Source: Hypericibacter adhaerens (GTDB lineage Bacteria; Pseudomonadota; Alphaproteobacteria; Dongiales; Dongiaceae). From it: a stretch of DNA of 64,000 bases. Where the stretch lies: NCBI RefSeq assembly GCF_008728835.1, contig NZ_CP042582.1:186001-250000 (forward strand), given 5' to 3'. The notes below the pieces were generated by a model that saw only the letters and a list, made by a program, of their open reading frames with translations, searched no databases and was not told where the DNA came from. The translations under genes and the position numbers were made by a program. Shown one piece after another: positions 1 to 64,000 of the stretch (positions within the stretch are counted from its first letter, which is position 1; each line of letters begins with the position of its first letter).

Positions 1-537
1 CTGATCGAGATCCGCCAGGTGCGCGAGGTGCTGGACCGCGTGGTGCGCCGGCTGCATCGCCGGCGCGTGAAGGTGCCCGATCCCCTGCCGCCGATCGGCG
101 TCATGATCGAGGTGCCGGGCGCGGCGCTCTCGGCCGACGCCTTTGCCCAGATCGTCGATTTCTTCGCCATCGGCACCAACGACCTCACCATGTACACGCT
201 GGCGATCGACCGCGGCGAGGAGCAGGTGGCGCATCTCTATAACCCGCTCCATCCGGCGGTGCTGCGCCTGATCCAGTTCGCGACCGAGGCGGCCTTGCGC
301 GCGCGCATCCCCGTCAGCGTCTGCGGCGAGATCGCGGGCGATCCGCGCTATACGCCGCTGCTGCTGGGCCTCGGCATCCGCGAGCTCTCCATGGCGGCGA
401 CGGCGCTGCCGCGCGTCAAGCAGCGCATCCGCGACCTCGACCTGGTGGCGGCGACGCGTTGCGCCAGCACCATCATGGACCAGTCCGACCCCGGCCGGAT
501 CGCGGCGCTCCTGGACGATTTCAACACGCTGGCGTGA
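1..537 (+). CDS. PTS enzyme I (PEP-protein phosphotransferase), C-terminal part
   Basis: The reading frame is open from base 1 and ends at TGA 535-537, so only the last 178 residues are present. They form the end of the PEP-binding TIM barrel. The motif GTNDLTMYTLAIDR and the active-site segment VCGEIAGDPRY, with its PEP-site cysteine, are intact. Enzyme I transfers phosphate from PEP to HPr in the cytoplasm. In alphaproteobacteria an HPr-kinase/EIIA/HPr/enzyme I module often lies beside ahcY, which fits this position. The missing N-terminus prevents choosing between PtsI and the GAF-domain form PtsP. Confidence 0.88.
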   Translation: MIEIRQVREVLDRVVRRLHRRRVKVPDPLPPIGVMIEVPGAALSADAFAQIVDFFAIGTNDLTMYTLAIDRGEEQVAHLYNPLHPAVLRLIQFATEAALRARIPVSVCGEIAGDPRYTPLLLGLGIRELSMAATALPRVKQRIRDLDLVAATRCASTIMDQSDPGRIAALLDDFNTLA

Positions 538-550
538 GGCGCCCCATTTC

Positions 551-652
551 TCCTCCCCCGCGCTGCGGGGGAGGATCAAGGAGGGGGCTGCTCGGTCTTT
601 GCAACATCGCGTCTTCCCCCTCCCTAACCCTCGCCCTTGAGGGGGGAGGGGA
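551..652. repeat. GC-rich palindromic doublet, copy 1
   Basis: Two C-run/G-run palindromes in opposite orientation flank a short spacer. The left arm reads CCTCCCCCGC then GCGGGGGAGG. It continues into GAGGGGGCTGCTCGGT, a core shared with the copies at 2096 and 47523. The right half carries CCCCCTCCCTAACCCTC and a second C/G palindrome. It lies in the gap between the enzyme I gene and ahcY. Confidence 0.85.
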
Positions 653-698
653 TAGAAAGTGGCATTTCCAACCTGCGCCAAGGGCTTACCAATGCCCT

Positions 699-743
699 CC
701 CGGCAGCCCTTGCCGGGCTCCGGCCCCCCTGCTATAGGGGCCC
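699..743 (+). promoter_or_regulatory. Two adjacent hairpins in the ahcY leader
   Basis: CCCGGCA (699-705) pairs with TGCCGGG (711-717) around a five-base loop. GGCCCC (722-727) then pairs with GGGGCC (737-742). Both lie 45-90 bases before the ahcY start. They could be a leader structure, or the first could end upstream transcription. No T-tract follows and no known SAH or SAM riboswitch consensus was recognised. Confidence 0.35.
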
Positions 744-789
744 GCCATTTCCCCCGTTATACCCTACGAGAATCAGGAGAATTCGCCCG

Positions 790-2085
790 ATGAGCGCGCG
801 CCAGGACTACAAGGTCGCCGACATCTCCAAGGCCGATTGGGGCCGCAAGGAGATCGCGATCGCCGAGACCGAGATGCCGGGCCTGATGGCGCTCCGGCGC
901 GAGTTCGGCGAGAAGAAGCCGCTCAAGGGCGCCCGCATCGCCGGCTGCCTGCATATGACGATCCAGACCGCGGTGCTGATCGAGACGCTGATCGCGCTCG
1001 GCGCCACGGTGCGCTGGTCCTCCTGCAACATCTTCTCGACCCAGGACCAGGCGGCGGCCGCCATCGCCGTCAAGGGCATCCCGGTCTTCGCCTGGAAGGG
1101 CATGAACGAGGAGGAGTTCTGGTGGTGCATCGAGCAGACCATCAAGGGGCCGGACGGCTGGACGCCGAACATGATCCTCGATGACGGCGGCGACCTCACC
1201 CAGATCATGCACGACAAATATCCGGCGATGCTCAAGGACGTGAAGGGCATCTCCGAGGAGACCACGACCGGCGTGCATCGCCTCTACGAGATGGCGAAGA
1301 AGGGCACGCTCGCGGTGCCGGCGATCAACGTCAATGACAGCGTCACCAAGTCGAAGTTCGACAATCTCTATGGCTGCCGCGAAAGCCTGGTCGACGGCAT
1401 CAAGCGCGCGACCGACGTGATGATGGCGGGCAAGGTCGCCGTGGTCTGCGGCTATGGCGATGTCGGCAAGGGCTCGGCGGCCTCGCTCCGGAGCCAGGGC
1501 GCCCGTGTCATGGTGACCGAGGTCGATCCGATCTGCGCGCTGCAGGCGGCGATGGAAGGCTACCAGGTCACCACCATGGACGATGCGGCCGCCCATGCCG
1601 ACATCTTCGTCACCTGCACCGGCAATGTCGACGTCATCACGCTCGACCATATGCGCCAGATGAAGGACCGCGCGATCGTCTGCAACATCGGCCATTTCGA
1701 CAGCGAGATCCAGATCGGAGCGCTGCGGAACTACAAGTGGGAGAACGTGAAGCCGCAGGTGGACGAGGTCGTGTTTCCCGACGGCAAGCGCCTGATCGTG
1801 CTGGCCGAGGGCCGGCTCGTGAATCTCGGCTGCGCCACCGGCCATCCGAGCTTCGTGATGAGCGCCTCCTTCACCAACCAGGTGCTGGCCCAGATCGAGC
1901 TCTGGTCCAACCATGGTCAGTACGAGCGCAAGGTCTACGTGTTGCCGAAGCACCTGGACGAGAAGGTCGCGGCGCTGCATCTGGAGAAGATCGGCGTGAA
2001 GCTGACGAAGCTCTCGCCCAAGCAGGCGGACTATATCGGCGTCGCCCAGAAGGGGCCGTTCAAGCCCGAGCATTACCGGTACTGA
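790..2085 (+). CDS. ahcY: S-adenosylhomocysteinase
   Basis: AhcY hydrolyses S-adenosylhomocysteine to adenosine and homocysteine, removing the inhibitory product of SAM-dependent methylation. The 431-residue protein has the usual family length. It shows the substrate segment [20 protein letters not shown], the NAD-binding motif [10 protein letters not shown] and the family C-terminal ending KPEHYRY. The ATG at 790 follows AGGAGA at a normal distance and gives the conserved N-terminus. An open frame further upstream runs through the palindromic repeat and is not part of the protein. It is flanked by the enzyme I gene and a divL homologue, a common alphaproteobacterial order. Confidence 0.97.
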
Positions 2086-2095
2086 CGAGAATTAT

Positions 2096-2228
2096 CCCCT
2101 CCCCCGCTTCGCGGGGGAGGGTTAGGGAGGGGGCTGCTCGGTCTATGACACTGGGATCGAACAGCGCTCCATCCCGCACCCCCTATCGAGTCATCCCCCT
2201 CCCTGCCCTCCCCCGAAGACGGGGGGAT
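2096..2228. repeat. GC-rich palindromic doublet, copy 2
   Basis: It begins 10 bases after the ahcY stop with CCCCTCCCCCGC and GCGGGGGAGGGTTAGG. GAGGGGGCTGCTCGGTCTAT follows. An 80-base spacer leads to the inverted half CCCCCTCCCTGCCCTCCCCC and a final GGGGGG. Copies 1 and 7 share its core. It fills nearly all of the ahcY-divL gap. Confidence 0.85.
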
Positions 2229-2290
2229 TAAGAATCCCGAATCCCCCTTACCGCCCAAGCGCGTAGCCCCCGTGGCAAATTCGCGATAGA

Positions 2291-4474
2291 GTGATTCGCG
2301 TGGGGTATGGACATCACGGGCTGGAGTCGAATCGGGTGAGGGCGGCCGCGTCGGCGCGGGCTGTCGCAACCGTTGTCGGTCTGCTGGGCGGGCTGGCCTG
2401 GCCCGGCCTGGCCTGGGCCGACGAGACGCCCATGGCGGCAGCGGTCGGCGCCATCGGCTGGATCCTCGCCGCCCTGTTCCTGGGCCTCGGCATCGGCCTG
2501 GTGGTGGCGGGCCTGCTGGTGCGCCGCGAGCGGGCCCGGGCCGTGGCGCGCGAGCGCGAGGTGGCGGTCGAGCGCTCCACCTTCGAAAACACGCGGGCCC
2601 AGGCTGCCGGCGAGATCGCCTCCATCGCCGCCCAGCGCGACGGGTTGCTCCAGGTTCTGGACAGCCTGTCGATCCCGGTCTGGCGCCGGCGCCCCGATCT
2701 CTCGCTCGATTTCGTCAACCAGGCCTATGCCCGGGCGGTCGAGGCCGACCGGCCCAAGGCGCTGATGGAGCAGACCGAGCTCGCCGGGAGCCGCGCGCTC
2801 GCCGAGCGGGTGCGCGATCTGGGGCTGGCCCAGTCGGAGAGCCGGCCCACCGTGGTCGGCGGCGAGCGGCTGCTGTTCGACTTCAACGAGCTGCCCCTGC
2901 CCGACGGGCGCACCGTCGGCTATGCGCTCGACATGACCAGCGTCGAATCGACCCAGTTCGAGCTGGCGCGCCATATCCAGGCCCATGGCGAGGTGCTCGA
3001 GCAGATGGGCACCGGCATCATCATCCTGGGCCCCGATGCCCGGGTGAAGTTCTTCAACAGCGCCTATACCCGGCTCTGGGGCCTCGAGGCCGAGTTCCTG
3101 CGCACCGAGCCGACGCTGGAGCAGCTCCTGGAGCAGCTGCGCGAGAAGCGCCGGCTGCCCGAGCAGCCCGATTTCCCCGCCTACAAGAAGGAGCTCAAGC
3201 GCAGCCTGATGAGCGCCATCGGCCCGCTCGAGGCGTTGCTGCATCTGCCCGACGGGCGCACCATGCGCCGGATCGCCGCCCCCCATCCCTTCGGCGGCAT
3301 CGTCATGACCTTCGAGGACGTGACCGACACGCTGGCCCTCGAGCGCTCCTACAACACCCTCATCGACGTGCAGCGCGAGACGCTCGACAACCTGTTCGAG
3401 GGTGTCGCGGTGTTCGGCGCCGACGGGCGCCTCAAGCTCTTCAACCCGGCCTTCGTGCGGATGTGGGGCTTCCAGGAGGACGACCTCGCCAACCAGCCGC
3501 ACGCGACCCACCTGGTCGAGATGGTCCGCGGCTATTTCGAGACCGCGGCCTGGCCGCGCATGAAGCAGCGCATGATCGACCGGCTGCAGGACCGCACCGC
3601 GCGCACCGGCCGCATGGAGCGCGCCGACGGCTCGACGGTCGATTTCGCGGCGGTGCCGCTGCCCGACGGCGCCTGCCTGATGATCTATATGGATGTGAGC
3701 GACAGCGTGCGGGTGCAGCGCGCGCTGGCCGAGCGCAACGCCGCGCTCGAGACCGCCGACCGGCTCAAGTCCGAGTTCATCGCCAACGTCTCCTACGAGC
3801 TGCGCACGCCCCTGAACGCGATCATCGGCTTCGCCGAGATCCTCGATCAGCAGTATTTCGGGCCGCTGACCGAGCGCCAGGCGGAATACAGCCACGGCAT
3901 CATCGACGCCTCGCAGCAGCTCCTGCTCCTCATCAACGACATCCTCGACATCGCCACCATCGAGGCGGGCTATCTCCAGCTCGAGCTGGCCCCGGTCGAT
4001 GTGGGCGCGATGCTGAAGGACCTGGTGACGCTGAGCGCCGAGCGGGCGCGCTCGCGCGGCGTGGCGCTCGAGCTCGACTGCCCGCCCGATATCGGCCGCG
4101 TCACCGGCGACGAGCGCCGCCTGAAGCAGGCGATCTACAACCTCATCAGCAACGCCATGAAGTTCACGCCGCTCGGCGGGACGGTGCGGCTGACGGCCCG
4201 GCGCAGCGACAGCCAGCTCGAGCTCGAGGTGGTCGATAACGGGGTCGGCATCACCGAGCAGGACCAGGGCCAGGCCTTCCAGAAATTCGCGCGGGTCGGC
4301 GGCCGGCGCCAGAGCGGCAGCGGGCTCGGCCTGGCGCTGGTGAAGAGCCTGATCGAGCTCCATGGCGGCCAGGTGGAGCTGGTCTCCAAGCCCGGCGTGG
4401 GCACGCGCGTCACCTGCCGCCTGCCGCTGGCCTCCGGCGACGCCCCCGCGCAGGAACGCCGCGCGGCGGGATAA
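2291..4474 (+). CDS. divL: DivL-like PAS-domain histidine-kinase homologue with Tyr at the phospho-acceptor site
   Basis: The 727-residue protein has an N-terminal membrane segment (about residues 45-75). Three PAS-like repeats follow, near residues 115-150, 235-270 and 360-395. It ends in a HisKA domain and a HATPase domain. The HisKA core reads ANVSYELRTPLNAIIGF, so Tyr502 stands where kinases have His. The ATPase motifs LISNAMKFT, VDNGVGI and GSGLGLALV are intact. In Caulobacter, DivL has the same His-to-Tyr change and tunes the CckA-CtrA cell-cycle relay as a pseudokinase. The start is the GTG at 2291; a second in-frame GTG at 2300 is possible. Its place after ahcY supports orthology. Confidence 0.85.
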   Translation: MIRVGYGHHGLESNRVRAAASARAVATVVGLLGGLAWPGLAWADETPMAAAVGAIGWILAALFLGLGIGLVVAGLLVRRERARAVAREREVAVERSTFENTRAQAAGEIASIAAQRDGLLQVLDSLSIPVWRRRPDLSLDFVNQAYARAVEADRPKALMEQTELAGSRALAERVRDLGLAQSESRPTVVGGERLLFDFNELPLPDGRTVGYALDMTSVESTQFELARHIQAHGEVLEQMGTGIIILGPDARVKFFNSAYTRLWGLEAEFLRTEPTLEQLLEQLREKRRLPEQPDFPAYKKELKRSLMSAIGPLEALLHLPDGRTMRRIAAPHPFGGIVMTFEDVTDTLALERSYNTLIDVQRETLDNLFEGVAVFGADGRLKLFNPAFVRMWGFQEDDLANQPHATHLVEMVRGYFETAAWPRMKQRMIDRLQDRTARTGRMERADGSTVDFAAVPLPDGACLMIYMDVSDSVRVQRALAERNAALETADRLKSEFIANVSYELRTPLNAIIGFAEILDQQYFGPLTERQAEYSHGIIDASQQLLLLINDILDIATIEAGYLQLELAPVDVGAMLKDLVTLSAERARSRGVALELDCPPDIGRVTGDERRLKQAIYNLISNAMKFTPLGGTVRLTARRSDSQLELEVVDNGVGITEQDQGQAFQKFARVGGRRQSGSGLGLALVKSLIELHGGQVELVSKPGVGTRVTCRLPLASGDAPAQERRAAG

Positions 4475-4484
4475 GCGCGCTGTC

Positions 4485-4512
4485 CCCGGCGCCCGTGTCG
4501 GCCGGCGCCGGG
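4485..4512 (+). terminator. GC hairpin after divL
   Basis: CCCGGCGCC (4485-4493) and GGCGCCGGG (4504-4512) form a perfect 9-bp stem with a 10-base loop, 11 bases after the divL stop. No T-tract follows, so this may be a weak or Rho-assisted terminator. Confidence 0.5.
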
Positions 4513-4672
4513 CTTCCGTCATCGCCCTGTCGCAATTGAAACGCGATTCCGCGGCCCCGCGAAACCGTCGCGATGCAATGCGCCCCTAGCTGTCCCTCCG
4601 AGGGTTGCCGCCGATGTCCGGCCGTCGCCGCGACGTCGATGTCGGCACCGCCAAACCGGAAGGGGCAGAACC

Positions 4673-6034
4673 ATGTCGGACCTCGTCGCGAGAACGTTGC
4701 AACAGCTGAGCCAGCAGGTGTCGGGCCGCCTCTCATTGCCGGGCGACAGCCGCTATGCGGCGGCCACGGCGATCTGGGCGAAGCCGGCCGGTCCTTTGCC
4801 GCAGGCGGTCGTCCATGCCCAGACCTCGGCCGATGTGCAGGCGGCGATCCACGCCGCCCGGGACAGCGGGCTGCCGCTGTCGGTGCGCGGCGGCGGCCAT
4901 GACTGGGCCAGGCGCGCGCTCTGTGCCGGCATCGTCGTCGATCTCGGCGCCATGAGAGGCGTGATCGTCAAGCCCGGCAGCCTGGTGGCCCATATCGCGG
5001 GCGGGTCCCGCGCGGCGGACGTGGCCCTGGCGGCCGAGCCCTTCGGCCTCGCGCCCGTGGCCGGCTCCGTCGGCGATGTCGGCATGGCGGGCTTCACGCT
5101 GGGCGGCGGCTACGGCGCCCTGATCGGCCGCTGCGGCCTCGGGCTCGACAATCTGCTGGCTGCCGAGGTGGTGCTGGCGGACGGGCGTGTCGTGCTGGCG
5201 AAGCAGGATCAGGAGGTGGAGCTGTTCTGGGCCCTGCGCGGCGGCGGCGGGAATTTCGGCGTCGTCACCCGCCTGCATTGCCGCCTGCACGACCTGCCCG
5301 GCATCCATTCGGGCCTGCTTCTCTATCCCTTCCCGGAAGCGAAGGCCGTGCTCGCCCGCTGCAACGAGCTTCTCGCCGGGGCGCCGGACGAGCTGACGGT
5401 CCAGCTCGGCTTCGTCGGCACGCCCGACGGCACACCGATGGTTTTCGTCTTCCCGAGCTGGTGCGGCCGGTCGGGCGAGGGCGAGGCGCGGCTCGCGTCG
5501 TTCCTGAAGCTGGGAACGCTTCTGGGCGGCGGCGTCGCCGCGAAAACCTACGGCGATCATCTGCGCAGCTTCGACGGCAGCCTCTCTCACGGCCAGCGGG
5601 TCTTCATCGAAACCTGCTGGCTGCCCGCGCTCGAGGGCGATGGCATCGACGCGCTGGTGAACGCCATGGGAAGCGCACCCTCCGCCGGCTGCGCCATCGC
5701 GACCCACGAGCTGAAAGGAGCGGCGACCCGCGTGCCGCTGGAAGCGACGGCGTTCGGCCTGCGCCGCGAACATGTCCTCGTCGAGATCATCGCCGGCTTC
5801 GCCGATCGCGGAGACAAGAGAGAAGAGCAGCGCCATCAGGCCTGGGCCCGCGCCACCCGCAAGGCTCTCGAGCCGGTGGCGCTTCCCGGCGGCTATCCGA
5901 ACCTGCTCGGCCCGGGCGACGCGGATCGCGTCGCGCAAAGCTTCGGCCGCAACGCGGCGCGCCTCGCCAAGGCCAAGCGGCAGTACGATCCCGACAATCT
6001 CTTCCGTTCCGCGATCCCCTTGCCGAAGGGATGA
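4673..6034 (+). CDS. FAD-binding oxidoreductase, berberine-bridge-like family
   Basis: This 453-residue protein belongs to the PCMH-type FAD-linked oxidases with a BBE C-terminus. The N-terminal FAD domain has VRGGGHDW, whose His is the usual covalent FAD anchor, and GFTLGGGYGALIGRCGLGLDN. The C-terminal BBE motif is YDPDNLFR. In many bicovalent members a Cys sits just before the GGGYG loop. Here that stretch reads VAGSVGDVGMAG and has no Cys, so FAD is probably bound through the His alone. The substrate cannot be inferred. A GGGGCAG ribosome site precedes the ATG. It stands alone between divL and the organosulfur cluster and may be independent cargo. Confidence 0.85.
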   Translation: MSDLVARTLQQLSQQVSGRLSLPGDSRYAAATAIWAKPAGPLPQAVVHAQTSADVQAAIHAARDSGLPLSVRGGGHDWARRALCAGIVVDLGAMRGVIVKPGSLVAHIAGGSRAADVALAAEPFGLAPVAGSVGDVGMAGFTLGGGYGALIGRCGLGLDNLLAAEVVLADGRVVLAKQDQEVELFWALRGGGGNFGVVTRLHCRLHDLPGIHSGLLLYPFPEAKAVLARCNELLAGAPDELTVQLGFVGTPDGTPMVFVFPSWCGRSGEGEARLASFLKLGTLLGGGVAAKTYGDHLRSFDGSLSHGQRVFIETCWLPALEGDGIDALVNAMGSAPSAGCAIATHELKGAATRVPLEATAFGLRREHVLVEIIAGFADRGDKREEQRHQAWARATRKALEPVALPGGYPNLLGPGDADRVAQSFGRNAARLAKAKRQYDPDNLFRSAIPLPKG

Positions 6035-6496
6035 AGTGCGCGTGCGCTTAGTCGCAACACGTGGATTCTCCGCTGTCTCTTCACCGCAAAGGCATCGCGG
6101 CACCGCTCGTGTCGCGATGCCTGCGTTGTCATGCGTGAATACGCAGCGATGCACCGGTCCGCTGAAGCCCTTCTTCATACCCTACCAAGTTAATCTCGTT
6201 TGTCGTGTTGCAAGTGCGCTGCGAGTGTTCTCCTGCGTCGCCGTTCGTGGCGCGACGGAAGAGAGACCGAAGGATGGGCACGCCATGATGCGACGGAGAG
6301 CAGGGAGCGCGTTCGGCACCGACCGCCGCGCTTCGCGATGTAGCGGGATCGTGGGCGCCGGCCTCTAGGGTCCGGGCGACCACCGTCTTTCACACTCAAC
6401 TGATCGGGTTTCGCGCGAGGGGCCGTGCCGCGGCGGCCGTCCCCCGCCAGGGCGGAGCCGTGTCTTCAACCGGGCCCCGGGAGGGCCGAGCATTGC
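6035..6496. other. Gene-free stretch with a strong hairpin; likely promoter region of the organosulfur cluster
   Basis: No convincing coding sequence is seen. AGGCATCGCGGCAC (6090-6103) pairs with GTGTCGCGATGCCT (6109-6122). This gives a 14-bp stem with one G-T wobble and a five-base loop, 55 bases after the preceding stop and without a T-tract. The rest is less GC-rich than its surroundings around 6170-6240. The promoter of the cluster starting at 6497 should lie here, but no clear sigma-70 or sigma-54 site was found. Confidence 0.5.
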
Positions 6497-7093
6497 ATGT
6501 CGGGCATTTCCATTGTCGGCATCTCGGGCAGCGTGACGCGGCCCTCGCGCACCACGGCGCTGGTGACGCAGATCCTGGCCGCCATCGGCGCCCGCAGCGG
6601 CCTGCCGACGCGCCTGGTGGAGTTGGTCGAGGCCGGCCCGGTGCTGTTCCGGTCGCTGACGCCCCCGCAATTGACGGATGAGGCGCGCGAGATCGTCCAT
6701 ACGGTCGAGCGCGCGAGCCTCCTGGTCGTCGCGACGCCCGTCTATCGCGCGTCTTATACGGGCGCGCTCAAGCATCTCTTCGACCTGGTCCGCCGCGAGA
6801 CCCTCGCCGGCAAGCCCGCGATCCTCGCCGCCACGGGCGGCAACCCCCTGCATGGGCTCGTCACCGAGCATGAGCTGCGGCCCCTGCTCAGCTTCTTCAA
6901 CGCACTGACCGTGCCGACCACGATCTACGCGACCGAGACCTCGTTCCTCGACTACCGGCTGGTCGATGCCGCGGTCGAGGAGCGGATCGAGCGCGCGGCG
7001 ACCGAGGCGCTCGACCTGCTCGAGTTCCGCCTGCAGACGGCGGCTCCGGGCGACGCGTCGTCGCGTCCGGCCCGGCGCCTCGTCACCGGCTGA
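6497..7093 (+). CDS. NAD(P)H-dependent FMN reductase (MsuE/SfnF/SsuE type)
   Basis: This 198-residue flavodoxin-fold reductase supplies reduced FMN to two-component monooxygenases. The N-terminus has ISGSVTRPSRTTALV, the FMN phosphate-binding loop. VVATPVYRASYTGALKHLFD follows, a family hallmark. The ATG at 6497 is chosen because upstream in-frame residues are low-complexity and unlike the family. It heads a co-directional set with three FMNH2-dependent luciferase-like monooxygenases and one MsuC/DszC-like flavoprotein, which would all need this partner. SsuE, MsuE and SfnF cannot be separated by eye. Confidence 0.9.
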   Translation: MSGISIVGISGSVTRPSRTTALVTQILAAIGARSGLPTRLVELVEAGPVLFRSLTPPQLTDEAREIVHTVERASLLVVATPVYRASYTGALKHLFDLVRRETLAGKPAILAATGGNPLHGLVTEHELRPLLSFFNALTVPTTIYATETSFLDYRLVDAAVEERIERAATEALDLLEFRLQTAAPGDASSRPARRLVTG

Positions 7094-7131
7094 TCCCATC
7101 GGGCATCCCCTCACTCATCGGAGAGAAGATC

Positions 7132-8238
7132 ATGAGCAGCAACGAACGCGTCGAGCAGCCGATCAAGTTCGCCTACTGGGTTCCGAACGTCTCCGGCGGG
7201 CTCGTCATCAGCAAGATCCCGCAGCGGACGAGCTGGGATCTCGACTACAACATCAAGCTGGCGCAGATCGCCGAGCGGGCTGGTTTCGAGTATGCGCTGA
7301 GCCAGATCCGCTTCACCGCCGGTTATGGCGCCGATAACCAGCACGAGCCGGTCTCCTTCAGCCAGGCGCTGCTCGCCGCCACCGAGCGGCTCAAGCTGAT
7401 CGCGGCGCTCCTGCCGGGGCCGTGGAACCCGGCCGTGGCGGCCAAGCAGATCGCCACCATCAGCCATCTCTCGAACGCGCGCGTGGCGGTCAATATCGTC
7501 AGCGGCTGGTTCCGCGGCGAGTTCGCCGCCATCGGCGAGCCCTGGCTCGATCATGACGAGCGCTACCGGCGCTCGGAGGAGTTCATCCGCGCGCTGCGCG
7601 GCATCTGGACCGAGGAGAGCTTCACCTTCCGCGGCGACTTCTACCGCTTCAACAATTACAGCCTGAAGCCGAAGCCGCTCGCGCCGCTGCCGGAGATCTT
7701 CCAGGGCGGCAGCTCGCGCGCCGCCCGCGACATGGCGTCCCGCGTCTCCGACTGGTATTTCACCAACGGCAACAGCGTCGACGGAATCAAGAAGCAGGTC
7801 GACGACATCCAGGCCAAGGCGGCGGCGAACCGCCATTCGGTCAAGATCGGCGTCAATGCCTTCTCCATCGCCCGCAAGACCGAGAAGGAGGCCCAGGAGG
7901 TTCTCGCCGAGATCCTGAAGCACGCCGACCCGGAAGCGGTCAAAGGCTTCCATCACGAGGTGCAGAACGCCGGCAACGCCTCGCCCGAGCGCGAAGGCAA
8001 CTGGGCGAAATCCACCTTCGAGGACCTGGTCCAGTACAACGACGGCTTCAAGACCAACCTGATCGGCACGCCGCAGCAGATCGCCGAACGCATCCTGGCG
8101 CTGAAGCAGGTCGGCGTGAACCTGATCCTGCTCGGATTCCTCCATTTCCAGGAGGAGGTCGAGCATTTCGGCAAGCATGTCATCCCGCTGGTCCGCGAGC
8201 TCGAAGCCGCGAAGAAGCCCGTGCGGGCCTATGCCTGA
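7132..8238 (+). CDS. sfnG: Dimethylsulfone monooxygenase
   Basis: SfnG uses FMNH2 and oxygen to cleave dimethylsulfone to methanesulfinate and formaldehyde. The 368-residue luciferase-like protein matches what I know of Pseudomonas SfnG closely. Shared stretches include KFAYWVPNVSGGLV near the N-terminus, RFTAGYGA, VNIVSGWFRGEF, EIFQGGSSRAARDMA, SDWYFTNGN and EGNWAKSTFEDLVQYNDGFK. GGAGAGAAG precedes the ATG. It follows the FMN reductase by 38 bases and probably shares its transcript. Substrate specificity rests on this strong resemblance and has not been tested. Confidence 0.93.
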   Translation: MSSNERVEQPIKFAYWVPNVSGGLVISKIPQRTSWDLDYNIKLAQIAERAGFEYALSQIRFTAGYGADNQHEPVSFSQALLAATERLKLIAALLPGPWNPAVAAKQIATISHLSNARVAVNIVSGWFRGEFAAIGEPWLDHDERYRRSEEFIRALRGIWTEESFTFRGDFYRFNNYSLKPKPLAPLPEIFQGGSSRAARDMASRVSDWYFTNGNSVDGIKKQVDDIQAKAAANRHSVKIGVNAFSIARKTEKEAQEVLAEILKHADPEAVKGFHHEVQNAGNASPEREGNWAKSTFEDLVQYNDGFKTNLIGTPQQIAERILALKQVGVNLILLGFLHFQEEVEHFGKHVIPLVRELEAAKKPVRAYA

Positions 8239-8250
8239 ACGAGCGGCATC

Positions 8251-8280
8251 GGCATCGGCGGCCGTGAGGCCGCCGATGCC
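8251..8280 (+). promoter_or_regulatory. Perfect 13-bp hairpin between sfnG and the transporter genes
   Basis: GGCATCGGCGGCC (8251-8263) pairs exactly with GGCCGCCGATGCC (8268-8280) around a GTGA tetraloop. No T-tract follows. It sits inside an apparent operon and could stabilise the upstream message or cause partial termination. Confidence 0.6.
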
Positions 8281-8313
8281 GGTGTCCTGCGAACCGCCTG
8301 ACGGAGATCGATC

Positions 8314-9246
8314 ATGAACGCCGCACCCGGCACAGCCTCCGCTCTCTCCTCCGCCTCGCCCTTCGAGGCCGGGTTGGCGCTCGACGGCTTCGACGCCCCG
8401 GTTTCGGAAACGGCCGGTTCCGTTCCCGCGGCGCGGGATACGGCCGGCGCCGTGCTGCGGATCGAAGGGGTCTCGCTCGCCTTCGGCGGCGTGGCGGCGC
8501 TGGTCGATGTCGATCTCGAGGTGGCGCCGCGCGAGATCCGCGCGGTGATCGGCCCGAACGGGGCGGGCAAGAGCTCGCTCATCAACGTGGTGAGCGGGCT
8601 CTACCGGCCCGATCGCGGCCGTGTGCTGCTGGCGGGCGAGAGCTTCGCGCCCGTGCCGACCGCCCGGCTGGCGCGGCTGGGTGTCGCCCGCACTTTCCAG
8701 AACCTGGCGCTCTTCAAGGGGCTCAGCGTCATCGACAATGTGGTGATGGGGCTGACCCAGACGGTGCGCTCCAGCTTCCTGGGGCAGATCTTCGGCTCGC
8801 CCCGCGCCCGGCGCGACGAGGCGGAGACCCGCGCCCGGGCCGAGGCGATCGTCGAGTTCCTTCACCTGACCGCGGTGCGCGACAAGCCCGCCGGCACGCT
8901 GCCCTATGGCTTGCAGAAGCGGGTCGAGCTGGCCCGCGCGCTGGTCGCGCGGCCCAAGCTGCTGCTGCTGGACGAGCCGCTGGCCGGCATGACGGTGACC
9001 GAGAAACGCGAGCTCTCGGGCTATATCCGCAACGCCCGCGACACATACGGCACCAGCATCGTCCTCATCGAGCACGATATCGGCGTGGTGATGGGGCTTT
9101 CCGACCGCGTCGCGGTTCTGGACTACGGCCGCAAGATCGCCGATGGCACGCCCGACGAGGTGCGCCGCGACCAGGCGGTCATCGACGCCTATCTCGGCGT
9201 CGCGCACGACGACGAAGCCCCAGGGAACGTGCGAGGGGGCGTGTGA
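8314..9246 (+). CDS. ABC transporter ATP-binding protein, LivG type
   Basis: This is one of two ATPases of a branched-chain-amino-acid-type (HAAT) importer. The 310-residue protein has Walker A GPNGAGKS, the LivG-type signature LPYGLQKRVELARAL, Walker [12 protein letters not shown] and the switch His in VLIEHDIGVV. About 45 extra N-terminal residues before the ABC domain are low in complexity. Its stop overlaps the start of the permease gene by one base. It serves the LivH- and LivM-like permeases and the binding protein that follow. Given the surrounding desulfonation enzymes, the cargo is more likely a sulfur compound than an amino acid. Confidence 0.92.
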   Translation: MNAAPGTASALSSASPFEAGLALDGFDAPVSETAGSVPAARDTAGAVLRIEGVSLAFGGVAALVDVDLEVAPREIRAVIGPNGAGKSSLINVVSGLYRPDRGRVLLAGESFAPVPTARLARLGVARTFQNLALFKGLSVIDNVVMGLTQTVRSSFLGQIFGSPRARRDEAETRARAEAIVEFLHLTAVRDKPAGTLPYGLQKRVELARALVARPKLLLLDEPLAGMTVTEKRELSGYIRNARDTYGTSIVLIEHDIGVVMGLSDRVAVLDYGRKIADGTPDEVRRDQAVIDAYLGVAHDDEAPGNVRGGV

Positions 9247-10136
9247 TGGAGGATTTCCAGTTCTTCATCGAGGTCCTGGTCGGGGGCCTGCTGTCCGGGG
9301 TGATGTATTCGCTGGTCGCGATCGGCTTCGTGCTGATCTACAAGACCTCGGGCGTGCTCAATTTCGCGCAGGGCTCGCTGCTGCTCTTCGCGGCCCTCAC
9401 CTTCGTCAGCCTGCTCGAGCGGGGCGTGCCGTTCGTGGCGGCGCTGGCGATCGTTTTCGCCCTCATGGCGCTCTTGGGCACGATCATCGAGCGCGCGGTG
9501 CTGCGCCCTCTCGTCAACCAGCCGCCGATCACGCTCTTCATGGCGACGCTGGGACTCTCCTTCGTCATCGAAGGCGTGGCCCAGCTTCTGTGGGGCGCGC
9601 AGGTGCATGGGCTCGATCTCGGTATCGAGGACACACCCTTCGAGGTCGCAGGCGTGCTCATCAGCCAGTTCGACCTGTTCGCGGCCGGCGTCGCCGGCGC
9701 CATGGTCGCGCTCTTCACGGTCTTCTTCCGCTATACGCGGGTGGGCCTTGCCTTCCGTGCGGTCGCGGACGATCAGTTCGCGGCGCTCTCGGTCGGGCTT
9801 CGCCTGCCCCGCATCTGGGCCATCGTCTGGACCGCATCCGGCGTCGTGGCGCTGGTCGCGGGCCTGCTCTGGGGTGCCCGGCTCGGCGTCCAGTTCTCGC
9901 TCTCGCTGATCGTGCTCAAGGCGCTGCCGGTGCTGGTGCTGGGCGGCTTCGATTCGATTGCCGGCGCCATCGTCGGCGGGCTCCTGATCGGCGCCATCGA
10001 GAAGCTGTCCGAGGTCTATATCGGACCCTATTTCAACGGCGGCATCGAGAGTTGGGCGGCCTATGTGGTGGCGCTGGGCTTCCTCCTGATCCGCCCGGCC
10101 GGGCTCTTCGGCCAGAAACTGGTGGAAAGGGCCTGA
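9246..10136 (+). CDS. ABC transporter permease, LivH type
   Basis: This is a 296-residue inner-membrane permease of the HAAT family with about eight hydrophobic segments. It shows the LivH features GGLLSGVMYSLVAIGFVLIYK near the N-terminus, VLNFAQGSLL and, toward the C-terminus, VLGGFDSIAGAIVGGLLIG. The ATG at 9246 overlaps the preceding stop as TGATG, indicating translational coupling; a GTG three bases upstream is an alternative. The second permease starts five bases after its stop. Confidence 0.93.
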   Translation: MEDFQFFIEVLVGGLLSGVMYSLVAIGFVLIYKTSGVLNFAQGSLLLFAALTFVSLLERGVPFVAALAIVFALMALLGTIIERAVLRPLVNQPPITLFMATLGLSFVIEGVAQLLWGAQVHGLDLGIEDTPFEVAGVLISQFDLFAAGVAGAMVALFTVFFRYTRVGLAFRAVADDQFAALSVGLRLPRIWAIVWTASGVVALVAGLLWGARLGVQFSLSLIVLKALPVLVLGGFDSIAGAIVGGLLIGAIEKLSEVYIGPYFNGGIESWAAYVVALGFLLIRPAGLFGQKLVERA

Positions 10137-10140
10137 CGCC

Positions 10141-11181
10141 ATGAGCGCCGTCGCAGCGCCTGCGAACCCGTCGCGCAATCTCCTCAATCTGGCCGGCATC
10201 GCGATCCTGCTTCTGGGGGCGTTCGTCGTTCTGCCCCTGGTCGGATCGGGCTATCTCTTCGACGCGATCTTGACGCCGTTCCTGGCGCTGTCGCTGGCGG
10301 CACTGGGTCTCAACCTCCTCACCGGCTATGCCGGCCAGGTGTCGCTGGGCTCGGCGGCCTTTCTCGCGGTCGGGGCCTACGCCGCCTACAACTTCAACCT
10401 GCGGGTCCCGGGCCTGCCTCTGCTGGGCAGCCTGGTGCTCGGCGGCCTCACCTCGGCTGCTGTCGGCATCCTCTTCGGTTTGCCGAGCCTGCGTCTTCGC
10501 GGCTTCTATCTCGCCGTCTCGACCCTGGCCGCCCAGTTCTTCGTCCAGTGGGCGCTCAACAAGTTCGGCTGGTTCTCGAACGGCAATTCCTCGGGCGTCA
10601 TCGGCGCGCCACCTCTGACGGTTGCCGGCCTGTCCTTCGACAGCCCCGTCGGCCGCTACCTCTTTTCGCTCGCCATCGTCACCTTGACGACGTTCGCCGC
10701 CTGGCGGCTGGTGAATTCGCAGACGGGTCGCAACTTCGTCGCCATCCGCGACCAGGAGACCGCGGCCAAGGTCCTGGGTGTGCCCGTGCTGGGCACCAAG
10801 CTCCTGGCCTTCGCCGCATCCTCCTTCATCATCGGCGTGGCCGGCGTGCTCTGGGCCTTCGCCTATGTGCGCACGGTGGAGCCCGATGGCTTCGATCTCG
10901 ACCGGTCGTTCCAGATTCTCTTCATCATCATCATCGGCGGGCTGGGCTCGATCCGCGGCGCCTTCCTGGGCGCGGCTTTCATGGTCGTCTTCCCTCTCCT
11001 CCTGTCGCGCGTCGGCCAGACGCTTCTGGGCGGGTTGTTCGATTCGGGCGTGCTCGAGAACAGCCAGAAGATCGTCATCGGCTCTCTGATCATTCTCTTC
11101 CTCATCGCCGAGCCGCTCGGTTTTTCGGCGCTTCTCGACCGCCTGAAGTCGCGGGTTCTTCCCAGGACCCGCCCCGCCTGA
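10141..11181 (+). CDS. ABC transporter permease, LivM type
   Basis: This 346-residue membrane protein pairs with the LivH-like permease to form the transport channel. Family features are LGLNLLTGYAGQVSLGSAAF, GLPSLRLRGFYLAVSTLAAQ and IIIGGLGSIRGAFLGAAF, with about ten hydrophobic helices. The ATG lies four bases after the previous gene. An overlapping frame downstream is only an extension of the binding-protein frame and is not real coding sequence. Confidence 0.93.
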   Translation: MSAVAAPANPSRNLLNLAGIAILLLGAFVVLPLVGSGYLFDAILTPFLALSLAALGLNLLTGYAGQVSLGSAAFLAVGAYAAYNFNLRVPGLPLLGSLVLGGLTSAAVGILFGLPSLRLRGFYLAVSTLAAQFFVQWALNKFGWFSNGNSSGVIGAPPLTVAGLSFDSPVGRYLFSLAIVTLTTFAAWRLVNSQTGRNFVAIRDQETAAKVLGVPVLGTKLLAFAASSFIIGVAGVLWAFAYVRTVEPDGFDLDRSFQILFIIIIGGLGSIRGAFLGAAFMVVFPLLLSRVGQTLLGGLFDSGVLENSQKIVIGSLIILFLIAEPLGFSALLDRLKSRVLPRTRPA

Positions 11182-11228
11182 GCCTTCGCCACCCGATCCA
11201 TCAAGCAACCTCGAATCTGGAGATTCCC

Positions 11229-12560
11229 ATGCGAACCAAAACCCTTCTGCGAGCGACGCTGCTGGCGGCGTCGCTCGGTATCGCGGCGGCTCTTCCCGCC
11301 AAGGCGGACGAGCAGTATTTCCCGCTGCAAAGCTATCGCGTCGGTCCCTATGCGGCCGGCGGCACCGGGTTTTTCGGCGGATTCATCGACTATATGAACC
11401 TGATCAACATCCGCGACGGCGGCGTCAACGGGGTGAAGCTGGTCTGGGACGAATGCGAGACCCAGTACGAGGTCGAGCGCGGCATCGAGTGCTATGAGCG
11501 GGAGAAGAACGAACATGCGCCCGCCGGCCCTGCCGCCTTCAACCCGCTCAGCCTCGGGATCCAGATCGCGCTGATCGATCGGAGCTTCACCGACAAGGTT
11601 CCGATCATCACCATCAATCACGGCCAGACGGCGACCTCCGACGGACGCGTCTATCCCTATCTGTTCCCGCTTCTTCTCAATCCGCCCAGCGAGACCTCGG
11701 CGATCATCACCTACATCGCCCAGCGCGAAGGCGGGTTCGAGGGCCTGAAGGGCAAGAAGATCATCGTCCTCTATCACGGCTCGCCCTACGGCAAGGAGAC
11801 GATTCCGGTCTACGAGCTCCTGGCCCAGAAATACGGCTTCAACCTGCAGCAGATCGAGGTGCCGCATCCCGGCAACGAGCAGCAGGCGCAGTGGCTGACG
11901 ATCCGCCGCGAGAAGCCGGACTATGTGGTGCTGCGCGGCTGGGGCGTGATGAATCCGGTGGCGCTCAAGACGGCGCAGAAGGTCGGTTATCCGGCCGACC
12001 ATATCATCGGCAACATCTGGTCCAATTCGGAAGAGGACGTGATCCCGGCCGGCGGCGCCGCCAAGGGCTATATCGCGATCATCACGCAGCCCTCGGGCAC
12101 CGATTTCCCCGTGCTCCAGGACATCATCAAGACCGTCTACGGCGCCGGCAAAGGCAACCTCGAGGACAAGAACCGCATCGGCAGCGTCTTGCACAACCTC
12201 GGTGTCGTCAACGGCATCCTCAATGTCGAGGCCATCCGCATCGCCCAGGCCCATTTCGGCAATCGCGCGCTGAACGGCCAGGAGGTGCAGTGGGGCTTCG
12301 AGCATCTCGATATCGACGAGAAGCGCATCGCCGAGCTGGGCGCCGCCGGGCTGCTGCAGTCGATCCACGTCACCTGCGCCGATCACGAGGGCAAGGGCGC
12401 CGTGAAGTTCGAGCAGTGGGACGGCAAGAAGTGGACCGTGGTCAGCGACTGGATCAACCCGGACCGCGAGCTGCTCTGGCCGATCATCCGGCAGGGCTCC
12501 GAGCAATACGCCAAGGAGCACAACATCACGCCGCGCGACTGCTCGGAAAACCCGAGCTGA
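11229..12560 (+). CDS. ABC transporter periplasmic substrate-binding protein (Leu/Ile/Val-BP family)
   Basis: The 443-residue protein starts with a Sec signal (MRTKTLLRATLLAASLG, cleavage probably after AKA). A type-I periplasmic binding fold follows. Seen features are the early YRVGPYAAGGTGFFGGFIDY, IITINHGQTATSDGR and IIVLYHGSPYGKETIPVYEL. Family members bind amino acids, amides or urea outside the membrane and deliver them to LivH/LivM. This protein is longer than classical LivJ/LivK (about 345 residues mature), which suggests another ligand. The ATG at 11229 gives the intact signal peptide; the open frame extends much further upstream but overlaps livM. Confidence 0.92.
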   Translation: MRTKTLLRATLLAASLGIAAALPAKADEQYFPLQSYRVGPYAAGGTGFFGGFIDYMNLINIRDGGVNGVKLVWDECETQYEVERGIECYEREKNEHAPAGPAAFNPLSLGIQIALIDRSFTDKVPIITINHGQTATSDGRVYPYLFPLLLNPPSETSAIITYIAQREGGFEGLKGKKIIVLYHGSPYGKETIPVYELLAQKYGFNLQQIEVPHPGNEQQAQWLTIRREKPDYVVLRGWGVMNPVALKTAQKVGYPADHIIGNIWSNSEEDVIPAGGAAKGYIAIITQPSGTDFPVLQDIIKTVYGAGKGNLEDKNRIGSVLHNLGVVNGILNVEAIRIAQAHFGNRALNGQEVQWGFEHLDIDEKRIAELGAAGLLQSIHVTCADHEGKGAVKFEQWDGKKWTVVSDWINPDRELLWPIIRQGSEQYAKEHNITPRDCSENPS

Positions 12561-12580
12561 CGCGCGAGCGTCCGACCGAG

Positions 12581-12617
12581 CGAGGGGCCCCGCGGCCTTG
12601 AGCCGCGGAGCCCCTCG
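12581..12617 (+). promoter_or_regulatory. Long hairpin after the binding-protein gene
   Basis: CGAGGGGC and CCGCGGC (12581-12596, one unpaired base between) pair with GCCGCGG and GCCCCTCG (12602-12617) around a CTTGA loop. The stem has about 15 pairs and no T-tract. Hairpins after binding-protein genes commonly protect that message, so the binding protein is made in excess over downstream genes. Confidence 0.6.
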
Positions 12618-12669
12618 TCACCCGTTCCTTCGTGCCCGGCACGGCCCAAGACCATCGATCGACAGCGAC

Positions 12670-14001
12670 ATGAGCAAGCAGAACAACAAGAAGAAGGCCC
12701 ATCTCCTGGGCTTCATGCAGAACGGCTTCAACAGCCATGCGACCGGCATGTGGCGCCATCCGCGCGACAAGGTGAACTGGGACTATGGCCGCCCGGAATA
12801 TTGGCAGCATATCGCCAAGGTGCTGGAGCGCGGCCTGTTCGACGCGATCTTCATCGCCGACCAGCTCGCCCCCTATGCCACCTACAAGGGGTCCTCCGAC
12901 CACAGCGTCCGCTACGCCGTGCAGTTCCCCTGCAACGAGCCCTCGACCATCGTCCCGGTCATCGCGACCGTGACGGACAAGCTCGGCATCGGCGTGACGC
13001 TCTCGACCGCCTTCGAGCATCCCTATTCGATGTGCCGGCGTCTCTCGAGCCTCGACTACCAGTCGGGCGGCCGGATCGCCTGGAACATCGTCTCCTCCTT
13101 CTCGCATGGCGAATGGAACGCCTATGGCGTCGACGGGCGCGAGCGGCAGGACCGCTACGAGCGGCTCGAGGAGTATATGGAGCTTTGCTACAAGCTCTGG
13201 GGCTCGTGGGACGAGGGCGCCGTCATCGCCGACAAGAGCAGCGGCATCTATGGCGATCCCTCGAAGATCCACGAGGTCGACCATGACGGCACCTACTTCA
13301 AGTGCAAGGCGCGGCATTTCGTGCCGCCCTCGCCGCAGAACCATCCCGTGCTCTGGCAGGCGGGCTCCTCCAACCGGGGCCGCGATTTCGCGGCCAAGCA
13401 TGCCGAGGCGATCTTCGCCGTGCTGCCGACGCTGGCCCGGATGAAGGAGTATTCGCAGGATCTCGCCCAGCGCACCACCGAGCGTTTCAAGCGGCCGGCC
13501 GGCAGCGTCAAGAAGATCTTCGGACTGCAGACCGTGGTCGGCGAATCGCGCGCCGAGGCCGAGGAGAAGTTCGCCCATATCCGGGACTGCATCCCGCTTG
13601 AGGGGGCGCTCGCCTGGATCTCCGGCCATTTCGGCCTGGATTTCTCCAGATACGCGCTCGACGAGAACGTCGCCAATATCGAGGTGCCCGGCATCCAGGG
13701 CCTGTTCGAATCGATCGTCTATGCCAAGGACGGCGCCCCCGTCACCGTCAAGGAGGCGGCGCTGATCTATGCGCAAGGCATGGGCATGCCGGTCGCGGTC
13801 GGCACGGCCAAGGACATCGTCGACCAGATGGAAGTCTATCTGGACGAGGGCGGTGCCGACGGCTTCATGCTGATCACCACCTTCACGCCCGGCTGCTACG
13901 AGGAATTCGTCGACTGGGTCGTTCCCGAGCTGCAGCGCCGCGGCCGCTACCGCGACCGTTATGCCGGTTCGACCTTGCGGGAAAACCTGCTGCAGTACTG
14001 A
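12670..14001 (+). CDS. LLM-class flavin-dependent monooxygenase, NtaA/SnaA/DszA family
   Basis: This 443-residue FMNH2-dependent monooxygenase belongs to the group with nitrilotriacetate (NtaA), dibenzothiophene-sulfone (DszA) and dimethylsulfide (DmoA) monooxygenases. Typical segments are MWRHPRDKVNWDYGRPEYW near the N-terminus, FDAIFIADQLAPY, STAFEHPYSMCRRLSSLDY, GRIAWNIVSSF, PVLWQAGSSNRGRDFAAKHA and GGADGFMLITTFTPG. It sits between the binding-protein and second ATPase genes of the transporter, so its substrate is probably what the transporter imports. A sulfone or thioether is likely given sfnG and ssuD nearby. The exact substrate is unknown. Confidence 0.88.
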   Translation: MSKQNNKKKAHLLGFMQNGFNSHATGMWRHPRDKVNWDYGRPEYWQHIAKVLERGLFDAIFIADQLAPYATYKGSSDHSVRYAVQFPCNEPSTIVPVIATVTDKLGIGVTLSTAFEHPYSMCRRLSSLDYQSGGRIAWNIVSSFSHGEWNAYGVDGRERQDRYERLEEYMELCYKLWGSWDEGAVIADKSSGIYGDPSKIHEVDHDGTYFKCKARHFVPPSPQNHPVLWQAGSSNRGRDFAAKHAEAIFAVLPTLARMKEYSQDLAQRTTERFKRPAGSVKKIFGLQTVVGESRAEAEEKFAHIRDCIPLEGALAWISGHFGLDFSRYALDENVANIEVPGIQGLFESIVYAKDGAPVTVKEAALIYAQGMGMPVAVGTAKDIVDQMEVYLDEGGADGFMLITTFTPGCYEEFVDWVVPELQRRGRYRDRYAGSTLRENLLQY

Positions 14002-14015
14002 TCAGAGGAACCCTC

Positions 14016-14804
14016 ATGTCCCCGCCGGAAACCCAGCTCTCGCTCGAAGGCATCGCGGTCGTCTATAACCGCGCCATCCATGCGCTCCACGATGTCGGCT
14101 TCTCGGTCGGGGCCGGCGAGATCGTGGCGCTGCTCGGCGCCAACGGCGCCGGCAAGTCGACCACGCTCAAGGCGGTCTCCAACCTGCTGCCGGCCGAACG
14201 CGGCCAGATCACGCGCGGGAGCATCCTGTTCGAGGGCGAGGACATCGCCCGGCAGCGCACCTCGGGCCTGGTGCGGCGCGGCCTGGTGCAGGTGCTGGAA
14301 GGGCGCCACTGCTTCCGGGCGCTGACGGTCGAGGAGAATCTCGTCACCGGGGCCCTGGGGCGCGACGCCTCCCATCGCGAGATCCGCGACGACCTCGAGC
14401 GGGTCTATGCGCATTTTCCCCGGCTCAAGGAGAAGCGCCGCACCACGGCCGGCCTGACCTCGGGCGGCGAGCAGCAGATGACGGCGATCGGCCGGGCCCT
14501 CATGTCCCGCCCGCGCCTCCTGGTGCTGGACGAGCCCTCGATGGGCCTGGCGCCGCTGGTGGTCCAGGACATCTTCACGGCCCTGAAGACGCTCAATGCG
14601 GAGGCCGGGCTCACGATCCTGGTGGCCGAGCAGAACTCGACCGTGGCGCTGCGCCATGCCGACCGCGCCATCGTGCTCGAGAACGGCCATTCGGTGCTGG
14701 AAGGCACCGCGGCCGAGCTCAGGGCGCGCGAGGACATCAAGGCCTTCTATCTGGGCGAAAGCGCCTCGCTCGCCGGCGCCGGCGAGCCGGCGCGGACCGC
14801 CTGA
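14016..14804 (+). CDS. ABC transporter ATP-binding protein, LivF type
   Basis: This is the second ATPase of the HAAT transporter, 262 residues. It has Walker A GANGAGKST, the LivF signature TSGGEQQMTAIGRALMSRP, Walker B LLVLDEPSMGLAPL and the switch segment ILVAEQNS. LivF and LivG form the heterodimer that powers the two permeases. It is separated from the other transporter genes by a monooxygenase gene, an unusual interleaving suggesting transport and oxidation evolved as a unit. RBS AGAGGA precedes the ATG. Confidence 0.93.
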   Translation: MSPPETQLSLEGIAVVYNRAIHALHDVGFSVGAGEIVALLGANGAGKSTTLKAVSNLLPAERGQITRGSILFEGEDIARQRTSGLVRRGLVQVLEGRHCFRALTVEENLVTGALGRDASHREIRDDLERVYAHFPRLKEKRRTTAGLTSGGEQQMTAIGRALMSRPRLLVLDEPSMGLAPLVVQDIFTALKTLNAEAGLTILVAEQNSTVALRHADRAIVLENGHSVLEGTAAELRAREDIKAFYLGESASLAGAGEPARTA

Positions 14805-14839
14805 CATCCGACAGACAGACAACGCAGGGAGAAACCATC

Positions 14840-16033
14840 ATGGCGAACACCAATCTCGCGCGGGCCTTGCCGAGCAAATACGAGGAGCTCGACCAGGCGA
14901 TCGCCGACAAGATCGCGAAGGATGCCGAGCGCAACGATGCCGAAATCCGCTTTCCGCGCGAGAACCTCGAGGCCCTGGCCGAGATCGGCTGGGCCGGCGT
15001 GCTGACCGAGCCGCAATATGGCGGGCTCGGTTTCTCCCATATCGATTTCGCCGAGGCCAGCTATCGCATCGGCCAGGCGGACGCCTCGACCGGCCTCGTC
15101 TATGTCATGCATGTCGGCGCGGTGCAGACCATCAACCTCTTCGGCAATCACGACCAGAAGGAACGCTGGCTCAAGGCCGGCGGCCGCTTCCTGCTCGGCA
15201 CCTACTCCACCAGCGAGCGGGCCTCGGGCGGCCACTGGTGGTACAACTTCTCGGAAGCCTCGCGCGACGGATCGGACTATCTCGTCAATGCGGAGAAATC
15301 CTTCACCACCAGCTCCGGCAAGGCCGACTATTACGTGCTGCAGACCCGCACGCCGGGGGCCAAGGACCAGACCGACATCACCTTCTTCATCGTGAACGGC
15401 AAGGCCCCCGGCATCACGCCCGGCCGCTGGGACGCGCTCGGCGTGCGCGCCAACCATTCGGGCTCGATCAAGTATGAGGGCGTCAAGGTCCCGCAGCGCG
15501 ACCGCCTGGGCCAGGAGGGGCAGGGCAAGGACATCATCTATCACGGCGTCTCGCCGGTCTATCTGATCGGGCTGGGCGCCGTCTGGGAAGGTGTCGCCAA
15601 GGGCGCGCTCGACGCCGCCACGGCGCATGTGACGGGCTTCGTCCATCAGGACAAGAACAAGAGCCTCGCGGACTATCAGGCGATCCGCCAGCAGCTGGGC
15701 GAGGTCAAGGTGCTGCTCGAATCGCTCCGCCCCTGGCGCAACGAGCTGGCGGCGAAGCTCGACGAGCTGCAGCGCGCCGGCAAGCCGCAGGGCGAGATCC
15801 TGATCCCGCTGACCGAGTTCAAGGTCCATGCGGCGGAGGTGGCCAACAAGGCCGCCGCGGCCGCGCTCACCGTGACCGGCGGCTATGGCTATCGGCGCGG
15901 CAAGCTGGAGCGCCTGTTCCGCGACGCCCGCGCGGCGATCGCGATGGGTCCCTCCAACACCATCGCCCGCGAATGGATCGGCAAGGTCCTGGTCGGGCAG
16001 CCGCTCGAGCTCTTCTACGAAGGCGGCGAGTGA
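14840..16033 (+). CDS. Acyl-CoA-dehydrogenase-fold flavin monooxygenase (DszC/SfnB/MsuC-like)
   Basis: The 397-residue protein has the acyl-CoA dehydrogenase fold: a helical N-domain, a beta segment (about residues 125-230) and a helical C-domain with [19 protein letters not shown]. Dehydrogenases carry a catalytic Glu shortly after this segment (EGTS-like). Here the place reads [14 protein letters not shown], without Glu, so alpha-beta dehydrogenation is unlikely. The pattern suits FMNH2-dependent oxygenases of this fold, such as DszC and methanesulfinate monooxygenase MsuC. MsuC would link SfnG (making methanesulfinate) to the sulfonate monooxygenase encoded next. GCAGGGAGA precedes the ATG. 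The assignment within the fold is inferred. Confidence 0.8.
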
Positions 16034-16073
16034 GCGAAACCATGAAGGATCGGGCGCGGAACCGGAGCGAACG

Positions 16074-17267
16074 ATGACGCAGACCAAGACGGCCCCGCAC
16101 GCGGCCGAGAAGACCGACGTGCTGTGGTTCCTGCCGACCCACGGCGACGGGCGCTATCTGGGCTCGGAGGTCGGCGCCCGGCATGTGTCGCTGGGCTATC
16201 TCGGCCAGATCGCGCGGGCGGCGGACGAGCTCGGCTATTACGGCGTGCTGATCCCGACCGGGCGATCTTGCGAGGATTCCTGGATCGTCGCCTCGACCAT
16301 GGTGCCCCTGACGCAGCGGTTGCGCTTCCTGGTGGCGGTGCGGCCGGGGCTTTCGGAGCCATCGATGACGGCGCGCATGGCGGCGACGCTGGATCGCCTC
16401 TCCGGCGGCCGGCTCCTCGTCAATGTCGTGGCCGGCGGCGACCCGCTCGAGCTCAAGGGCGACGGCATCTTCCTCGACCATGACGAGCGCTACGCCGTCA
16501 CCGACGAATACTTGACGATCTGGAAGCGGATTCTTTCCGGCGATCCGGTCGATTTCCACGGCAAGCATCTGCGTATCGAGGCGGGCAAGCTGCTCTACCC
16601 GCCGGTGCAGAAGCCCTACCCGCCGCTCTATATCGGCGGCTCCTCGCCCGCCGGTCATCGCGTGGCGGCCGATCATGTCGATGTCTACCTGACCTGGGGC
16701 GAGCCGCCGGACGATGTCGCCGCCAAGATCGCCGATGTGCGGGCCTTGGCGGCCGAGCGCGGGCGCAAGGTCTCCTTCGGCATCCGGCTCCATGTCATCG
16801 TCCGCGAGACCGCGGCCGAGGCCTGGCGCGAGGCCGACGCGCTCATCAGCCAGCTCGACGAGGGCGCGATCGCGACCGCGCAGAAGGCCTTCTCGCGTTT
16901 CGATTCCGTGGGCCAGCAGCGCATGGCGCGGCTCCATGGCGGCAAGCGCGACAAGCTCGAGATCAGCCCCAACCTCTGGGCCGGCGTCGGGCTGGTCCGC
17001 GGCGGCGCGGGCACGGCGCTGGTGGGCGACCCGCATCAGGTCGCGGAGCGCATGAAGGAATATATGGCGCTCGGCATCGACCGCTTCGTGCTGTCCGGCT
17101 ATCCGCATCTCGAGGAATGCTACCGCTTCGCCGAGCTGGTGTTCCCGCTGCTGCCGCTGAAGGCGACCACCGGCAACGATCTGGGGCCGGCGCGCAATGC
17201 CGGGCCCTTCGGCGAGGTGATCGCCAATGTGGCGGCGCCGTCGCAGCGCCGGACCAGCCAGTCGTGA
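16074..17267 (+). CDS. ssuD: FMNH2-dependent alkanesulfonate monooxygenase
   Basis: SsuD (or its relative MsuD) converts sulfonates to sulfite and an aldehyde; methanesulfonate gives formaldehyde. The 397-residue protein follows E. coli SsuD closely: [17 protein letters not shown] near the N-terminus, [86 protein letters not shown] and [13 protein letters not shown]. The tail extension FGEVIANV resembles the SsuD C-terminus. Its stop overlaps the start of the next gene. SsuD and MsuD cannot be separated by eye. The SfnG and MsuC-like neighbours favour methanesulfonate as one substrate. Confidence 0.94.
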
Positions 17268-18751
17268 CCGGCCCCGCCGTTCCGCAGATCGCCCCGCAGA
17301 TCGCCATCGTCGGCGGCGGTTTCACCGGGGCGGCGGTCGCGCTCTATCTGCTGCAGAAGACACCGTCGGTACGGGCGTCGATCGAGATCTTCGAGCCTGG
17401 CACGGTTCTGGGTGCGGGCCTTGCCTATGCGACGCCGGATCCGGAACATCGGATCAATGTCGCGGCGGCGCGCATGGCCTTGTTCTCCGACGACCCCACC
17501 CATTTCGACCGTTGGTTCCATCTCTCGGGCGAGATCAAGGTCGATCCGCGGGCCGTGGTTTCGGAAGGCCGGACCTATCCGCGCCGGGCCGTCTTCGCGC
17601 GCTATGTCGACGGGCTGCTGCGCGCGGCCGCGCGGGAGGCGGACCAGATCGAGTTCCGCCATACCCGCCGGCGGGTCGAGCAGATCGCGCGCTCGGCGGA
17701 CGGATATCGGCTGCGACTCGAGGGCAACGAGACGCGCCGGGCCGATCTCGTCGTCCTGGCCGTGGGGCACCCCACGCCAGCGCTGCCGAAGCCGCTGCGG
17801 GCCGTGGCGGGGCATCTCCGCTTGATCGGGAATCCCTGGCCCGTCGATGCTCTGCAGCCGATCCGTCCGACCGATCGCATCCTGATCGTCGGCACCGGGC
17901 TGACGATGGGCGACGTGGTCGCCTCGCTGCGGGCCCGCGGCCATGAGGGCGCCATCACGGCCGTTTCCCGCCGCGGCCTGACGCCACGGCCGCGCACGGC
18001 CGGAAAGGTCGAGCCGCTGGGGGATTTCGCCCGTGAGCCCGCCCGGACGGTCTCAACCCTGTTGCGGCAGGTCCGTGTCGCCTTGCGTGATGCCAAGGCC
18101 GCCGGCCGGCCCTGGGAAGACGTGGTCGACGCGCTGCGCCAGCAGGCGACCGCGATCTGGCGGGCGCTGCCGGCGCCCGAGAAACACCGTTTCCTGCGGC
18201 ATCTGCGCCCTTACTGGGACGCGCATCGCTATCAGGCGGCGCCGCAGATCGACGGTCTCGTCGTCCGGGAGCGGCAGAAGGGCGGGCTCCAGATCCTCGC
18301 GGCGTCGCTGCAGTCGGTGGCGCCCGACGGCGACGGTTTCCAGGTCGCGCTGCGGCCGCGCGGCCAGGCCGAGACCGTGACCGAGCGTTTCGACGCGATC
18401 GTGAATTGCACCGGCCCCGCGCACGACAGCGTGGTGCGCGCGAACCCGGCCTTGGCCTCGCTGGCCGGGGCCGGCGCGCTTCAGGCCGACGAATTCGGCC
18501 TCGGGATCGAGACCGATCTCGAGGCCCGCGTCATCGATCGCGATGGGACGCCGAACGAAACCCTGCTGGTGGTCGGACCCCTCGCGCGCAGCGCTTATGG
18601 CGAGCTGATGGGCCTGCCGCAGGTTTCCTGGCAAACCCACCAGGTCGCCGAGCAGGTGGCGGAATGGCTGGGGCGATCCGAGCGGCAGCTTTCTTCCCCG
18701 CGGATTCCGGCGCCATCGGTCGGCGCTCCGGAACGGCGCGCGGCGGGGTGA
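17264..18751 (+). CDS. FAD/NAD(P)-binding oxidoreductase (NAD_binding_9 type)
   Basis: The N-terminus holds a dinucleotide-binding loop, [34 protein letters not shown] and a second Rossmann loop [17 protein letters not shown] follow, then [20 protein letters not shown] near the end. This layout matches a poorly characterised FAD/NAD(P)-binding family (YdhS-like). The start is taken as GTG 17264, which overlaps the ssuD stop (GTGA) and gives 495 residues; the frame is open further upstream but only inside ssuD. As the last gene of the cluster it may act in electron transfer or substrate oxidation. The reaction is unknown. Confidence 0.8.
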
Positions 18752-18760
18752 CAGGAAGGG

Positions 18761-18973
18761 TCAGCTCACCTGGATCTGCGCCACGGCGGCGCGGGCGATG
18801 GCGTCGAGGCCGTCGCCGCCCGCTTCCAGGATCTGCCGGATCTCGCGGCGCATGCGCGGGTCCCAGAACATCTGGATATGGGCGGCCGTGTCGGCGACCG
18901 CGCGCGCCTCGCCCTTGAGGCGGAAGGCATGCGCGATCTGGTTGGCCATGGTGACGAGGCGCTGCGGTTCCAT
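18761..18973 (-). CDS. fdsD: NAD-dependent formate dehydrogenase delta subunit
   Basis: This small 70-residue protein has the FdsD features MANQIAHAF near the N-terminus and HIQMFWDPRMRREI in the centre. FdsD is needed for activity or maturation of cytoplasmic Fds formate dehydrogenases. The ATG at 18973 gives MEPQRLVTMANQ and lies seven bases after the fdhD stop. It is the last gene of the fds operon and converges with the organosulfur cluster, with nine bases between the two stops. Confidence 0.9.
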   Translation of the reverse strand: MEPQRLVTMANQIAHAFRLKGEARAVADTAAHIQMFWDPRMRREIRQILEAGGDGLDAIARAAVAQIQVS

Positions 18974-18980
18974 GGGTGGG

Positions 18981-19847
18981 CTAGCGGTCCTTGATCCGTT
19001 CGGGATGGGTATAGACCTGGAACCCGTCGTCCCTTGCGCCGGCGACGAGGGTAAGACCGCAAGCCTCGGCGGTCTCGATCGCAAGCGTGGTGGGCAGGGA
19101 AACGGCCACCAGGATGGCGATGCCGGCGGTCGCGGCCTTCTGCACCATCTCGACGCTCATGCGGCTGGTGATGACGGCGAAGCCCGGCGCGTGATCGCCG
19201 TCGGGCGCCATCCGCGCCCGGGCGCCGATCAGCTTGTCGAGCGCGTTGTGGCGGCCGACATCCTCGCGCGCCAGCACCGGCTCGCCCTCGAGCGTGAACC
19301 AGGCGGCGGCATGGACGGCATGGACCTCGCGGTTGAGCGGCTGCAGGGCGGGCAGGCTGGCGACGGCGGCCGCGATCGCCTGGCGCGACACCACGGGGCC
19401 CTGGCCAAGCTGAGGCAGGGGGCGCAGCGCATCGTCGATCTCGGCGATGCCGCAGAGCCCGCAGCCGGCGCGTCCCGCCAGGTTGCGCGGCCGGGCACCC
19501 AGCATGCGGGCCCGCCGCTCCGGGATGGTGACGTCGATCTGCAAGCCCTTGCCGTGGTCGGTGATCTGGACCGGGCCCACCTCGCTGGCCCGTTTCACGA
19601 TCGCCTCGGCCAGGCTGAAGCCCAGCGCGAAATCCTCGAGATCGGCCGGGCTGCCCATCATCACGACATAGGACTGGCCGTTATAGGTGATCGCCAGCGG
19701 CATCTCGACCGCGACCGCGCGCTCGATCGTTTCCTGCCGCCCGCCGGTCCAGCGATCGGCCGGCCGCGGGGCCGCGGCACCGGTCGCTTCGCGCGATTCC
19801 GGTGCCGGCCTGGGCGTCGTCAGCGATGCGGGGGAGCGCGTCAGCAT
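18981..19847 (-). CDS. fdhD: Formate dehydrogenase accessory sulfurtransferase FdhD
   Basis: FdhD carries sulfur from a cysteine desulfurase to the molybdenum cofactor of formate dehydrogenase. The 288-residue protein has the catalytic cysteine pair in GCGLCGIAEI (near residue 130), LAREDVGRHNALDKLIG and ITSRMSVEMVQKA. An N-terminal extension of about 35 residues is low in complexity. It lies between fdsA and fdsD, 13 bases after the fdsA stop, the usual place in fds operons. Confidence 0.95.
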   Translation of the reverse strand: MLTRSPASLTTPRPAPESREATGAAAPRPADRWTGGRQETIERAVAVEMPLAITYNGQSYVVMMGSPADLEDFALGFSLAEAIVKRASEVGPVQITDHGKGLQIDVTIPERRARMLGARPRNLAGRAGCGLCGIAEIDDALRPLPQLGQGPVVSRQAIAAAVASLPALQPLNREVHAVHAAAWFTLEGEPVLAREDVGRHNALDKLIGARARMAPDGDHAPGFAVITSRMSVEMVQKAATAGIAILVAVSLPTTLAIETAEACGLTLVAGARDDGFQVYTHPERIKDR

Positions 19848-19860
19848 CCCGTCCGGCGTC

Positions 19861-22701
19861 CTATTCGGCCGCCGAGGCCGCGGCGATCCGGCGCGCGCGC
19901 TTGGTGAAGACGTCGTTTTCCTCCTGCCAATCGGAGCGGCGGTTGGTCGGACGTACCTCGACGGCGGTGACCTTGTATTCGGGGCAGTTGGTCGCCCAGT
20001 CCGAGAACTCGGTCGTCACCACATTAGCGCCGGTGTCGGGGTGGTGGAAGGTGGTGTAGACCACGCCCGGCTGCATCCGCTCCGAGACCTTCGCCCGCAG
20101 CGTGGTCTCGCCGGCGCGGCTCTTCAGCAGCACCCAGTCGCCGTCATTGATGCCGCGATGCTCGGCGTCGTGCGGGTGGATCTCGAGCCGGTCCTCCTCG
20201 TGCCAGGCCGTGTTGGCGGTGCGGCGCGTCTGGGCGCCGACATTGTACTGGCTGAGGATGCGGCCCGTGGTGAGGATCAGCGGGAAGCGCGGGCCGGTGC
20301 GCTCGTCGGTCGGGACATACTCGGTCAGCACGAACAGCCCCTTGCCGCGCACGAAGCCCTTCTCATGCATGATCGGCGTGCCCAAGGGCGCCTTGTCGTT
20401 GCAGGGCCACTGGACGCTGCCCAGCTCCTCGATGCGCTTGAAGGAGACGTTGGCGAAGGTCGGCGTCAGCCGCGCGATCTCGTCCATGATCTGGGATGGA
20501 TGCGTGTAGCTCATCGGATAGCCCAGCGCCGCCGAGAGCTTCATGGTGACTTCCCAGTCCGCATATCCCGCCATCGGCGGGATCGCCTTGCGCACCAGGT
20601 TGATGCGCCGCTCGGCATTGGTGAAGGTGCCGTCTTTTTCCAGGAAGGAGGAGCCCGGCAGGAACACATGGGCGTAGCTCGCGGTCTCGTTCAGGAACAG
20701 GTCCTGGACCACGACGCATTCCATCGCGGCAAGCGCCGCGCCCACATGGTGCGTGTTGGGATCGGACTGGAGGATGTCCTCGCCCTGGACATAGAGGCCC
20801 TTGAAGCTGCCATCGATAGCGGCATCGAACATGTTGGGAATGCGCAGGCCCGGTTCCGGATCGATCGGCACGCCCCAGGCCGCCTCGAACAGCGCGCGCG
20901 TCGCTTCGTCCGAGACATGGCGGTAACCCGAGAGCTCATGCGGGAAGGAGCCCATGTCGCAGGAGCCCTGGACATTGTTCTGGCCGCGCAGCGGATTGAT
21001 GCCGACGCCGTTGCGGCCGATATTGCCGGTGACCATGGCGAGGTTCGCCATCGCCATGACCGTGGTCGAGCCCTGGCTGTGCTCGGTGACGCCGAGGCCG
21101 TAATAGATCGCGGCATTGCCGCCCGTGGCGTAAAGCCGGGCGGCGGCGCGCAGATCCGCCGCCGGCACGCCGGTATAGGCCTCGGTCGCCTCGGGCGAGT
21201 TCTGCGGATCGCGGATGAAGGCGAGCCAGTCGCGGAAACTCTCGAGGTCGCAGCGCTCCTTGACATAGGTTTCGTTGAGGAGGCCCTCGGTCGCGATCAC
21301 ATGCGCCAGCGCATTGACGACCGCGACATTCGTGCCCGGCTTGAGCTGCAGATGGTATTGGGCCTCGATATGGGGCGAGCGTACCAGGTCGATGCGACGC
21401 GGATCGACGACGATGAGCCTGGCGCCCTCGCGCAGGCGGCGCTTCATGCGCGAGCCGAAGACGGGATGGGCATCGGTCGGGTTGGCGCCGATCACCAGGA
21501 TGACGTCGGCCTCGGCGACGGAATCGAAATCCTGCGTGCCGGCCGAGGTCCCGAGCGTGGTCTTGAGCCCGTAGCCCGTCGGCGAATGACAGACGCGCGC
21601 GCAGGTATCGACATTGTTGTTGCCGAAGGCGGCGCGGATCATCTTCTGCACCAGGAAGGTTTCCTCGTTGGTGCAGCGCGAGGAGGTGATGCCGCCGACC
21701 GAGTTGCGGCCGTATTTCGCCTGGATCCGCTTGAACTCGGAGGCCGTGTAATCGATCGCCTCGTCCCAGGAGACCTCGCGCCAGGGCTGGTCGATGCTGG
21801 CGCGGATCATCGGCTTCAGGATGCGCTCCTTGTGGGCGGCGTAGCCCCAGGCGAAGCGGCCCTTGACGCAGGAATGGCCGTGATTGGCCTTGCCGTCCTT
21901 CCAGGGCGTCATGCGCACGACGGTGTTGCCGTTGAGCTCGGCCTTGAAGGAGCAGCCCACACCGCAATAGGCGCAAGTCGTGATGACCTCGCGGCGCGGC
22001 TGGCCCAGCTCGATCACCGATTTTTCGATGAGGGTCGCGGTCGGGCAGGCCTGGACGCAGGCACCGCAGGAGACGCATTCGGAACCGAGGAAGCCTTCGT
22101 CCTGGCCCGGCGAGACATGCGATTCGAAGCCGCGCGCGCCGATCGTCAGCGCGAAGGTGCCCTGGACCTCCTCGCAGGCCCGCACGCAGCGCGAGCAGAC
22201 GATGCATTTGGAGGGATCGAAGGTGAAGTAGGGGTTGGACTCGTCCTTCTGCGTGTCGAAATGGTTGGCGCCCTCGTAGCCGTAGCGCACCTCGCGCAGG
22301 CCCACGGCACCCGCCATGTCCTGCAGCTCGCAGTCTCCATTCGCGGCGCAGGTGAGGCAGTCGAGCGGATGGTCGGAGATATAGAGCTCCATCACGCCCT
22401 TGCGCAGCTTCTGCAGCCGCTCGGTCTGGGTCTTGACCTTCATGCCGGGCTCGACCGGCGTGGTGCAGGAGGCGGGCGTGCCGCGGCGGCCCTCGATCTC
22501 GACCAGGCAGAGCCGGCAGGAGCCGAACGGCTCGAGGCTGTCGGTGGCGCAGAGCTTGGGGATCGAAAGTCCGGCCTCGACCGCCGCATGCATGATCGAG
22601 GTTCCGGCCGGAACCGTGATCGGCTGGCCGTCGATCTCGAGCGTCACGGGCGCACCCTGGCGGGCCGGGGTGCCGTAATCGATCTCGGGTTGCAGAGCCA
22701 T
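19861..22701 (-). CDS. fdsA: NAD-dependent formate dehydrogenase alpha subunit (molybdenum, Fe-S)
   Basis: FdsA oxidises formate to CO2 at a bis-MGD molybdenum centre and passes electrons to FdsB/FdsG. In order, the 946-residue protein shows an N-terminal [2Fe-2S] domain (FGSCRLCLVEIEG) and a His-Cys cluster region (HPLDCLTCAANGDCELQ). Two 4Fe-4S motifs follow (CIVCSRCVRACEE and CVSCGACVQACPT), then the cluster near the catalytic domain (CAYCGVGCSF). The molybdenum-ligand Cys371 lies in RVCHSPTGYG. Length and domain order are normal. Strong GGAAGGAGGG precedes the ATG at 22701. Confidence 0.96.
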   Translation of the reverse strand: MALQPEIDYGTPARQGAPVTLEIDGQPITVPAGTSIMHAAVEAGLSIPKLCATDSLEPFGSCRLCLVEIEGRRGTPASCTTPVEPGMKVKTQTERLQKLRKGVMELYISDHPLDCLTCAANGDCELQDMAGAVGLREVRYGYEGANHFDTQKDESNPYFTFDPSKCIVCSRCVRACEEVQGTFALTIGARGFESHVSPGQDEGFLGSECVSCGACVQACPTATLIEKSVIELGQPRREVITTCAYCGVGCSFKAELNGNTVVRMTPWKDGKANHGHSCVKGRFAWGYAAHKERILKPMIRASIDQPWREVSWDEAIDYTASEFKRIQAKYGRNSVGGITSSRCTNEETFLVQKMIRAAFGNNNVDTCARVCHSPTGYGLKTTLGTSAGTQDFDSVAEADVILVIGANPTDAHPVFGSRMKRRLREGARLIVVDPRRIDLVRSPHIEAQYHLQLKPGTNVAVVNALAHVIATEGLLNETYVKERCDLESFRDWLAFIRDPQNSPEATEAYTGVPAADLRAAARLYATGGNAAIYYGLGVTEHSQGSTTVMAMANLAMVTGNIGRNGVGINPLRGQNNVQGSCDMGSFPHELSGYRHVSDEATRALFEAAWGVPIDPEPGLRIPNMFDAAIDGSFKGLYVQGEDILQSDPNTHHVGAALAAMECVVVQDLFLNETASYAHVFLPGSSFLEKDGTFTNAERRINLVRKAIPPMAGYADWEVTMKLSAALGYPMSYTHPSQIMDEIARLTPTFANVSFKRIEELGSVQWPCNDKAPLGTPIMHEKGFVRGKGLFVLTEYVPTDERTGPRFPLILTTGRILSQYNVGAQTRRTANTAWHEEDRLEIHPHDAEHRGINDGDWVLLKSRAGETTLRAKVSERMQPGVVYTTFHHPDTGANVVTTEFSDWATNCPEYKVTAVEVRPTNRRSDWQEENDVFTKRARRIAAASAAE

Positions 22702-22723
22702 GGCGACCCTCCTTCCGGGTCCG

Positions 22724-24274
22724 TTACTCGGCAGCGGCCGGAACCGGCCGCTTGAAATCTTCGGGGAAATGTTCGAGCGCGCTCAAGACCGGCAGCGGCG
22801 TCAGGCCGCCCAGCGCGCAAAGAGAACCGTCCGTCATTACTTCGCAGAGATCGCGCAGCAACGCCGTCTGCTTGTCCGGATCTCGGCCCGCGATGATACG
22901 GTCCAGGACCTCGACGCCGCGGGTCGAGCCGATGCGGCAGGGGGTGCATTTGCCGCAGGATTCGAGGGCACAGAATTCCATCGCGAAGCGGGCCTGGCGC
23001 GCCATGTCCACGCTGTCGTCGAACAGCACCATGCCGCCATGGCCGAGCATGCCGCGCTTGGCGGCGAGCGCCTCGTAATCCATCGGCAGGCCGAGCAGGC
23101 TCACCGGCAGATAGGCGCCGAGCGGTCCGCCGATCTGGACCGCCCGCAGAGGCCGGCCGCTGCGCGTGCCGCCGCCGAAATCGTTGATCAGCGTATCGAG
23201 CGTGACGCCGAAGGCGAGCTCGACGAGGCCGCCATATTTCACATTGCCGGCGAGCTGCACCGGCAGGGTGCCGCGCGAGCGGCCCATGCCGAAATCGCGA
23301 TAGGTCTCGGCCCCCTCGGAGAGAATGAAAGGCACGGTCGCCAGCGTGATCAGGTTGTTGACCACGGTGGGCTTGCCGAACAGGCCCTGGAGGGCCGGCA
23401 GCGGCGGCTTGAAGCGGATCACGCCGCGCTTGCCCTCGAGGCTTTCCAAGAGCGAGGTCTCCTCGCCGCAGATATAGGCGCCGGCGCCGAGCCGGACCTC
23501 GATGTCGAAATCATGCGGGCTGCCGAGGATGCGGCGGCCGAGCTTGCCTTCGTCGCGCGCGATCTGGACCGCCTGCTTGAAGGTGCGGAAGCTGTGCGGA
23601 TATTCCGAGCGGATATAGACGAAGCCCTGGGTGGCGCCGACCGCGACGCCCGCGATCGTCATGCCCTCGATCAGCACGAAAGGATCGCCCTCGAGCAGCA
23701 GGCGGTCGGCGAAGGTGCCGCTGTCGCCTTCGTCGGCATTGCAGACGATGTATTTCTGGTCGGAAGCGGCGCCCAGCACCGTCTTCCATTTGATGCCCGT
23801 GGGAAAGCCGGCGCCACCGCGGCCGCGCAGGCCCGAGACCGTGACGGCCTCGACGATTGCGGCCGGCTCCAGGGTCAGTGCCTTGGCGAGCCCGCGATAG
23901 CCGCCATGCGCCTCATAGTCCGAGAGCGAGAGCGGATCGACGATGCCGCAGCGCGCGAAGGTCAGGCGCTGCTGGCGCTTGAGATAGGGAATCTCCTCGA
24001 CCAGGCCGAGGCGCAGCGGATGTTCGCCGCCCTCGAGGAAATTGGCGGCGAGGAGGCCCGGCACATCCGCGGGCGTCACCGGCCCATAGCCGACACGGCC
24101 CGCCGGTGTCTCCACCTCGACCAGCGGCTCCAGCCAGAACAGGCCACGCGAGCCGTTGCGGACGATCTCGGCCTGGGCGCCCTTGCGCTGGAGCCCCTGG
24201 GCCAGCGCCTCGGCCACCTCCTCGGCGTCGAGCGAGAGGGCGGTGGAATCGATGGGTACGAAAATCCGGGTCAC
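22724..24274 (-). CDS. fdsB: NAD-dependent formate dehydrogenase beta subunit
   Basis: FdsB is the diaphorase subunit, homologous to NuoF. It takes electrons from FdsA and reduces NAD+. The 516-residue protein fuses a thioredoxin-like N-terminal domain (about residues 1-110) to a NuoF-like part. That part has the NADH/FMN motifs SGLRGRGGAGFPTG and GAGAYICGEETSLLESLEG. The 4Fe-4S binding site is ESCGKCTPCRIG followed by a downstream Cys. The start is GTG 24274, overlapping the fdsG stop by four bases. Confidence 0.95.
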   Translation of the reverse strand: MTRIFVPIDSTALSLDAEEVAEALAQGLQRKGAQAEIVRNGSRGLFWLEPLVEVETPAGRVGYGPVTPADVPGLLAANFLEGGEHPLRLGLVEEIPYLKRQQRLTFARCGIVDPLSLSDYEAHGGYRGLAKALTLEPAAIVEAVTVSGLRGRGGAGFPTGIKWKTVLGAASDQKYIVCNADEGDSGTFADRLLLEGDPFVLIEGMTIAGVAVGATQGFVYIRSEYPHSFRTFKQAVQIARDEGKLGRRILGSPHDFDIEVRLGAGAYICGEETSLLESLEGKRGVIRFKPPLPALQGLFGKPTVVNNLITLATVPFILSEGAETYRDFGMGRSRGTLPVQLAGNVKYGGLVELAFGVTLDTLINDFGGGTRSGRPLRAVQIGGPLGAYLPVSLLGLPMDYEALAAKRGMLGHGGMVLFDDSVDMARQARFAMEFCALESCGKCTPCRIGSTRGVEVLDRIIAGRDPDKQTALLRDLCEVMTDGSLCALGGLTPLPVLSALEHFPEDFKRPVPAAAE

Positions 24275-24756
24275 GCCTTGCGCTCCTCGGCGACATGGCG
24301 CGCCAGATGCTGCTCGATCTTCTTCAGATCGACCCGGCCCAAGACGCGGTCATCGAGCATCGCGGCGGGGCCGCAGGCGCAATTGCCGAGGCAGAAGACC
24401 GGCTCGAGCGTGAGCTTGCCGTCGGCCGTGGTCTCATGGAAACCGATACCGAAATGGGCCTTCACCTCGGCCGCGAGCCGGTCCGTGCCCACCGACTGGC
24501 AGGCCTCGGCGCGGCAGAGCTTCAGCACATGGCGGCCGGGCGGCGTGCGGCGGAACTCGTGATAGAAGGAGACGACGCCATGGACCTCGGCGCGCGACAG
24601 ATTCAGCGCCTCGGCCACCATCGGGACGGCCTCGCTCGGCACATGGCCGAACTCTTCCTGCAAAGCATGTAAAATCGGCAGGCATGGACCCGCCTGCGAT
24701 CGATATTGCTCGATCAGCTCCGCGGCCCTTGCTGCCGACCAGGGCATGACGCCCAT
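24271..24756 (-). CDS. fdsG: NAD-dependent formate dehydrogenase gamma subunit
   Basis: FdsG is a NuoE-like [2Fe-2S] subunit of 161 residues. The cluster ligands are the cysteines in LCRAEACQSVG and FCLGNCACGP. VHGVVSFYHEFRRTPPG is a NuoE/FdsG hallmark. It is the first gene of the operon. A gap of 106 bases separates it from the LysR gene and holds a perfect palindrome. Confidence 0.95.
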   Translation of the reverse strand: MGVMPWSAARAAELIEQYRSQAGPCLPILHALQEEFGHVPSEAVPMVAEALNLSRAEVHGVVSFYHEFRRTPPGRHVLKLCRAEACQSVGTDRLAAEVKAHFGIGFHETTADGKLTLEPVFCLGNCACGPAAMLDDRVLGRVDLKKIEQHLARHVAEERKA

Positions 24757-24862
24757 GGCGCTCTCCCACGCGTCGGTCGGTTGTCGCTGATAGGATATTG
24801 ATAGCCCGCAGCTATTTCAAAGTGGAACAAGCTATTATTTGATAGATTTCATCTATCAATTA
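24757..24862 (-). promoter_or_regulatory. fds promoter region with a palindromic regulator-binding candidate
   Basis: This AT-rich gap between lysR and fdsG holds TTGATAGA (24839-24846), a five-base spacer and TCTATCAA (24852-24859), a perfect inverted repeat. It contains the LysR-type T-N11-A pattern. Further ATAG/CTAT half-sites lie at about 24791-24835 (GATAGG, GATAGC, GCTATT). It is the natural place for the fdsG promoter and a LysR operator; the regulator identity is inferred from adjacency. Confidence 0.6.
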
Positions 24863-25780
24863 TTACCCATGGGCTTCATCGACCGACCGCAAAGTTTCAT
24901 CGATATCAAGGGTTTGGGCCACTTCGACCAAAGCCCGGGCGGTCGGCTGCAACGGGTCCCGGTCGGGATAGACCAGCCCGATCGCGCGCTCGGGCCGGGG
25001 GCTGGCGAGCGGCAGGGCCCGCAGCCAGTGCGGCTGCCCCAGGAGATGCAGCGAAGCCTGGCTCAGGATGGCGGCCAGCCCGCTGCGCACATGGGTATAG
25101 AGCCCGAGGATCGAATCCGATTCGACCACCGGGACGGGCAGGGCGCCGGCCTCCTCGAAGGCATGGTTGATGATGCGCCGGTTCTGCATGTCGGGGGTCA
25201 GCAGGCAGAGCGGCACCGCGGCGGCTTCGGCCCAGCTCACCTCGCGGTGGCCCGTGAAGAGATCGGGATCGCCCGTGACGAGATAGTAGCGCTCGCGATA
25301 GAGGGCGACGCTGCGCACGCGCAGGAGCGGCTCGTTGTCGAGATAGGTGAGGGCCGCGTCGATCTCGAAATTGTCGAGCCCGCGCTGGATCTCGATCGAG
25401 CTCATCGACAGCACCGTCAGATGCACGCGCGGATAGAGGTGGCGGAAGGGCGTGGTCAGGAGGCCCAGCGCCGCCAGCGCCGTGGGGATGACGCCGATCG
25501 TGAGATGGCCGCTCAAGCCCTCCTTCAGCAACGCCACCTCCTGATGCATCGCATCGCGGTCGGCGAGGATGCGGTGGGCCCATTCCACGATCCGTTCGCC
25601 CTCGGGCGTCAGACCGCGGAAGCGCTGGCCGCGCTCGACGATCAGCACGCCGAGCTCGGATTCGAGCTCGCGGATCGCGGCCGAGAGCGTGGGCTGCGTC
25701 ACATGGCAGGCGGTCGCCGCCCGGCCGAAATGGCGCTCGCGCGCCAGCGTCACGAGATATTCGAGCTGGCGAAGAAGCAT
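24863..25780 (-). CDS. LysR-family transcriptional regulator, probably of the fds operon
   Basis: The 305-residue protein starts with a LysR helix-turn-helix (RQLEYLVTLARERHFGRAA then VTQPTLSAAIRELESELG). An effector-binding domain begins near residue 90 (GHLTIGVIPTALAALGLL). The ATG at 25780 gives the standard LysR N-terminus; a TTG three codons upstream is possible. It is transcribed in the same direction as fdsG, not divergently. A LysR gene is common beside fds operons and may sense formate or a related metabolite. Confidence 0.88.
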   Translation of the reverse strand: MLLRQLEYLVTLARERHFGRAATACHVTQPTLSAAIRELESELGVLIVERGQRFRGLTPEGERIVEWAHRILADRDAMHQEVALLKEGLSGHLTIGVIPTALAALGLLTTPFRHLYPRVHLTVLSMSSIEIQRGLDNFEIDAALTYLDNEPLLRVRSVALYRERYYLVTGDPDLFTGHREVSWAEAAAVPLCLLTPDMQNRRIINHAFEEAGALPVPVVESDSILGLYTHVRSGLAAILSQASLHLLGQPHWLRALPLASPRPERAIGLVYPDRDPLQPTARALVEVAQTLDIDETLRSVDEAHG

Positions 25781-25795
25781 CGCCCGCAAGACTGC

Positions 25796-26821
25796 CTAGG
25801 CCGCCGGCACGCCGGAGGTCGTCGAATATTCGAAATGCAGCACCTCGCCCGGATGGACCAGCGGATAGATCGCATGGGCGGCCGAGGCCGCCTCGGCGAA
25901 GCCCGACAGGATCAGCTTCAGCTTGCCCGGATAATGCGCGATATCGCCGATGGCGAAGATGCCGGCGCGACTGGTGGCGCAGGTCGCGGGATCGACCAGG
26001 ATATGGTTGTGCTCGAGATTGAGGCCCCATTGCGCGATCGGCCCCAGATTCATCGAGAGCCCGAAGAAGGGCAGCAGCGCATCGGCCGGCAGGCTGCGCG
26101 TCTGCCCGTCGAGCGTGGAGACGATGACGGCGCTGATCTGGCCGTTGCTGCCTTCGAGGTCCGCGAGCTGGTAGGGCACCACCATCTCGACCTTGCCGGT
26201 CTTCACCAGCGCCTCCATGCGCGCCACGCTCTCCGGTGCCGCGCGGAATTTCGGCCGGCGATGGATCACATAGACATGCGCGGCTAGATCGGCCAGCGAC
26301 AGCACCCAGTCGAGCGCCGAATCGCCGCCGCCCGCGATCACGATGCGCTTGCCGCGGAAATCCTCGCGCCGCTTGACGAGGTAATGGACGCTCTTGCCTT
26401 CATAAGCCTCGATCCCCTCGAGCGGCGGCCGGTTGGGCCCGAAGGCGCCGACGCCGGCCGCGACGATGACGGCGCGCGCATCGACCGTGACGCCGTTCGC
26501 ATTGCCGACGAGGAAGCGGTCGCCGTGCGATTCGACGCGCGTGACGGCGTGGCCCAGATGGTAGACCGGCTTGAAGGGGGCGGCCTGCGCCTCGAGCTGG
26601 CGCACCAGCTCGGCGGCATCGATCCTGGGATGGCCGGGGATGTCGTAGATCGGCTTTTCCGGATAGAGCGCGCTGCACTGGCCGCCTGCCATGTCGAGCG
26701 CGTCCAGCACATGCGCCTTCATCTTCAGCATCCCGCATTCGAACACGGCGAAGAGCCCCACGGGGCCGGCGCCGATGATCGCGACGTCCGTCTGATGCGT
26801 GGCATTGCTGGTCATGGGCAT
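25796..26821 (-). CDS. Ferredoxin/flavodoxin-NADP+ reductase, thioredoxin-reductase-like type
   Basis: The 341-residue flavoprotein has VAIIGAGPVGLFAVFECGM (FAD loop), GGQCSALYPEKPIYDIPG and VIAGGGDSALDW (NADPH loop). It ends with AIGDIAHYPGKLKLILSGF. It lacks the redox CxxC of true thioredoxin reductases, which fits the YumC/TrxR-like ferredoxin-NADP reductases. The start at 26821 follows GGAGA at five bases; the ATG at 26815 is an alternative. It precedes lysR by 15 bases and might couple NADPH to ferredoxin or a flavin partner for the neighbouring redox enzymes, which is inference. Confidence 0.88.
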   Translation of the reverse strand: MPMTSNATHQTDVAIIGAGPVGLFAVFECGMLKMKAHVLDALDMAGGQCSALYPEKPIYDIPGHPRIDAAELVRQLEAQAAPFKPVYHLGHAVTRVESHGDRFLVGNANGVTVDARAVIVAAGVGAFGPNRPPLEGIEAYEGKSVHYLVKRREDFRGKRIVIAGGGDSALDWVLSLADLAAHVYVIHRRPKFRAAPESVARMEALVKTGKVEMVVPYQLADLEGSNGQISAVIVSTLDGQTRSLPADALLPFFGLSMNLGPIAQWGLNLEHNHILVDPATCATSRAGIFAIGDIAHYPGKLKLILSGFAEAASAAHAIYPLVHPGEVLHFEYSTTSGVPAA

Positions 26822-27048
26822 GGATCTCCGGAACTGACGGTCGTGAAGGCAAAGGAGGCCGGCCGGGCGGCTGGCCGGGCTGCCGGTCGCCCGGGAACAT
26901 GAAGGCCGATTTCGTCCCTGGCAAGCATGCCCGTTGCGATCCCATCGGGCTCGATTCGGCCGATTCGCGAGATCCCAGGCCCCGTCCGCCAGCCTTGGCG
27001 GGCCGGCCGTTGCGCCGTTCCCGGCCGCTCGGCTACAACCCATCCGGC

Positions 27049-27537
27049 ATGACCGATTCCGCCGCGCCCCTCCCTGTCCGGTCCCTGTTCCTGCCCGACG
27101 AAGCCGCGACCGAGCGGCTGGGTGCCCGCCTGGCCGCAGCTCTGGCGCCGCGCGACCTGGTGGCCCTGTCGGGCGATCTCGGCACCGGCAAGACCTGCCT
27201 CGCCCGCGCGGTGATCGCCGGCCTGATGGGCGGCCCGGAGGAGGTCCCGAGCCCGACCTTCACCCTGGTCCAGACCTATGAGACGCCCAGGGGACCCCTC
27301 TGGCATTTCGACCTCTATCGCCTGTCGGCGCCCGACGAGGTCTGGGAGCTGGGCTTCGAGGAGGCGCTGGCCGAGGGCATCTCGCTGATCGAATGGCCGG
27401 AGCGGCTGGGACGGCTGCTGCCGGCGGTGCGGCTCGACCTGGGGCTTCGCTTCGCGGCGGAGCCGGGCGCCCGTCATGCCGACCTTGTCGGCCATGGCGC
27501 CGCCTGGGCCGGCCGTCTCGACCGGATCGCGGCGTGA
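27049..27537 (+). CDS. tsaE: tRNA threonylcarbamoyladenosine biosynthesis ATPase TsaE
   Basis: TsaE is the ATPase that supports t6A formation at tRNA position 37 with TsaB, TsaC and TsaD. The 162-residue protein has Walker A SGDLGTGKTCLAR and VPSPTFTLVQTYE. HFDLYRL and ISLIEWPERLG follow, all family features. The ATG at 27049 gives the usual N-terminus; upstream in-frame sequence is low-complexity. It opens the conserved run tsaE-amgK-murU-addB-addA-trxA. In related genomes this run often follows divL closely; here the accessory block separates them. Confidence 0.95.
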   Translation: MTDSAAPLPVRSLFLPDEAATERLGARLAAALAPRDLVALSGDLGTGKTCLARAVIAGLMGGPEEVPSPTFTLVQTYETPRGPLWHFDLYRLSAPDEVWELGFEEALAEGISLIEWPERLGRLLPAVRLDLGLRFAAEPGARHADLVGHGAAWAGRLDRIAA

Positions 27538-27559
27538 CGGCGGACGCCTGCGGCAGGCC

Positions 27560-28582
27560 ATGACAACCCTCAAGCTCCACGAGCAGCCCGAGCGCGTCGC
27601 CAAGCGCGATGAATTCCTGAAGCAGGCGGGCTGGGGCACGGCCCAGCGCCGGCTGCTGGCGGGCGACGCCTCCTTCCGCCGCTATGACCGGCTGACCCTG
27701 GGCCAGCGCACGGCGGTACTCATGGACGCGCCGCCGCCGCACGAGGATGTGCGGCCTTTCACGGCCGTGCGCGGGATCCTGGGCGGGCTCGGCCTGTCGG
27801 CGCCCGCGCTCTATGCCGGCGACGAGGCGGAAGGCTTCCTGTTGCTCGAGGATCTGGGGGACGACACCTATACCCGCCTGCTCCAGCGCGGCACCGACGA
27901 GCCGATGCTCTATCGCCTGGCGGTGGACGTGCTGGTCGAGCTGACGCGGAACATCGGGCCTGCGGATCTCAGATCGCTGCCGGCGCTCGACGATGCCCGC
28001 GCCCTCGACGAGGTCTCGCGCCTGACCGAATGGTGGTGGCCGGCCGCCATGGGCGCGCCGATCCCGTCTGCGGTGCTGGAGGAATATCGCGCGGCCTGGC
28101 GGGCGGTGCTGCCGCGCGGGAGGCAGGCGCCGGAATCGATCGGACTCTTCGATTATCACGTCGACAACCTGCTCTGGCTGCCGCGGCGCCAGGGTGTGGC
28201 CGCCTGCGGCCTGCTCGATTTCCAGGATGCGGTGCGCGTGCCGGCGGGCTTCGACCTGATGTCGCTGCTGCAGGATGCCAGGCGCGACCTTCAGCCCGGG
28301 CTCGAGCCGGAACTCTATGAGCGGTTCCTCGCTGGGCTTCCCAAGCTCGATCGCGCGAGCTTCGCCGACGCCTTCGCCGTGTTCGGCGCCGAGCGCCATT
28401 CGCGCATCATCGGCACCTTCGTGCGGCTGTGGAAGCGCGACGGCAAGCCGGGCTATCTGGTGCATCTGCCGCGCGTCTGGCGTCAGCTCGAGAGCGCGCT
28501 CGCCGCACCCGCCATGGCGCCGCTCAAGAGCTGGTTCGACCGCCATGTGCCGCGCGAGAAGCGCGGCGCGATCTCTCCTTAA
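27560..28582 (+). CDS. amgK: N-acetylmuramate/N-acetylglucosamine kinase AmgK
   Basis: AmgK phosphorylates MurNAc at the anomeric carbon, the first step of the cell-wall recycling shortcut to UDP-MurNAc. The 340-residue protein has an aminoglycoside-phosphotransferase fold. LLAGDASFRRYDRL and LLLEDLGDDTY lie in the N-lobe. The catalytic loop is LFDYHVDNLLWL and the metal-binding segment is GLLDFQDAVR. The murU gene follows 21 bases later, giving the complete AmgK-MurU pair. That pathway bypasses de novo MurA, the fosfomycin target. Confidence 0.9.
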   Translation: MTTLKLHEQPERVAKRDEFLKQAGWGTAQRRLLAGDASFRRYDRLTLGQRTAVLMDAPPPHEDVRPFTAVRGILGGLGLSAPALYAGDEAEGFLLLEDLGDDTYTRLLQRGTDEPMLYRLAVDVLVELTRNIGPADLRSLPALDDARALDEVSRLTEWWWPAAMGAPIPSAVLEEYRAAWRAVLPRGRQAPESIGLFDYHVDNLLWLPRRQGVAACGLLDFQDAVRVPAGFDLMSLLQDARRDLQPGLEPELYERFLAGLPKLDRASFADAFAVFGAERHSRIIGTFVRLWKRDGKPGYLVHLPRVWRQLESALAAPAMAPLKSWFDRHVPREKRGAISP

Positions 28583-28603
28583 AGTCACCGGAACATCTGA
28601 CGA

Positions 28604-29329
28604 ATGACATTTCCCGATACCGCGATGGTCCTGGCCGCGGGCTTCGGCAAGCGGCTCAGGCCCTTGACCGAGGAGACGCCGAAGCCGCTGGTGAAGGTGG
28701 CGGGCCGCCCCCTGATCGATTGGGTGCTGGACCGCCTCGCCGAAGGCGGGGTGAAGCGCGCGGTCGTGAACACCCATTGGCTGGGCGAGCGCATCGTCGA
28801 GCATCTGGCCGATCGCAAAGCGCCCGAGATCCTCTATTCGCACGAGGAGGAGATCCTCGAGACCGGCGGCGGCATCAAGAAGGCGCTGCCGCTCTTGGGC
28901 AAGGGCCCGTTCTTCTCGGTCAACGCCAAGATCCTCTGGCTCGACGGCAAGACCAACGCGCTGCACCGTCTGGCCGAGGCCTGGGACGACGCGCGCATGG
29001 ATGCGCTCCTGCTGCTGCAGCCGACCGCGACCGCGGTCGGCTATGACGGGGTCGGCGATTTCGTGCTCGATCCCTTGGGCACCATCCGCCGCCGCAAGGA
29101 ACGGGAGGTGGCGCCCTTCCTCTTCTCGGGCATCCAGCTCCTGCATCCGCGGCTGTTCGAGGGCTCGCCCGACGGCTTCTTCTCGCTCAATCTCCTCTAC
29201 GACCGCGCGATCGAGGCCGGCCGCCTCCACGGCCTGCGCCATGACGGCGAGTGGTATCATGTGAGCACGCCGCGCCAGCTCACCGAGGTGGAGGAGCGCC
29301 TGGCCGAGGTGGGGTTCTGGCGGCGGTAG
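28604..29329 (+). CDS. murU: N-acetylmuramate-1-phosphate uridylyltransferase MurU
   Basis: MurU makes UDP-MurNAc from MurNAc-1-phosphate and UTP. The 241-residue nucleotidyltransferase has the signature MVLAAGFGKRLRPLTEETPK at its N-terminus and LVKVAGRPLIDW. ETGGGIKKALPLLG and the metal-binding stretch FFSVNAKILWLD follow. In most relatives the last reads VNGD or VNSD; here it is VNAK, with the Asp four residues later. It lies directly after amgK and probably shares its transcript. Confidence 0.9.
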   Translation: MTFPDTAMVLAAGFGKRLRPLTEETPKPLVKVAGRPLIDWVLDRLAEGGVKRAVVNTHWLGERIVEHLADRKAPEILYSHEEEILETGGGIKKALPLLGKGPFFSVNAKILWLDGKTNALHRLAEAWDDARMDALLLLQPTATAVGYDGVGDFVLDPLGTIRRRKEREVAPFLFSGIQLLHPRLFEGSPDGFFSLNLLYDRAIEAGRLHGLRHDGEWYHVSTPRQLTEVEERLAEVGFWRR

Positions 29330-29342
29330 AACTCGATTCAAA

Positions 29343-29483
29343 CCCCTCCCCCCTTGAGGGGGAGGTTAGGGTGGGGGGTGATCGAAGGACACGATGCTGC
29401 AAGAACTTCCCGCCACGCGAATGCCGTCAGCGCCGAATCCGTGGCTACCCCCCACCCCAACCTCCCCCTCAAGGGGGGAGGAG
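29343..29483. repeat. GC-rich palindromic doublet, copy 3 (TTGAGGGGG subtype)
   Basis: The left palindrome is CCCCCTTGAGGGGGAGG followed by TTAGGGTGGGGGG. The right half is the mirror: CCCCCCACCCCAACC then TCCCCCTCAAGGGGGGAGG. The 75-base spacer differs from copies 1, 2 and 7. Copy 5 (41231) has the same ends with another spacer. It ends 17 bases before the addB start. Confidence 0.85.
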
Positions 29484-29500
29484 AAGTAAGGACGGAGGTC

Positions 29501-32500
29501 GTGGCAACGACAAGTCCGACTCCTGTCGCCGGCCGGGTCTTCTCGATTCCGGCGGGGGTGCCGTTTCTCGATGCGCTGGCGCGCCGGCTGCTCGAGGAGA
29601 CGGCGGACGACGCGCTGGCGCTCGGGCGCTATCGCATCCTGCTGCCGACCCGCCGCGCCTGCCGCGCGCTGCAGGAGACCTTCCTGCGGCTGCGCGAGGG
29701 CCGGCCGCTGCTGCTGCCGCAGCTGACACCGCTCGGCGATATCGACGAGGAGGAGCTGGCGCTGGCCGCCGAGGCGGAGGCGCCGGGTGCGGGCCTCGAC
29801 CTGCCGCCGGCCATGCCGCCCTTGATGCGCCAGCTCATGCTCGCGCGCCTCGTGGCGCACGCGGCCGAAGCGCGCAAGGAGCCGATGTCGGCCGACCGCG
29901 CGGCGCTTCTGGCCGGCGAGCTGGCGCGGCTGGTCGACCAGGTCGCGACCGAGCGCCTTTCCTTCGAGCGCTTGTCCGAGATCGTGCCGGGCGAGCTGGC
30001 GCGCCACTGGCAGCTCACGGTCGAGTTTCTCGAGATCGTCACCAAGGCCTGGCCGAAGATCGAGAAGCAGGCTGGTGCCGTGGGTGCCGCCGAGCGGCGC
30101 AACCGTCTGCTCGAGCGCCAGGCGGAAGCCTGGCGCCGGTCGCCGCCGGATGGCCCGGTGATCGCCGCCGGCTCGACCGGCTCGATCCCGGCCACGGCCG
30201 ATCTCATCGCCGCCGTGGCGCAATTGCCGCAAGGCCGCGTGCTGCTGCCGGGCCTGTGGCTCACCGGCAGCGATCTCTTCTGGCAGAAGGTCGAGGCCGA
30301 TCCCAGCCATCCGCAGCATGGGCTGGGGTTGCTGCTGCGCCATCTGGGCATCAAGCCCGCCGAGGTGCTCGCCTGGCCGGCGGGCGAGCCGCTCCCCGCC
30401 GTCGCGGCGCGCCAGTTCTTCCTCGCCCATGCGCTGGTGCCGGCCACGCTGTCCCATCGCTGGCGCGCCGGCGACGGCGATGACCCGGAGGCGGCGGCGA
30501 CAGCGGAAGCCATCGACGATCTGGGCGAGCGCGGCGATCTCGATCCCGGCTTGCGGCGGCTCGATTGCCCGGGGCAGGCCGAGGAGGCGCTGGCGATCGC
30601 CGTGATGCTGCGCGAGGCGGCGGAGCAGCCCGCCTTGCGCGCGGCGCTGGTGACGCCCGACCGGCGCCTCGCTCGTCGCGTCGCGGCCGAGCTCAAGCGC
30701 TGGTCGATCGAGATCGACGATTCGGCCGGCTCGCCGCTGACCGATTCGGCGCCGGGCGCCTATCTCCGCCTGGCGGCGCAATTGCCGCTCGACGCGGCGG
30801 CACCGGTGGCGCTGCTCGCGCTGCTGAAGCATCCGCTGGCGGCCGGCGGGCTGGCGCCCGGCCTCTTCCGCCAGCGCGTGCGCGCGCTCGAGCGCGCCGT
30901 GCTGCGCGGGCCCCGCCCGGCGCCGGGGTTCGACGGCTTGCGCCGCGCCGTCGCCGCGATCGACGACGATCATGCCGAGATGCGCGCGCTGCCGGGCTGG
31001 CTGGAGGAATTGGCGGCCAAGGCGAGGCCCTTCTTCGATCTGTCCGCGCGCCCCTCGGTTCCGCTCGCCGATCTGATCGAGGCCCATATCGCCTTCGCCG
31101 AGGCCCTGGCCGCCGACGACCGGGAAAGCGGTGCGGCCCGGCTCTGGTCCGGCGATGCCGGGGAGGCGGCGGCGACCTTCCTGACCGAGCTGCTCGCGGC
31201 GGCCCGGGATCACGAGGCCGTCGCCGGCGCCGACTATCCGGCCTTTCTCGACAGCCTCATGGCGGCACGTCAGGTGCGGCCCCGCTACGGCCGCCATCCG
31301 CGCCTCTTCATCTGGGGGCCGCTCGAAGCGCGCCTGCAGCAAGTCGACCTCATGATCCTGGGTGGGCTCAACGAGATGACCTGGCCCGCCACGCCGGCGC
31401 CCGATCCCTGGATGAGCCGGCCGATGCGCGAGGCCTTCGGCCTGCCGCCCGCGGAGCGCCGCATCGGCCTGTCCGCGCATGATTTCCAGCAGGCCTGCGG
31501 TGCCGCACGGGTCGTGCTGACGCGCGCGCGCAAGATCGACGGGACGCCGACCGTGCCCTCGCGCTGGCTGACGCGGCTCGATGCGCTGATGAAGGCGCGG
31601 GGGCTCGATCCCCAGCAGATGCAGGCGCCGGGCTGGATGGAATGGGCCGAGGCGCTGGACAGCCCGGACGGCCCGCCGCGGCCGGTGGTGCGCCCGCGGC
31701 CGACGCCGCCCGTCGCGGTCCGTCCCACCCAGCTCTCGGTCACGCAGATCGAGACCTGGATGCGCGATCCCTACGCGATCTATGCGCGCCATATCCTGAA
31801 GCTCGTGCGGCTGGAACCGATCGATGCGGCACCCGAAGCGGCCGAGCGTGGCACCATCATCCATGCCGCGCTCGACAGCTTCATCAAGGCCCATCCCGGC
31901 CCGCTGCCGGAGAACGCGCTGGCGACATTGCTCGGGCATGGCCGTGACGCGTTCGGCGCCTGGCTCGACCGGCCGTCGGTCTGGGCCTTCTGGTGGCCGC
32001 GCTTCGAGCGCATCGCCGCCTGGTTCCTGGAGCAGCGCCGCGAGGAGCTGGCGGAGGTCGAGCGGTCGCTGGCCGAGCTCAAAGGCAAGATCGAGATCGA
32101 CGCCCACGGCCATCCCTTCACCCTCACCGCCAAGGCCGATCGCATCGACCGGCTCAAGGGCGGCGGGCTCGGCATCATCGACTACAAGACGGGCGCCATC
32201 CCGACACCCAAGGAAGTCGTCGCCGGCTACGCGCCGCAGCTGCCGCTGGAGGCCGCGATCGCGGTCCAGGAAGGATTCGGCGCGCTGGGCGATCGCAGGA
32301 TCCGGCGCTTGGCCTATTGGCGGCTGTCGGGCGGCGATCCCGCCGGCATCATTGGGCTTGCCGGCGGCAAGGAGGCCGAACCGGAGGCGCTGGCCGTGAG
32401 GGCGCTCGAGCGGTTGCGCCGCCTGATCCAGACCTTCGCCGATCCGGCCACACCCTATCTGTCCGAGCCTCATCCCGAATATGCGCCGCGCTTCAGCGAT

Positions 32501-32554
32501 TACGCGCATCTGGCGCGCATCGCCGAATGGTCGGTGGCGGGGGAAGGCGAATGA
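29501..32554 (+). CDS. addB: Double-strand break repair protein AddB
   Basis: AddB pairs with AddA to process DNA ends for recombination and respond to Chi. The 1017-residue protein has VFSIPAGVPFLDALARRL at the N-terminus and no Walker A there. It has the RecB-family nuclease core GLGIIDYKTGAIPTPKE near residue 890. The iron-sulfur cysteines known around the nuclease of Firmicute AddB are not seen. The start is uncertain: GTG 29501 is chosen because upstream in-frame codons lie in the palindromic repeat. Its stop overlaps the addA start (ATGA). Confidence 0.92.
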   Translation: MATTSPTPVAGRVFSIPAGVPFLDALARRLLEETADDALALGRYRILLPTRRACRALQETFLRLREGRPLLLPQLTPLGDIDEEELALAAEAEAPGAGLDLPPAMPPLMRQLMLARLVAHAAEARKEPMSADRAALLAGELARLVDQVATERLSFERLSEIVPGELARHWQLTVEFLEIVTKAWPKIEKQAGAVGAAERRNRLLERQAEAWRRSPPDGPVIAAGSTGSIPATADLIAAVAQLPQGRVLLPGLWLTGSDLFWQKVEADPSHPQHGLGLLLRHLGIKPAEVLAWPAGEPLPAVAARQFFLAHALVPATLSHRWRAGDGDDPEAAATAEAIDDLGERGDLDPGLRRLDCPGQAEEALAIAVMLREAAEQPALRAALVTPDRRLARRVAAELKRWSIEIDDSAGSPLTDSAPGAYLRLAAQLPLDAAAPVALLALLKHPLAAGGLAPGLFRQRVRALERAVLRGPRPAPGFDGLRRAVAAIDDDHAEMRALPGWLEELAAKARPFFDLSARPSVPLADLIEAHIAFAEALAADDRESGAARLWSGDAGEAAATFLTELLAAARDHEAVAGADYPAFLDSLMAARQVRPRYGRHPRLFIWGPLEARLQQVDLMILGGLNEMTWPATPAPDPWMSRPMREAFGLPPAERRIGLSAHDFQQACGAARVVLTRARKIDGTPTVPSRWLTRLDALMKARGLDPQQMQAPGWMEWAEALDSPDGPPRPVVRPRPTPPVAVRPTQLSVTQIETWMRDPYAIYARHILKLVRLEPIDAAPEAAERGTIIHAALDSFIKAHPGPLPENALATLLGHGRDAFGAWLDRPSVWAFWWPRFERIAAWFLEQRREELAEVERSLAELKGKIEIDAHGHPFTLTAKADRIDRLKGGGLGIIDYKTGAIPTPKEVVAGYAPQLPLEAAIAVQEGFGALGDRRIRRLAYWRLSGGDPAGIIGLAGGKEAEPEALAVRALERLRRLIQTFADPATPYLSEPHPEYAPRFSDYAHLARIAEWSVAGEGE

Positions 32555-35500
32555 GCCGCGGCGACACGAAGGCCCTCGATCCGGTGGCGCTCGCCACCAC
32601 GGCGCAGCGCCGCGCGGCCGATCCGTCGCATTCGGCCTGGGTCAGCGCGTCGGCGGGCAGCGGCAAGACCAAGCTCCTGGTCGACCGGCTGCTGCGGCTG
32701 ATGCTGGCCGGCGTGCCGCCGAACAAGATCCTCTGCCTGACCTATACGCGCGCGGCCGCGGCCGAGATGCGCAACCGTATCGACGCGACGCTCGCGGGCT
32801 GGGCGGCGGCCGACGTGAAGACGCTGCGCAAGGCGCTCGACGACCTGACACCCAATCTCGCCACCACCGGGCTGCAGGAAAAGGCGCGCCAGCTCTTCGC
32901 CACGCTGCTCGACGCGCCGGGCGGCATGCGGATCGAGACGATCCATGCCTTCTGCCAGTCGCTGCTGGCCCGCTTCCCGGTCGAGGCGGGGATCGCGCCG
33001 CATTTCCATGTGATCGAGGAGCGCGATGCGGAGGCCTTGCGCACCGAGCTGCGCGAGGAGGTGCTGGCCGAGGCCAAGGCGGGCCGCGATGCGGCGCTGG
33101 CCCGCGCGCTGGCGGACATCACCGAGCGCGTGGGCAGCGAGGCCGAGTTCGACGGGCTGATGCAGAAGCTCATGATGGAGCGCCGCCGGCTCGACGCGGT
33201 CGTGACCGGCACGGGCGGGCTGGGGGCCGCGATCAAGCGGTTGCGCCGGCGTCTCGGCGTCAAGCCCGACGAGACCCTGGCAACGATCCGTCGGGCGGCG
33301 GTGGCGGAAGGCACCTTCGACCGCGCCGGGCTGACGCGCGCGGCGCAGGCCTTGGCGCAAGGCGGGGTGAACGACCAGAAGTCCGCGCCGGACCTCGCCG
33401 CCTGGCTCTCGGGCGACGAGGCGGCACGGCTCGCGGCCTTCGAGAGCTATCTGGGTTGCTTCCTGACCGGCAAGGGCGAGCCGAAGAAGAGCGTGATCAG
33501 CAAGGGCGCCGAGAAGGCCTTTTCCGGCGCGGAGGCGGCGCTCAGGGCCGAGCAGGAACGGCTGCTGCCGGTCCTGCGCCGCCTCAAGGCGGCCGAGATC
33601 GCGACCGCGACCGAGGCGCTGCTGACGCTGGGCCGTGCCGTGCTGGCCGCCTATGCCGAGCGCAAGCGGGCCATGGCGGCGCTCGATTACGAGGACCTGA
33701 TCGCGCTCGCGCGCGACCTGCTGCGGCGGCCGGGCCTGGCGCCCTGGGTCCTCTACAAGCTCGACGGCGGCATCGACCATATCCTGATCGACGAGGCACA
33801 GGACACGAGCCCCGACCAGTGGGACATCGTGCAGGCGATCGCCGAGGAGTTCTTCACGGGTGCCGGTGCCGGCGACGACAGCCGCAAGCGCACCGTCTTC
33901 GCGGTCGGCGATGCCAAGCAGTCGATCTACAGCTTCCAGCGCGCCGATCCCGAAGGCTTCCAGCGCATGCGGGAATATTTCCGCGACAAGCTCGCGGCGG
34001 TCCGGGAGCAGCTGGTGGAGGAGCCGCTGCATGTCTCCTTCCGCTCGGTGCCGACGGTGCTGGCGGCCGTCGATACGGTGTTCGCCGATCCGGTTGCTGC
34101 TGCCGGCGTGGCGCCGCCGGGCGACGAGACGATCCGGCATGTCTCCGCGCGCCCCGGCCAGGCGGGACGGGTCGAGCTGTGGCCGCTCGCCGTCGAGATT
34201 CCGGGCGAGGAGATCGAGGAGGCGGCGCTCCCCGTGGCGCCGACCGAGATCGACCTGCCGCGCCTGCGCCTGGCGGAACGCGTCGCCGAGCGCATCGCCC
34301 AGTTGATCGATCGCGAGGCGCTGCCCTCGCGCGGGCGCAAGGTGCGGCCCGGCGACATCCTGGTGCTGGTGCGCCGCCGCAACGCCTTCGTCGACGAGCT
34401 GGTGCGCGCGCTCAAGCTCTGCCGGGTGCCGGTCGCCGGCGTCGACCGCCTGCGGCTCGGCGAACATATCGCCGTCATGGACCTGATCGCGCTGGGCCAG
34501 TTCCTGCTGATGCCGGAAGACGACCTGACGCTGGCCGTGATCCTGAAGAGCCCGCTCCTCGGCCTCTCCGAGGAGGCGCTGTTCGATCTGGCGCATGACC
34601 GCAAGGGCAAGAGCTTGTGGCGCGTGCTCGCCGACCGCGCCGGCGGCCATGCCGATTTCCAGGCGGCGCATGCCTTCCTCGCCGATCTCCTGGCGCGCGC
34701 AGACTACCTTCCGCCCTATGAGCTCTATGCCGAGGTGCTCGGGCCGCGCGAAGGCCGCCGGCGCTTCCTGCAGCGGCTCGGACCCGACGCGGCCGATCCG
34801 ATCGAGGAATTCCTGCGCCTGGCGCTCGATTACGGCCGCAGCCATCCGCCGTCGTTGCAGGGATTCCTCGCCTGGCTCGAGGCCGGCACGATCGAGATCA
34901 AGCGCGACCTGGATCAGGAGGGCGCCGGCGAGAGCGGCCCGGGCATGGTCCGCATCATGACGGTCCATGGCGCCAAGGGCCTCGAGGCGCCGATCGTGAT
35001 CCTGCCGGATACGGCGCAGGTGCCGAAGCAGACCGAACGGATTCTCTGGACCGGGGAGGCGGAGGAGGCCTTGCCGCTCTGGGTACGGCGCAAGGAGTTC
35101 GACGAGGATGTGGCGGGCGAGGCCCGCGCGCGGCTCGAGGCGAAGCAGGCCGACGAATATCGCCGCCTGCTCTATGTCGCGCTCACCCGGGCCGCCGACC
35201 GGCTCTATCTCTGCGGCTGGAAATCGAAGAACCAGAGCAAAGAGCTCGTCAGCTGGTACAAGCATTTCGAGGCCAGCCTCGGCGAGCGCGGCGCTGCCTT
35301 CGTCTTCCCGCCCCAGCAGGACGAGCCCGAGGGTTGGGAAGGAGAGGCGCGCCTGCTCGAGAGCGGCCAGAGCGCCGCACCCGACAAGGCGAGGGCGACG
35401 GCGGCGCTCGGCCGGCCGGCGATGCCCGCGCCGGATTGGCTGGCGCGGCCTGCCAGGCCCGAGCCGCTGCCCTGGCGGCCGGTGGCGCCCTCGCGGCCTG

Positions 35501-36063
35501 CGATCGCGGAGCCGGCCCTGCTGTCGCCGCTGCGCCAGGGCGAGGCGAAGGCCACGCGCTTCGGCCGCGGACTGCTGATCCATCGGTTGCTGCAGAGCCT
35601 GCCGGAGGTTCCGGCTGCGCGGCGCAAGAGCGCGGCGCAGCAACTCCTGAAGCGCTCGCTCTATGGCCTCGACGATGCTGCGCGAGACGAGATCCTGGCG
35701 CGCGTGCTCGATCTCCTGGCACGGCCGGAGCTGGCGCCGATCTGGTCGTCCGCGGCGCGCGCCGAGCAGCCGGTCGCAGGCGAGATCCTCGGGCGCGGCG
35801 GAGCCCGCATCGCCATCGCCGGCCAGATCGACCGCTTCGCCGTCGATGACAGCGGCGTGTGGATCGTCGATTTCAAGACCAACCGGCCGCCGGCGGCGAG
35901 CCTCGAGGAGGTGCCGGCCGCCTATCTGCGGCAGATGGCCGCCTACCGCGCTCTGCTGGCCGGCATTTACCCCGGCCGGCCAATCGCTTGCCACCTGCTC
36001 TGGACAGAAACCCCGTTGCTGATGAGGTTACCGGAGGCGCTCCTGGATGCGCATCTGCCATGA
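32551..36063 (+). CDS. addA: Double-strand break repair helicase AddA
   Basis: AddA is the UvrD-like motor and a nuclease of the AddAB complex. The 1170-residue protein begins with Walker A SASAGSGKTKLLVDRLLRL. CLTYTRAAAAEMRNRI, HILIDEAQDTSPDQWD (Walker B), VGDAKQSIYSFQRADP, MTVHGAKGLEAPIVILPD and YVALTRAADRLYLCGW follow. The C-terminal nuclease has AGQIDRFAVD and VWIVDFKTNRPP. The ATG at 32551 overlaps the addB stop by four bases. Length is normal for alphaproteobacterial AddA. Confidence 0.96.
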   Translation: MSRGDTKALDPVALATTAQRRAADPSHSAWVSASAGSGKTKLLVDRLLRLMLAGVPPNKILCLTYTRAAAAEMRNRIDATLAGWAAADVKTLRKALDDLTPNLATTGLQEKARQLFATLLDAPGGMRIETIHAFCQSLLARFPVEAGIAPHFHVIEERDAEALRTELREEVLAEAKAGRDAALARALADITERVGSEAEFDGLMQKLMMERRRLDAVVTGTGGLGAAIKRLRRRLGVKPDETLATIRRAAVAEGTFDRAGLTRAAQALAQGGVNDQKSAPDLAAWLSGDEAARLAAFESYLGCFLTGKGEPKKSVISKGAEKAFSGAEAALRAEQERLLPVLRRLKAAEIATATEALLTLGRAVLAAYAERKRAMAALDYEDLIALARDLLRRPGLAPWVLYKLDGGIDHILIDEAQDTSPDQWDIVQAIAEEFFTGAGAGDDSRKRTVFAVGDAKQSIYSFQRADPEGFQRMREYFRDKLAAVREQLVEEPLHVSFRSVPTVLAAVDTVFADPVAAAGVAPPGDETIRHVSARPGQAGRVELWPLAVEIPGEEIEEAALPVAPTEIDLPRLRLAERVAERIAQLIDREALPSRGRKVRPGDILVLVRRRNAFVDELVRALKLCRVPVAGVDRLRLGEHIAVMDLIALGQFLLMPEDDLTLAVILKSPLLGLSEEALFDLAHDRKGKSLWRVLADRAGGHADFQAAHAFLADLLARADYLPPYELYAEVLGPREGRRRFLQRLGPDAADPIEEFLRLALDYGRSHPPSLQGFLAWLEAGTIEIKRDLDQEGAGESGPGMVRIMTVHGAKGLEAPIVILPDTAQVPKQTERILWTGEAEEALPLWVRRKEFDEDVAGEARARLEAKQADEYRRLLYVALTRAADRLYLCGWKSKNQSKELVSWYKHFEASLGERGAAFVFPPQQDEPEGWEGEARLLESGQSAAPDKARATAALGRPAMPAPDWLARPARPEPLPWRPVAPSRPAIAEPALLSPLRQGEAKATRFGRGLLIHRLLQSLPEVPAARRKSAAQQLLKRSLYGLDDAARDEILARVLDLLARPELAPIWSSAARAEQPVAGEILGRGGARIAIAGQIDRFAVDDSGVWIVDFKTNRPPAASLEEVPAAYLRQMAAYRALLAGIYPGRPIACHLLWTETPLLMRLPEALLDAHLP

Positions 36064-36181
36064 GCGGGCTGCGGAAGGCGCGGCTTGACGCTCCCCCGGC
36101 CGGTTCCTAAGTTTTCCGCCGAGAGCCGAGTCCCCGGGGAGCTTTCGAGTCCCAGGCCGGCCAACCCGTTAGGGAGTGTTT

Positions 36182-36502
36182 ATGTCGACAACCAAGGTTT
36201 CCGACGCGAGCTTCGACAGCGACGTCCTCAAGGCGCCGGGCCCCGTGCTGGTGGATTTCTGGGCCGAGTGGTGCGGTCCCTGCAAGATGATCGCGCCGGC
36301 GCTGGAAGAGATCGCGACCAGCATGAACGGCCGCGTCACCATCGCGAAGATCAACATCGACGAGAATCCGGCGACGCCGCGCAAATACGGCGTGCGCGGG
36401 ATTCCGACGCTGATGCTGTTCAAGGACGGCCAGGTCGCCGCCACCAAGATCGGCGCCCTGCCGAAGAACAAGCTGGCCGAGTGGGTCGAATCGGTCATCT
36501 GA
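36182..36502 (+). CDS. trxA: Thioredoxin
   Basis: This 106-residue thioredoxin is a general disulfide reductant in the cytoplasm. It has the active site [19 protein letters not shown], the cis-proline loop [12 protein letters not shown] and standard length. AGGGAG precedes the ATG at 36182; a GTG two codons upstream is less likely. It follows addA by 118 bases and ends at a clear Rho-independent terminator. The addA-trxA order is common in alphaproteobacteria. Confidence 0.97.
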
Positions 36503-36530
36503 CCGGCACAGATCCGACGGCCGGGTTTCG

Positions 36531-36568
36531 AGGCCGCTCTCCCGAGAAGGAGGGCGGCCTTTTGTTTT
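36531..36568 (+). terminator. Rho-independent terminator of trxA
   Basis: AGGCCGCTCTCC (36531-36542) pairs with GGAGGGCGGCCT (36549-36560), with one T-G wobble, around a six-base loop. TTTTGTTTT follows. The T-run is on the plus side, so it stops trxA transcription, 28 bases after the gene. Confidence 0.9.
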
Positions 36569-36592
36569 CTCCGGCGTGGGGCCGCATCCGCC

Positions 36593-37900
36593 TCACCCGT
36601 TCTTCGCCAGCACCTCGCCCGCGAGATAGAGCGAGCCGCAGATGAGAAGGCGGGCGGGACGCGCGTCGGCGGCGACGATGGCCTGGGCGGCGGCCTCGGG
36701 TGACTCGGCCCGGCGCACGGTCGCCGCACCGGCGCGCTTGGCGGCTTCGACCAGGGCGCCGACATCGAGCGCCTGATGGTTGCCGCCCACGGCGACCGCG
36801 GTCACGTCCTGCACATAAGGCAGCAACGGTTGCAGGAAGCCCACAGGATCGTGGGTCGAGAGCATGCCGAACACGAGACGGATCGGCAGGTCGGGGCGCT
36901 CGCGCCGCCAGCCCGCCGCATGGACGCCCAGGGCCTGGCCGCCGGATTCGTTATGACCGCCATCGAGCCAGGCCTCCCAGCCGGCCGGCAACGCTTCGAC
37001 CACGGGTCCGCGCCGCAGCCGCTGCAGCCGCGCGGGCCATTCGACCGAGAGCAAGCCCTTGGCGATGGCCGCGTCGGGGATCGTGAAGCCTTCGAGCAGC
37101 GGCAGGGTGGCGAGCGCCAGGCCCGCATTCTCGATCTGATGCAGGCCGGGCAGGGCCGGCGGCGGCCAGCGGCTCTCGCCGCGCCGGTCGCGGAACAGCA
37201 GCTTGCCGTCCTCGGCCGCCGCGTCCCATTCCTGGCCGAAGCGATGCAGCGGACAGCCGAGTGCGCTCCCGCGCGCGTCGAAGACCGCTCGCGCCTCCGC
37301 CGGCTGCGGGCCGATCGCGACCGGGCGGCCGGGCTTCATGATGCCGGCCTTGTTGGCCGCGATCTCGGCGAGGCTGTGTCCCAGAAAGTGCATATGGTCC
37401 ATCGAGATCGGCGTCAGGCAGCAGGCGAGCGGGCGTTCGATCACGTTGGTGGCATCGAAGCTGCCGCCGAGCCCGACTTCCAGCAGGACGATGTCCGCCG
37501 GATGGCGCGTGAAGGCCAGGAAGGCCGCGACCGTGGTGATCTCGAAGAAGGTGATGGGTTCGCTGCCATTGGCGCGCTCGCATTCCTCGAGCAGCGCCAG
37601 GAGCTCGGATTCCTCGATCAAGCGGCCGGCCAGACGGATGCGCTCATGGAAGCGCACCAGATGCGGCGAGGTGTAGGCATGGACGCGATAGCCCGCGGCC
37701 TCGATCATCGCGCGCAGATAAGCGACGGTCGAACCCTTGCCGTTGGTGCCGGCCACATGCACGACCGGCGGCAGCTTGCGCTCCGGATGACCGACGCGCG
37801 CGAGCAGCCGCTGCACGCGGTCCAGCACCAGGTCGATCAGCTTCGGATGCAGCTTCGTCAGCCGCTCGAGGACGAGGTCGCTGCCGAGGGGCGCGGTCAT
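36593..37900 (-). CDS. folC: Bifunctional folylpolyglutamate/dihydrofolate synthase
   Basis: FolC adds glutamate to dihydropteroate and folates. The 435-residue Mur-ligase-like protein has HVAGTNGKGSTVAYLRAM (P-loop), TSPHLVRFHERIR, LLEVGLGGSFDATNVI and ISMDHMHFLGHSLAEIAANK. The C-domain has WLDGGHNESGG. It converges with trxA across the terminator. The gap to accD contains a palindromic doublet, but the two genes run in the same direction. Confidence 0.96.
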   Translation of the reverse strand: MTAPLGSDLVLERLTKLHPKLIDLVLDRVQRLLARVGHPERKLPPVVHVAGTNGKGSTVAYLRAMIEAAGYRVHAYTSPHLVRFHERIRLAGRLIEESELLALLEECERANGSEPITFFEITTVAAFLAFTRHPADIVLLEVGLGGSFDATNVIERPLACCLTPISMDHMHFLGHSLAEIAANKAGIMKPGRPVAIGPQPAEARAVFDARGSALGCPLHRFGQEWDAAAEDGKLLFRDRRGESRWPPPALPGLHQIENAGLALATLPLLEGFTIPDAAIAKGLLSVEWPARLQRLRRGPVVEALPAGWEAWLDGGHNESGGQALGVHAAGWRRERPDLPIRLVFGMLSTHDPVGFLQPLLPYVQDVTAVAVGGNHQALDVGALVEAAKRAGAATVRRAESPEAAAQAIVAADARPARLLICGSLYLAGEVLAKNG

Positions 37901-37919
37901 GGGTGCCGCAAGCTGTAAT

Positions 37920-38023
37920 CCCCTCCCCCCTTGCGGGGGAGGGTGAGGGAGGGGGAAAACTCGATGTTGGCTGCAAGACCGAGCAGCCCTCTCCCTGACC
38001 CTCTCCCGGAGGCGGGAGAGGGG
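37920..38023. repeat. GC-rich palindromic doublet, copy 4
   Basis: The left half is CCCCTCCCCCCTTGCGGGGG and GAGGGTGAGGGAGGGGG. The right half is CCCTCTCCCTGACCCTCTCC and GGCGGGAGAGGGG. The spacer holds GACCGAGCAGCC, the reverse complement of the GGCTGCTCGGT core of copies 1, 2 and 7, so this copy is inverted relative to them. It lies between accD and folC. Confidence 0.85.
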
Positions 38024-38068
38024 ACAATCATGCTCATGCCGCGTCGATCCATGCGCGCCCGCGCCGCC

Positions 38069-38956
38069 TCAGATCGCCCCGTAGGGCACCGGGCTCGTGT
38101 TCGAGAGGCGGCGCTGGCCCAGCAGCTTGAGGATGCGGATCAGCGTGTCGCGGAGCTCGATGCGCGGCGCCACCAGGTCGACCATGCCATGGTCGAGCAG
38201 ATATTCGGCGCGCTGGAAGCCTTCGGGCAGCTTCTCGCGGATCGTCTCCTCGATCACGCGCGCGCCGGCGAAACCGATGACGGCGCCGGGCTCGGCGATC
38301 TGGATGTCGCCCAGCATGGCGAAGGAGGCGCTGACGCCGCCGGTGGTCGGATCGGTCAGCAGCACGATATAGGGCAGCCCCGCCTCCTTGACCTCGTCGA
38401 CGGCGATGATGCTGCGCGGCATCTGCATCAGCGAGATGATCCCTTCCTGCATGCGCGCCCCGCCCGAGGCCGGGACGACGATGAGCGGCGCCCGCTTCTC
38501 GACGGCGAGCCGCGCCGCCGCGATGAGGCCATCGCCCACGGCCTTGCCCATCGAGCCCGCCATGAAGTCGAAATTGAACACGGCGATCACGGTCGGCAGG
38601 CCGCCCATCGCGCCGTGCGCCACCACGATCGCATCCTGCTCGCCGGTCTTGGTCTGCGTTTCCTTGAGCCGGTCGGCATAGCGCTTGCGGTCGCGGAACT
38701 TGAGCGGATCGGCCTCGCCCTTCGGCAGCTCGATGCGCTCGAACTGGCCCTCGTCGAACAGCAGCTCGAGCCGCCGGCGCCAGGGTAGGCGCAGGTGATG
38801 GCCGCAATGGGTGCAGACGCGGAGATTCGCCTCCAGGTCGCGATGGAAGATCATCTGCCCGCAAGCCGGGCATTTCTCCCAGAGATTGTCCGGCACGTCG
38901 GCCTTGCGGACCAGGGCCTGGATCTTGGGACGGACGAAGTTGGTGAGCCAGCTCAT
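38069..38956 (-). CDS. accD: Acetyl-CoA carboxylase carboxyltransferase beta subunit
   Basis: AccD forms, with AccA, the carboxyltransferase that makes malonyl-CoA for fatty acid synthesis. The 295-residue protein has the N-terminal zinc ribbon CPACGQ and CTHCGHHLRL. The crotonase-like core has VVPASGGARMQEGIISLMQM, LLTDPTTGGVSASFAMLGD and AEPGAVIGFAGARVIEETIR. It follows trpA by 28 bases in the trpB-trpA-accD order often seen in alphaproteobacteria. Confidence 0.97.
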   Translation of the reverse strand: MSWLTNFVRPKIQALVRKADVPDNLWEKCPACGQMIFHRDLEANLRVCTHCGHHLRLPWRRRLELLFDEGQFERIELPKGEADPLKFRDRKRYADRLKETQTKTGEQDAIVVAHGAMGGLPTVIAVFNFDFMAGSMGKAVGDGLIAAARLAVEKRAPLIVVPASGGARMQEGIISLMQMPRSIIAVDEVKEAGLPYIVLLTDPTTGGVSASFAMLGDIQIAEPGAVIGFAGARVIEETIREKLPEGFQRAEYLLDHGMVDLVAPRIELRDTLIRILKLLGQRRLSNTSPVPYGAI

Positions 38957-38984
38957 CGATGACCTCTTGGGCGGCCGCCCGCCG

Positions 38985-39869
38985 TCAGCGCTTGCGCGAA
39001 GCGCCGCGCACGCCTTGCGACAGCTCGGCCACGAAATGCAGCACGTCCTTCACCAGCGTGGGCTTGGCCTTGCCCTGGCCGTCGAGCGACGCGTCGATCC
39101 GGTCGACGATGGCGGAGCCGACCACGGCCGCATCGGCGACGCCGGCGACGGCCGCTGCCTGCTCCGGCGTGCGGATGCCGAAGCCCACCGCGACCGGCAG
39201 GTCGGTATGCCGCTTTAGCCGCTCGACCGCGCCCGCGATCTGGGCATCGGTCGCCGAGCGCGTGCCGGTGATGCCCATGATCGAGACGTAATAGACGAAG
39301 CCGCTGGTGTTCGCGAGCACCGCCGGCAGGCGCTCGTCGTCGGTCGTCGGCGTGGCGAGGCGGATGAAATTGACGCCGGCTTTGAGGGCCGGCAGGCAGA
39401 GCTCCTGATCCTCCTCGGGCGGCAGATCGACCACGATCAGCCCGTCGACGCCGGCCGTCTTGGCATCGGCGAGGAAACGGTCGACGCCATAGCGATAGAT
39501 CGGGTTGTAATAACCCATCAGCACTAGCGGCGTGTCCTTGTCGGCCGCGCGGAAGGCCGTCACCAGCGCCAGCGTCTTCTTCAGGCTCATGCCGGCCTTG
39601 AGCGCCCTGAGCGAACTCGCCTGGACGGCCGGCCCGTCGGCCATCGGATCGCTGAAGGGCATGCCGATCTCGATCAGGTCGGCGCCCGCCCCCGGCAGCC
39701 CCTTGATCAGCGCCAGCGCCGTCTCGTAATCGGGATCGCCCGCGGTCACGAAGGTGACGAGGCCGCCGCGATTCTGCGCCTTCAGCGTCTCGAAGCGGCG
39801 GCGGATGCGGCCCGAATCGACGCCGCGGTCGGCCGCGGGCGCGCTCTTCGCGGTCACGGCGGCGCTCAC
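38985..39869 (-). CDS. trpA: Tryptophan synthase alpha subunit
   Basis: TrpA splits indole-3-glycerol phosphate and channels indole to TrpB. Catalytic Glu lies in [17 protein letters not shown] and catalytic Asp in [22 protein letters not shown] and [13 protein letters not shown] bind phosphate. The start is taken as GTG 39869, overlapping the trpB stop (GTGA). This gives 294 residues, with about 20 extra N-terminal residues before the usual [10 protein letters not shown] beginning. Confidence 0.96.
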
Positions 39870-41074
39870 AGCTTCACCCCCAGCGCATCGGCGACGGTGA
39901 AGATGTCCTTGTCGCCGCGCCCGCACATGTTCATCACCAGCAGATGGTCCTTGGGCAGCGTGGGCGCGATGCGCGCCACATGGGCCAGCGCATGGCTGGG
40001 CTCGAGCGCCGGGATGATGCCCTCGGTGCGCGAGCAGAGCTGGAAGGCATCGAGCGCCTCCTGGTCGGTCGCGGACACATAGTCCACGCGGCCGGCATCG
40101 TGGAGCCAGGCATGTTCCGGACCGATGCCCGGATAATCGAGCCCGGCCGAGATCGAATGGGCGTCGATGATCTGCCCGTCCTCGGTCTGCAGCAGATAGG
40201 TGCGGTTGCCATGGAGCACGCCGGGCTCGCCGCCATTGAGCGAGGCCGCATGCTTGCCGGTCTCGATGCCGAGACCCGCCGCCTCGACGCCGACCATCTT
40301 CACGCTCGGATCGTCGAGGAAGGGATGGAACAGGCCCATCGCGTTGGAGCCGCCGCCGATGCAGGCCACGAGCGTGTCGGGGAGCCGGCCTTCGGCCTTC
40401 TGCATCTGCTCGCGCACCTCCTTGCCGATGATCGACTGGAAGTCGCGCACCATGGCCGGATAGGGATGCGGGCCCGCCACCGTGCCGATGATGTAGAAGG
40501 TGTTCTCGACATTGGCGACCCAGTCGCGCAGCGCGTCGTTCATCGCGTCCTTCAAGGTCGCGGTGCCGCTCTTGACCGGCTTCACCTCGGCGCCGAGCAG
40601 GCGCATGCGGAACACGTTGGGCTTCTGCCGCACGATGTCGGTCTCGCCCATATAGACGGTGCAGGGCAGGTTGAAGAGGGCCGCCACCGTCGCCGTCGCC
40701 ACGCCATGCTGGCCGGCCCCCGTCTCGGCGATGATGCGGGTCTTGCCCATGCGCTTGGCCAGCAGGATCTGGCCCATGCAGTTGTTGATCTTGTGGGCGC
40801 CCGTGTGGTTGAGCTCGTCGCGCTTGAAGTAGACCTTGGCGCCGCCGAAATGGCGCGTTAGCCGCTCGGCGAAGTAGAGCGGGCTCGGGCGGCCGACATA
40901 ATGCTCGAGATAATAGGCGAGCTCGGCCGCGAAGCTCGGGTCGCGCTTGGCCGCCTCATAGGCCTTCTCCAGCGCCAGGATGAGCGGCATCAAGGTCTCG
41001 GCGACGAAGCGGCCGCCATAGATGCCGAAATGGCCATGCTCGTCGGGGCCGGCGCGGTAGGTGTTGAGGCTCAA
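39866..41074 (-). CDS. trpB: Tryptophan synthase beta subunit
   Basis: TrpB joins indole and serine through PLP. The PLP lysine lies in [42 protein letters not shown] and [10 protein letters not shown] are intact. No ATG or GTG fits the N-terminus. TTG 41074, six bases after AAGGA, gives [17 protein letters not shown] and 402 residues, the usual length. A longer frame beginning upstream has an unrelated N-terminus. The leader holds an imperfect palindrome and a palindromic doublet, so trpBA may have its own promoter apart from trpF. Confidence 0.95.
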
Positions 41075-41099
41075 GGCGGTCCTTGGGGGTTCGGGGGTA

Positions 41100-41125
41100 T
41101 GTCGAATGTTGTCGCAACATCGACA
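41100..41125 (-). promoter_or_regulatory. Inverted repeat in the trpB leader
   Basis: TGTCGAATGTTG (41100-41111) and CAACATCGACA (41115-41125) match as an inverted repeat around TCG, with one extra A in the left arm. It lies 26 bases upstream of the trpB TTG start. It could be an operator or a leader hairpin. No leader peptide rich in Trp was found. Confidence 0.45.
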
Positions 41126-41230
41126 ACAGCGCGGCAATGAACCACAAGCCAGCCCCGGGGTCAAAGCCGGGGCGCGGGGTGTTTAAAGGCACGAAAAGGT
41201 TCAGCAGATCAGCGTGTTACACCTTTCTTC

Positions 41231-41368
41231 ACCTCCCCCTTGAGGGGGAGGCTGGGGTGGGGGTGGTCACATACTCGATGTCCGCCACGTTCACGCGGCC
41301 CGACATGCTTGCCGCGCTGCGTTCTACGATCACCCCCCACCCTAACCTCCCCCTCAAGGGGGGAGGGG
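41231..41368. repeat. GC-rich palindromic doublet, copy 5 (TTGAGGGGG subtype)
   Basis: The left palindrome is CCTCCCCCTTGAGGGGGAGG followed by CTGGGGTGGGGGTGG. The right half mirrors it: CACCCCCCACCCTAACCTCC then CCCTCAAGGGGGGAGGGG. The ends match copy 3 almost exactly while the 70-base spacer does not. It lies between trpF and trpB. Confidence 0.87.
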
Positions 41369-41369
41369 A

Positions 41370-42017
41370 TTAGAGCGTCTTCGCGAGCGCCAGCAGCGCC
41401 CTGATCTTTTCCGGGCTCTTCACGCCGGGGCGGTCCTCGACGCCGGAGGCGGCGTCGACGCGCCGCGCGCCGGAGATGCGGACGGCCTCAGCGAGGTTCT
41501 CGGGGTTGAGGCCGCCGGCCAGCATCCAGGGCTTGGGCCAGTCGCGGCCGGCGAGGAGCGTCCAGTCGAACGAGATCGCGTTGCCGCCGGGCAGCGCGTC
41601 CTTCATCGAAGGCGGCGGCTTGGCGTCGAACATCAGCCGGTCCACGACCGGCAGGAACTTGTCCGCGGCCTCGAGATCGCTGGCCTGCGCGATCGAAATC
41701 GCCTTCATCACCGGCTTGCGGAAGCGGGCGCGGATCGCGGCCGCGCGCGTGGGGTCTTCCTTGCCATGGAGCTGCAGCATGTCGAGCGGCACGGCCGCCA
41801 GCAGCGCCGCAATCGCCTCGTTGTCGAGATCGACGATGACGGCGACGCGCTTGATCGAAGCAGGCACGGTTCGCGCCAGCGCCGCCGCCGCTTCGGGTGT
41901 CACGAAGCGCGGGCTCTTGCGATAGAAATTGAAGCCCACCAGCGCCGCCCCGCCTTCGACCGCCGCCGAGAGCGCTGCCGGGCTGTTGATGCCGCAAATC
42001 TTGACCTCGATCGCCAT
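41370..42017 (-). CDS. trpF: Phosphoribosylanthranilate isomerase
   Basis: TrpF carries out the Amadori rearrangement in tryptophan synthesis. The 215-residue TIM-barrel protein begins AIEVKICGINSP with the catalytic Cys. It has GFNFYRKSPRFV, LQLHGKED, MLAGGLNPENLAEAV with the catalytic Asp region nearby, and VDAASGVEDRPGVKS. The ATG at 42017 is chosen; a TTG two codons upstream lies closer to AGAGGAA and is possible. Confidence 0.95.
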   Translation of the reverse strand: MAIEVKICGINSPAALSAAVEGGAALVGFNFYRKSPRFVTPEAAAALARTVPASIKRVAVIVDLDNEAIAALLAAVPLDMLQLHGKEDPTRAAAIRARFRKPVMKAISIAQASDLEAADKFLPVVDRLMFDAKPPPSMKDALPGGNAISFDWTLLAGRDWPKPWMLAGGLNPENLAEAVRISGARRVDAASGVEDRPGVKSPEKIRALLALAKTL

Positions 42018-42048
42018 GCGCAACGGTTTCCTCTCGGGGCGGCCTTCG

Positions 42049-42873
42049 TCAGGCGGTCAGCGGGCCGCGCGGCCGGTTCCTGACGATGGCCTGGAAGGCG
42101 AAGGCGAAGATGCCGGTCGAGACCGCGAAGAAGACGAAGTTCAGCACCAGGAACAGGAACTGGCTGGCATAGGGGGCGGCTGTGAAGAAGCCCAGATGGT
42201 CGATGATATAGCCCAGCAGCACCAGCAGCAGGAAATAGGGCAACGACACCAGGATCTGGGCAGCGAGAAGGCGCGCCGCAAGCCGGCCCTTGAGCGCCAG
42301 CGCGTCCTGGAGCGTGAAAGGATCGTCGAGGGCCGCCGCCGGCAGCAGCAGGGTCAGCCGCACCATGACGAAGAGATAGACCACGGCGAGGATCAGCACC
42401 GCGATTCCCGCGAGGGCGGACTGGCCGAAGATCGCCAGGATCAGGACGACCACGAACATGGCGGCGATGGCCGGAACGAGCGCGATCGCCGCGGCGCGCA
42501 GGAAATAGCGCGTCTCGCGCAGGCCCCAGTGGAATCCGAAGCCAGCCACCGCGGCCGGACCCAGAAGCAGGCTGCGCGTCCAGTTGACGGAGAAGAGCGT
42601 GGTGAAGACGAGATAGATCAGGTAGCTGAGGAGCAGCGCCAGCACGGTGTCGCGCGAGGGCGGCGTGGCACCCGTGGGATCGATCTCGACCTGCAATCCC
42701 GACCAGAGCAGCAGCAGCTCGCAGACGAACATGCCGATCGCCGGCAGCAGCGCGATCTGCAGGAAGAGATCGGTATGCCGAAGCCCGGCCAGGCTGTCGC
42801 GAATGAGCGCCGTCGGACTCAGATCGGGCCCGCCTCGACCGTTTGCCAGCCTGCCGGTGGGGCCATTGCTCAC
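42049..42873 (-). CDS. Polytopic membrane protein of unknown function
   Basis: I do not recognise a named family. The 274-residue protein has about six hydrophobic helices, for example IALLPAIGMFVCELLLLW, IALVPAIAAMFVVVLILAIF and FLFLVLNFVFFAVSTGIFAF. No catalytic or signature motif is evident, so an inner-membrane location is the only supported statement. The GTG start overlaps the pyrF stop (GTGA) and the stop lies 31 bases before trpF. It is thus translationally coupled within a pyrF-trpF unit. The frame extends upstream into pyrF but that part is not real. Confidence 0.75.
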   Translation of the reverse strand: MSNGPTGRLANGRGGPDLSPTALIRDSLAGLRHTDLFLQIALLPAIGMFVCELLLLWSGLQVEIDPTGATPPSRDTVLALLLSYLIYLVFTTLFSVNWTRSLLLGPAAVAGFGFHWGLRETRYFLRAAAIALVPAIAAMFVVVLILAIFGQSALAGIAVLILAVVYLFVMVRLTLLLPAAALDDPFTLQDALALKGRLAARLLAAQILVSLPYFLLLVLLGYIIDHLGFFTAAPYASQFLFLVLNFVFFAVSTGIFAFAFQAIVRNRPRGPLTA

Positions 42874-43604
42874 GCACCGGCTCCCTTGTCCGCGCCCTTG
42901 GCGATTTCCTGCGCGATCGAACGCGCCGCCGCGCGCGGATCGGGCGCGCCGGTGATGGGCCGGCCGACCACGAGATAGTCGGCACCCTGCCGGATCGCGT
43001 CCGCCGGCCCCATGATCCGCTTCTGGTCCTGCACCGCGGACCAGGTCGGGCGGATGCCCGGCACCACGAGCTTGAAGTCGGGCCCGCACTCGCTACGCAA
43101 GGCCGCCACCTCGCGCGCCGAGCAGACCACGCCATCCACGCCCGACTTCTGCGCCAGCACGGCCAGGCGCTTCACCTGATCGGCGGTCGAGCCATGCTGG
43201 CCCACGGAAGAGAGATCCTCGTCGCCGAGGCTGGTGAGCACGGTGACGGCCAGCACCAGCGGCTTGGGCTTGCGCGCCTTGGCAGCGCCCTCGGCCGCCG
43301 CGGCGACCGCCGCTTCCATCATCGCGCGTCCGCCCGAGGCATGGACATTGAGCATGAAGGGGCCGAGCGCCGCCGCCGCGCGCATCGCGCCCGCGACCGT
43401 GTTCGGGATGTCGTGGAACTTGAGATCGAGAAAGAGCTTGGCGCCGGAGGCCAGGACCTTGGCCACGCCTTGCGGTCCCTGCGCGGAGAAGAACTCGAGC
43501 CCCAGCTTGAGGCCGCCTGCCGATCCCGCGAGTGAGCGCGCCAGCCTCACGGCGCCATCCAGCTCGGCGGTATCGATCGCGACCAGAAGACGATCCTGCG
43601 ACAT
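42870..43604 (-). CDS. pyrF: Orotidine-5'-phosphate decarboxylase
   Basis: PyrF makes UMP from OMP. The 244-residue protein has LLVAIDTAELDGAV and the active-site stretch LFLDLKFHDIPNTV with the Asp-Lys-Asp network. VVPGIRP and YLVVGRPIT bind the phosphate. Two ATG codons are adjacent (43607 and 43604); the second is six bases after GAGGA and is chosen. It is the first gene of a set running pyrF, membrane protein, trpF. Confidence 0.95.
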   Translation of the reverse strand: MSQDRLLVAIDTAELDGAVRLARSLAGSAGGLKLGLEFFSAQGPQGVAKVLASGAKLFLDLKFHDIPNTVAGAMRAAAALGPFMLNVHASGGRAMMEAAVAAAAEGAAKARKPKPLVLAVTVLTSLGDEDLSSVGQHGSTADQVKRLAVLAQKSGVDGVVCSAREVAALRSECGPDFKLVVPGIRPTWSAVQDQKRIMGPADAIRQGADYLVVGRPITGAPDPRAAARSIAQEIAKGADKGAGA

Positions 43605-43728
43605 CATATTCCTCGTTCGTGACGGCTCGTTGCCCGCGTGGGCCCCGCTTTTTAGTCGATGTGATCGTAAGTTCAAATGACCGCTTCGCTCTGCCCTTAA
43701 GCTTCGAGCGAGTCTGAGTATCGAGCAC

Positions 43729-43768
43729 GCCCCTCCTCTTGCGGGAGGGGATAGGGGGAGGGGGAGCT
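43729..43768. repeat. GC-rich palindromic repeat, copy 6 (single half)
   Basis: CCCCTCCTCTTGCGGGAGGG is followed by GATAGGGGGAGGGGG. Only one half of the doublet is present. It stops a few bases before the lapA stop codon, so the other half may have been lost or never existed here. Confidence 0.7.
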
Positions 43769-43773
43769 CGCTA

Positions 43774-44163
43774 TCAGGGCGAAGGCAGGGGCGGGCGCTG
43801 CGGTGGTACCGTGAGCGCGCTGCCTGTGGGCGCCGCTGCGGCAGCGCTGTGACGCTTCTTCAGATCGGCGAGCTCGGCGGCCTGGCGCCGGCTTTCCTGA
43901 TGCAGGCGGCGCGCCTGGCGGCGATGGCGCCCGCCGGCGAACCAGGCGATCAGGCCACCCAGCAGGAAGCCCAGCAGCAGGCTGCCCAGCACCACGAGAT
44001 AGATCGGAAGATCGATCGTGACATCGAACGGCCACAGCATGAGCCCGACACGGCCCCGGTTCGACAGAGCGAAGACCAGGATCACCAGCGTGACCGGCAG
44101 GGTGACGATAAATGAAAGTCGTTTCACGGTGTTATTGCCGATCCGTGACGTCTGCGCGCTCAT
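43774..44163 (-). CDS. LapA family (DUF1049) membrane protein
   Basis: The 129-residue protein has two membrane helices (about residues 17-33 and 46-70). They contain LVILVFALSNRGRVGLMLWP and LVVLGSLLLGFLLGGLIAW, the DUF1049 layout. A basic cytoplasmic tail rich in Arg, Gln and Ala follows, predicted coiled coil. In E. coli LapA works with LapB (YciM) in control of LPS synthesis. The ATG at 44163 is chosen; the internal GTG before KRLSFIV is an alternative. It follows ihfB, a common neighbour. Confidence 0.8.
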   Translation of the reverse strand: MSAQTSRIGNNTVKRLSFIVTLPVTLVILVFALSNRGRVGLMLWPFDVTIDLPIYLVVLGSLLLGFLLGGLIAWFAGGRHRRQARRLHQESRRQAAELADLKKRHSAAAAAPTGSALTVPPQRPPLPSP

Positions 44164-44254
44164 GTTCCGGCCATGATGCCGGAACCTTGCGGCAAGATCA
44201 GGGCCCGACGATGCGCCGGCCGGGCCTTGGCGCGCCCGGCAGGCCGGCGAGATC

Positions 44255-44542
44255 TCACTCGGTCTTGCCGTTGAGCCGTTCGCGCAACTGCTTGCCGGTC
44301 TTGAAGAAAGGGATGACCTTGCGGGCCACCGACACGGTGTCGCCGGTCCGCGGATTGCGGCCGACCCGGGCTTCGCGCTGCTTGATCGAGAAGGCCCCGA
44401 AGCCGCGCAATTCCACACGGTCGCCGCGCGCCAACGCGGTCGTAATCTCTTCAAAGATGGCACCAACGATGCGCTCGACATCGCGGTGATAAAGATGCGG
44501 GTTCATCTGCCCGATCTTCAGGATCAATTCCGACTTGGTCAT
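44255..44542 (-). CDS. ihfB: Integration host factor beta subunit
   Basis: IHF-beta forms the DNA-bending IHF heterodimer with IHF-alpha. The 95-residue protein has [34 protein letters not shown] and the arm [14 protein letters not shown] with the intercalating Pro. [13 protein letters not shown] ends the fold. It lies downstream of rpsA as in many proteobacteria, but a terminator and a 300-base AT-richer gap suggest an independent promoter. Confidence 0.96.
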
Positions 44543-44845
44543 GGCCTTATGCTTCCCCTGGCATTGGCCTCACGCCCGGCCCCGCCTGCGGATTTAGCCA
44601 GCGGGCGGGGGGACAAATCGAGCGTGCCAAAACAAATCGATCCCCGTCAAGGCTAAGTCGCTTGGATGTCTTCATTTTTCGAGTTTTTGTCGATTTCCAG
44701 AAATTAGGTCGCCGGCCCGGGATGGCAACGGGAAGCCGGGAATAAAGGGCGGCTGAAGGGTCTATCAGGGTTGTCGCAGTACAATTTTCAGGGGTTTTCC
44801 CCCGTTGCAGCCCGCGACGCCCGTTTCTCGCCGTTCTCGGACATG
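44543..44845 (-). promoter_or_regulatory. AT-richer promoter region of ihfB
   Basis: No gene is seen. The stretch from about 44620 to 44800 is clearly lower in GC than its flanks and contains TTTTTCGAGTTTTTGTCGAT and AATTTTCAGGGGTTTTCCCC. That suits a promoter region for ihfB after the rpsA terminator. No individual -35/-10 pair can be fixed with confidence. Confidence 0.5.
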
Positions 44846-44886
44846 AAAAGGGCCCGAATCCCGGCCTTTCGGCGGGATCCGGGCCC
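44846..44886 (-). terminator. Rho-independent terminator of rpsA
   Basis: On the minus strand GGGCCCGGATCCCG (44886-44873) pairs with CGGGATTCGGGCCC (44863-44850), with one G-T wobble, and TTTT follows (44849-44846). It lies 64 bases after the rpsA stop. Confidence 0.85.
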
Positions 44887-44950
44887 TGAAACCCCGGCCC
44901 GGGCGGCTTAAACCCTTTGGTTCAAGCCGTTCCAGGCTTAATTCCGGGTC

Positions 44951-46684
44951 CTATTCGTCCTTCTTGGCCTTTTTGTTGCGCTCCGCCTGGGCCTTGGAGA
45001 TGGCGGCACCCAGGATGTCGCCCAGCGAGGCGCCCGAGTCCGAGGAGCCGTAATCGGCCAGCGCCTGCTTGTCCTCGTCGACCTCGCGCGCCTTGATCGA
45101 GAGCGAGATCTTGCGGCTCTTGAGATCGACCGACGTGACCTTGGCGTCGACCTTCTCGCCCACGGCGAAGCGGTCGGCGCGCTGCTCGCTGCGCTCGCGG
45201 GCCAGGTCCGACTTGCGGATGAAGGCCGTGAGCCCGTCGCCCACCGCGACCTCGAGGCCGTTCTCCTGGACCGCGGTGACGGTGCAGGTGACGATGTCGC
45301 CCTTGTTGATGGTGGCGGCGGCGCTGGCGAAGCTGTCCGAGCCCAGCTGCTTGATGCCGAGCGAGATGCGCTCCTTCTCGACGTCGACGTCGAGGAGCTT
45401 CACCTTCACCATGTCGCCCTTCTTGTAGGCCTTGATCGCCTCTTCGCCCGGCTGGTTCCAGTCGAGATCGGAGAGATGGACCATGCCGTCGATGTCGCCC
45501 GGCAGGCCGACGAACAGGCCGAACTCGGTGATGTTCTTCACCTCGCCCTCGAGCTCGGAGCCGACCGGATACTTGTCGAGGAAGGTCGACCACGGATTCT
45601 CGAGGCACTGCTTGAGGCCGAGGCTGATGCGCCGCTTCTGCGGATCGACGTCGAGCACCATCACCTCGACTTCCTGCGAGGTCGAGAGGATCTTGCCCGG
45701 ATGCACGTTCTTCTTGGTCCAGCTCATCTCGGAGACATGGACCAGGCCTTCGATGCCGGGCTCGAGCTCCACGAACGCGCCATAGTCGGTGATGTTCGAG
45801 ACGCGGCCCTTGAATTTGGTGCCGACCGGATATTTGGCCTGCACGTTCTCCCAGGGATCGGCCTCGAGCTGCTTCATGCCGAGCGAGATGCGCTGCGTCT
45901 CGGGATTGAAGCGCACGACCTGGACCTGCACGGTCTGGCCGATATGGAGCGCCTCGGAGGGATGGTTGATGCGCTTCCAGGCGATGTCGGTCACATGCAG
46001 GAGGCCGTCCACGCCGCCGAGATCGACGAAGGCGCCGTAGTCGGTGATGTTCTTGACCACGCCCTGCAGCACCTGGCCTTCCTTGAGGCTGGCGACGAGC
46101 TCGGAGCGGGCCTCCGCGCGGCTCTCCTCGAGCACGGCGCGACGCGACACGACGATGTTGCCGCGCGAGCGGTCCATCTTGAGGATCAGGAAGGGCTGCG
46201 GCGAACCCATCAGCGGGCCCGCATCGCGCACGGGACGGATATCGACCTGGCTGCCCGGCAGGAACGCCACGGCGCCCGAGAGATCGACGGTGAAGCCGCC
46301 CTTGACCCGGCCAAAGATCACGCCGGTGACGCGCTGGTTCTCCTTGAAGGACTTCTCGAGAAGCTGCCAGGCCTCCTCGCGGCGGGCCTTCTCGCGGCTC
46401 AGCATCGCCTCGCCGTTCTTGTCTTCCATGCGCTCGAGATAGACTTCCACCTCGTCGCCGACCTTGAGCTCGGGACGCGCGCCCGCGGTGGTGAATTCCT
46501 TGAGCGGCACGCGGCCTTCGGACTTCAGGCCGACATCGATCAGCGCGACATCGTTCTCGATGCCCACGACGCGGCCCTTGAGGACGGAGCCCTCGAGGCC
46601 GGCGCCGCGCCCGAGCGATTCGTCGAGCAGAGCGGCAAAGCTTTCCTTTTGCGGGGTTTCGCCAGCGGTGGCGGTACGAGCCAT
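44951..46684 (-). CDS. rpsA: 30S ribosomal protein S1
   Basis: S1 helps the ribosome bind mRNA. The 577-residue protein holds six S1 RNA-binding repeats. Repeats 3 to 6 show the typical KNITDYGAFVDLGGVDGLLH, SNITDYGAFVELEPGIEGLV, KNITEFGLFVGLPGDIDGMV and related segments. The C-terminus is charged (KAKKDE). The ATG at 46684 gives MARTATAGETPQKESFAALL; the frame runs further upstream without a better start. It lies downstream of cmk as in most proteobacteria, with a 162-base gap. Confidence 0.97.
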   Translation of the reverse strand: MARTATAGETPQKESFAALLDESLGRGAGLEGSVLKGRVVGIENDVALIDVGLKSEGRVPLKEFTTAGARPELKVGDEVEVYLERMEDKNGEAMLSREKARREEAWQLLEKSFKENQRVTGVIFGRVKGGFTVDLSGAVAFLPGSQVDIRPVRDAGPLMGSPQPFLILKMDRSRGNIVVSRRAVLEESRAEARSELVASLKEGQVLQGVVKNITDYGAFVDLGGVDGLLHVTDIAWKRINHPSEALHIGQTVQVQVVRFNPETQRISLGMKQLEADPWENVQAKYPVGTKFKGRVSNITDYGAFVELEPGIEGLVHVSEMSWTKKNVHPGKILSTSQEVEVMVLDVDPQKRRISLGLKQCLENPWSTFLDKYPVGSELEGEVKNITEFGLFVGLPGDIDGMVHLSDLDWNQPGEEAIKAYKKGDMVKVKLLDVDVEKERISLGIKQLGSDSFASAAATINKGDIVTCTVTAVQENGLEVAVGDGLTAFIRKSDLARERSEQRADRFAVGEKVDAKVTSVDLKSRKISLSIKAREVDEDKQALADYGSSDSGASLGDILGAAISKAQAERNKKAKKDE

Positions 46685-46846
46685 GGTCTTCGGTATCCTT
46701 TCGTCTTTCGCTATCCCGGCCAGCCGGTTGTGTCCGGCGGTCTTGGCAACGAACGAGGTTATGCCGTCAAAACGCACACAAGGGCCGGCCTTTGCCTCGG
46801 GCGTCTTACGGCGGGTTCAACGATTGCGTTCTGCCCGAGGAACGGA

Positions 46847-47509
46847 TCAGTCGAGGCGCGACCCGATGAAAGCGAGCGCAGCGGCAAAGGCACCGTCTGC
46901 GTCTAGTCCGGTCGTGTCGATCTCGAAAGCGTCCGGCGCCTTGGCCATCGGCGCCACCGAACGGCTGCGATCCTGCTCGTCGCGCCGTTCGATGTCCTCC
47001 AGAACGCGCGCATATATAATGGCTTCTCCGCGCTCCAGCAACTCCTTATGGCGCCGTTTGGCGCGGGTTTCGAGGCTCGCGTTCACGAAAAGTTTCACCG
47101 GGGCGTCCGGGCAGATGACGGTGCCGATATCCCGCCCGTCGATCACGGCCCCGAGCAGGGGCCGGCCCCGGTCGTCGGTGGGGTGGGCGGCGAAACGCCG
47201 CTGCAGGTCGAACAGGGCCTGGCGGACGCCCGGGATCTTGGCCACGGCCGAGGCCGCGTTGCCGGTGGGTCCGCTGCGGAGTTCCGGGTCGGCCAGCTCG
47301 GCCGCCGTCACCGCTCCGGCCGCGGCGATGGCTGCCGCCTCGTCGCCAAGGTCCTTCCCCGCCCGCAGCACCCGCAGGCCCACGGCACGGTAGAGCAGGC
47401 CGGTATCGAGATAGCCGAACCCGAAATGCCGCGCGAGCCGGCGGGCGAGCGTGCCCTTGCCGGAGGCGGCGGGGCCGTCGACGGCGATGATCCTGGGGCG
47501 GGGGGTCAT
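46847..47509 (-). CDS. cmk: Cytidylate kinase
   Basis: Cmk phosphorylates CMP and dCMP. The 220-residue protein has the P-loop [20 protein letters not shown] at its N-terminus. [30 protein letters not shown] and the lid segment [11 protein letters not shown] follow. It lies in the aroA-cmk-rpsA order. A palindromic doublet separates it from aroA. Confidence 0.96.
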
Positions 47510-47522
47510 AGCACTCTGAAAT

Positions 47523-47622
47523 CCCCTCCCCCGCGTTGCGGGGGAGGGTGAGGGAGGGGGCTGCTCGGTATCGACACCGAGTTTTCCCCCTCCCTGACCC
47601 TCCCCCTCAAGGGGGGAGAGGA
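47523..47622. repeat. GC-rich palindromic doublet, copy 7
   Basis: The left half is CCCCTCCCCCGC, GCGGGGGAGGGTGAGG and GAGGGGGCTGCTCGGTAT. The right half is CCCCCTCCCTGACCCTCCCC then CTCAAGGGGGGAGAGG. The short spacer ATCGACACCGAG resembles those of copies 1 and 8. It lies between aroA and cmk. Confidence 0.87.
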
Positions 47623-47639
47623 TAAAGGCCGCTGCACCA

Positions 47640-48962
47640 TCACGCCCCGCGGATCTTCGCGCCCAGCCCGTTCATGAGCGCGGCGAAGCCGGGGAAGCTG
47701 GTGTCGATGGGCGAGCCGTCGTCGATCGCGATGGGCTCGCAGGCGCCCAGGCCCAGCACCAGGAAGCTCATGGCGATGCGGTGATCGAGCTCGGCCTCGA
47801 TCTCGGCGCCGCCCCTGGGCGCGGTGCGGCTGCCGTTCACCACCAGATGATCCTCGCCGGCCTCGATCTCGACGCCGCAGGCCTCGAGCCCGCGCGCGAT
47901 CGCCGCCAGGCGATCGCTTTCCTTCACGCGCAGCTCGGCGAGGCCTTCCATGCGCGTCGGCCCGTCGGCGAAGGCGGCGGCCATGCTGAGGATCGGATAT
48001 TCGTCGATCATGCTGGGCGCGCGCGCGGCCGGCACGGTCACGCCCTTGAGCGAGCCGGCGCGCACGCGCAGATCGGCGATCGGCTCGCCCGCCTGCTCGC
48101 GGCGATTCTCGAGCGCGATATCCGCGCCCATCTCGATCAGGGTCTCGATCAGGCCGATGCGGTGCGGGTTGATGCCGACATTCTCGAGCCGGATGTCGGA
48201 GCCGGGCCGGATCAGCGCCGCGACCATCGGAAAGGCCGCGGAGGAAGGATCGGCCGGCACGCGGATCTCGCGGCCCTCGATCTCGGGCTGGCCGATGACG
48301 GTGGCGGCGCGGCCTTGCGGCGTCTGCGCCACGCGGACATCGACGCCGAAATAACGCAGCATGAGCTCGGTATGGTCGCGCGTCGGCTCGGGCTCGATCA
48401 CGGTGGTGGCGCCGGGCGCGTTCAATCCCGCCAGCAGCACGGCCGATTTGATCTGCGCCGAGGCCACCGGCAGCCTGTAGCTGATCGGCATCGGCTCCTT
48501 CGCGCCGATGAGCGCCAGCGGCAGGCGGCCGCCGCTGCGGGCATGGATCTGGGCGCCCATCTGGCGCAAGGGCAGCGCCACCCGCTCCATCGGCCGCTTG
48601 CGCAGCGAGGCGTCGCCGGTGAAGAAGGCCGTCAGCGGATGGGTGGCGAGGAGGCCCATCAACAGGCGTGCGCCCGTTCCCGCATTGCCCATGTCGAGGA
48701 TGTCGGCGGGCTCGGCGAGGCCGCCGATGCCGCGCCCGGCCACGCGCCAGCGTCCCGCGCCCTGCTGCTCCACGCTGGCGCCGAGCGCGCGCATCGCGGC
48801 CGCGGTGCGCAGCACATCCTCGCCTTCGAGCAGTCCCTCGATTCGGGTCTCCCCCAGGGCGAGCGCGCCGATCATCAGCGACCGGTGCGAGATCGATTTG
48901 TCGCCGGGCACGCGCGCCGAGCCCTTGAGGCTGGCGCTGGGTGCGGAAATGAGCCGCGTCAC
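47640..48962 (-). CDS. aroA: 3-phosphoshikimate 1-carboxyvinyltransferase (EPSP synthase)
   Basis: AroA makes EPSP in the shikimate pathway. The 440-residue protein has [19 protein letters not shown] with the PEP/S3P lysine, [17 protein letters not shown] and the catalytic region [33 protein letters not shown] lies near the C-terminus. LMGLLA at the NAGT loop, with Ala following Gly-Leu, resembles the class II glyphosate-tolerant form; this is a reading of one motif. GTG 48962 is chosen as start because it gives the family N-terminus; the longer open frame is not conserved-looking. Confidence 0.95.
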
Positions 48963-49262
48963 GGGTGGCCGATGCTCCCTTCGCTCTCGACTGGCGGCCG
49001 AACCCGCCGGCCCTTCCGGGCGGGTCCGATGCCGGGGCGGTTCTCTAGCATATCGTCCCGGGCCCTGGCGACCGGCCTGCCCGAGGGCGGGCAAGTGCTT
49101 GGAAGTGAAGGGGGGTTGGGGGCGGTCCGCCGCCGATTGGAATTGACGTTTGACAGGGCCTTGCCGACATGGCAATGGCAGCGCCGTTTTGAGGCGCGGG
49201 GCCCGTCGTCCCGGAGGGAGCCGGTTCTCCCCGCGCCCGGCCTGAGCGAAGGAGCATTCCGC

Positions 49263-49613
49263 GTGGTCAAGGCGGCCTGGGGCACCAAGCGCACCTGCCA
49301 AAGCTGTGGCGCCCATTTCTACGATCTGCACAAGAACCCGATCGCCTGCCCGAAATGCGGCGCGATCTACGATCCCGAAGCGATCGCCAAGTCGCGGCGC
49401 GGTCGCGGCGGCGCCGACAAGGCGGCGACCCAGCGCATGGCGCCGCGTCCGGCGCCGGTCCCCGTCGAGGAGACGGCCGATCCCGAGCTCGAGGAGATCG
49501 CCGCCGAGGGAGAAGAGGAAGAAGAGGATGTGATCGAGGACACGTCCGAGCTCGGCGAGGACGATGACGTGTCCGACGTGATCGAGAAGACCGACGAGGA
49601 CAAGGAGCCGTAA
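49263..49613 (+). CDS. FYDLN-acid domain protein (TIGR02300 family)
   Basis: The 116-residue protein begins [20 protein letters not shown] and has a zinc ribbon formed by CQSCG and CPKCG. The family motif FYDLN reads FYDLH here. The second half is very acidic, with long runs of Glu and Asp. The family is restricted to alphaproteobacteria and its role is unknown. The start is GTG 49263, eight bases after GAAGGAG. It is divergent from aroA, an arrangement seen in related genomes. Confidence 0.9.
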
Positions 49614-49849
49614 AGGAATCGGCGCTAGAAGCGAGGGTCGGATGCCGGCCCGCTCACCCGGGGCGGCGGAAGGTCCGAGGCCGGATTTTTCGCTTGAATC
49701 GGGTAGGTCGCCTACCTAGGTTTGCCGCCATTCGGCGGTGGGGTTTGCCGCCGTCGATGGGCCGGCCCTGCCGGCGATCGATTGTTCGGGTCGGCGCCGT
49801 TCCAGAGGCGCCCGGGAACGCCGGTTCGTTCCGCCCGATCCCGAGTTTC

Positions 49850-49925
<76 letters not shown>

Positions 49926-49933
49926 TTCTCGAA

Positions 49934-49962
49934 AGGCCCGGCGGCATCCCGCCGGGCCTTTT
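49934..49962 (+). terminator. Rho-independent terminator of tRNA-Ala
   Basis: AGGCCCGGCGG (49934-49944) pairs perfectly with CCGCCGGGCCT (49949-49959) around CATC. TTTT follows from 49959. Confidence 0.92.
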
Positions 49963-50135
49963 GCTTCACTAACACTCTCAAAAGAATGCTCTTTCCCCGT
50001 GACAACGCTCCGAAGTCCCTAGCGCCTAAGTTTGGATTCGCCAAGAGCCGAAAAATTATCAATCAAGGCCATGGTGGCGCCGAGTCGCGCTGAGTAGACT
50101 TAGTTCGAGTCGACGGCCAACCTGGGGAAAATCGG

Positions 50136-51695
50136 ATGGCGATGTCTTCTGCCGCGCCCCTGCTCAGGGAGGTGGGTGCCGCGAGCGACGCCTTATCTCT
50201 TGAGAATAGGCGCACCCCCGAGTTGATCATCGGCGTGGTTGGCCCAATTGGCTCTGGTGTGACGTACACCGCCAGAGCGCTCTCCACGATTCTTGAGAAT
50301 GACTTTGGTTACACCCCCTTCATGTGCAAAGCGTCAGCCCTCATCGCGGAAGCCTGTCCGCTCATTGGGCAGACCTACAACAGTGAGCTGAAGGGTCGGG
50401 AACGCATCGAACGCCTGCAGACGCTTGGCAATGAGCTTCGTACGAAGTTCGGACCCAAGTATCTCGCTGAAAAGGCCGTCGAGAAGATTGCGACCATCCG
50501 CTTGGATAGAGGGTACAAGAACAAAGAAGACCCGACGGTTCCGCTGCCCCAGCGATTCGTTCACATAATCGACTCACTAAAGAATCCAGCGGAAGTGCGC
50601 CTTTTGCGGGATGTGTATGGGGATATGTTTTGGCTCGTTGGCGTCTTTGCTCCAAAAGAGATTCGCGAAGACCGTCTTGTAGGAAGCGGCATTCCAAGGG
50701 CGGAGCTTCCGGGTCTCATGGAGAGAGATGAGGACGAAGGCTTCGACGCTGGCCAAAAGGTTCGCGATACGATCTATGAAGCGGATTTTTTTGTAAGAAA
50801 CGATGCACCAAATGACGAGAGACTTAAACGCGCTCTGCGCCGATTTTTTGACATCTTGTTCAACTTGGGCGTCGACACCCCAACACTCGATGAAGCAGCG
50901 ATGTATACGGCAGTCTCCTCGGCTGCAAGCTCTGCGTGCCTTTCGCGTCAAGTCGGTGCCGCAATCTACTCTTCAAGCGGGGAGTTGATTGGGGTCGGGG
51001 CGAACGACGTTCCCAAGTTTGATGGCGGACTATACCGGGCGGAAGACGGTGAATTGGATAATCGATGCTTCAAGTGGGGCGGCAAGATTTGTCACAACGA
51101 CCAGCGGAAGGAAAATCTATATCAACACATCGTGCGAGAGCTAATCGATACAAAGCTATTGGATAAAAAAGTTTCATACGAAAAGGCTCGTGAGGCCCTC
51201 GCAAGAACCGATATCCGCAACTTGATCGAGTATTCACGCGCAGTCCATGCGGAGATGGAAGCGATCATCTCCGTCGCACGAGGGAATAAAGCGGGCATTA
51301 AAGGTTCAACACTGTATTGCACGACATTTCCATGTCACAGCTGCGCTCGGCATATCGTCGCCGCCGGAATAAGACGAGTGATCTATATCGAGCCATACCC
51401 AAAGAGCTTGGCAACTGAATTGCACAAAGACGCAATTTCAGTTCGAGAAACCGATGAAGGAAGATGCGTTGTCTTTCTTCAGTATGAAGGCGTTGCTCCG
51501 AAAAACATCGTCAGATTTTTTAAGCATGGGCGGAGCAGAAAATCTCAAGGCAAATTACTGATCCGTTCCCCCAAGACCGCTGACCCAATCTGCCAGCCGA
51601 TGCTCGACGGCTCGGCAACATTAGAAAAAATCGTAGTGAATAATCTCGAGGCAATGGAGGCGGCGGCTTCTACCAAGGGAGGGGACAAATCATGA
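50136..51695 (+). CDS. Anti-phage-type deoxycytidylate deaminase with N-terminal P-loop domain (AvcD-like)
   Basis: The 519-residue protein joins a P-loop kinase-like domain (about residues 28-250) to a C-terminal deoxycytidylate deaminase domain. The deaminase zinc site is complete: His371 and catalytic Glu373 in VHAEMEAI, Cys400 and Cys403 in TTFPCHSCARHI. The P-loop reads GVVGPIGSGVTYTARAL, with Val where the Walker Lys is expected. This two-domain layout matches AvcD and related anti-phage dCTP deaminases, which drain dCTP/dCMP during infection. Base composition is much lower in GC than the flanks (24 of 60 bases at 50761-50820). It follows tRNA-Ala and overlaps a small gene. Confidence 0.85.
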   Translation: MAMSSAAPLLREVGAASDALSLENRRTPELIIGVVGPIGSGVTYTARALSTILENDFGYTPFMCKASALIAEACPLIGQTYNSELKGRERIERLQTLGNELRTKFGPKYLAEKAVEKIATIRLDRGYKNKEDPTVPLPQRFVHIIDSLKNPAEVRLLRDVYGDMFWLVGVFAPKEIREDRLVGSGIPRAELPGLMERDEDEGFDAGQKVRDTIYEADFFVRNDAPNDERLKRALRRFFDILFNLGVDTPTLDEAAMYTAVSSAASSACLSRQVGAAIYSSSGELIGVGANDVPKFDGGLYRAEDGELDNRCFKWGGKICHNDQRKENLYQHIVRELIDTKLLDKKVSYEKAREALARTDIRNLIEYSRAVHAEMEAIISVARGNKAGIKGSTLYCTTFPCHSCARHIVAAGIRRVIYIEPYPKSLATELHKDAISVRETDEGRCVVFLQYEGVAPKNIVRFFKHGRSRKSQGKLLIRSPKTADPICQPMLDGSATLEKIVVNNLEAMEAAASTKGGDKS

Positions 51696-51895
51696 GCCGA
51701 AAGGAAAGAGACAAGAACGGCAATCCGCAATTGTCTCTGACGTTGTCTCCGGTGCAAAAGCCAGATACCTCAGTGACCCCAAACCGAAAAGAAGTGGTAG
51801 GGAGCGACCAGGTCGTTGACTTAAAAAGTGTGCGTCAACAGACCGTCCGGAATGTGCTGATTGGTCATTTAAGGAAGGCCGGTTTCCTGGATTAG
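51692..51895 (+). CDS. Small unknown protein coupled to the deaminase gene
   Basis: The start overlaps the deaminase stop (ATGA), indicating translational coupling. The 67-residue product is polar and basic, with no signal or membrane helix. Its N-terminal half is rich in Lys, Asn, Pro and Ser. The C-terminal part QQTVRNVLIGHLRKAGFLD could be a short helix. No family was recognised. A shared low-GC composition suggests it arrived with the deaminase. It might be a partner, inhibitor or regulator of that enzyme; no function is shown by sequence. Confidence 0.6.
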   Translation: MSRKERDKNGNPQLSLTLSPVQKPDTSVTPNRKEVVGSDQVVDLKSVRQQTVRNVLIGHLRKAGFLD

Positions 51896-51929
51896 ATTTT
51901 CGGGCTTGGATTCATCGCGGGATCAAGAT

Positions 51930-51986
51930 GATCCCGTTGCTCCGCTAGTTTCCAGGGCTCGCCGGCACCCCGCTGGGCCTTTTTTC
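51930..51986 (+). repeat. Degenerate copy of the tRNA-Ala 3' end and terminator; possible island boundary
   Basis: From GATCCCG (51930) through TTGCTCC to CCCCGCTGGGCCTTTTTT the sequence follows 49906-49962 with small gaps. The shared order is GATCCCG, TTG, CTCC, AGG, GGCA, CCCCG-type stem, GGGCCTTTT. By eye about three quarters of positions agree. It can also act as a terminator for the deaminase operon, since GGCTCGCCGG pairs with CCGCTGGGCC with one mismatch and two wobbles. Either reading is possible. Confidence 0.45.
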
Positions 51987-52076
51987 AGAGCAGCGCGCCT
52001 GGGCGTTCGGGGAGATAACGGACGGACTGGGTCGTGCGTCCAACTGGCCAAGGAAAGAAATCTTCTTTGGCGCGAG

Positions 52077-52140
52077 CTAAGGAAAGTTTCTGGGCCAAAA
52101 CTTTTCTTAGAAGGAAAACGTTGGACCGGAAGCTTTCCTA
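52077..52140. terminator. AT-rich stem-loops between convergent genes
   Basis: CTAAGGAAAG (52077-52086) pairs with CTTTTCTTAG (52101-52110), with one G-T wobble. AGGAAA just after it can pair with TTTCCT at the end (52134-52139). They lie directly after the stop of the restriction-methyltransferase gene (minus strand) and may end its transcription. Confidence 0.5.
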
Positions 52141-55005
52141 AGCCGCCCCGGCGCGGGCCTGGTTGAGGGCGAAGAGCCGCTCCAGGGCCTCCTCCTCGCC
52201 AATATCGGCGGGCCAGCCATAGGCGGCGGCCACGGCGGCATCGAGCGCCGCATGGGCCTGGGCTAGCCAGGCCGGGCGCTCGTTATAGAGGTTGGTCAGA
52301 GTCCGCTTCTTGAGAATCGCGGCCGCCTTGGCGTCCTTCGGCAGGATCCGGTCGGAGAAGCCCGGCACCACCTCCGGCACGCGCTCCACGAGGTCGGGCG
52401 GGTTGAGCCAGGCCTGCCGCAGCCGGTCGAGCTCGGCCGCGGCCTCGGCGATGGCGATCGCGCGCGGATCGTTGGCGTGGCGCGCGGCGGGGATGTTCGG
52501 TGTGAGGCCGTCGGGGAAGGGGAAGGTCTCGAAGGTTACGGTGATGTTGTACCTTCGTTGGTTGCCGGCTCCCAAACGGTTTCCCTGTGCGGTTGCCCAA
52601 ATCTCATGCAACCGCGAATGCAGTATCCCAAATGAAACATCGTCTTCGCGTGCGATCGCGTAAGTGCTGCCAACGATCACTATGCTTGGGTCAGCCCAGA
52701 CGAATATCCGATGTTCGGAACTCTCTGGCGTGACGATAAACCGTCGCAGATGAGCAATGGCTTTCCTGAGCTTGCCTCGCGGTCTTTGAAAGAGCCAATA
52801 GTTGTCTCTAACACGCTGCTCTCGAACTTTCTTTCGCTGCTCCGGGATAATCGATTCTATCCTTCGGAAGGGCTGTTCGTAGAGTTGCGCTCTTGCCTTT
52901 GGCATATCGACACCAAAATCGATCACCCAGCGATCGGATGGACGACCCAAGACATCATTAATGTCCCATAGCCGCCGCACGACATCAGAGTTGGGTCTAC
53001 TATTTGGGTTAAGCGGTTCTTCGAGCATCTTCCGGGCCTCATCCCCGGTTAGATCGAACGAGCCGGTAAGCTTTACCCCTTGAAACGCCACTTCACTATT
53101 TTCAGCAAGTCGAAGTGCGTTGACCAAAGACACTCCCGTCGTGCCGATGGGAGCAGCCAGATCGGCACCAATTGCATTCACTTTCTTGCCATTAAGCCAA
53201 CGTGCGCCTTGCCAGTCGGCAACGTCGTTGGAAGCGCACACGATTGCCACTCTGACCGCCGCTCCCTCGACAACCCACGGCTCGTTTGTCCATGCCTCAA
53301 ATATCTGGCAGACTTTGGATTGGACGATTTTGATCAATGGTTCGCGACTTGCGCCCTTCGCGATGCTCTTAGTGCCTACAAGACCGAATCTCATGATCTG
53401 CCTTTCCTCCAGCATCTGACGAGCTTTTTCGAACCAGTAAACGACAAAATCTGCGCGGGCCGGTACTCGCCCAAGGTAAGCGGCGCGTAGCCGTGAGACA
53501 TATTCATCACCCAGTGTTCTGAGGTGCAACCTGTCCCCCAGAAACGGCGGATTGCCGATAATGGCATCGGCCTTGGGCCATGCGGCCTCGCTGCCATCCG
53601 GATTCAGCACCGCGTCGCGACATTCGATGGTGTCGAGCGGGCGCAGGATCGGCTCGCCTGAGACGGCGAAGCCGTTGCGCCGCATCCATTGCAGCTCGCC
53701 GATCCAGACCGTGGCGCGGGCCAGCTCCGCGGCATAGGGGTTGATCTCGATCCCGTGGACCGCCTCGGGCCCGACCGCGGGAAACTGGCGCGGCAGGCCC
53801 AGCGCCTCGCACTCGATGTTGACGCGATGCTCCAGGTCCTTGAGCGCATGGAGCGCCAGATAGAGGAAGTTGCCGGAGCCGCAGGCGGGGTCGAGCACGC
53901 GAAAAGCCCGCAGGCGTTCGAGGAATTGCAGGCGCAGCTTCTCCGCGTCGTTGCGGGCCCTGGTGCCGGGGCCTTTGCCCTTGGTTTCCTTGCCGAGCAC
54001 CGCCCGCAGCTTCTCGCGCACCGCCTCCCATTCGCGCGCCAGCGGGCGCACCACCACCGGCTCGACGATCATCATGATCTTGTCGCGGTCGGTGTAATGG
54101 GCGCCGAGCTGGCTGCGCTTGTCGGGGTCGAGACCGCGCTCGAAGAGCGTGCCGAAGATCGAGGGATCGATCTCCGACCAGTCGAGCCCGGCCGCGCGCA
54201 GGCACATGTCGATCGCGGGCCGATCGAGCGGCAGCGCCTCGTCGTCGTCGAACAGCCCGCCATTGAACCAGGCCACCTTCTCGAAGCCGACACGCCCGCC
54301 CTGGCGCATGGCGGCGAAAAGGTCGTGGGCGAGGGTTCGGAACTCTGCCGGGTCCTCCTTTGCATGGGCCAGCATGCGCGAGAACATCTCCTTCGGCAGC
54401 AGCCCCTCGTCCTCGGCGAACATGCAGAAGACGAGGCGGTTGACGAAATGAGCCACGCGCTGCGGCTCGTGGCCCTGCTCGCGCAGGCGCCGGGCGAGAT
54501 CGGCGAACTCCCGGGCCGCGTCCTCGGTGACGGACTGCCGTGTCTTGCTCGGCTTCAGGCGCTCGGGGTCGGAGAAGACCGACTTGAGGACCTCGCGGAA
54601 CCTGGCATTGCGCAGGTCCTCGAGCTTGATCTCGGTGGTCTGCTTGATCGTGTTGGTCCAGTTGGTGTGGACCAGGATGCGCGCCATGTCCGAGACCACG
54701 AGGAGCGGCGGATTCTCGAGCGCCACGGCATATTGCTGGAGCTGGGCGTAGGCCTGCTGCAGGTCGCGGCCCTTGCCCTTGTATTCCCAGGCGAAGCAGC
54801 CGCGTTTCCAGACGTCGGCCCAGCCTTCCTTGCCGGTCGTCTTGGTGGCGCCGGCCTCGAAGGCGTAGCTTTCGCCGGAAGGGTCGGCCTCTGCTGGTGT
54901 GGGTTCGCCCAGCAGACGGCAGAGGTCGATGAAATGCTCCTGAGCGCCCGCCGACTCCTTGAGCGATGACGCCTTCCATTTGGCGATAAAGGCTTCCGGC
55001 GTCAT
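52138..55005 (-). CDS. MmeI-like type II (class IIL) restriction-modification enzyme
   Basis: The 955-residue protein has the single-chain MmeI layout. The N-terminal endonuclease-like part has GWADVWKRGCFAWEYKGKG, a D-(x)n-ExK pattern near residues 60-77. A helical linker follows. The N6-adenine methyltransferase has motif I VLDPACGSGNFLYLAL and motif IV IIGNPPFLGD near residue 485. A target-recognition region occupies about residues 500-820, ending in VTFETFPFPDG, then a helical C-terminus. Such enzymes methylate one strand and cut at a distance. DNA from about 52545 to 53530 is visibly poorer in GC than both ends of the gene. A methyltransferase-only or DISARM-type role is less likely because no partner genes are present. 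Confidence 0.85.
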   Translation of the reverse strand: MTPEAFIAKWKASSLKESAGAQEHFIDLCRLLGEPTPAEADPSGESYAFEAGATKTTGKEGWADVWKRGCFAWEYKGKGRDLQQAYAQLQQYAVALENPPLLVVSDMARILVHTNWTNTIKQTTEIKLEDLRNARFREVLKSVFSDPERLKPSKTRQSVTEDAAREFADLARRLREQGHEPQRVAHFVNRLVFCMFAEDEGLLPKEMFSRMLAHAKEDPAEFRTLAHDLFAAMRQGGRVGFEKVAWFNGGLFDDDEALPLDRPAIDMCLRAAGLDWSEIDPSIFGTLFERGLDPDKRSQLGAHYTDRDKIMMIVEPVVVRPLAREWEAVREKLRAVLGKETKGKGPGTRARNDAEKLRLQFLERLRAFRVLDPACGSGNFLYLALHALKDLEHRVNIECEALGLPRQFPAVGPEAVHGIEINPYAAELARATVWIGELQWMRRNGFAVSGEPILRPLDTIECRDAVLNPDGSEAAWPKADAIIGNPPFLGDRLHLRTLGDEYVSRLRAAYLGRVPARADFVVYWFEKARQMLEERQIMRFGLVGTKSIAKGASREPLIKIVQSKVCQIFEAWTNEPWVVEGAAVRVAIVCASNDVADWQGARWLNGKKVNAIGADLAAPIGTTGVSLVNALRLAENSEVAFQGVKLTGSFDLTGDEARKMLEEPLNPNSRPNSDVVRRLWDINDVLGRPSDRWVIDFGVDMPKARAQLYEQPFRRIESIIPEQRKKVREQRVRDNYWLFQRPRGKLRKAIAHLRRFIVTPESSEHRIFVWADPSIVIVGSTYAIAREDDVSFGILHSRLHEIWATAQGNRLGAGNQRRYNITVTFETFPFPDGLTPNIPAARHANDPRAIAIAEAAAELDRLRQAWLNPPDLVERVPEVVPGFSDRILPKDAKAAAILKKRTLTNLYNERPAWLAQAHAALDAAVAAAYGWPADIGEEEALERLFALNQARAGAA

Positions 55006-55201
55006 GGTCCCCCGCGGCCGGTGCCCGACTCGGCTTACCTACCCATCCCAAGGCTAGCCATGCTGTAGCAGGTCCGGCAACCCGCCAGCCCCCTGCATCT
55101 CCGCTGACAGCAATCAGCGCAGGTCGGATAATACGCAGCCAGCAACTTGGTTATTTTAGAGGTTTCTCCTCAACGCCTTGATCCGGCGGGCTTTCGAGGC
55201 C

Positions 55202-55351
55202 CTTGAAGCCGGGGCGGCGGTTTCCCAAATAGGTCAATGTCGGCGCTGCACGCGGCAGGCCGATGGCGGTTCGGGATGCTTCATGGGAAGGCCCGGGACA
55301 TCCGCGAGATCGCAAATGACGGCTCGCTCATGAGGAGGAGCTCCAAGTCCG
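55202..55351 (+). promoter_or_regulatory. Heat-shock promoter candidate and long leader of the hsp20 gene
   Basis: CTTGAA (55202-55207) and CCCAAAT (55224-55230), 16 bases apart, resemble a sigma-32 promoter of alphaproteobacteria. It would give a leader of over 100 bases. Near its end GGCTCGCTCAT precedes GAGGAGGAGCTCC, so the ribosome site GAGGAGG can pair with the CTCGCTC just upstream. That layout fits a ROSE-like RNA thermometer but was not folded. The rest of the gap from 55006 to 55201 shows no gene. Confidence 0.4.
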
Positions 55352-55840
55352 ATGACACGCCTGACCCTGTTCAACAGCCCGTTGCTCCTGGGCTTCGATC
55401 ATTTCGAGCGCACGCTAGACCGGATCTCGAAGCAGTCGGCCGAGGGCTATCCCCCCTACAACATCGAGCAGATCGGCGAGGATCGCCTGCGCATCACGCT
55501 CGCGGTCGCCGGCTTCGCGCTCGAGGAGCTGGAGATCCAGCTCGAGGCCAACCAGCTCACCGTCCGGGGCAAGCAGCAGGACGACGCGACCCGCGTCTAT
55601 CTCCATCGCGGCATCGCCGCGCGCCAGTTCCAGCGCAGCTTCGTGCTGGCCGAAGGCGTGGAGGTGACCGGGGCCCATCTCGACAACGGCCTGCTCCATA
55701 TCGATCTGCGCCGCCCGACCATCGAGAACGAAGTGAAGCAGATCGCCATCCGCAACGGGAACTCGGCGGACCCCCGCAAGGTTGCTACCACGGCAGCTGA
55801 GCGGTCCGAGGCCCGGAACCAGCGCAAGGAGCGCGAGTAA
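55352..55840 (+). CDS. Small heat shock protein, Hsp20 family
   Basis: This 162-residue IbpA-like chaperone holds unfolded proteins. The alpha-crystallin domain runs from YNIEQIGEDRLRITLAVAGF (about residue 36) to GLLHIDLRR (about 120). It is followed by a charged tail lacking a clear IxI motif. The N-terminal RLTLFNSPLLLGFDHFERTL is typical of alphaproteobacterial Hsp20. GAGGAGGAG precedes the ATG at 55352. A DUF1150 gene follows by one base, the usual pair. Confidence 0.93.
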   Translation: MTRLTLFNSPLLLGFDHFERTLDRISKQSAEGYPPYNIEQIGEDRLRITLAVAGFALEELEIQLEANQLTVRGKQQDDATRVYLHRGIAARQFQRSFVLAEGVEVTGAHLDNGLLHIDLRRPTIENEVKQIAIRNGNSADPRKVATTAAERSEARNQRKERE

Positions 55841-55841
55841 C

Positions 55842-56084
55842 ATGAACACGAACAAGAACCATGACACCGCCCCGCGCGCGGATCGTGCGCCGAAGATGAG
55901 CGATGCGGACCTGGCCGTGCTGGGCCTGGCCGATGTGGCCTATCTGCGTGCCGTCGTCATCGACGGCCAGCCGGGCTTCGCAGTCCATGCCGCCAACGGC
56001 AAGACGCTCGGCGTGGCGCCCACCCGGGAGGTCGCGCTGGCCTTCATCCACGAGCAGGAGCTCGAGCCCGTCGGGCTGCATTGA
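55842..56084 (+). CDS. DUF1150 family small protein
   Basis: The 80-residue protein has MSDADLAVLGLADVAYLRAV in its first half, and FAVHAANGKTLGVAPTRE and AFIHEQELEPVGLH in the second, the DUF1150 pattern. Function is unknown. It begins two bases after the hsp20 stop and is probably co-transcribed with it, which suggests a stress-related role. AAGGAG lies upstream of the ATG. Confidence 0.88.
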   Translation: MNTNKNHDTAPRADRAPKMSDADLAVLGLADVAYLRAVVIDGQPGFAVHAANGKTLGVAPTREVALAFIHEQELEPVGLH

Positions 56085-56101
56085 ATGGTCTGAGCAATCT
56101 G

Positions 56102-56202
56102 TCCCTTCCCCCGTTCCGGGGGAAGGTTAGGAAGGGGGATGGCGCGCTGTCCGATACCGAGCAGCCCCCTCCTTGATCCTCCCCCGGAGACGGGGGAGGA
56201 GA
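56102..56202. repeat. GC-rich palindromic doublet, copy 8
   Basis: The left half is CCCTTCCCCCGTTCCGGGGG and AAGGTTAGGAAGGGGG. The right half is CCCCCTCCTTGATCCTCCCC then CGGAGACGGGGGAGG. The spacer ends in GATACCGAGCAGCC, so this copy is oriented like copy 4 and opposite to copies 1, 2 and 7. It lies between the convergent DUF1150 and ptsN genes. Confidence 0.85.
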
Positions 56203-56215
56203 TTCATAAGATGGC

Positions 56216-56677
56216 TTACGCCGCGTGCGCGGTGGGTTCGGTGAGAAGCGCGTAGAGGGCCGCGGGCTGGTCCGCGCCGCGCAGCTTCTCGCAGGTGGCG
56301 CGGTCGCGCAGCAGGCGCGAGACGCGCGCCAGCGCCTTCAGGTGATCGGCGCCCGCCGATTCCGGCGCCAGCAGCAGGAAGATCAGATCCACCGGCTGCT
56401 CGTCGATCGAATCGAAATCGATCGGCTGGTCGAGCCGCGCGAAGAGGCCATAGAGCCGCTTCAGGTCGGCCAGCTTGCCATGCGGGATCGCGATGCCGTT
56501 GCCGACACCCGTGGTGCCCAGCCGCTCGCGTTCCAGGAGCACGTCGAAGATCGCGCGCTCATGCAGGCCGGTCTGCTCGGCGGCGCGGCGCGCCAGCTCA
56601 TGCAGGGCCTGCTTCTTGCTGCTCGCACGCAGGTTCGCAATCACGTTTTCGGGCGAGAGCAAATCCGTAATCTCCAT
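56216..56677 (-). CDS. ptsN: Nitrogen-PTS enzyme IIA
   Basis: PtsN receives phosphate from NPr and regulates potassium uptake, nitrogen and carbon responses. The 153-residue EIIA-fructose-type protein has the phosphorylated His in VGNGIAIPHGKLADLK. DLIFLLLAPESAGADHLKALA follows. The ATG at 56677 gives MEITDLLSPENVIANL; the frame is open further up but the added residues come from repeats of GGTTCCGGGC (56724-56780). It lies in the classical rpoN-hpf-ptsN order. Confidence 0.96.
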   Translation of the reverse strand: MEITDLLSPENVIANLRASSKKQALHELARRAAEQTGLHERAIFDVLLERERLGTTGVGNGIAIPHGKLADLKRLYGLFARLDQPIDFDSIDEQPVDLIFLLLAPESAGADHLKALARVSRLLRDRATCEKLRGADQPAALYALLTEPTAHAA

Positions 56678-56765
56678 CGCATCCCCCGATCTGGGAAGTA
56701 GGGCCAACGGTCGGCAGTCTATCTGGTTCCGGGCCGTCTGGTTCCGGGCATCCAATGCCGGGCTG

Positions 56766-57353
56766 TCAGTTCCGGGCCGCCTGGCCCGGATCAACCCACC
56801 CGAAATTGCCGTCCGCGCGGCGATAGACCATGTTCAATCCCCCGTGAGCGCGATTGCGAAACAACATGGCACTCTGGCTGGCGAGGTCGAGACGCATCAC
56901 CGCCTCGCTCACCGTCAAGGTCGGGACCTCGGCCGCCATCTCGGCGACGATCAGCGGACCGCCATCGCGGGGCACGGCCTCGGCGTCGCCGGCATCGGCC
57001 TCGTCGGAACCGGGCGCCACCACATACTGGCGCGCCCGCTCGGCCTCGATCTCGGTCCGATGATGATCGCGCAGCCGCGTCTTGTAGCGCCTGAGGCGCG
57101 AGGCCAGGCGCTGGGCCGCCTCGTCGAAGGCGGGATAGGGCTGATCGGCCTTGGCCTCGCTCGCCAGCACGATGCCGCGGCCGATATGGACCGTCACCTG
57201 GACGGACAGCAGATGGGCCTCGCGCGAGAACACGACGCCGGCATCGGTCGCCCGGCCGAAATACTTCTCCAGGATCGACTCCAGGCTTTCCGCCACATGC
57301 TGGCGCAAGGCATCGCCAACATCGATCTGCTTGCCGGTGACGGTCAGCTGCAT
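56766..57353 (-). CDS. hpf: Ribosome hibernation promoting factor, long form
   Basis: Hpf inactivates ribosomes in stationary phase. The 195-residue protein has the N-terminal S30AE domain (about residues 1-105; LTVTGKQIDVGDALRQHV at the start). A linker and the C-terminal dimerisation domain with VSEAVMRLDLASQSAMLFRN and VYRRADGNFGWVDP follow. Long Hpf forms 100S ribosomes alone. It lies 180 bases after rpoN and 88 bases before ptsN. Confidence 0.95.
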   Translation of the reverse strand: MQLTVTGKQIDVGDALRQHVAESLESILEKYFGRATDAGVVFSREAHLLSVQVTVHIGRGIVLASEAKADQPYPAFDEAAQRLASRLRRYKTRLRDHHRTEIEAERARQYVVAPGSDEADAGDAEAVPRDGGPLIVAEMAAEVPTLTVSEAVMRLDLASQSAMLFRNRAHGGLNMVYRRADGNFGWVDPGQAARN

Positions 57354-57533
57354 GAGCGTTCGAAATTTGTCCGGAAGATCTGTCGCGTGGCCCTGCCGGC
57401 CGTTCCGGCCCTGTCTTTCGTTGAACGAGGGGGCCCTACCGCGAAGGCCGGGAAGTTAGGGAGGCCCCCCGACCCTGTCAATAGTGGCCGGCCGCTCGCG
57501 GCTCTTCGACCCAGGCCTTCGATATAACGCGTT

Positions 57534-58925
57534 CTAGCCGACGCGCAAGACGCGCTGACGGCGACGCTCTGTGGATGACGGAATCCTGAGAGATTCCCGG
57601 TACTTGGCGACCGTGCGCCGGGCGATATCCACGCCTTCCGCCTTGAGCAGCTGCACCAGCCGGTCGTCGGAAAGCACCTCGCTTTCGGACTCGATCAGGC
57701 TCTTGATGCGGGCCCTGACGGCCGCGGCCGAATGGCTCTCGCCCCCGGCGGTATCGGCGATGGCGTTGGAGAAGAAGAAGCGCAGCTCGTAGAGCCCGCG
57801 CGGGGTGGCGATGTATTTGTTCGCCGCGACCCGGCTGACGGTACTTTCATGCATGCCGATGGTGGCGGCGATGTCGCGGCGCATCAGCGGCTTCAGATGC
57901 TGCACGCCGTGGCTGAAGAAGCCGTCCTGCTGGCGCACGATCTCGGTCGCCACCTTCAGGATCGTGACCGCGCGCTGGTGCAGCGACTTCACCAGCCAGT
58001 TCGCCGAGGTCATCTGCGTGACGATATAGTCGCGGTCTTCCTTGCCGCGCGCGCCCTTGATGAGGCGCGAATAGTAGCTCTGGTTGACCAGCACGCGCGG
58101 CAGGGTCTGGTTGTTGAGCTCGACCACCCAGCCGCCTTCGGGCGTGCGGTGCATCAGGATGTCGGGCGTCACCGGCGTGACGGGAGCCGCGTCGAAGGCC
58201 AGCGCCGGCTTGGGATCGAGCGCCTTGATCTCGGCGACCATCTGCGCCAGGTCCTCGGCATCGACGGCGCAGAGCCGCATCAGCCGGGCGCGGTCGCCCT
58301 GGGCCAGAAGATGGAGATGATCCAGCAGCACCTGCATCGCCGGGTCGAGGCGGTTGCGGTCGAGGAGCTGGAGCGCCAGGCATTCCTTGAGATTGCGGGC
58401 GAAGAGGCCCGGCGGATCGAACTGCTGCAGGCGCTTCAGCACGGCTTCGACGCGCGCCGTGTCGCAGCCCAGCCGTTCGGCGACGGGCTCGAGCTCGCCG
58501 CTGACATAGCCCGCCTCGTCGAGCGTATCGATCAGCGCCAGGCCGATGGCGCGGTCGGCGGGATCCTGGATGTCGAGCGTGAGCTGGGTCGTCAGATGCT
58601 CGCGCAAGTCGATCGCGTTGGCGAGCGTCTCCTCGATCGGCGGGCCGTCATTGCCGTCGCGCGTCCCCGTCCCGCTGCCGGTGCGGCTGCGGGAGAGCGC
58701 GCTGTTCAGTCCGTTGTCCGGCGCAGGCAGCGCGCTCCCGCGCGGCGGTGCGAGCGCGGGCTCGTCCTCGTCGCGTTCCAACAGCGGGTTCTGCTCAAGC
58801 TCGCGCTCGACATAGGCGGCGACTTCGAGATTGCTGAGCTCAAGCAGTTTGATCGCCTGCTGTAGCTGCGGCGTCATCACCAGCGAGGTGGACTGCCGCA
58901 GATCAAGGCGTTGGGTGACTGCCAT
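57534..58925 (-). CDS. rpoN: RNA polymerase sigma-54 factor
   Basis: RpoN directs transcription from -24/-12 promoters with enhancer-binding activators. The 463-residue protein has the N-terminal activator region with QSTSLVMTPQLQQAIKLLEL and an acidic region II. The C-terminal DNA-binding part has IGMHESTVSRVAANKY, and the RpoN box reads ARRTVAKYRESLRIPSS. It follows lptB by 11 bases, as in most proteobacteria. Confidence 0.97.
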   Translation of the reverse strand: MAVTQRLDLRQSTSLVMTPQLQQAIKLLELSNLEVAAYVERELEQNPLLERDEDEPALAPPRGSALPAPDNGLNSALSRSRTGSGTGTRDGNDGPPIEETLANAIDLREHLTTQLTLDIQDPADRAIGLALIDTLDEAGYVSGELEPVAERLGCDTARVEAVLKRLQQFDPPGLFARNLKECLALQLLDRNRLDPAMQVLLDHLHLLAQGDRARLMRLCAVDAEDLAQMVAEIKALDPKPALAFDAAPVTPVTPDILMHRTPEGGWVVELNNQTLPRVLVNQSYYSRLIKGARGKEDRDYIVTQMTSANWLVKSLHQRAVTILKVATEIVRQQDGFFSHGVQHLKPLMRRDIAATIGMHESTVSRVAANKYIATPRGLYELRFFFSNAIADTAGGESHSAAAVRARIKSLIESESEVLSDDRLVQLLKAEGVDIARRTVAKYRESLRIPSSTERRRQRVLRVG

Positions 58926-58936
58926 GGCCCTAATGG

Positions 58937-59722
58937 TTAAAGACTAAACCTTTCGCCCAGGTAAACACGCCGGACATCCGGATCGCTCACGATCTCGGAA
59001 GGCGAGCCTTCCCGCAAGACCGAACCTTCATGAAGGATGTAGGCGCGGTCGACGATGTCCAAAGTTTCACGGACGTTATGGTCGGTGATGAGAACGCCGA
59101 TGCCGCGGTCCTTGAGGTGCGACACCAGGTTGCGAATGTCGGTCACGGCGATCGGGTCGATGCCGGCCAGGGGCTCGTCGAGCAGGATGTAGTTCGGATC
59201 CGAAGCCAGCGCCCGGGCGATCTCGCAGCGCCGGCGCTCGCCGCCGGAGAGCGCGATCGCCGGTGCCGAGCGCAGATGCTCGATCGAGAATTCCGAGAGC
59301 AGCTCCTCGAGCTTGGCCTCGCGCACCTCGCGCGAGGGTTCCGCCACCTCGAGCACCACGCGGATGTTCTGCTCGACGGTGAGGCCGCGGAAGATCGAGG
59401 CCTCCTGCGGCAGATAGCCGATGCCGAGCCGCGCGCGGCGATACATCGGCAGCGAGGTCACGTCGTGGCTGTCGAGCACGACGCGGCCGGTGTCGGCCGC
59501 GATCAGCCCGGTGATGATGTAGAAGCAGGTGGTCTTGCCAGCGCCGTTGGGGCCGAGCAGCCCCACCGCCTCGCCGCGCTGGACCGAGATCGAGACGTCG
59601 CGCAGCACGGGACGCTTCTTGAACTGCTTGCCCAGATGCATCGCGATCAGCCCGTCGCCGGAGGATTCGCCTCCGTTCAGGCGGGCAACGCGGTTATGGT
59701 CGGGGAAGCTTGTCTCGTTCAT
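58937..59722 (-). CDS. lptB: LPS export ABC transporter ATP-binding protein LptB
   Basis: LptB powers extraction of LPS from the inner membrane with LptF/LptG. It has Walker [20 protein letters not shown], the Q-loop segment [17 protein letters not shown], signature [17 protein letters not shown], Walker [14 protein letters not shown] and switch [13 protein letters not shown]. The ATG at 59722 gives 261 residues. An ATG at 59770 would add 16 residues and bring the gene within 37 bases of lptA; neither has a strong ribosome site. Confidence 0.95.
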
Positions 59723-59807
59723 CGTCTCGCTTGCAGATCGGACCTCGGGTCGCCGGCGAGGCCCTTTCATGCCTCGACGCCGGGCATTGGCGGACGAATG
59801 CCGGTGC

Positions 59808-60752
59808 CTAGGGGGCCGGCGGATTCGATCCGGGAGTCTGGCCTTGGTCCGGGAAGATCAAGGTATGGACCCGCGATCCTGTGCCCGGCTGGCCGAGAAG
59901 CCGGCTGACCCCGGTCCGCATGTCGAACTCGGCACGGTCACCGTTGAGCTGATTCTGGCCGCGCGTGATCTTAACCGAACCATCGAGCGTGGCTACATCC
60001 GAATCGAGGTTGTAGACGGCGGTTGCGGCCTGGGCGTAGTCCTCGCCCCGCCAGATCCGCACATGGCCCTTGGCTTCGAGCTGATAGAGCTCGGTCTTGC
60101 CGTCGGCCCCTTTGCGGAAATAGCCGGTCAGGAGATCGGCCTTCACCCGCCGGTCCGCCTCGACCACCATGGCGTCGCCGCGCGCCACCATCGCCAGCTG
60201 CTTCTGCCAATATTCGAGGCTGTCGCGGGCGGTCACGGTCTGCTTCTTTGTCTGGGCGCGCAGGTTCTGGCCGGTGACGATCAGCGACCCCTGGTCGAGA
60301 TCGTAGACGGCCTTGTCGCCCCAGATCTTGTCGTTGCTCGAGGTGAGCAGGACGTTGCCTTCGGCCGTGACGCGGTAGATGTCGCTGCTGTTCTTTGCGC
60401 TTTCGCGGTAGAAGGCCCTGAGCTCGTCGGCATTGACCTGAAGGTCGCCGCGCCGGGCGAGTGCGTTTCCGCGCGCGATATAGACCTTGTCGTCGCGCCG
60501 CCATTCGATGCCATCGTCGGCCTCGATCTCGATCGGCGCCGAGGAGTTCGAGAGATCGAGCCCGGCGCCCGGCAGATCGGGCGTGGGTGTCGTGGCGGTG
60601 GCGGTGCCCTCGCTCCAGCCGCGCCGGCTGGGCAGCATGAAGGCGGAGGCTGCCAGCAGCATCCCCAGGCTTCGCGTCAGGAACCGGCGGCGCGGGGCGC
60701 CGGCCGCGAGCGCGCGTTCCGCCGGGGTGCCGCGGCCGTGGATGCGGATCAC
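59808..60752 (-). CDS. lptA: LPS transport periplasmic protein LptA/OstA-like
   Basis: LptA bridges inner and outer membranes in LPS transport. The 314-residue protein has an OstA-type region from about residue 73 ([20 protein letters not shown]) to about 290, longer than E. coli LptA (185). The N-terminal signal contains [20 protein letters not shown], a twin-arginine-like motif followed by a hydrophobic core. That would be unusual for LptA. The start overlaps the lptC stop (ATGA). Confidence 0.9.
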
Positions 60753-61417
60753 GGGATCCGCTCCGGCTTGGCGCCTTGATAGAGCAGCACGCGCGATTTT
60801 CCGGTGAGCTGGATCACGGCGCCCTTGTCGGCGACCCTGAGGCCCTCGCCGGCGAGCTCGCCGGTCGGTCCCTGGCCGGTGACCGCGCTGTCGCTCATGG
60901 CGTTGCCGGCGACGAAATCGACCGCGATCGCGTCCACATGCAGCTCGTAACCCTGGTCCTGGAACAGGCTGACCTGGCCGTTGAGCTGGAGATGCTTGGT
61001 CGAGCGCTGGTAACGGCCGGCATTGGCCGAGACCGACAGCCAGGTGCCGTCCTGCATGGTGATGTCCGCCTGCGGGCGAACCAGGTCGATCAGGTCGTCA
61101 TTGCCTTTGACCTGGCTGGCCTCGGCGGCGGTGACGGTGTAGGGCCGGTTCTGCTCGTCGATGCCCTGGAAGCGCGGGTTCACCATGCTGAGCTTGTCGA
61201 TGTCGGTCGGCGCGATGTCGGCCGAGCCGATGCGGAACCGGCCGTCCTCGATGCGGATCTGCGACCACACCGCGAGCAGCGCGATCAGCCCCGCCGCCAG
61301 CATCGGCAGGATGAACTTCATCGCGGTCACGAAACGGCTGTAGTCGCGCACATGGCGACGGTCGCGCGGCCGCGGACGCGCGGGCCGGTCCAGTCTCGCC
61401 ATCGCTTCCTCGGCCAT
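60749..61417 (-). CDS. lptC: LPS export protein LptC
   Basis: LptC passes LPS from LptB2FG to LptA. The 222-residue protein has an Arg-rich cytoplasmic N-terminus and one membrane helix (FILPMLAAGLIALLAVWSQI, about residues 35-54). The periplasmic LptC fold follows, with MVNPRFQGIDEQNRPYTVTA and DGTWLSVSANAGRY. It opens the order lptC-lptA-lptB-rpoN-hpf-ptsN. Confidence 0.93.
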   Translation of the reverse strand: MAEEAMARLDRPARPRPRDRRHVRDYSRFVTAMKFILPMLAAGLIALLAVWSQIRIEDGRFRIGSADIAPTDIDKLSMVNPRFQGIDEQNRPYTVTAAEASQVKGNDDLIDLVRPQADITMQDGTWLSVSANAGRYQRSTKHLQLNGQVSLFQDQGYELHVDAIAVDFVAGNAMSDSAVTGQGPTGELAGEGLRVADKGAVIQLTGKSRVLLYQGAKPERIP

Positions 61418-61461
61418 TCAGCCCTCCGCCGTGCCGGTCGCAGGTCGTCTTTCGCGCGCCA

Positions 61462-62496
61462 TCAAACCACGCCGGCGCGCAGGCAGTCATGGATATGGAG
61501 GATGCCGATCGGACGCTCTTCCTCGACCACGAACAGCACGGTGATCGGCCGCTCCTGCTCGTCGCCGTTCATGATCCGCACCGCTTCCACCGCCAGCACG
61601 TTCGGGCGGATGGTGCGCGGATGCGGGGTCATCACCGTCTCGGCCGTGGCCTCGAGGAGATCGCGGCTCATATGGCGGCGCAGATCGCCGTCGGTGATGA
61701 TCCCGACCAGGCGGCCTTTCTTGTCGATCACGCCGCAGCAGCCGAAATGCTTGGCGGTCATCTCGAGCAGCACGTCGCCCATGCGCGTCCCTGGCGTCAC
61801 CAGCGGCAGCTCCGTGCTCGCATGCATGAGATCGGCGACCGAGAGCAGCCGCTTGCCGAGCTGGCCGCCCGGATGCAGCTCGCGGAAGCCCGTCGCCGTG
61901 AAACCCTTGCGCTCCAGGAGCGCCACCGCCACCGCATCGCCCATGGCGATCATCATGGTGGTGGAGGTGGTGGGCGCCAGCCCCATCGGGCAGGCTTCCT
62001 CGGCGCGCGGCAGGAGCAGCGTCACGTCGGCCTGGCGCGCGAGCGCGCTGTCGGCACGGCTGGTCAGCGCGATCAGCGGAATGGCGAAGCGGCGGGTATA
62101 AGCGATGATGTCGGCGAGCTCGGGCGTGTCGCCGGAGTTCGACAGCGCCAGGACCGCGTCCTCGCGCGTGATCATGCCGAGATCGCCGTGGCTCGCTTCG
62201 CCCGCATGGACGAAGAGGGCGGGTGTGCCGGTCGAGGCCATGGTGGCCGCGATCTTGCGCCCGATATGGCCGCTCTTGCCGATGCCCGTCACCACCACGC
62301 GGCCCGGCACGGCCTCGATCCGGTCGAGGGCGGCGATGAAGCTCGGGCCCAGCGCCTGGGCCAGCGCCTCGAGGCCGGCGACCTCCTGCGACAGGACGCG
62401 GCGCGCCACCGTCAGATCGTCGCCAGCCCGCTTCTTCGGCGCGCCCTGGGGCGCATTGGGTCGCAGGGCCGCGTCCGGGTGGGCTTGGCGCGTCAT
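61462..62496 (-). CDS. kdsD: Arabinose-5-phosphate isomerase (KpsF/GutQ family)
   Basis: KdsD converts ribulose-5-phosphate to arabinose-5-phosphate for KDO and LPS core. The 344-residue protein has an N-terminal SIS domain (VVVTGIGKSGHIGRKIAATM, FVHAGEASHGDLGMIT, LALSNSGDTPEL). Two CBS repeats follow from about residue 225 (GRLVGIITDGDLRRHM and the final RPIGILHIHDCLRAGVV). The ATG at 62496 is chosen; upstream in-frame residues look non-coding. It lies 44 bases before lptC. Confidence 0.95.
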   Translation of the reverse strand: MTRQAHPDAALRPNAPQGAPKKRAGDDLTVARRVLSQEVAGLEALAQALGPSFIAALDRIEAVPGRVVVTGIGKSGHIGRKIAATMASTGTPALFVHAGEASHGDLGMITREDAVLALSNSGDTPELADIIAYTRRFAIPLIALTSRADSALARQADVTLLLPRAEEACPMGLAPTTSTTMMIAMGDAVAVALLERKGFTATGFRELHPGGQLGKRLLSVADLMHASTELPLVTPGTRMGDVLLEMTAKHFGCCGVIDKKGRLVGIITDGDLRRHMSRDLLEATAETVMTPHPRTIRPNVLAVEAVRIMNGDEQERPITVLFVVEEERPIGILHIHDCLRAGVV

Positions 62497-62725
62497 GTCG
62501 ATCAGACCTCGTTTCGCTGCCGCCGGCATCCGGCCGACGGAATCTTGCCGGAACAGGGCGTTGCCCCCTGCTGTCCCGGCCCCTCTGTCATTCACGGTCC
62601 GGTCCGGCGAATCCGGCGGGCCGCCCGATTCTCGAGCCAAATCCTAGCAGCCTTTGGCCCACGCACCCTATGCGTCTCGCCGCCGCCGGAAAAGCCGGTC
62701 TCGCCGTAACCTACCCGCAAGCTTC

Positions 62726-63358
62726 TCAGTGCTCGAAGATATCCACCTCGCCCCAGCCGGCGAGATCGAGATCGGCGCGGGTGGGCAGGAACCGGAAGCA
62801 GGCCTCGGCGATCGCGGTGCGGCCCTCGCGCGCCAGCATCTCGTCGAGCTTGGCCTTGAGCTGGTGCAGGTAGAGCACGTCGCTGGCGGCGTAGCGCAGC
62901 TGCTCCTGGGTCAGGACGGGGGCGCCCCAGTCCGAGGATTGCTGCTGCTTGGACAGCTCGATATTGAGCAGGTCCCTGCACAGATCCTTGAGTCCATGAC
63001 GGTCGGTGAAGGTGCGGACCAGCTTCGAGGCGATCTTGGTGCAGTAGAGAGGCTGGGTGACCACGCCCAGCGTGCGGCGCAGGACCGCGATATCGAACCG
63101 CGCGAAATGGAACAGCTTCAGGGTCGCCGGATCGGTCAGCATCCGCGCCAGATTCGGCGCTTCCTGGCGCTCGCCGGCCGGCTTGGCCGGGAACTGGACC
63201 AGATGGCAGACCCCGTCGCCGTCCGAGAGCTGCACCAGGCAGAGCCGGTCGCGGGCCGGGATCAGGCCCATGGTCTCGGAATCGATGGCGACGACGGGCC
63301 CGAGCTTGAGCCCCGCCGGCAGGTCGCCGTGATGGAGCTCGATGGTCGGCTGGGGCAT
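62726..63358 (-). CDS. Ribonuclease D-like 3'-5' exonuclease
   Basis: The 210-residue protein has the DEDD exonuclease motifs: VVAIDSETMGL (motif I, Asp-Glu), FHFARFDIAVLRRTLG (motif II) and YAASDVLYLHQLKAKL (motif III, DEDDy type). It lacks the HRDC domain of full RNase D (about 370 residues), as is common for the short alphaproteobacterial form. A tRNA 3'-processing role is likely. It is upstream of kdsD with a 229-base gap. Confidence 0.92.
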   Translation of the reverse strand: MPQPTIELHHGDLPAGLKLGPVVAIDSETMGLIPARDRLCLVQLSDGDGVCHLVQFPAKPAGERQEAPNLARMLTDPATLKLFHFARFDIAVLRRTLGVVTQPLYCTKIASKLVRTFTDRHGLKDLCRDLLNIELSKQQQSSDWGAPVLTQEQLRYAASDVLYLHQLKAKLDEMLAREGRTAIAEACFRFLPTRADLDLAGWGEVDIFEH

Positions 63359-63454
63359 GGCGCTGTCAACCTGGCGCGAGGGTCAGTTGGGTACGAAGGG
63401 CCGGCCCGGCCGAAGCGGGGGCGGGGCGCCGGGCTCGGGTCACGAGCCGGCGAA

Positions 63455-63539
63455 TGGTGCCCAGGAAAAGACTCGAACTTTCACGGGTTGCCCCACAGGT
63501 ACCTGAAACCTGCGCGTCTACCAATTCCGCCACCTGGGC
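63455..63539 (-). tRNA. tRNA-Leu (anticodon CAG)
   Basis: Read on the minus strand, acceptor GCCCAGG pairs with CCTGGGC. The D-arm is TGGCGGAATTGGTAGACGC, anticodon stem CAGGT/ACCTG and loop TTCAGGT, giving CAG. A long class-II variable arm with GGGG and CCC follows, and then T-arm GAAAG-TTCGAGT-CTTTT. CCA is encoded (63457-63455). Length with CCA is 85 bases. Confidence 0.95.
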
Positions 63540-63749
63540 ATCTTATAGGCAGCTTTGAAGGCCGGGATTTTCATCACGGGCCTCGCAAAGTCAACCGCGA
63601 TTTCCGGCTGCTACGCCCGATTCGGCTTCATTATAGTGCCGGCTCGGAAGGCAGTCCTCGCCGCACCGCCAGGCCCGCTTCAAGCGGGTTCCGGCCGCCG
63701 GCGCAAGGATCTGTCCCATGGGACGGTCGAGGACGGGGTCGAGGGAGCG

Positions 63750-64000
63750 ATGGCGCGCAGGCTGGCGACGGTTTTCGGGGGCTCGGGCTTCATCGGGCGC
63801 TATGTGGTGCAGCGCCTGGCCAAGCAGGGCTGGATGGTCCGGGCCGCGGTCCGCCGGCCGGACGAGGCGCTGTTCCTCAAGCCTCTGGGCGATGTCGGCC
63901 AGATCACGCCCGTGGCCGCCAATCTGCGCCATCAGGGCTCGGTCGAGGCCGCGGTGGCGGGGGCCGATGCGGTCGTGAACCTGGTGGGGCTGCTCTACCA
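63750..64000 (+). CDS. NDUFA9-like NAD(P)-binding protein, N-terminal part
   Basis: Only the first 83 residues are inside the window. The atypical SDR Rossmann loop reads TVFGGSGFIGRYVVQRLAKQ, followed by VRAAVRRPDEA and AGADAVVNLVGLLY. This matches the complex I NDUFA9 subunit family of alphaproteobacteria, which probably uses NADPH. GAGGGAG precedes the ATG at 63750. The membership is inferred from the N-terminus alone. Confidence 0.82.
   Translation, partial: MARRLATVFGGSGFIGRYVVQRLAKQGWMVRAAVRRPDEALFLKPLGDVGQITPVAANLRHQGSVEAAVAGADAVVNLVGLLY

Follow-up and report, generated by a model that had tools for sequence, protein, structure and literature searches.

AvcID systems, also described as dCTPdeaminase or DcdV, consist of the deaminase AvcD and the RNA antitoxin AvcI, which holds the enzyme until transcription is shut off and the RNA disappears, setting it free (PMC10511110). 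Sensing of infection by AvcD-type enzymes is known only for such RNA-held versions (PMC10511110). Two other kinds of described system act through the sliding clamp of the replisome. Hda and HdaA, the proteins of the regulatory inactivation of DnaA, respond to the DNA-loaded clamp; clamp binding by Hda requires the hexapeptide QLSLPL, and the HdaA of Caulobacter contains QFKLPL (PMC3836487). The toxin–antitoxin systems SocAB and RipA, both small operons, make use of the clamp pocket, and there it is the toxin that binds the clamp (PMC12795458). The β-clamp-binding consensus given in a 2026 paper is Q-phi-x-[LM]-[FL] or Q-phi-x-[LM]-x-[FL], and QVELEF is an established motif of Pol III (PMC13254535).

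Here we analyzed an avcD-like locus in a stretch of 64,000 nucleotides from Hypericibacter adhaerens (the window). The avcD gene (50136–51695, + strand) encodes 519 amino acids, and the original prediction described the product as an AvcD-like anti-phage deaminase. Profile searches bear this out: the protein scores 459.6 bits against NCBIfam NF041025 (anti-phage dCTP deaminase; curated cut-off 400), matches the PADLOC dCTPase model with E = 8e-162 and contains the Pfam PF00383 deaminase domain. The housekeeping dCMP deaminase ComEB gave only 41.9 bits at a cut-off of 219, so that a search against defense models, which had been suggested as a check, returned the anti-phage family and not the housekeeping enzymes. 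Judged by these scores, membership in the AvcD family is close to certain. The predicted zinc site is complete, with H371 and E373 in the catalytic HAE motif (51246–51254, +) and C400 and C403 as ligands in PCHSC (51330–51344, +), an instance of the PCxxC signature. The proposed P-loop-plus-deaminase layout was likewise recovered. The P-loop-like motif GPIGSGVT occupies residues 36–43 (50241–50264, +), and the model of a related protein (L066, see below) gave fold matches to adenylate-kinase-like proteins and to dCMP deaminases, consistent with a P-loop-kinase-like domain at the N-terminus in which Walker A is altered. The prediction was right that valine replaces the Walker lysine in GPIGSGVT, but we rejected this as a peculiarity of the present copy: since no homolog having that stretch contains the lysine, its loss is a trait of the whole family. 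The distribution of AvcD is patchy, with occurrences in 17 of 385 alphaproteobacterial genomes.

The gene lies on a 5.2-kb island (49967–55146) whose left neighbor, as originally noted, is a tRNA-Ala gene (GGC; 49850–49925, +). Comparison with a genome of the same genus delimits the island: there the tRNA-Ala gene and its terminator are followed by about 56 bp and then by a small-heat-shock-like gene, and the segment 49967–55146 is missing. The foreign, low-GC composition was also confirmed (52.4% GC in avcD against 67.6% in the window). The island holds avcD, a partner gene described below and, on the opposite strand, the MmeI-like neighbor already named in the prediction, a 955-amino-acid type IIG restriction-modification gene (52138–55005, −) recognized by its Pfam MmeI domains and by PADLOC type IIG. 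The suggestion of a compact defense locus therefore holds insofar as three genes fill a segment that the sibling genome lacks, but the MmeI-like gene does not belong to the system. Because no MmeI relative was found near the 70-odd avcD loci examined, we rejected it as a component and regard this member of the MmeI-family type IIG enzymes as an island neighbor.

A terminator-like hairpin with a T run (51962–51983, hairpin 51962–51976, +) ends the avcD–partner unit. Across 28 nt, the hairpin of the tRNA-Ala terminator (49935–49962) and the one behind the partner gene (51956–51983) show 86% likeness, which gives the impression of a terminator duplicated along with the cassette. We rejected att repeats derived from the tRNA end, since the 3′ end of the tRNA is not copied at the right side of the island and the sole repeat is this terminator-like one after the partner gene. 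At the corresponding site in the same-genus genome, a transposase-like ORF lies downstream of the small-heat-shock-like gene (L130, 1876–3024); therefore, the region seems prone to insertion.

The original prediction overlooked the second gene of the operon. This ORF (51692–51895, +) overlaps the avcD stop codon in an ATGA arrangement, encodes 67 amino acids and has a Shine–Dalgarno-like sequence, GGGAGGGG, within the end of avcD (51677–51684, +). Its product matched nothing in Pfam, PADLOC, NCBIfam or PHROGs. AlphaFold2 predicts disorder to about residue 43, followed by a C-terminal helix at residues 44–63 (51821–51880, +) with pLDDT values above 90 over most of its length. Residues 13–18 (51728–51745, +) read QLSLTL, a putative β-sliding-clamp-binding hexapeptide that satisfies the published sequence consensus (PMC13254535).

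We took avcD relatives from genome collections and compared the ORFs behind avcD. In 22 of the 72 loci the ORF immediately behind avcD is a homolog of the partner; we call these homologs type A. With a profile built on 15 downstream ORFs, six held-out downstream ORFs scored 14–34 bits and the best of 5668 decoy ORFs 8.6 bits. The 22 members of the final type A set, 56–74 amino acids long after trimming of their starts, mostly begin no more than 35 nt from the end of avcD and share a near-invariant Gln near residue 13 and Gly near residue 64. The closest pairs show dN values of 0.57–0.88, with dS saturated or, where measurable, at 1.3–3.8; saturation of dS at such dN values supports these ORFs as coding. 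When the profile was run over 385 alphaproteobacterial genomes it matched in three only, each time beside avcD. Since all three had contributed to the profile, the informative part of this result is the absence of stray copies. Searches with a 21-member partner family gave no match in PADLOC and only a chance-level one in NCBIfam (E = 0.08). Taken together, a conserved protein partner dedicated to AvcD is well supported for this branch of the family.

At 14 further AvcDs the place of type A is taken by a downstream protein of about 165–200 amino acids (type C), three examples of which gave no significant match in Pfam. Type C proteins, all from one AvcD clade, contain an IIDxRxxPRFD-like stretch and an N-terminal QLSLF-like motif (L024, L025, L030, L056, L070, L074 and L159–L161). 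In an AvcD tree of 68 rows type C forms one clade (SH-aLRT 99) and type A requires two changes. Over the whole tree the partner labels change 7 times, compared with 32 times after shuffling, and none of 200 shuffles was as low; the type of partner follows the AvcD tree. A downstream partner was absent from the loci examined in the clade of gammaproteobacterial and plasmid AvcDs. The AvcI systems of the literature are expected, by our own inference, to belong to this clade. The present locus resembles AvcID in its P-loop-like and dCMP/dCTP deaminase domains, in HAE plus PCxxC and in its NF041025 and PADLOC dCTPase matches, but differs in that avcD is translationally coupled to a following gene for a protein partner of about 60–75 amino acids, a gene that the plasmid and gammaproteobacterial relatives lack.

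Of the 22 type A partners, 8 contain the strict clamp-binding consensus; shuffled sequences give an expectation of 0.48, and none of 4000 shuffles reached 8. It is also present in 4 of 14 type C N-termini, as QLSLF (twice), QLDLF and QASLF (0.56 expected; 3 of 4000 shuffles). Many type A motifs depart from the strict form, with Phe at position 4, Met at position 2 or Lys/Arg at position 2 (L011, L060, L061, L064), and a looser pattern that covers all 22 was framed post hoc, after we had viewed them. Because Phe at position 4 is so common, we examined HdaA from these hosts. A Gln-led motif of the clamp kind stands near the N-terminus in each of the 21 proteins. In five of them position 4 is Phe: QIPFDF in the genome of the window itself, QLAFDL twice, QIPFDL and QLSFDW. 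Hence, the Phe-4 variant is found in what is probably a genuine host clamp motif. The partner shares with Hda and HdaA an N-terminal clamp hexapeptide (QLSLPL in Hda, QIPFDF in the HdaA of its own genome and, putatively, QLSLTL), but instead of an AAA+ domain it has a disordered segment and one helix, and it is tied to a defense deaminase. Binding of the partner motif to the sliding clamp is hypothetical but is the reading we prefer, because two unrelated partner types share both known forms of the motif.

An out-of-sample set came from viral contigs in IMG/VR, for which the strict motif was fixed in advance of the scan. A scan with a single AvcD protein found nothing; with an alignment it found 39 loci. 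The motif test covered 31 viral AvcD loci, with ORFs of similar size for comparison. The strict motif was found in 6 of 20 viral downstream ORFs but in only 18 of the 1077 others (p = 1.8e-6). Once the set had been dereplicated at 60% identity, the counts were 4 of 16 and 15 of 699 (p = 5e-4), and since related loci are not independent these p-values are guides. The downstream motifs include QLSLTL, identical to that in the window, together with QLELDF, QLSLDF, QLELEF, QLELNF and QALLF; QLELDF and QLELEF are close to QVELEF of Pol III. By our own reading of the loci, a recognizable partner accompanies 14 of the 15 viral AvcDs nearest to the partner-bearing clades and none of the 16 nearest to the plasmid/gammaproteobacterial clade. 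One viral AvcD (L140) is identical to an AvcD of the partner-less clade in the discovery set.

In one locus (L066) avcD and partner share a single reading frame, with two TGA codons read as Gly, and AlphaFold2 was used to fold the pair as one chain. The fusion alignment excluded partner-only rows, which the aligner had misplaced, and the alignment for one structure prediction omitted two rows from plasmid records. The AvcD part was well folded (pTM 0.76). The partner, at pLDDT values of 32–63, was not confidently placed on AvcD in this model, and its motif was not docked. Consequently, binding of the partner to AvcD is without structural support, and the model neither supports nor excludes it.

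How might such an operon work? When active, AvcD would turn dCTP/dCMP into dUTP/dUMP and thereby starve phage DNA synthesis, as expected of its family. The translationally coupled 67-amino-acid protein could be an adaptor whose disordered N-terminus offers QLSLTL to the β-clamp and whose C-terminal helix most likely holds AvcD. Most likely it would act as a protein counterpart of the AvcI RNA antitoxin. AvcD would stay silent for as long as the cell has host replisomes and freshly made adaptor; phage takeover, by loss or displacement of the adaptor, would free it. Antitoxins are typically small, disordered and translationally coupled partners. For this reason, and because the AvcD enzymes studied so far are antitoxin-held (PMC10511110), we favor restraint as the role of the partner. 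For a two-gene anti-phage operon in which the adaptor ties AvcD to the sliding clamp, most likely through AvcI-like restraint, our confidence is evenly balanced. We are just as evenly divided on the broader proposal that a whole AvcD branch is replisome-coupled, with diverse partners (the unrelated types A and C at the least, plus a divergent A-like set) that share a clamp-binding motif, so that the enzyme would be gated by the clamp, or aimed at it, instead of being held by an RNA antitoxin. SocAB and RipA, likewise small operons, may be comparable in their use of the clamp pocket; their toxin binds the clamp, whereas here the candidate clamp binder is an accessory protein of a nucleotide-depleting enzyme.

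The motif evidence from types A and C, from HdaA and from the viral loci is shared by a reading in which the partner binds the clamp as an activator or targeting subunit. AvcD would then be brought to replication forks, including those of phages that use host-type clamps, and would remove dCTP or edit cytosine pools where DNA is made. The clamp-directed toxins SocB and RipA show that toxin–antitoxin systems do exploit the pocket (PMC12795458), but a deaminase that the partner does not restrain would have to be checked by something else, and published AvcD is antitoxin-held (PMC10511110); we consider this reading unlikely. The main rival to clamp binding as such is a motif for docking on AvcD. 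The partner would be an ordinary protein antitoxin whose Q-L-x-[LF]-x-[LF] binds AvcD itself, and the likeness to clamp motifs would be a coincidence. The coupling within the operon, the small product with its disordered segment and single helix and the strict association with avcD all agree with this view, and docking on AvcD would explain why types A and C have a motif in common. What speaks against it is that the pentapeptides of type C (QLSLF, QLDLF, QASLF) and the hexapeptides of type A and relatives (QLSLTL, QLELDF) follow the two known forms of clamp motif, that the Phe-4 variants match host HdaA and that the AlphaFold2 model of L066 left the motif undocked. We find this explanation doubtful as well.

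A classical type III AvcID system, with an RNA antitoxin upstream and an irrelevant ORF downstream, could draw on AvcI as the known partner in the studied systems (PMC10511110), and the 210 nt between the tRNA gene and avcD leave room for an RNA. However, the tRNA alone reached the Rfam gathering score in the upstream region, which contained no AvcI-like match, and the folding signal found there includes the tRNA terminator hairpin. A comparison of upstream DNA detected no conserved element, but had no power, since the gammaproteobacterial control set likewise gave none. Given that the downstream ORF has been kept as a protein across divergent hosts and is tied to AvcD phylogeny, an RNA-held system at this locus is quite improbable. 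Still harder to believe is a housekeeping or metabolic dCMP deaminase. The deaminase fold is shared with such enzymes (Pfam PF00383; dCMP deaminases in the PDB by fold), but the score for the defense family is clear, those for ComEB and others lie far under their cut-offs, the N-terminal domain is P-loop-kinase-like, and the gene is both patchy within the class and missing from the same site in the sibling genome.

If clamp coupling is correct, AvcD-type enzymes would have a second, replication-based mode of triggering or targeting, and a defense system would join the clients of the sliding clamp. A function could also be given to conserved small genes that are unmodelled in the libraries used here (22 type A and 14 type C loci). 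Our literature search found neither a protein partner of AvcD nor a link to the clamp, an absence that weighs little because subscription papers were mostly outside its reach.

Other AvcD branches have downstream genes of their own. AvcDs with a GPIGSPLHE-like P-loop (L021, L039, L055, L141, L142, L143, L146, L149, L155) are followed by small ORFs with QLELDF, QFDLNL or QMELPL and a C-terminal helix unlike that of type A. The same-genus genome (G014) has its own, only distantly related AvcD at a different place (L131, 3997–5565), in a branch without type A partner. Small W-P-x-W-like ORFs occur in the clade of GPIGVDLD-type AvcDs, downstream in L018, L022, L026 and L029 and upstream in divergent orientation in L131 (3635–3826, −). 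On weak evidence these may perhaps be another partner type; as a general class (type B, a small W-P-x-W ORF near some AvcDs) they were rejected, since the pattern did not generalise. Finally, three NF041025-like but very divergent proteins with a GRTGSGC P-loop (L047, L048 and L049) sit on a long branch and probably form a separate subfamily.
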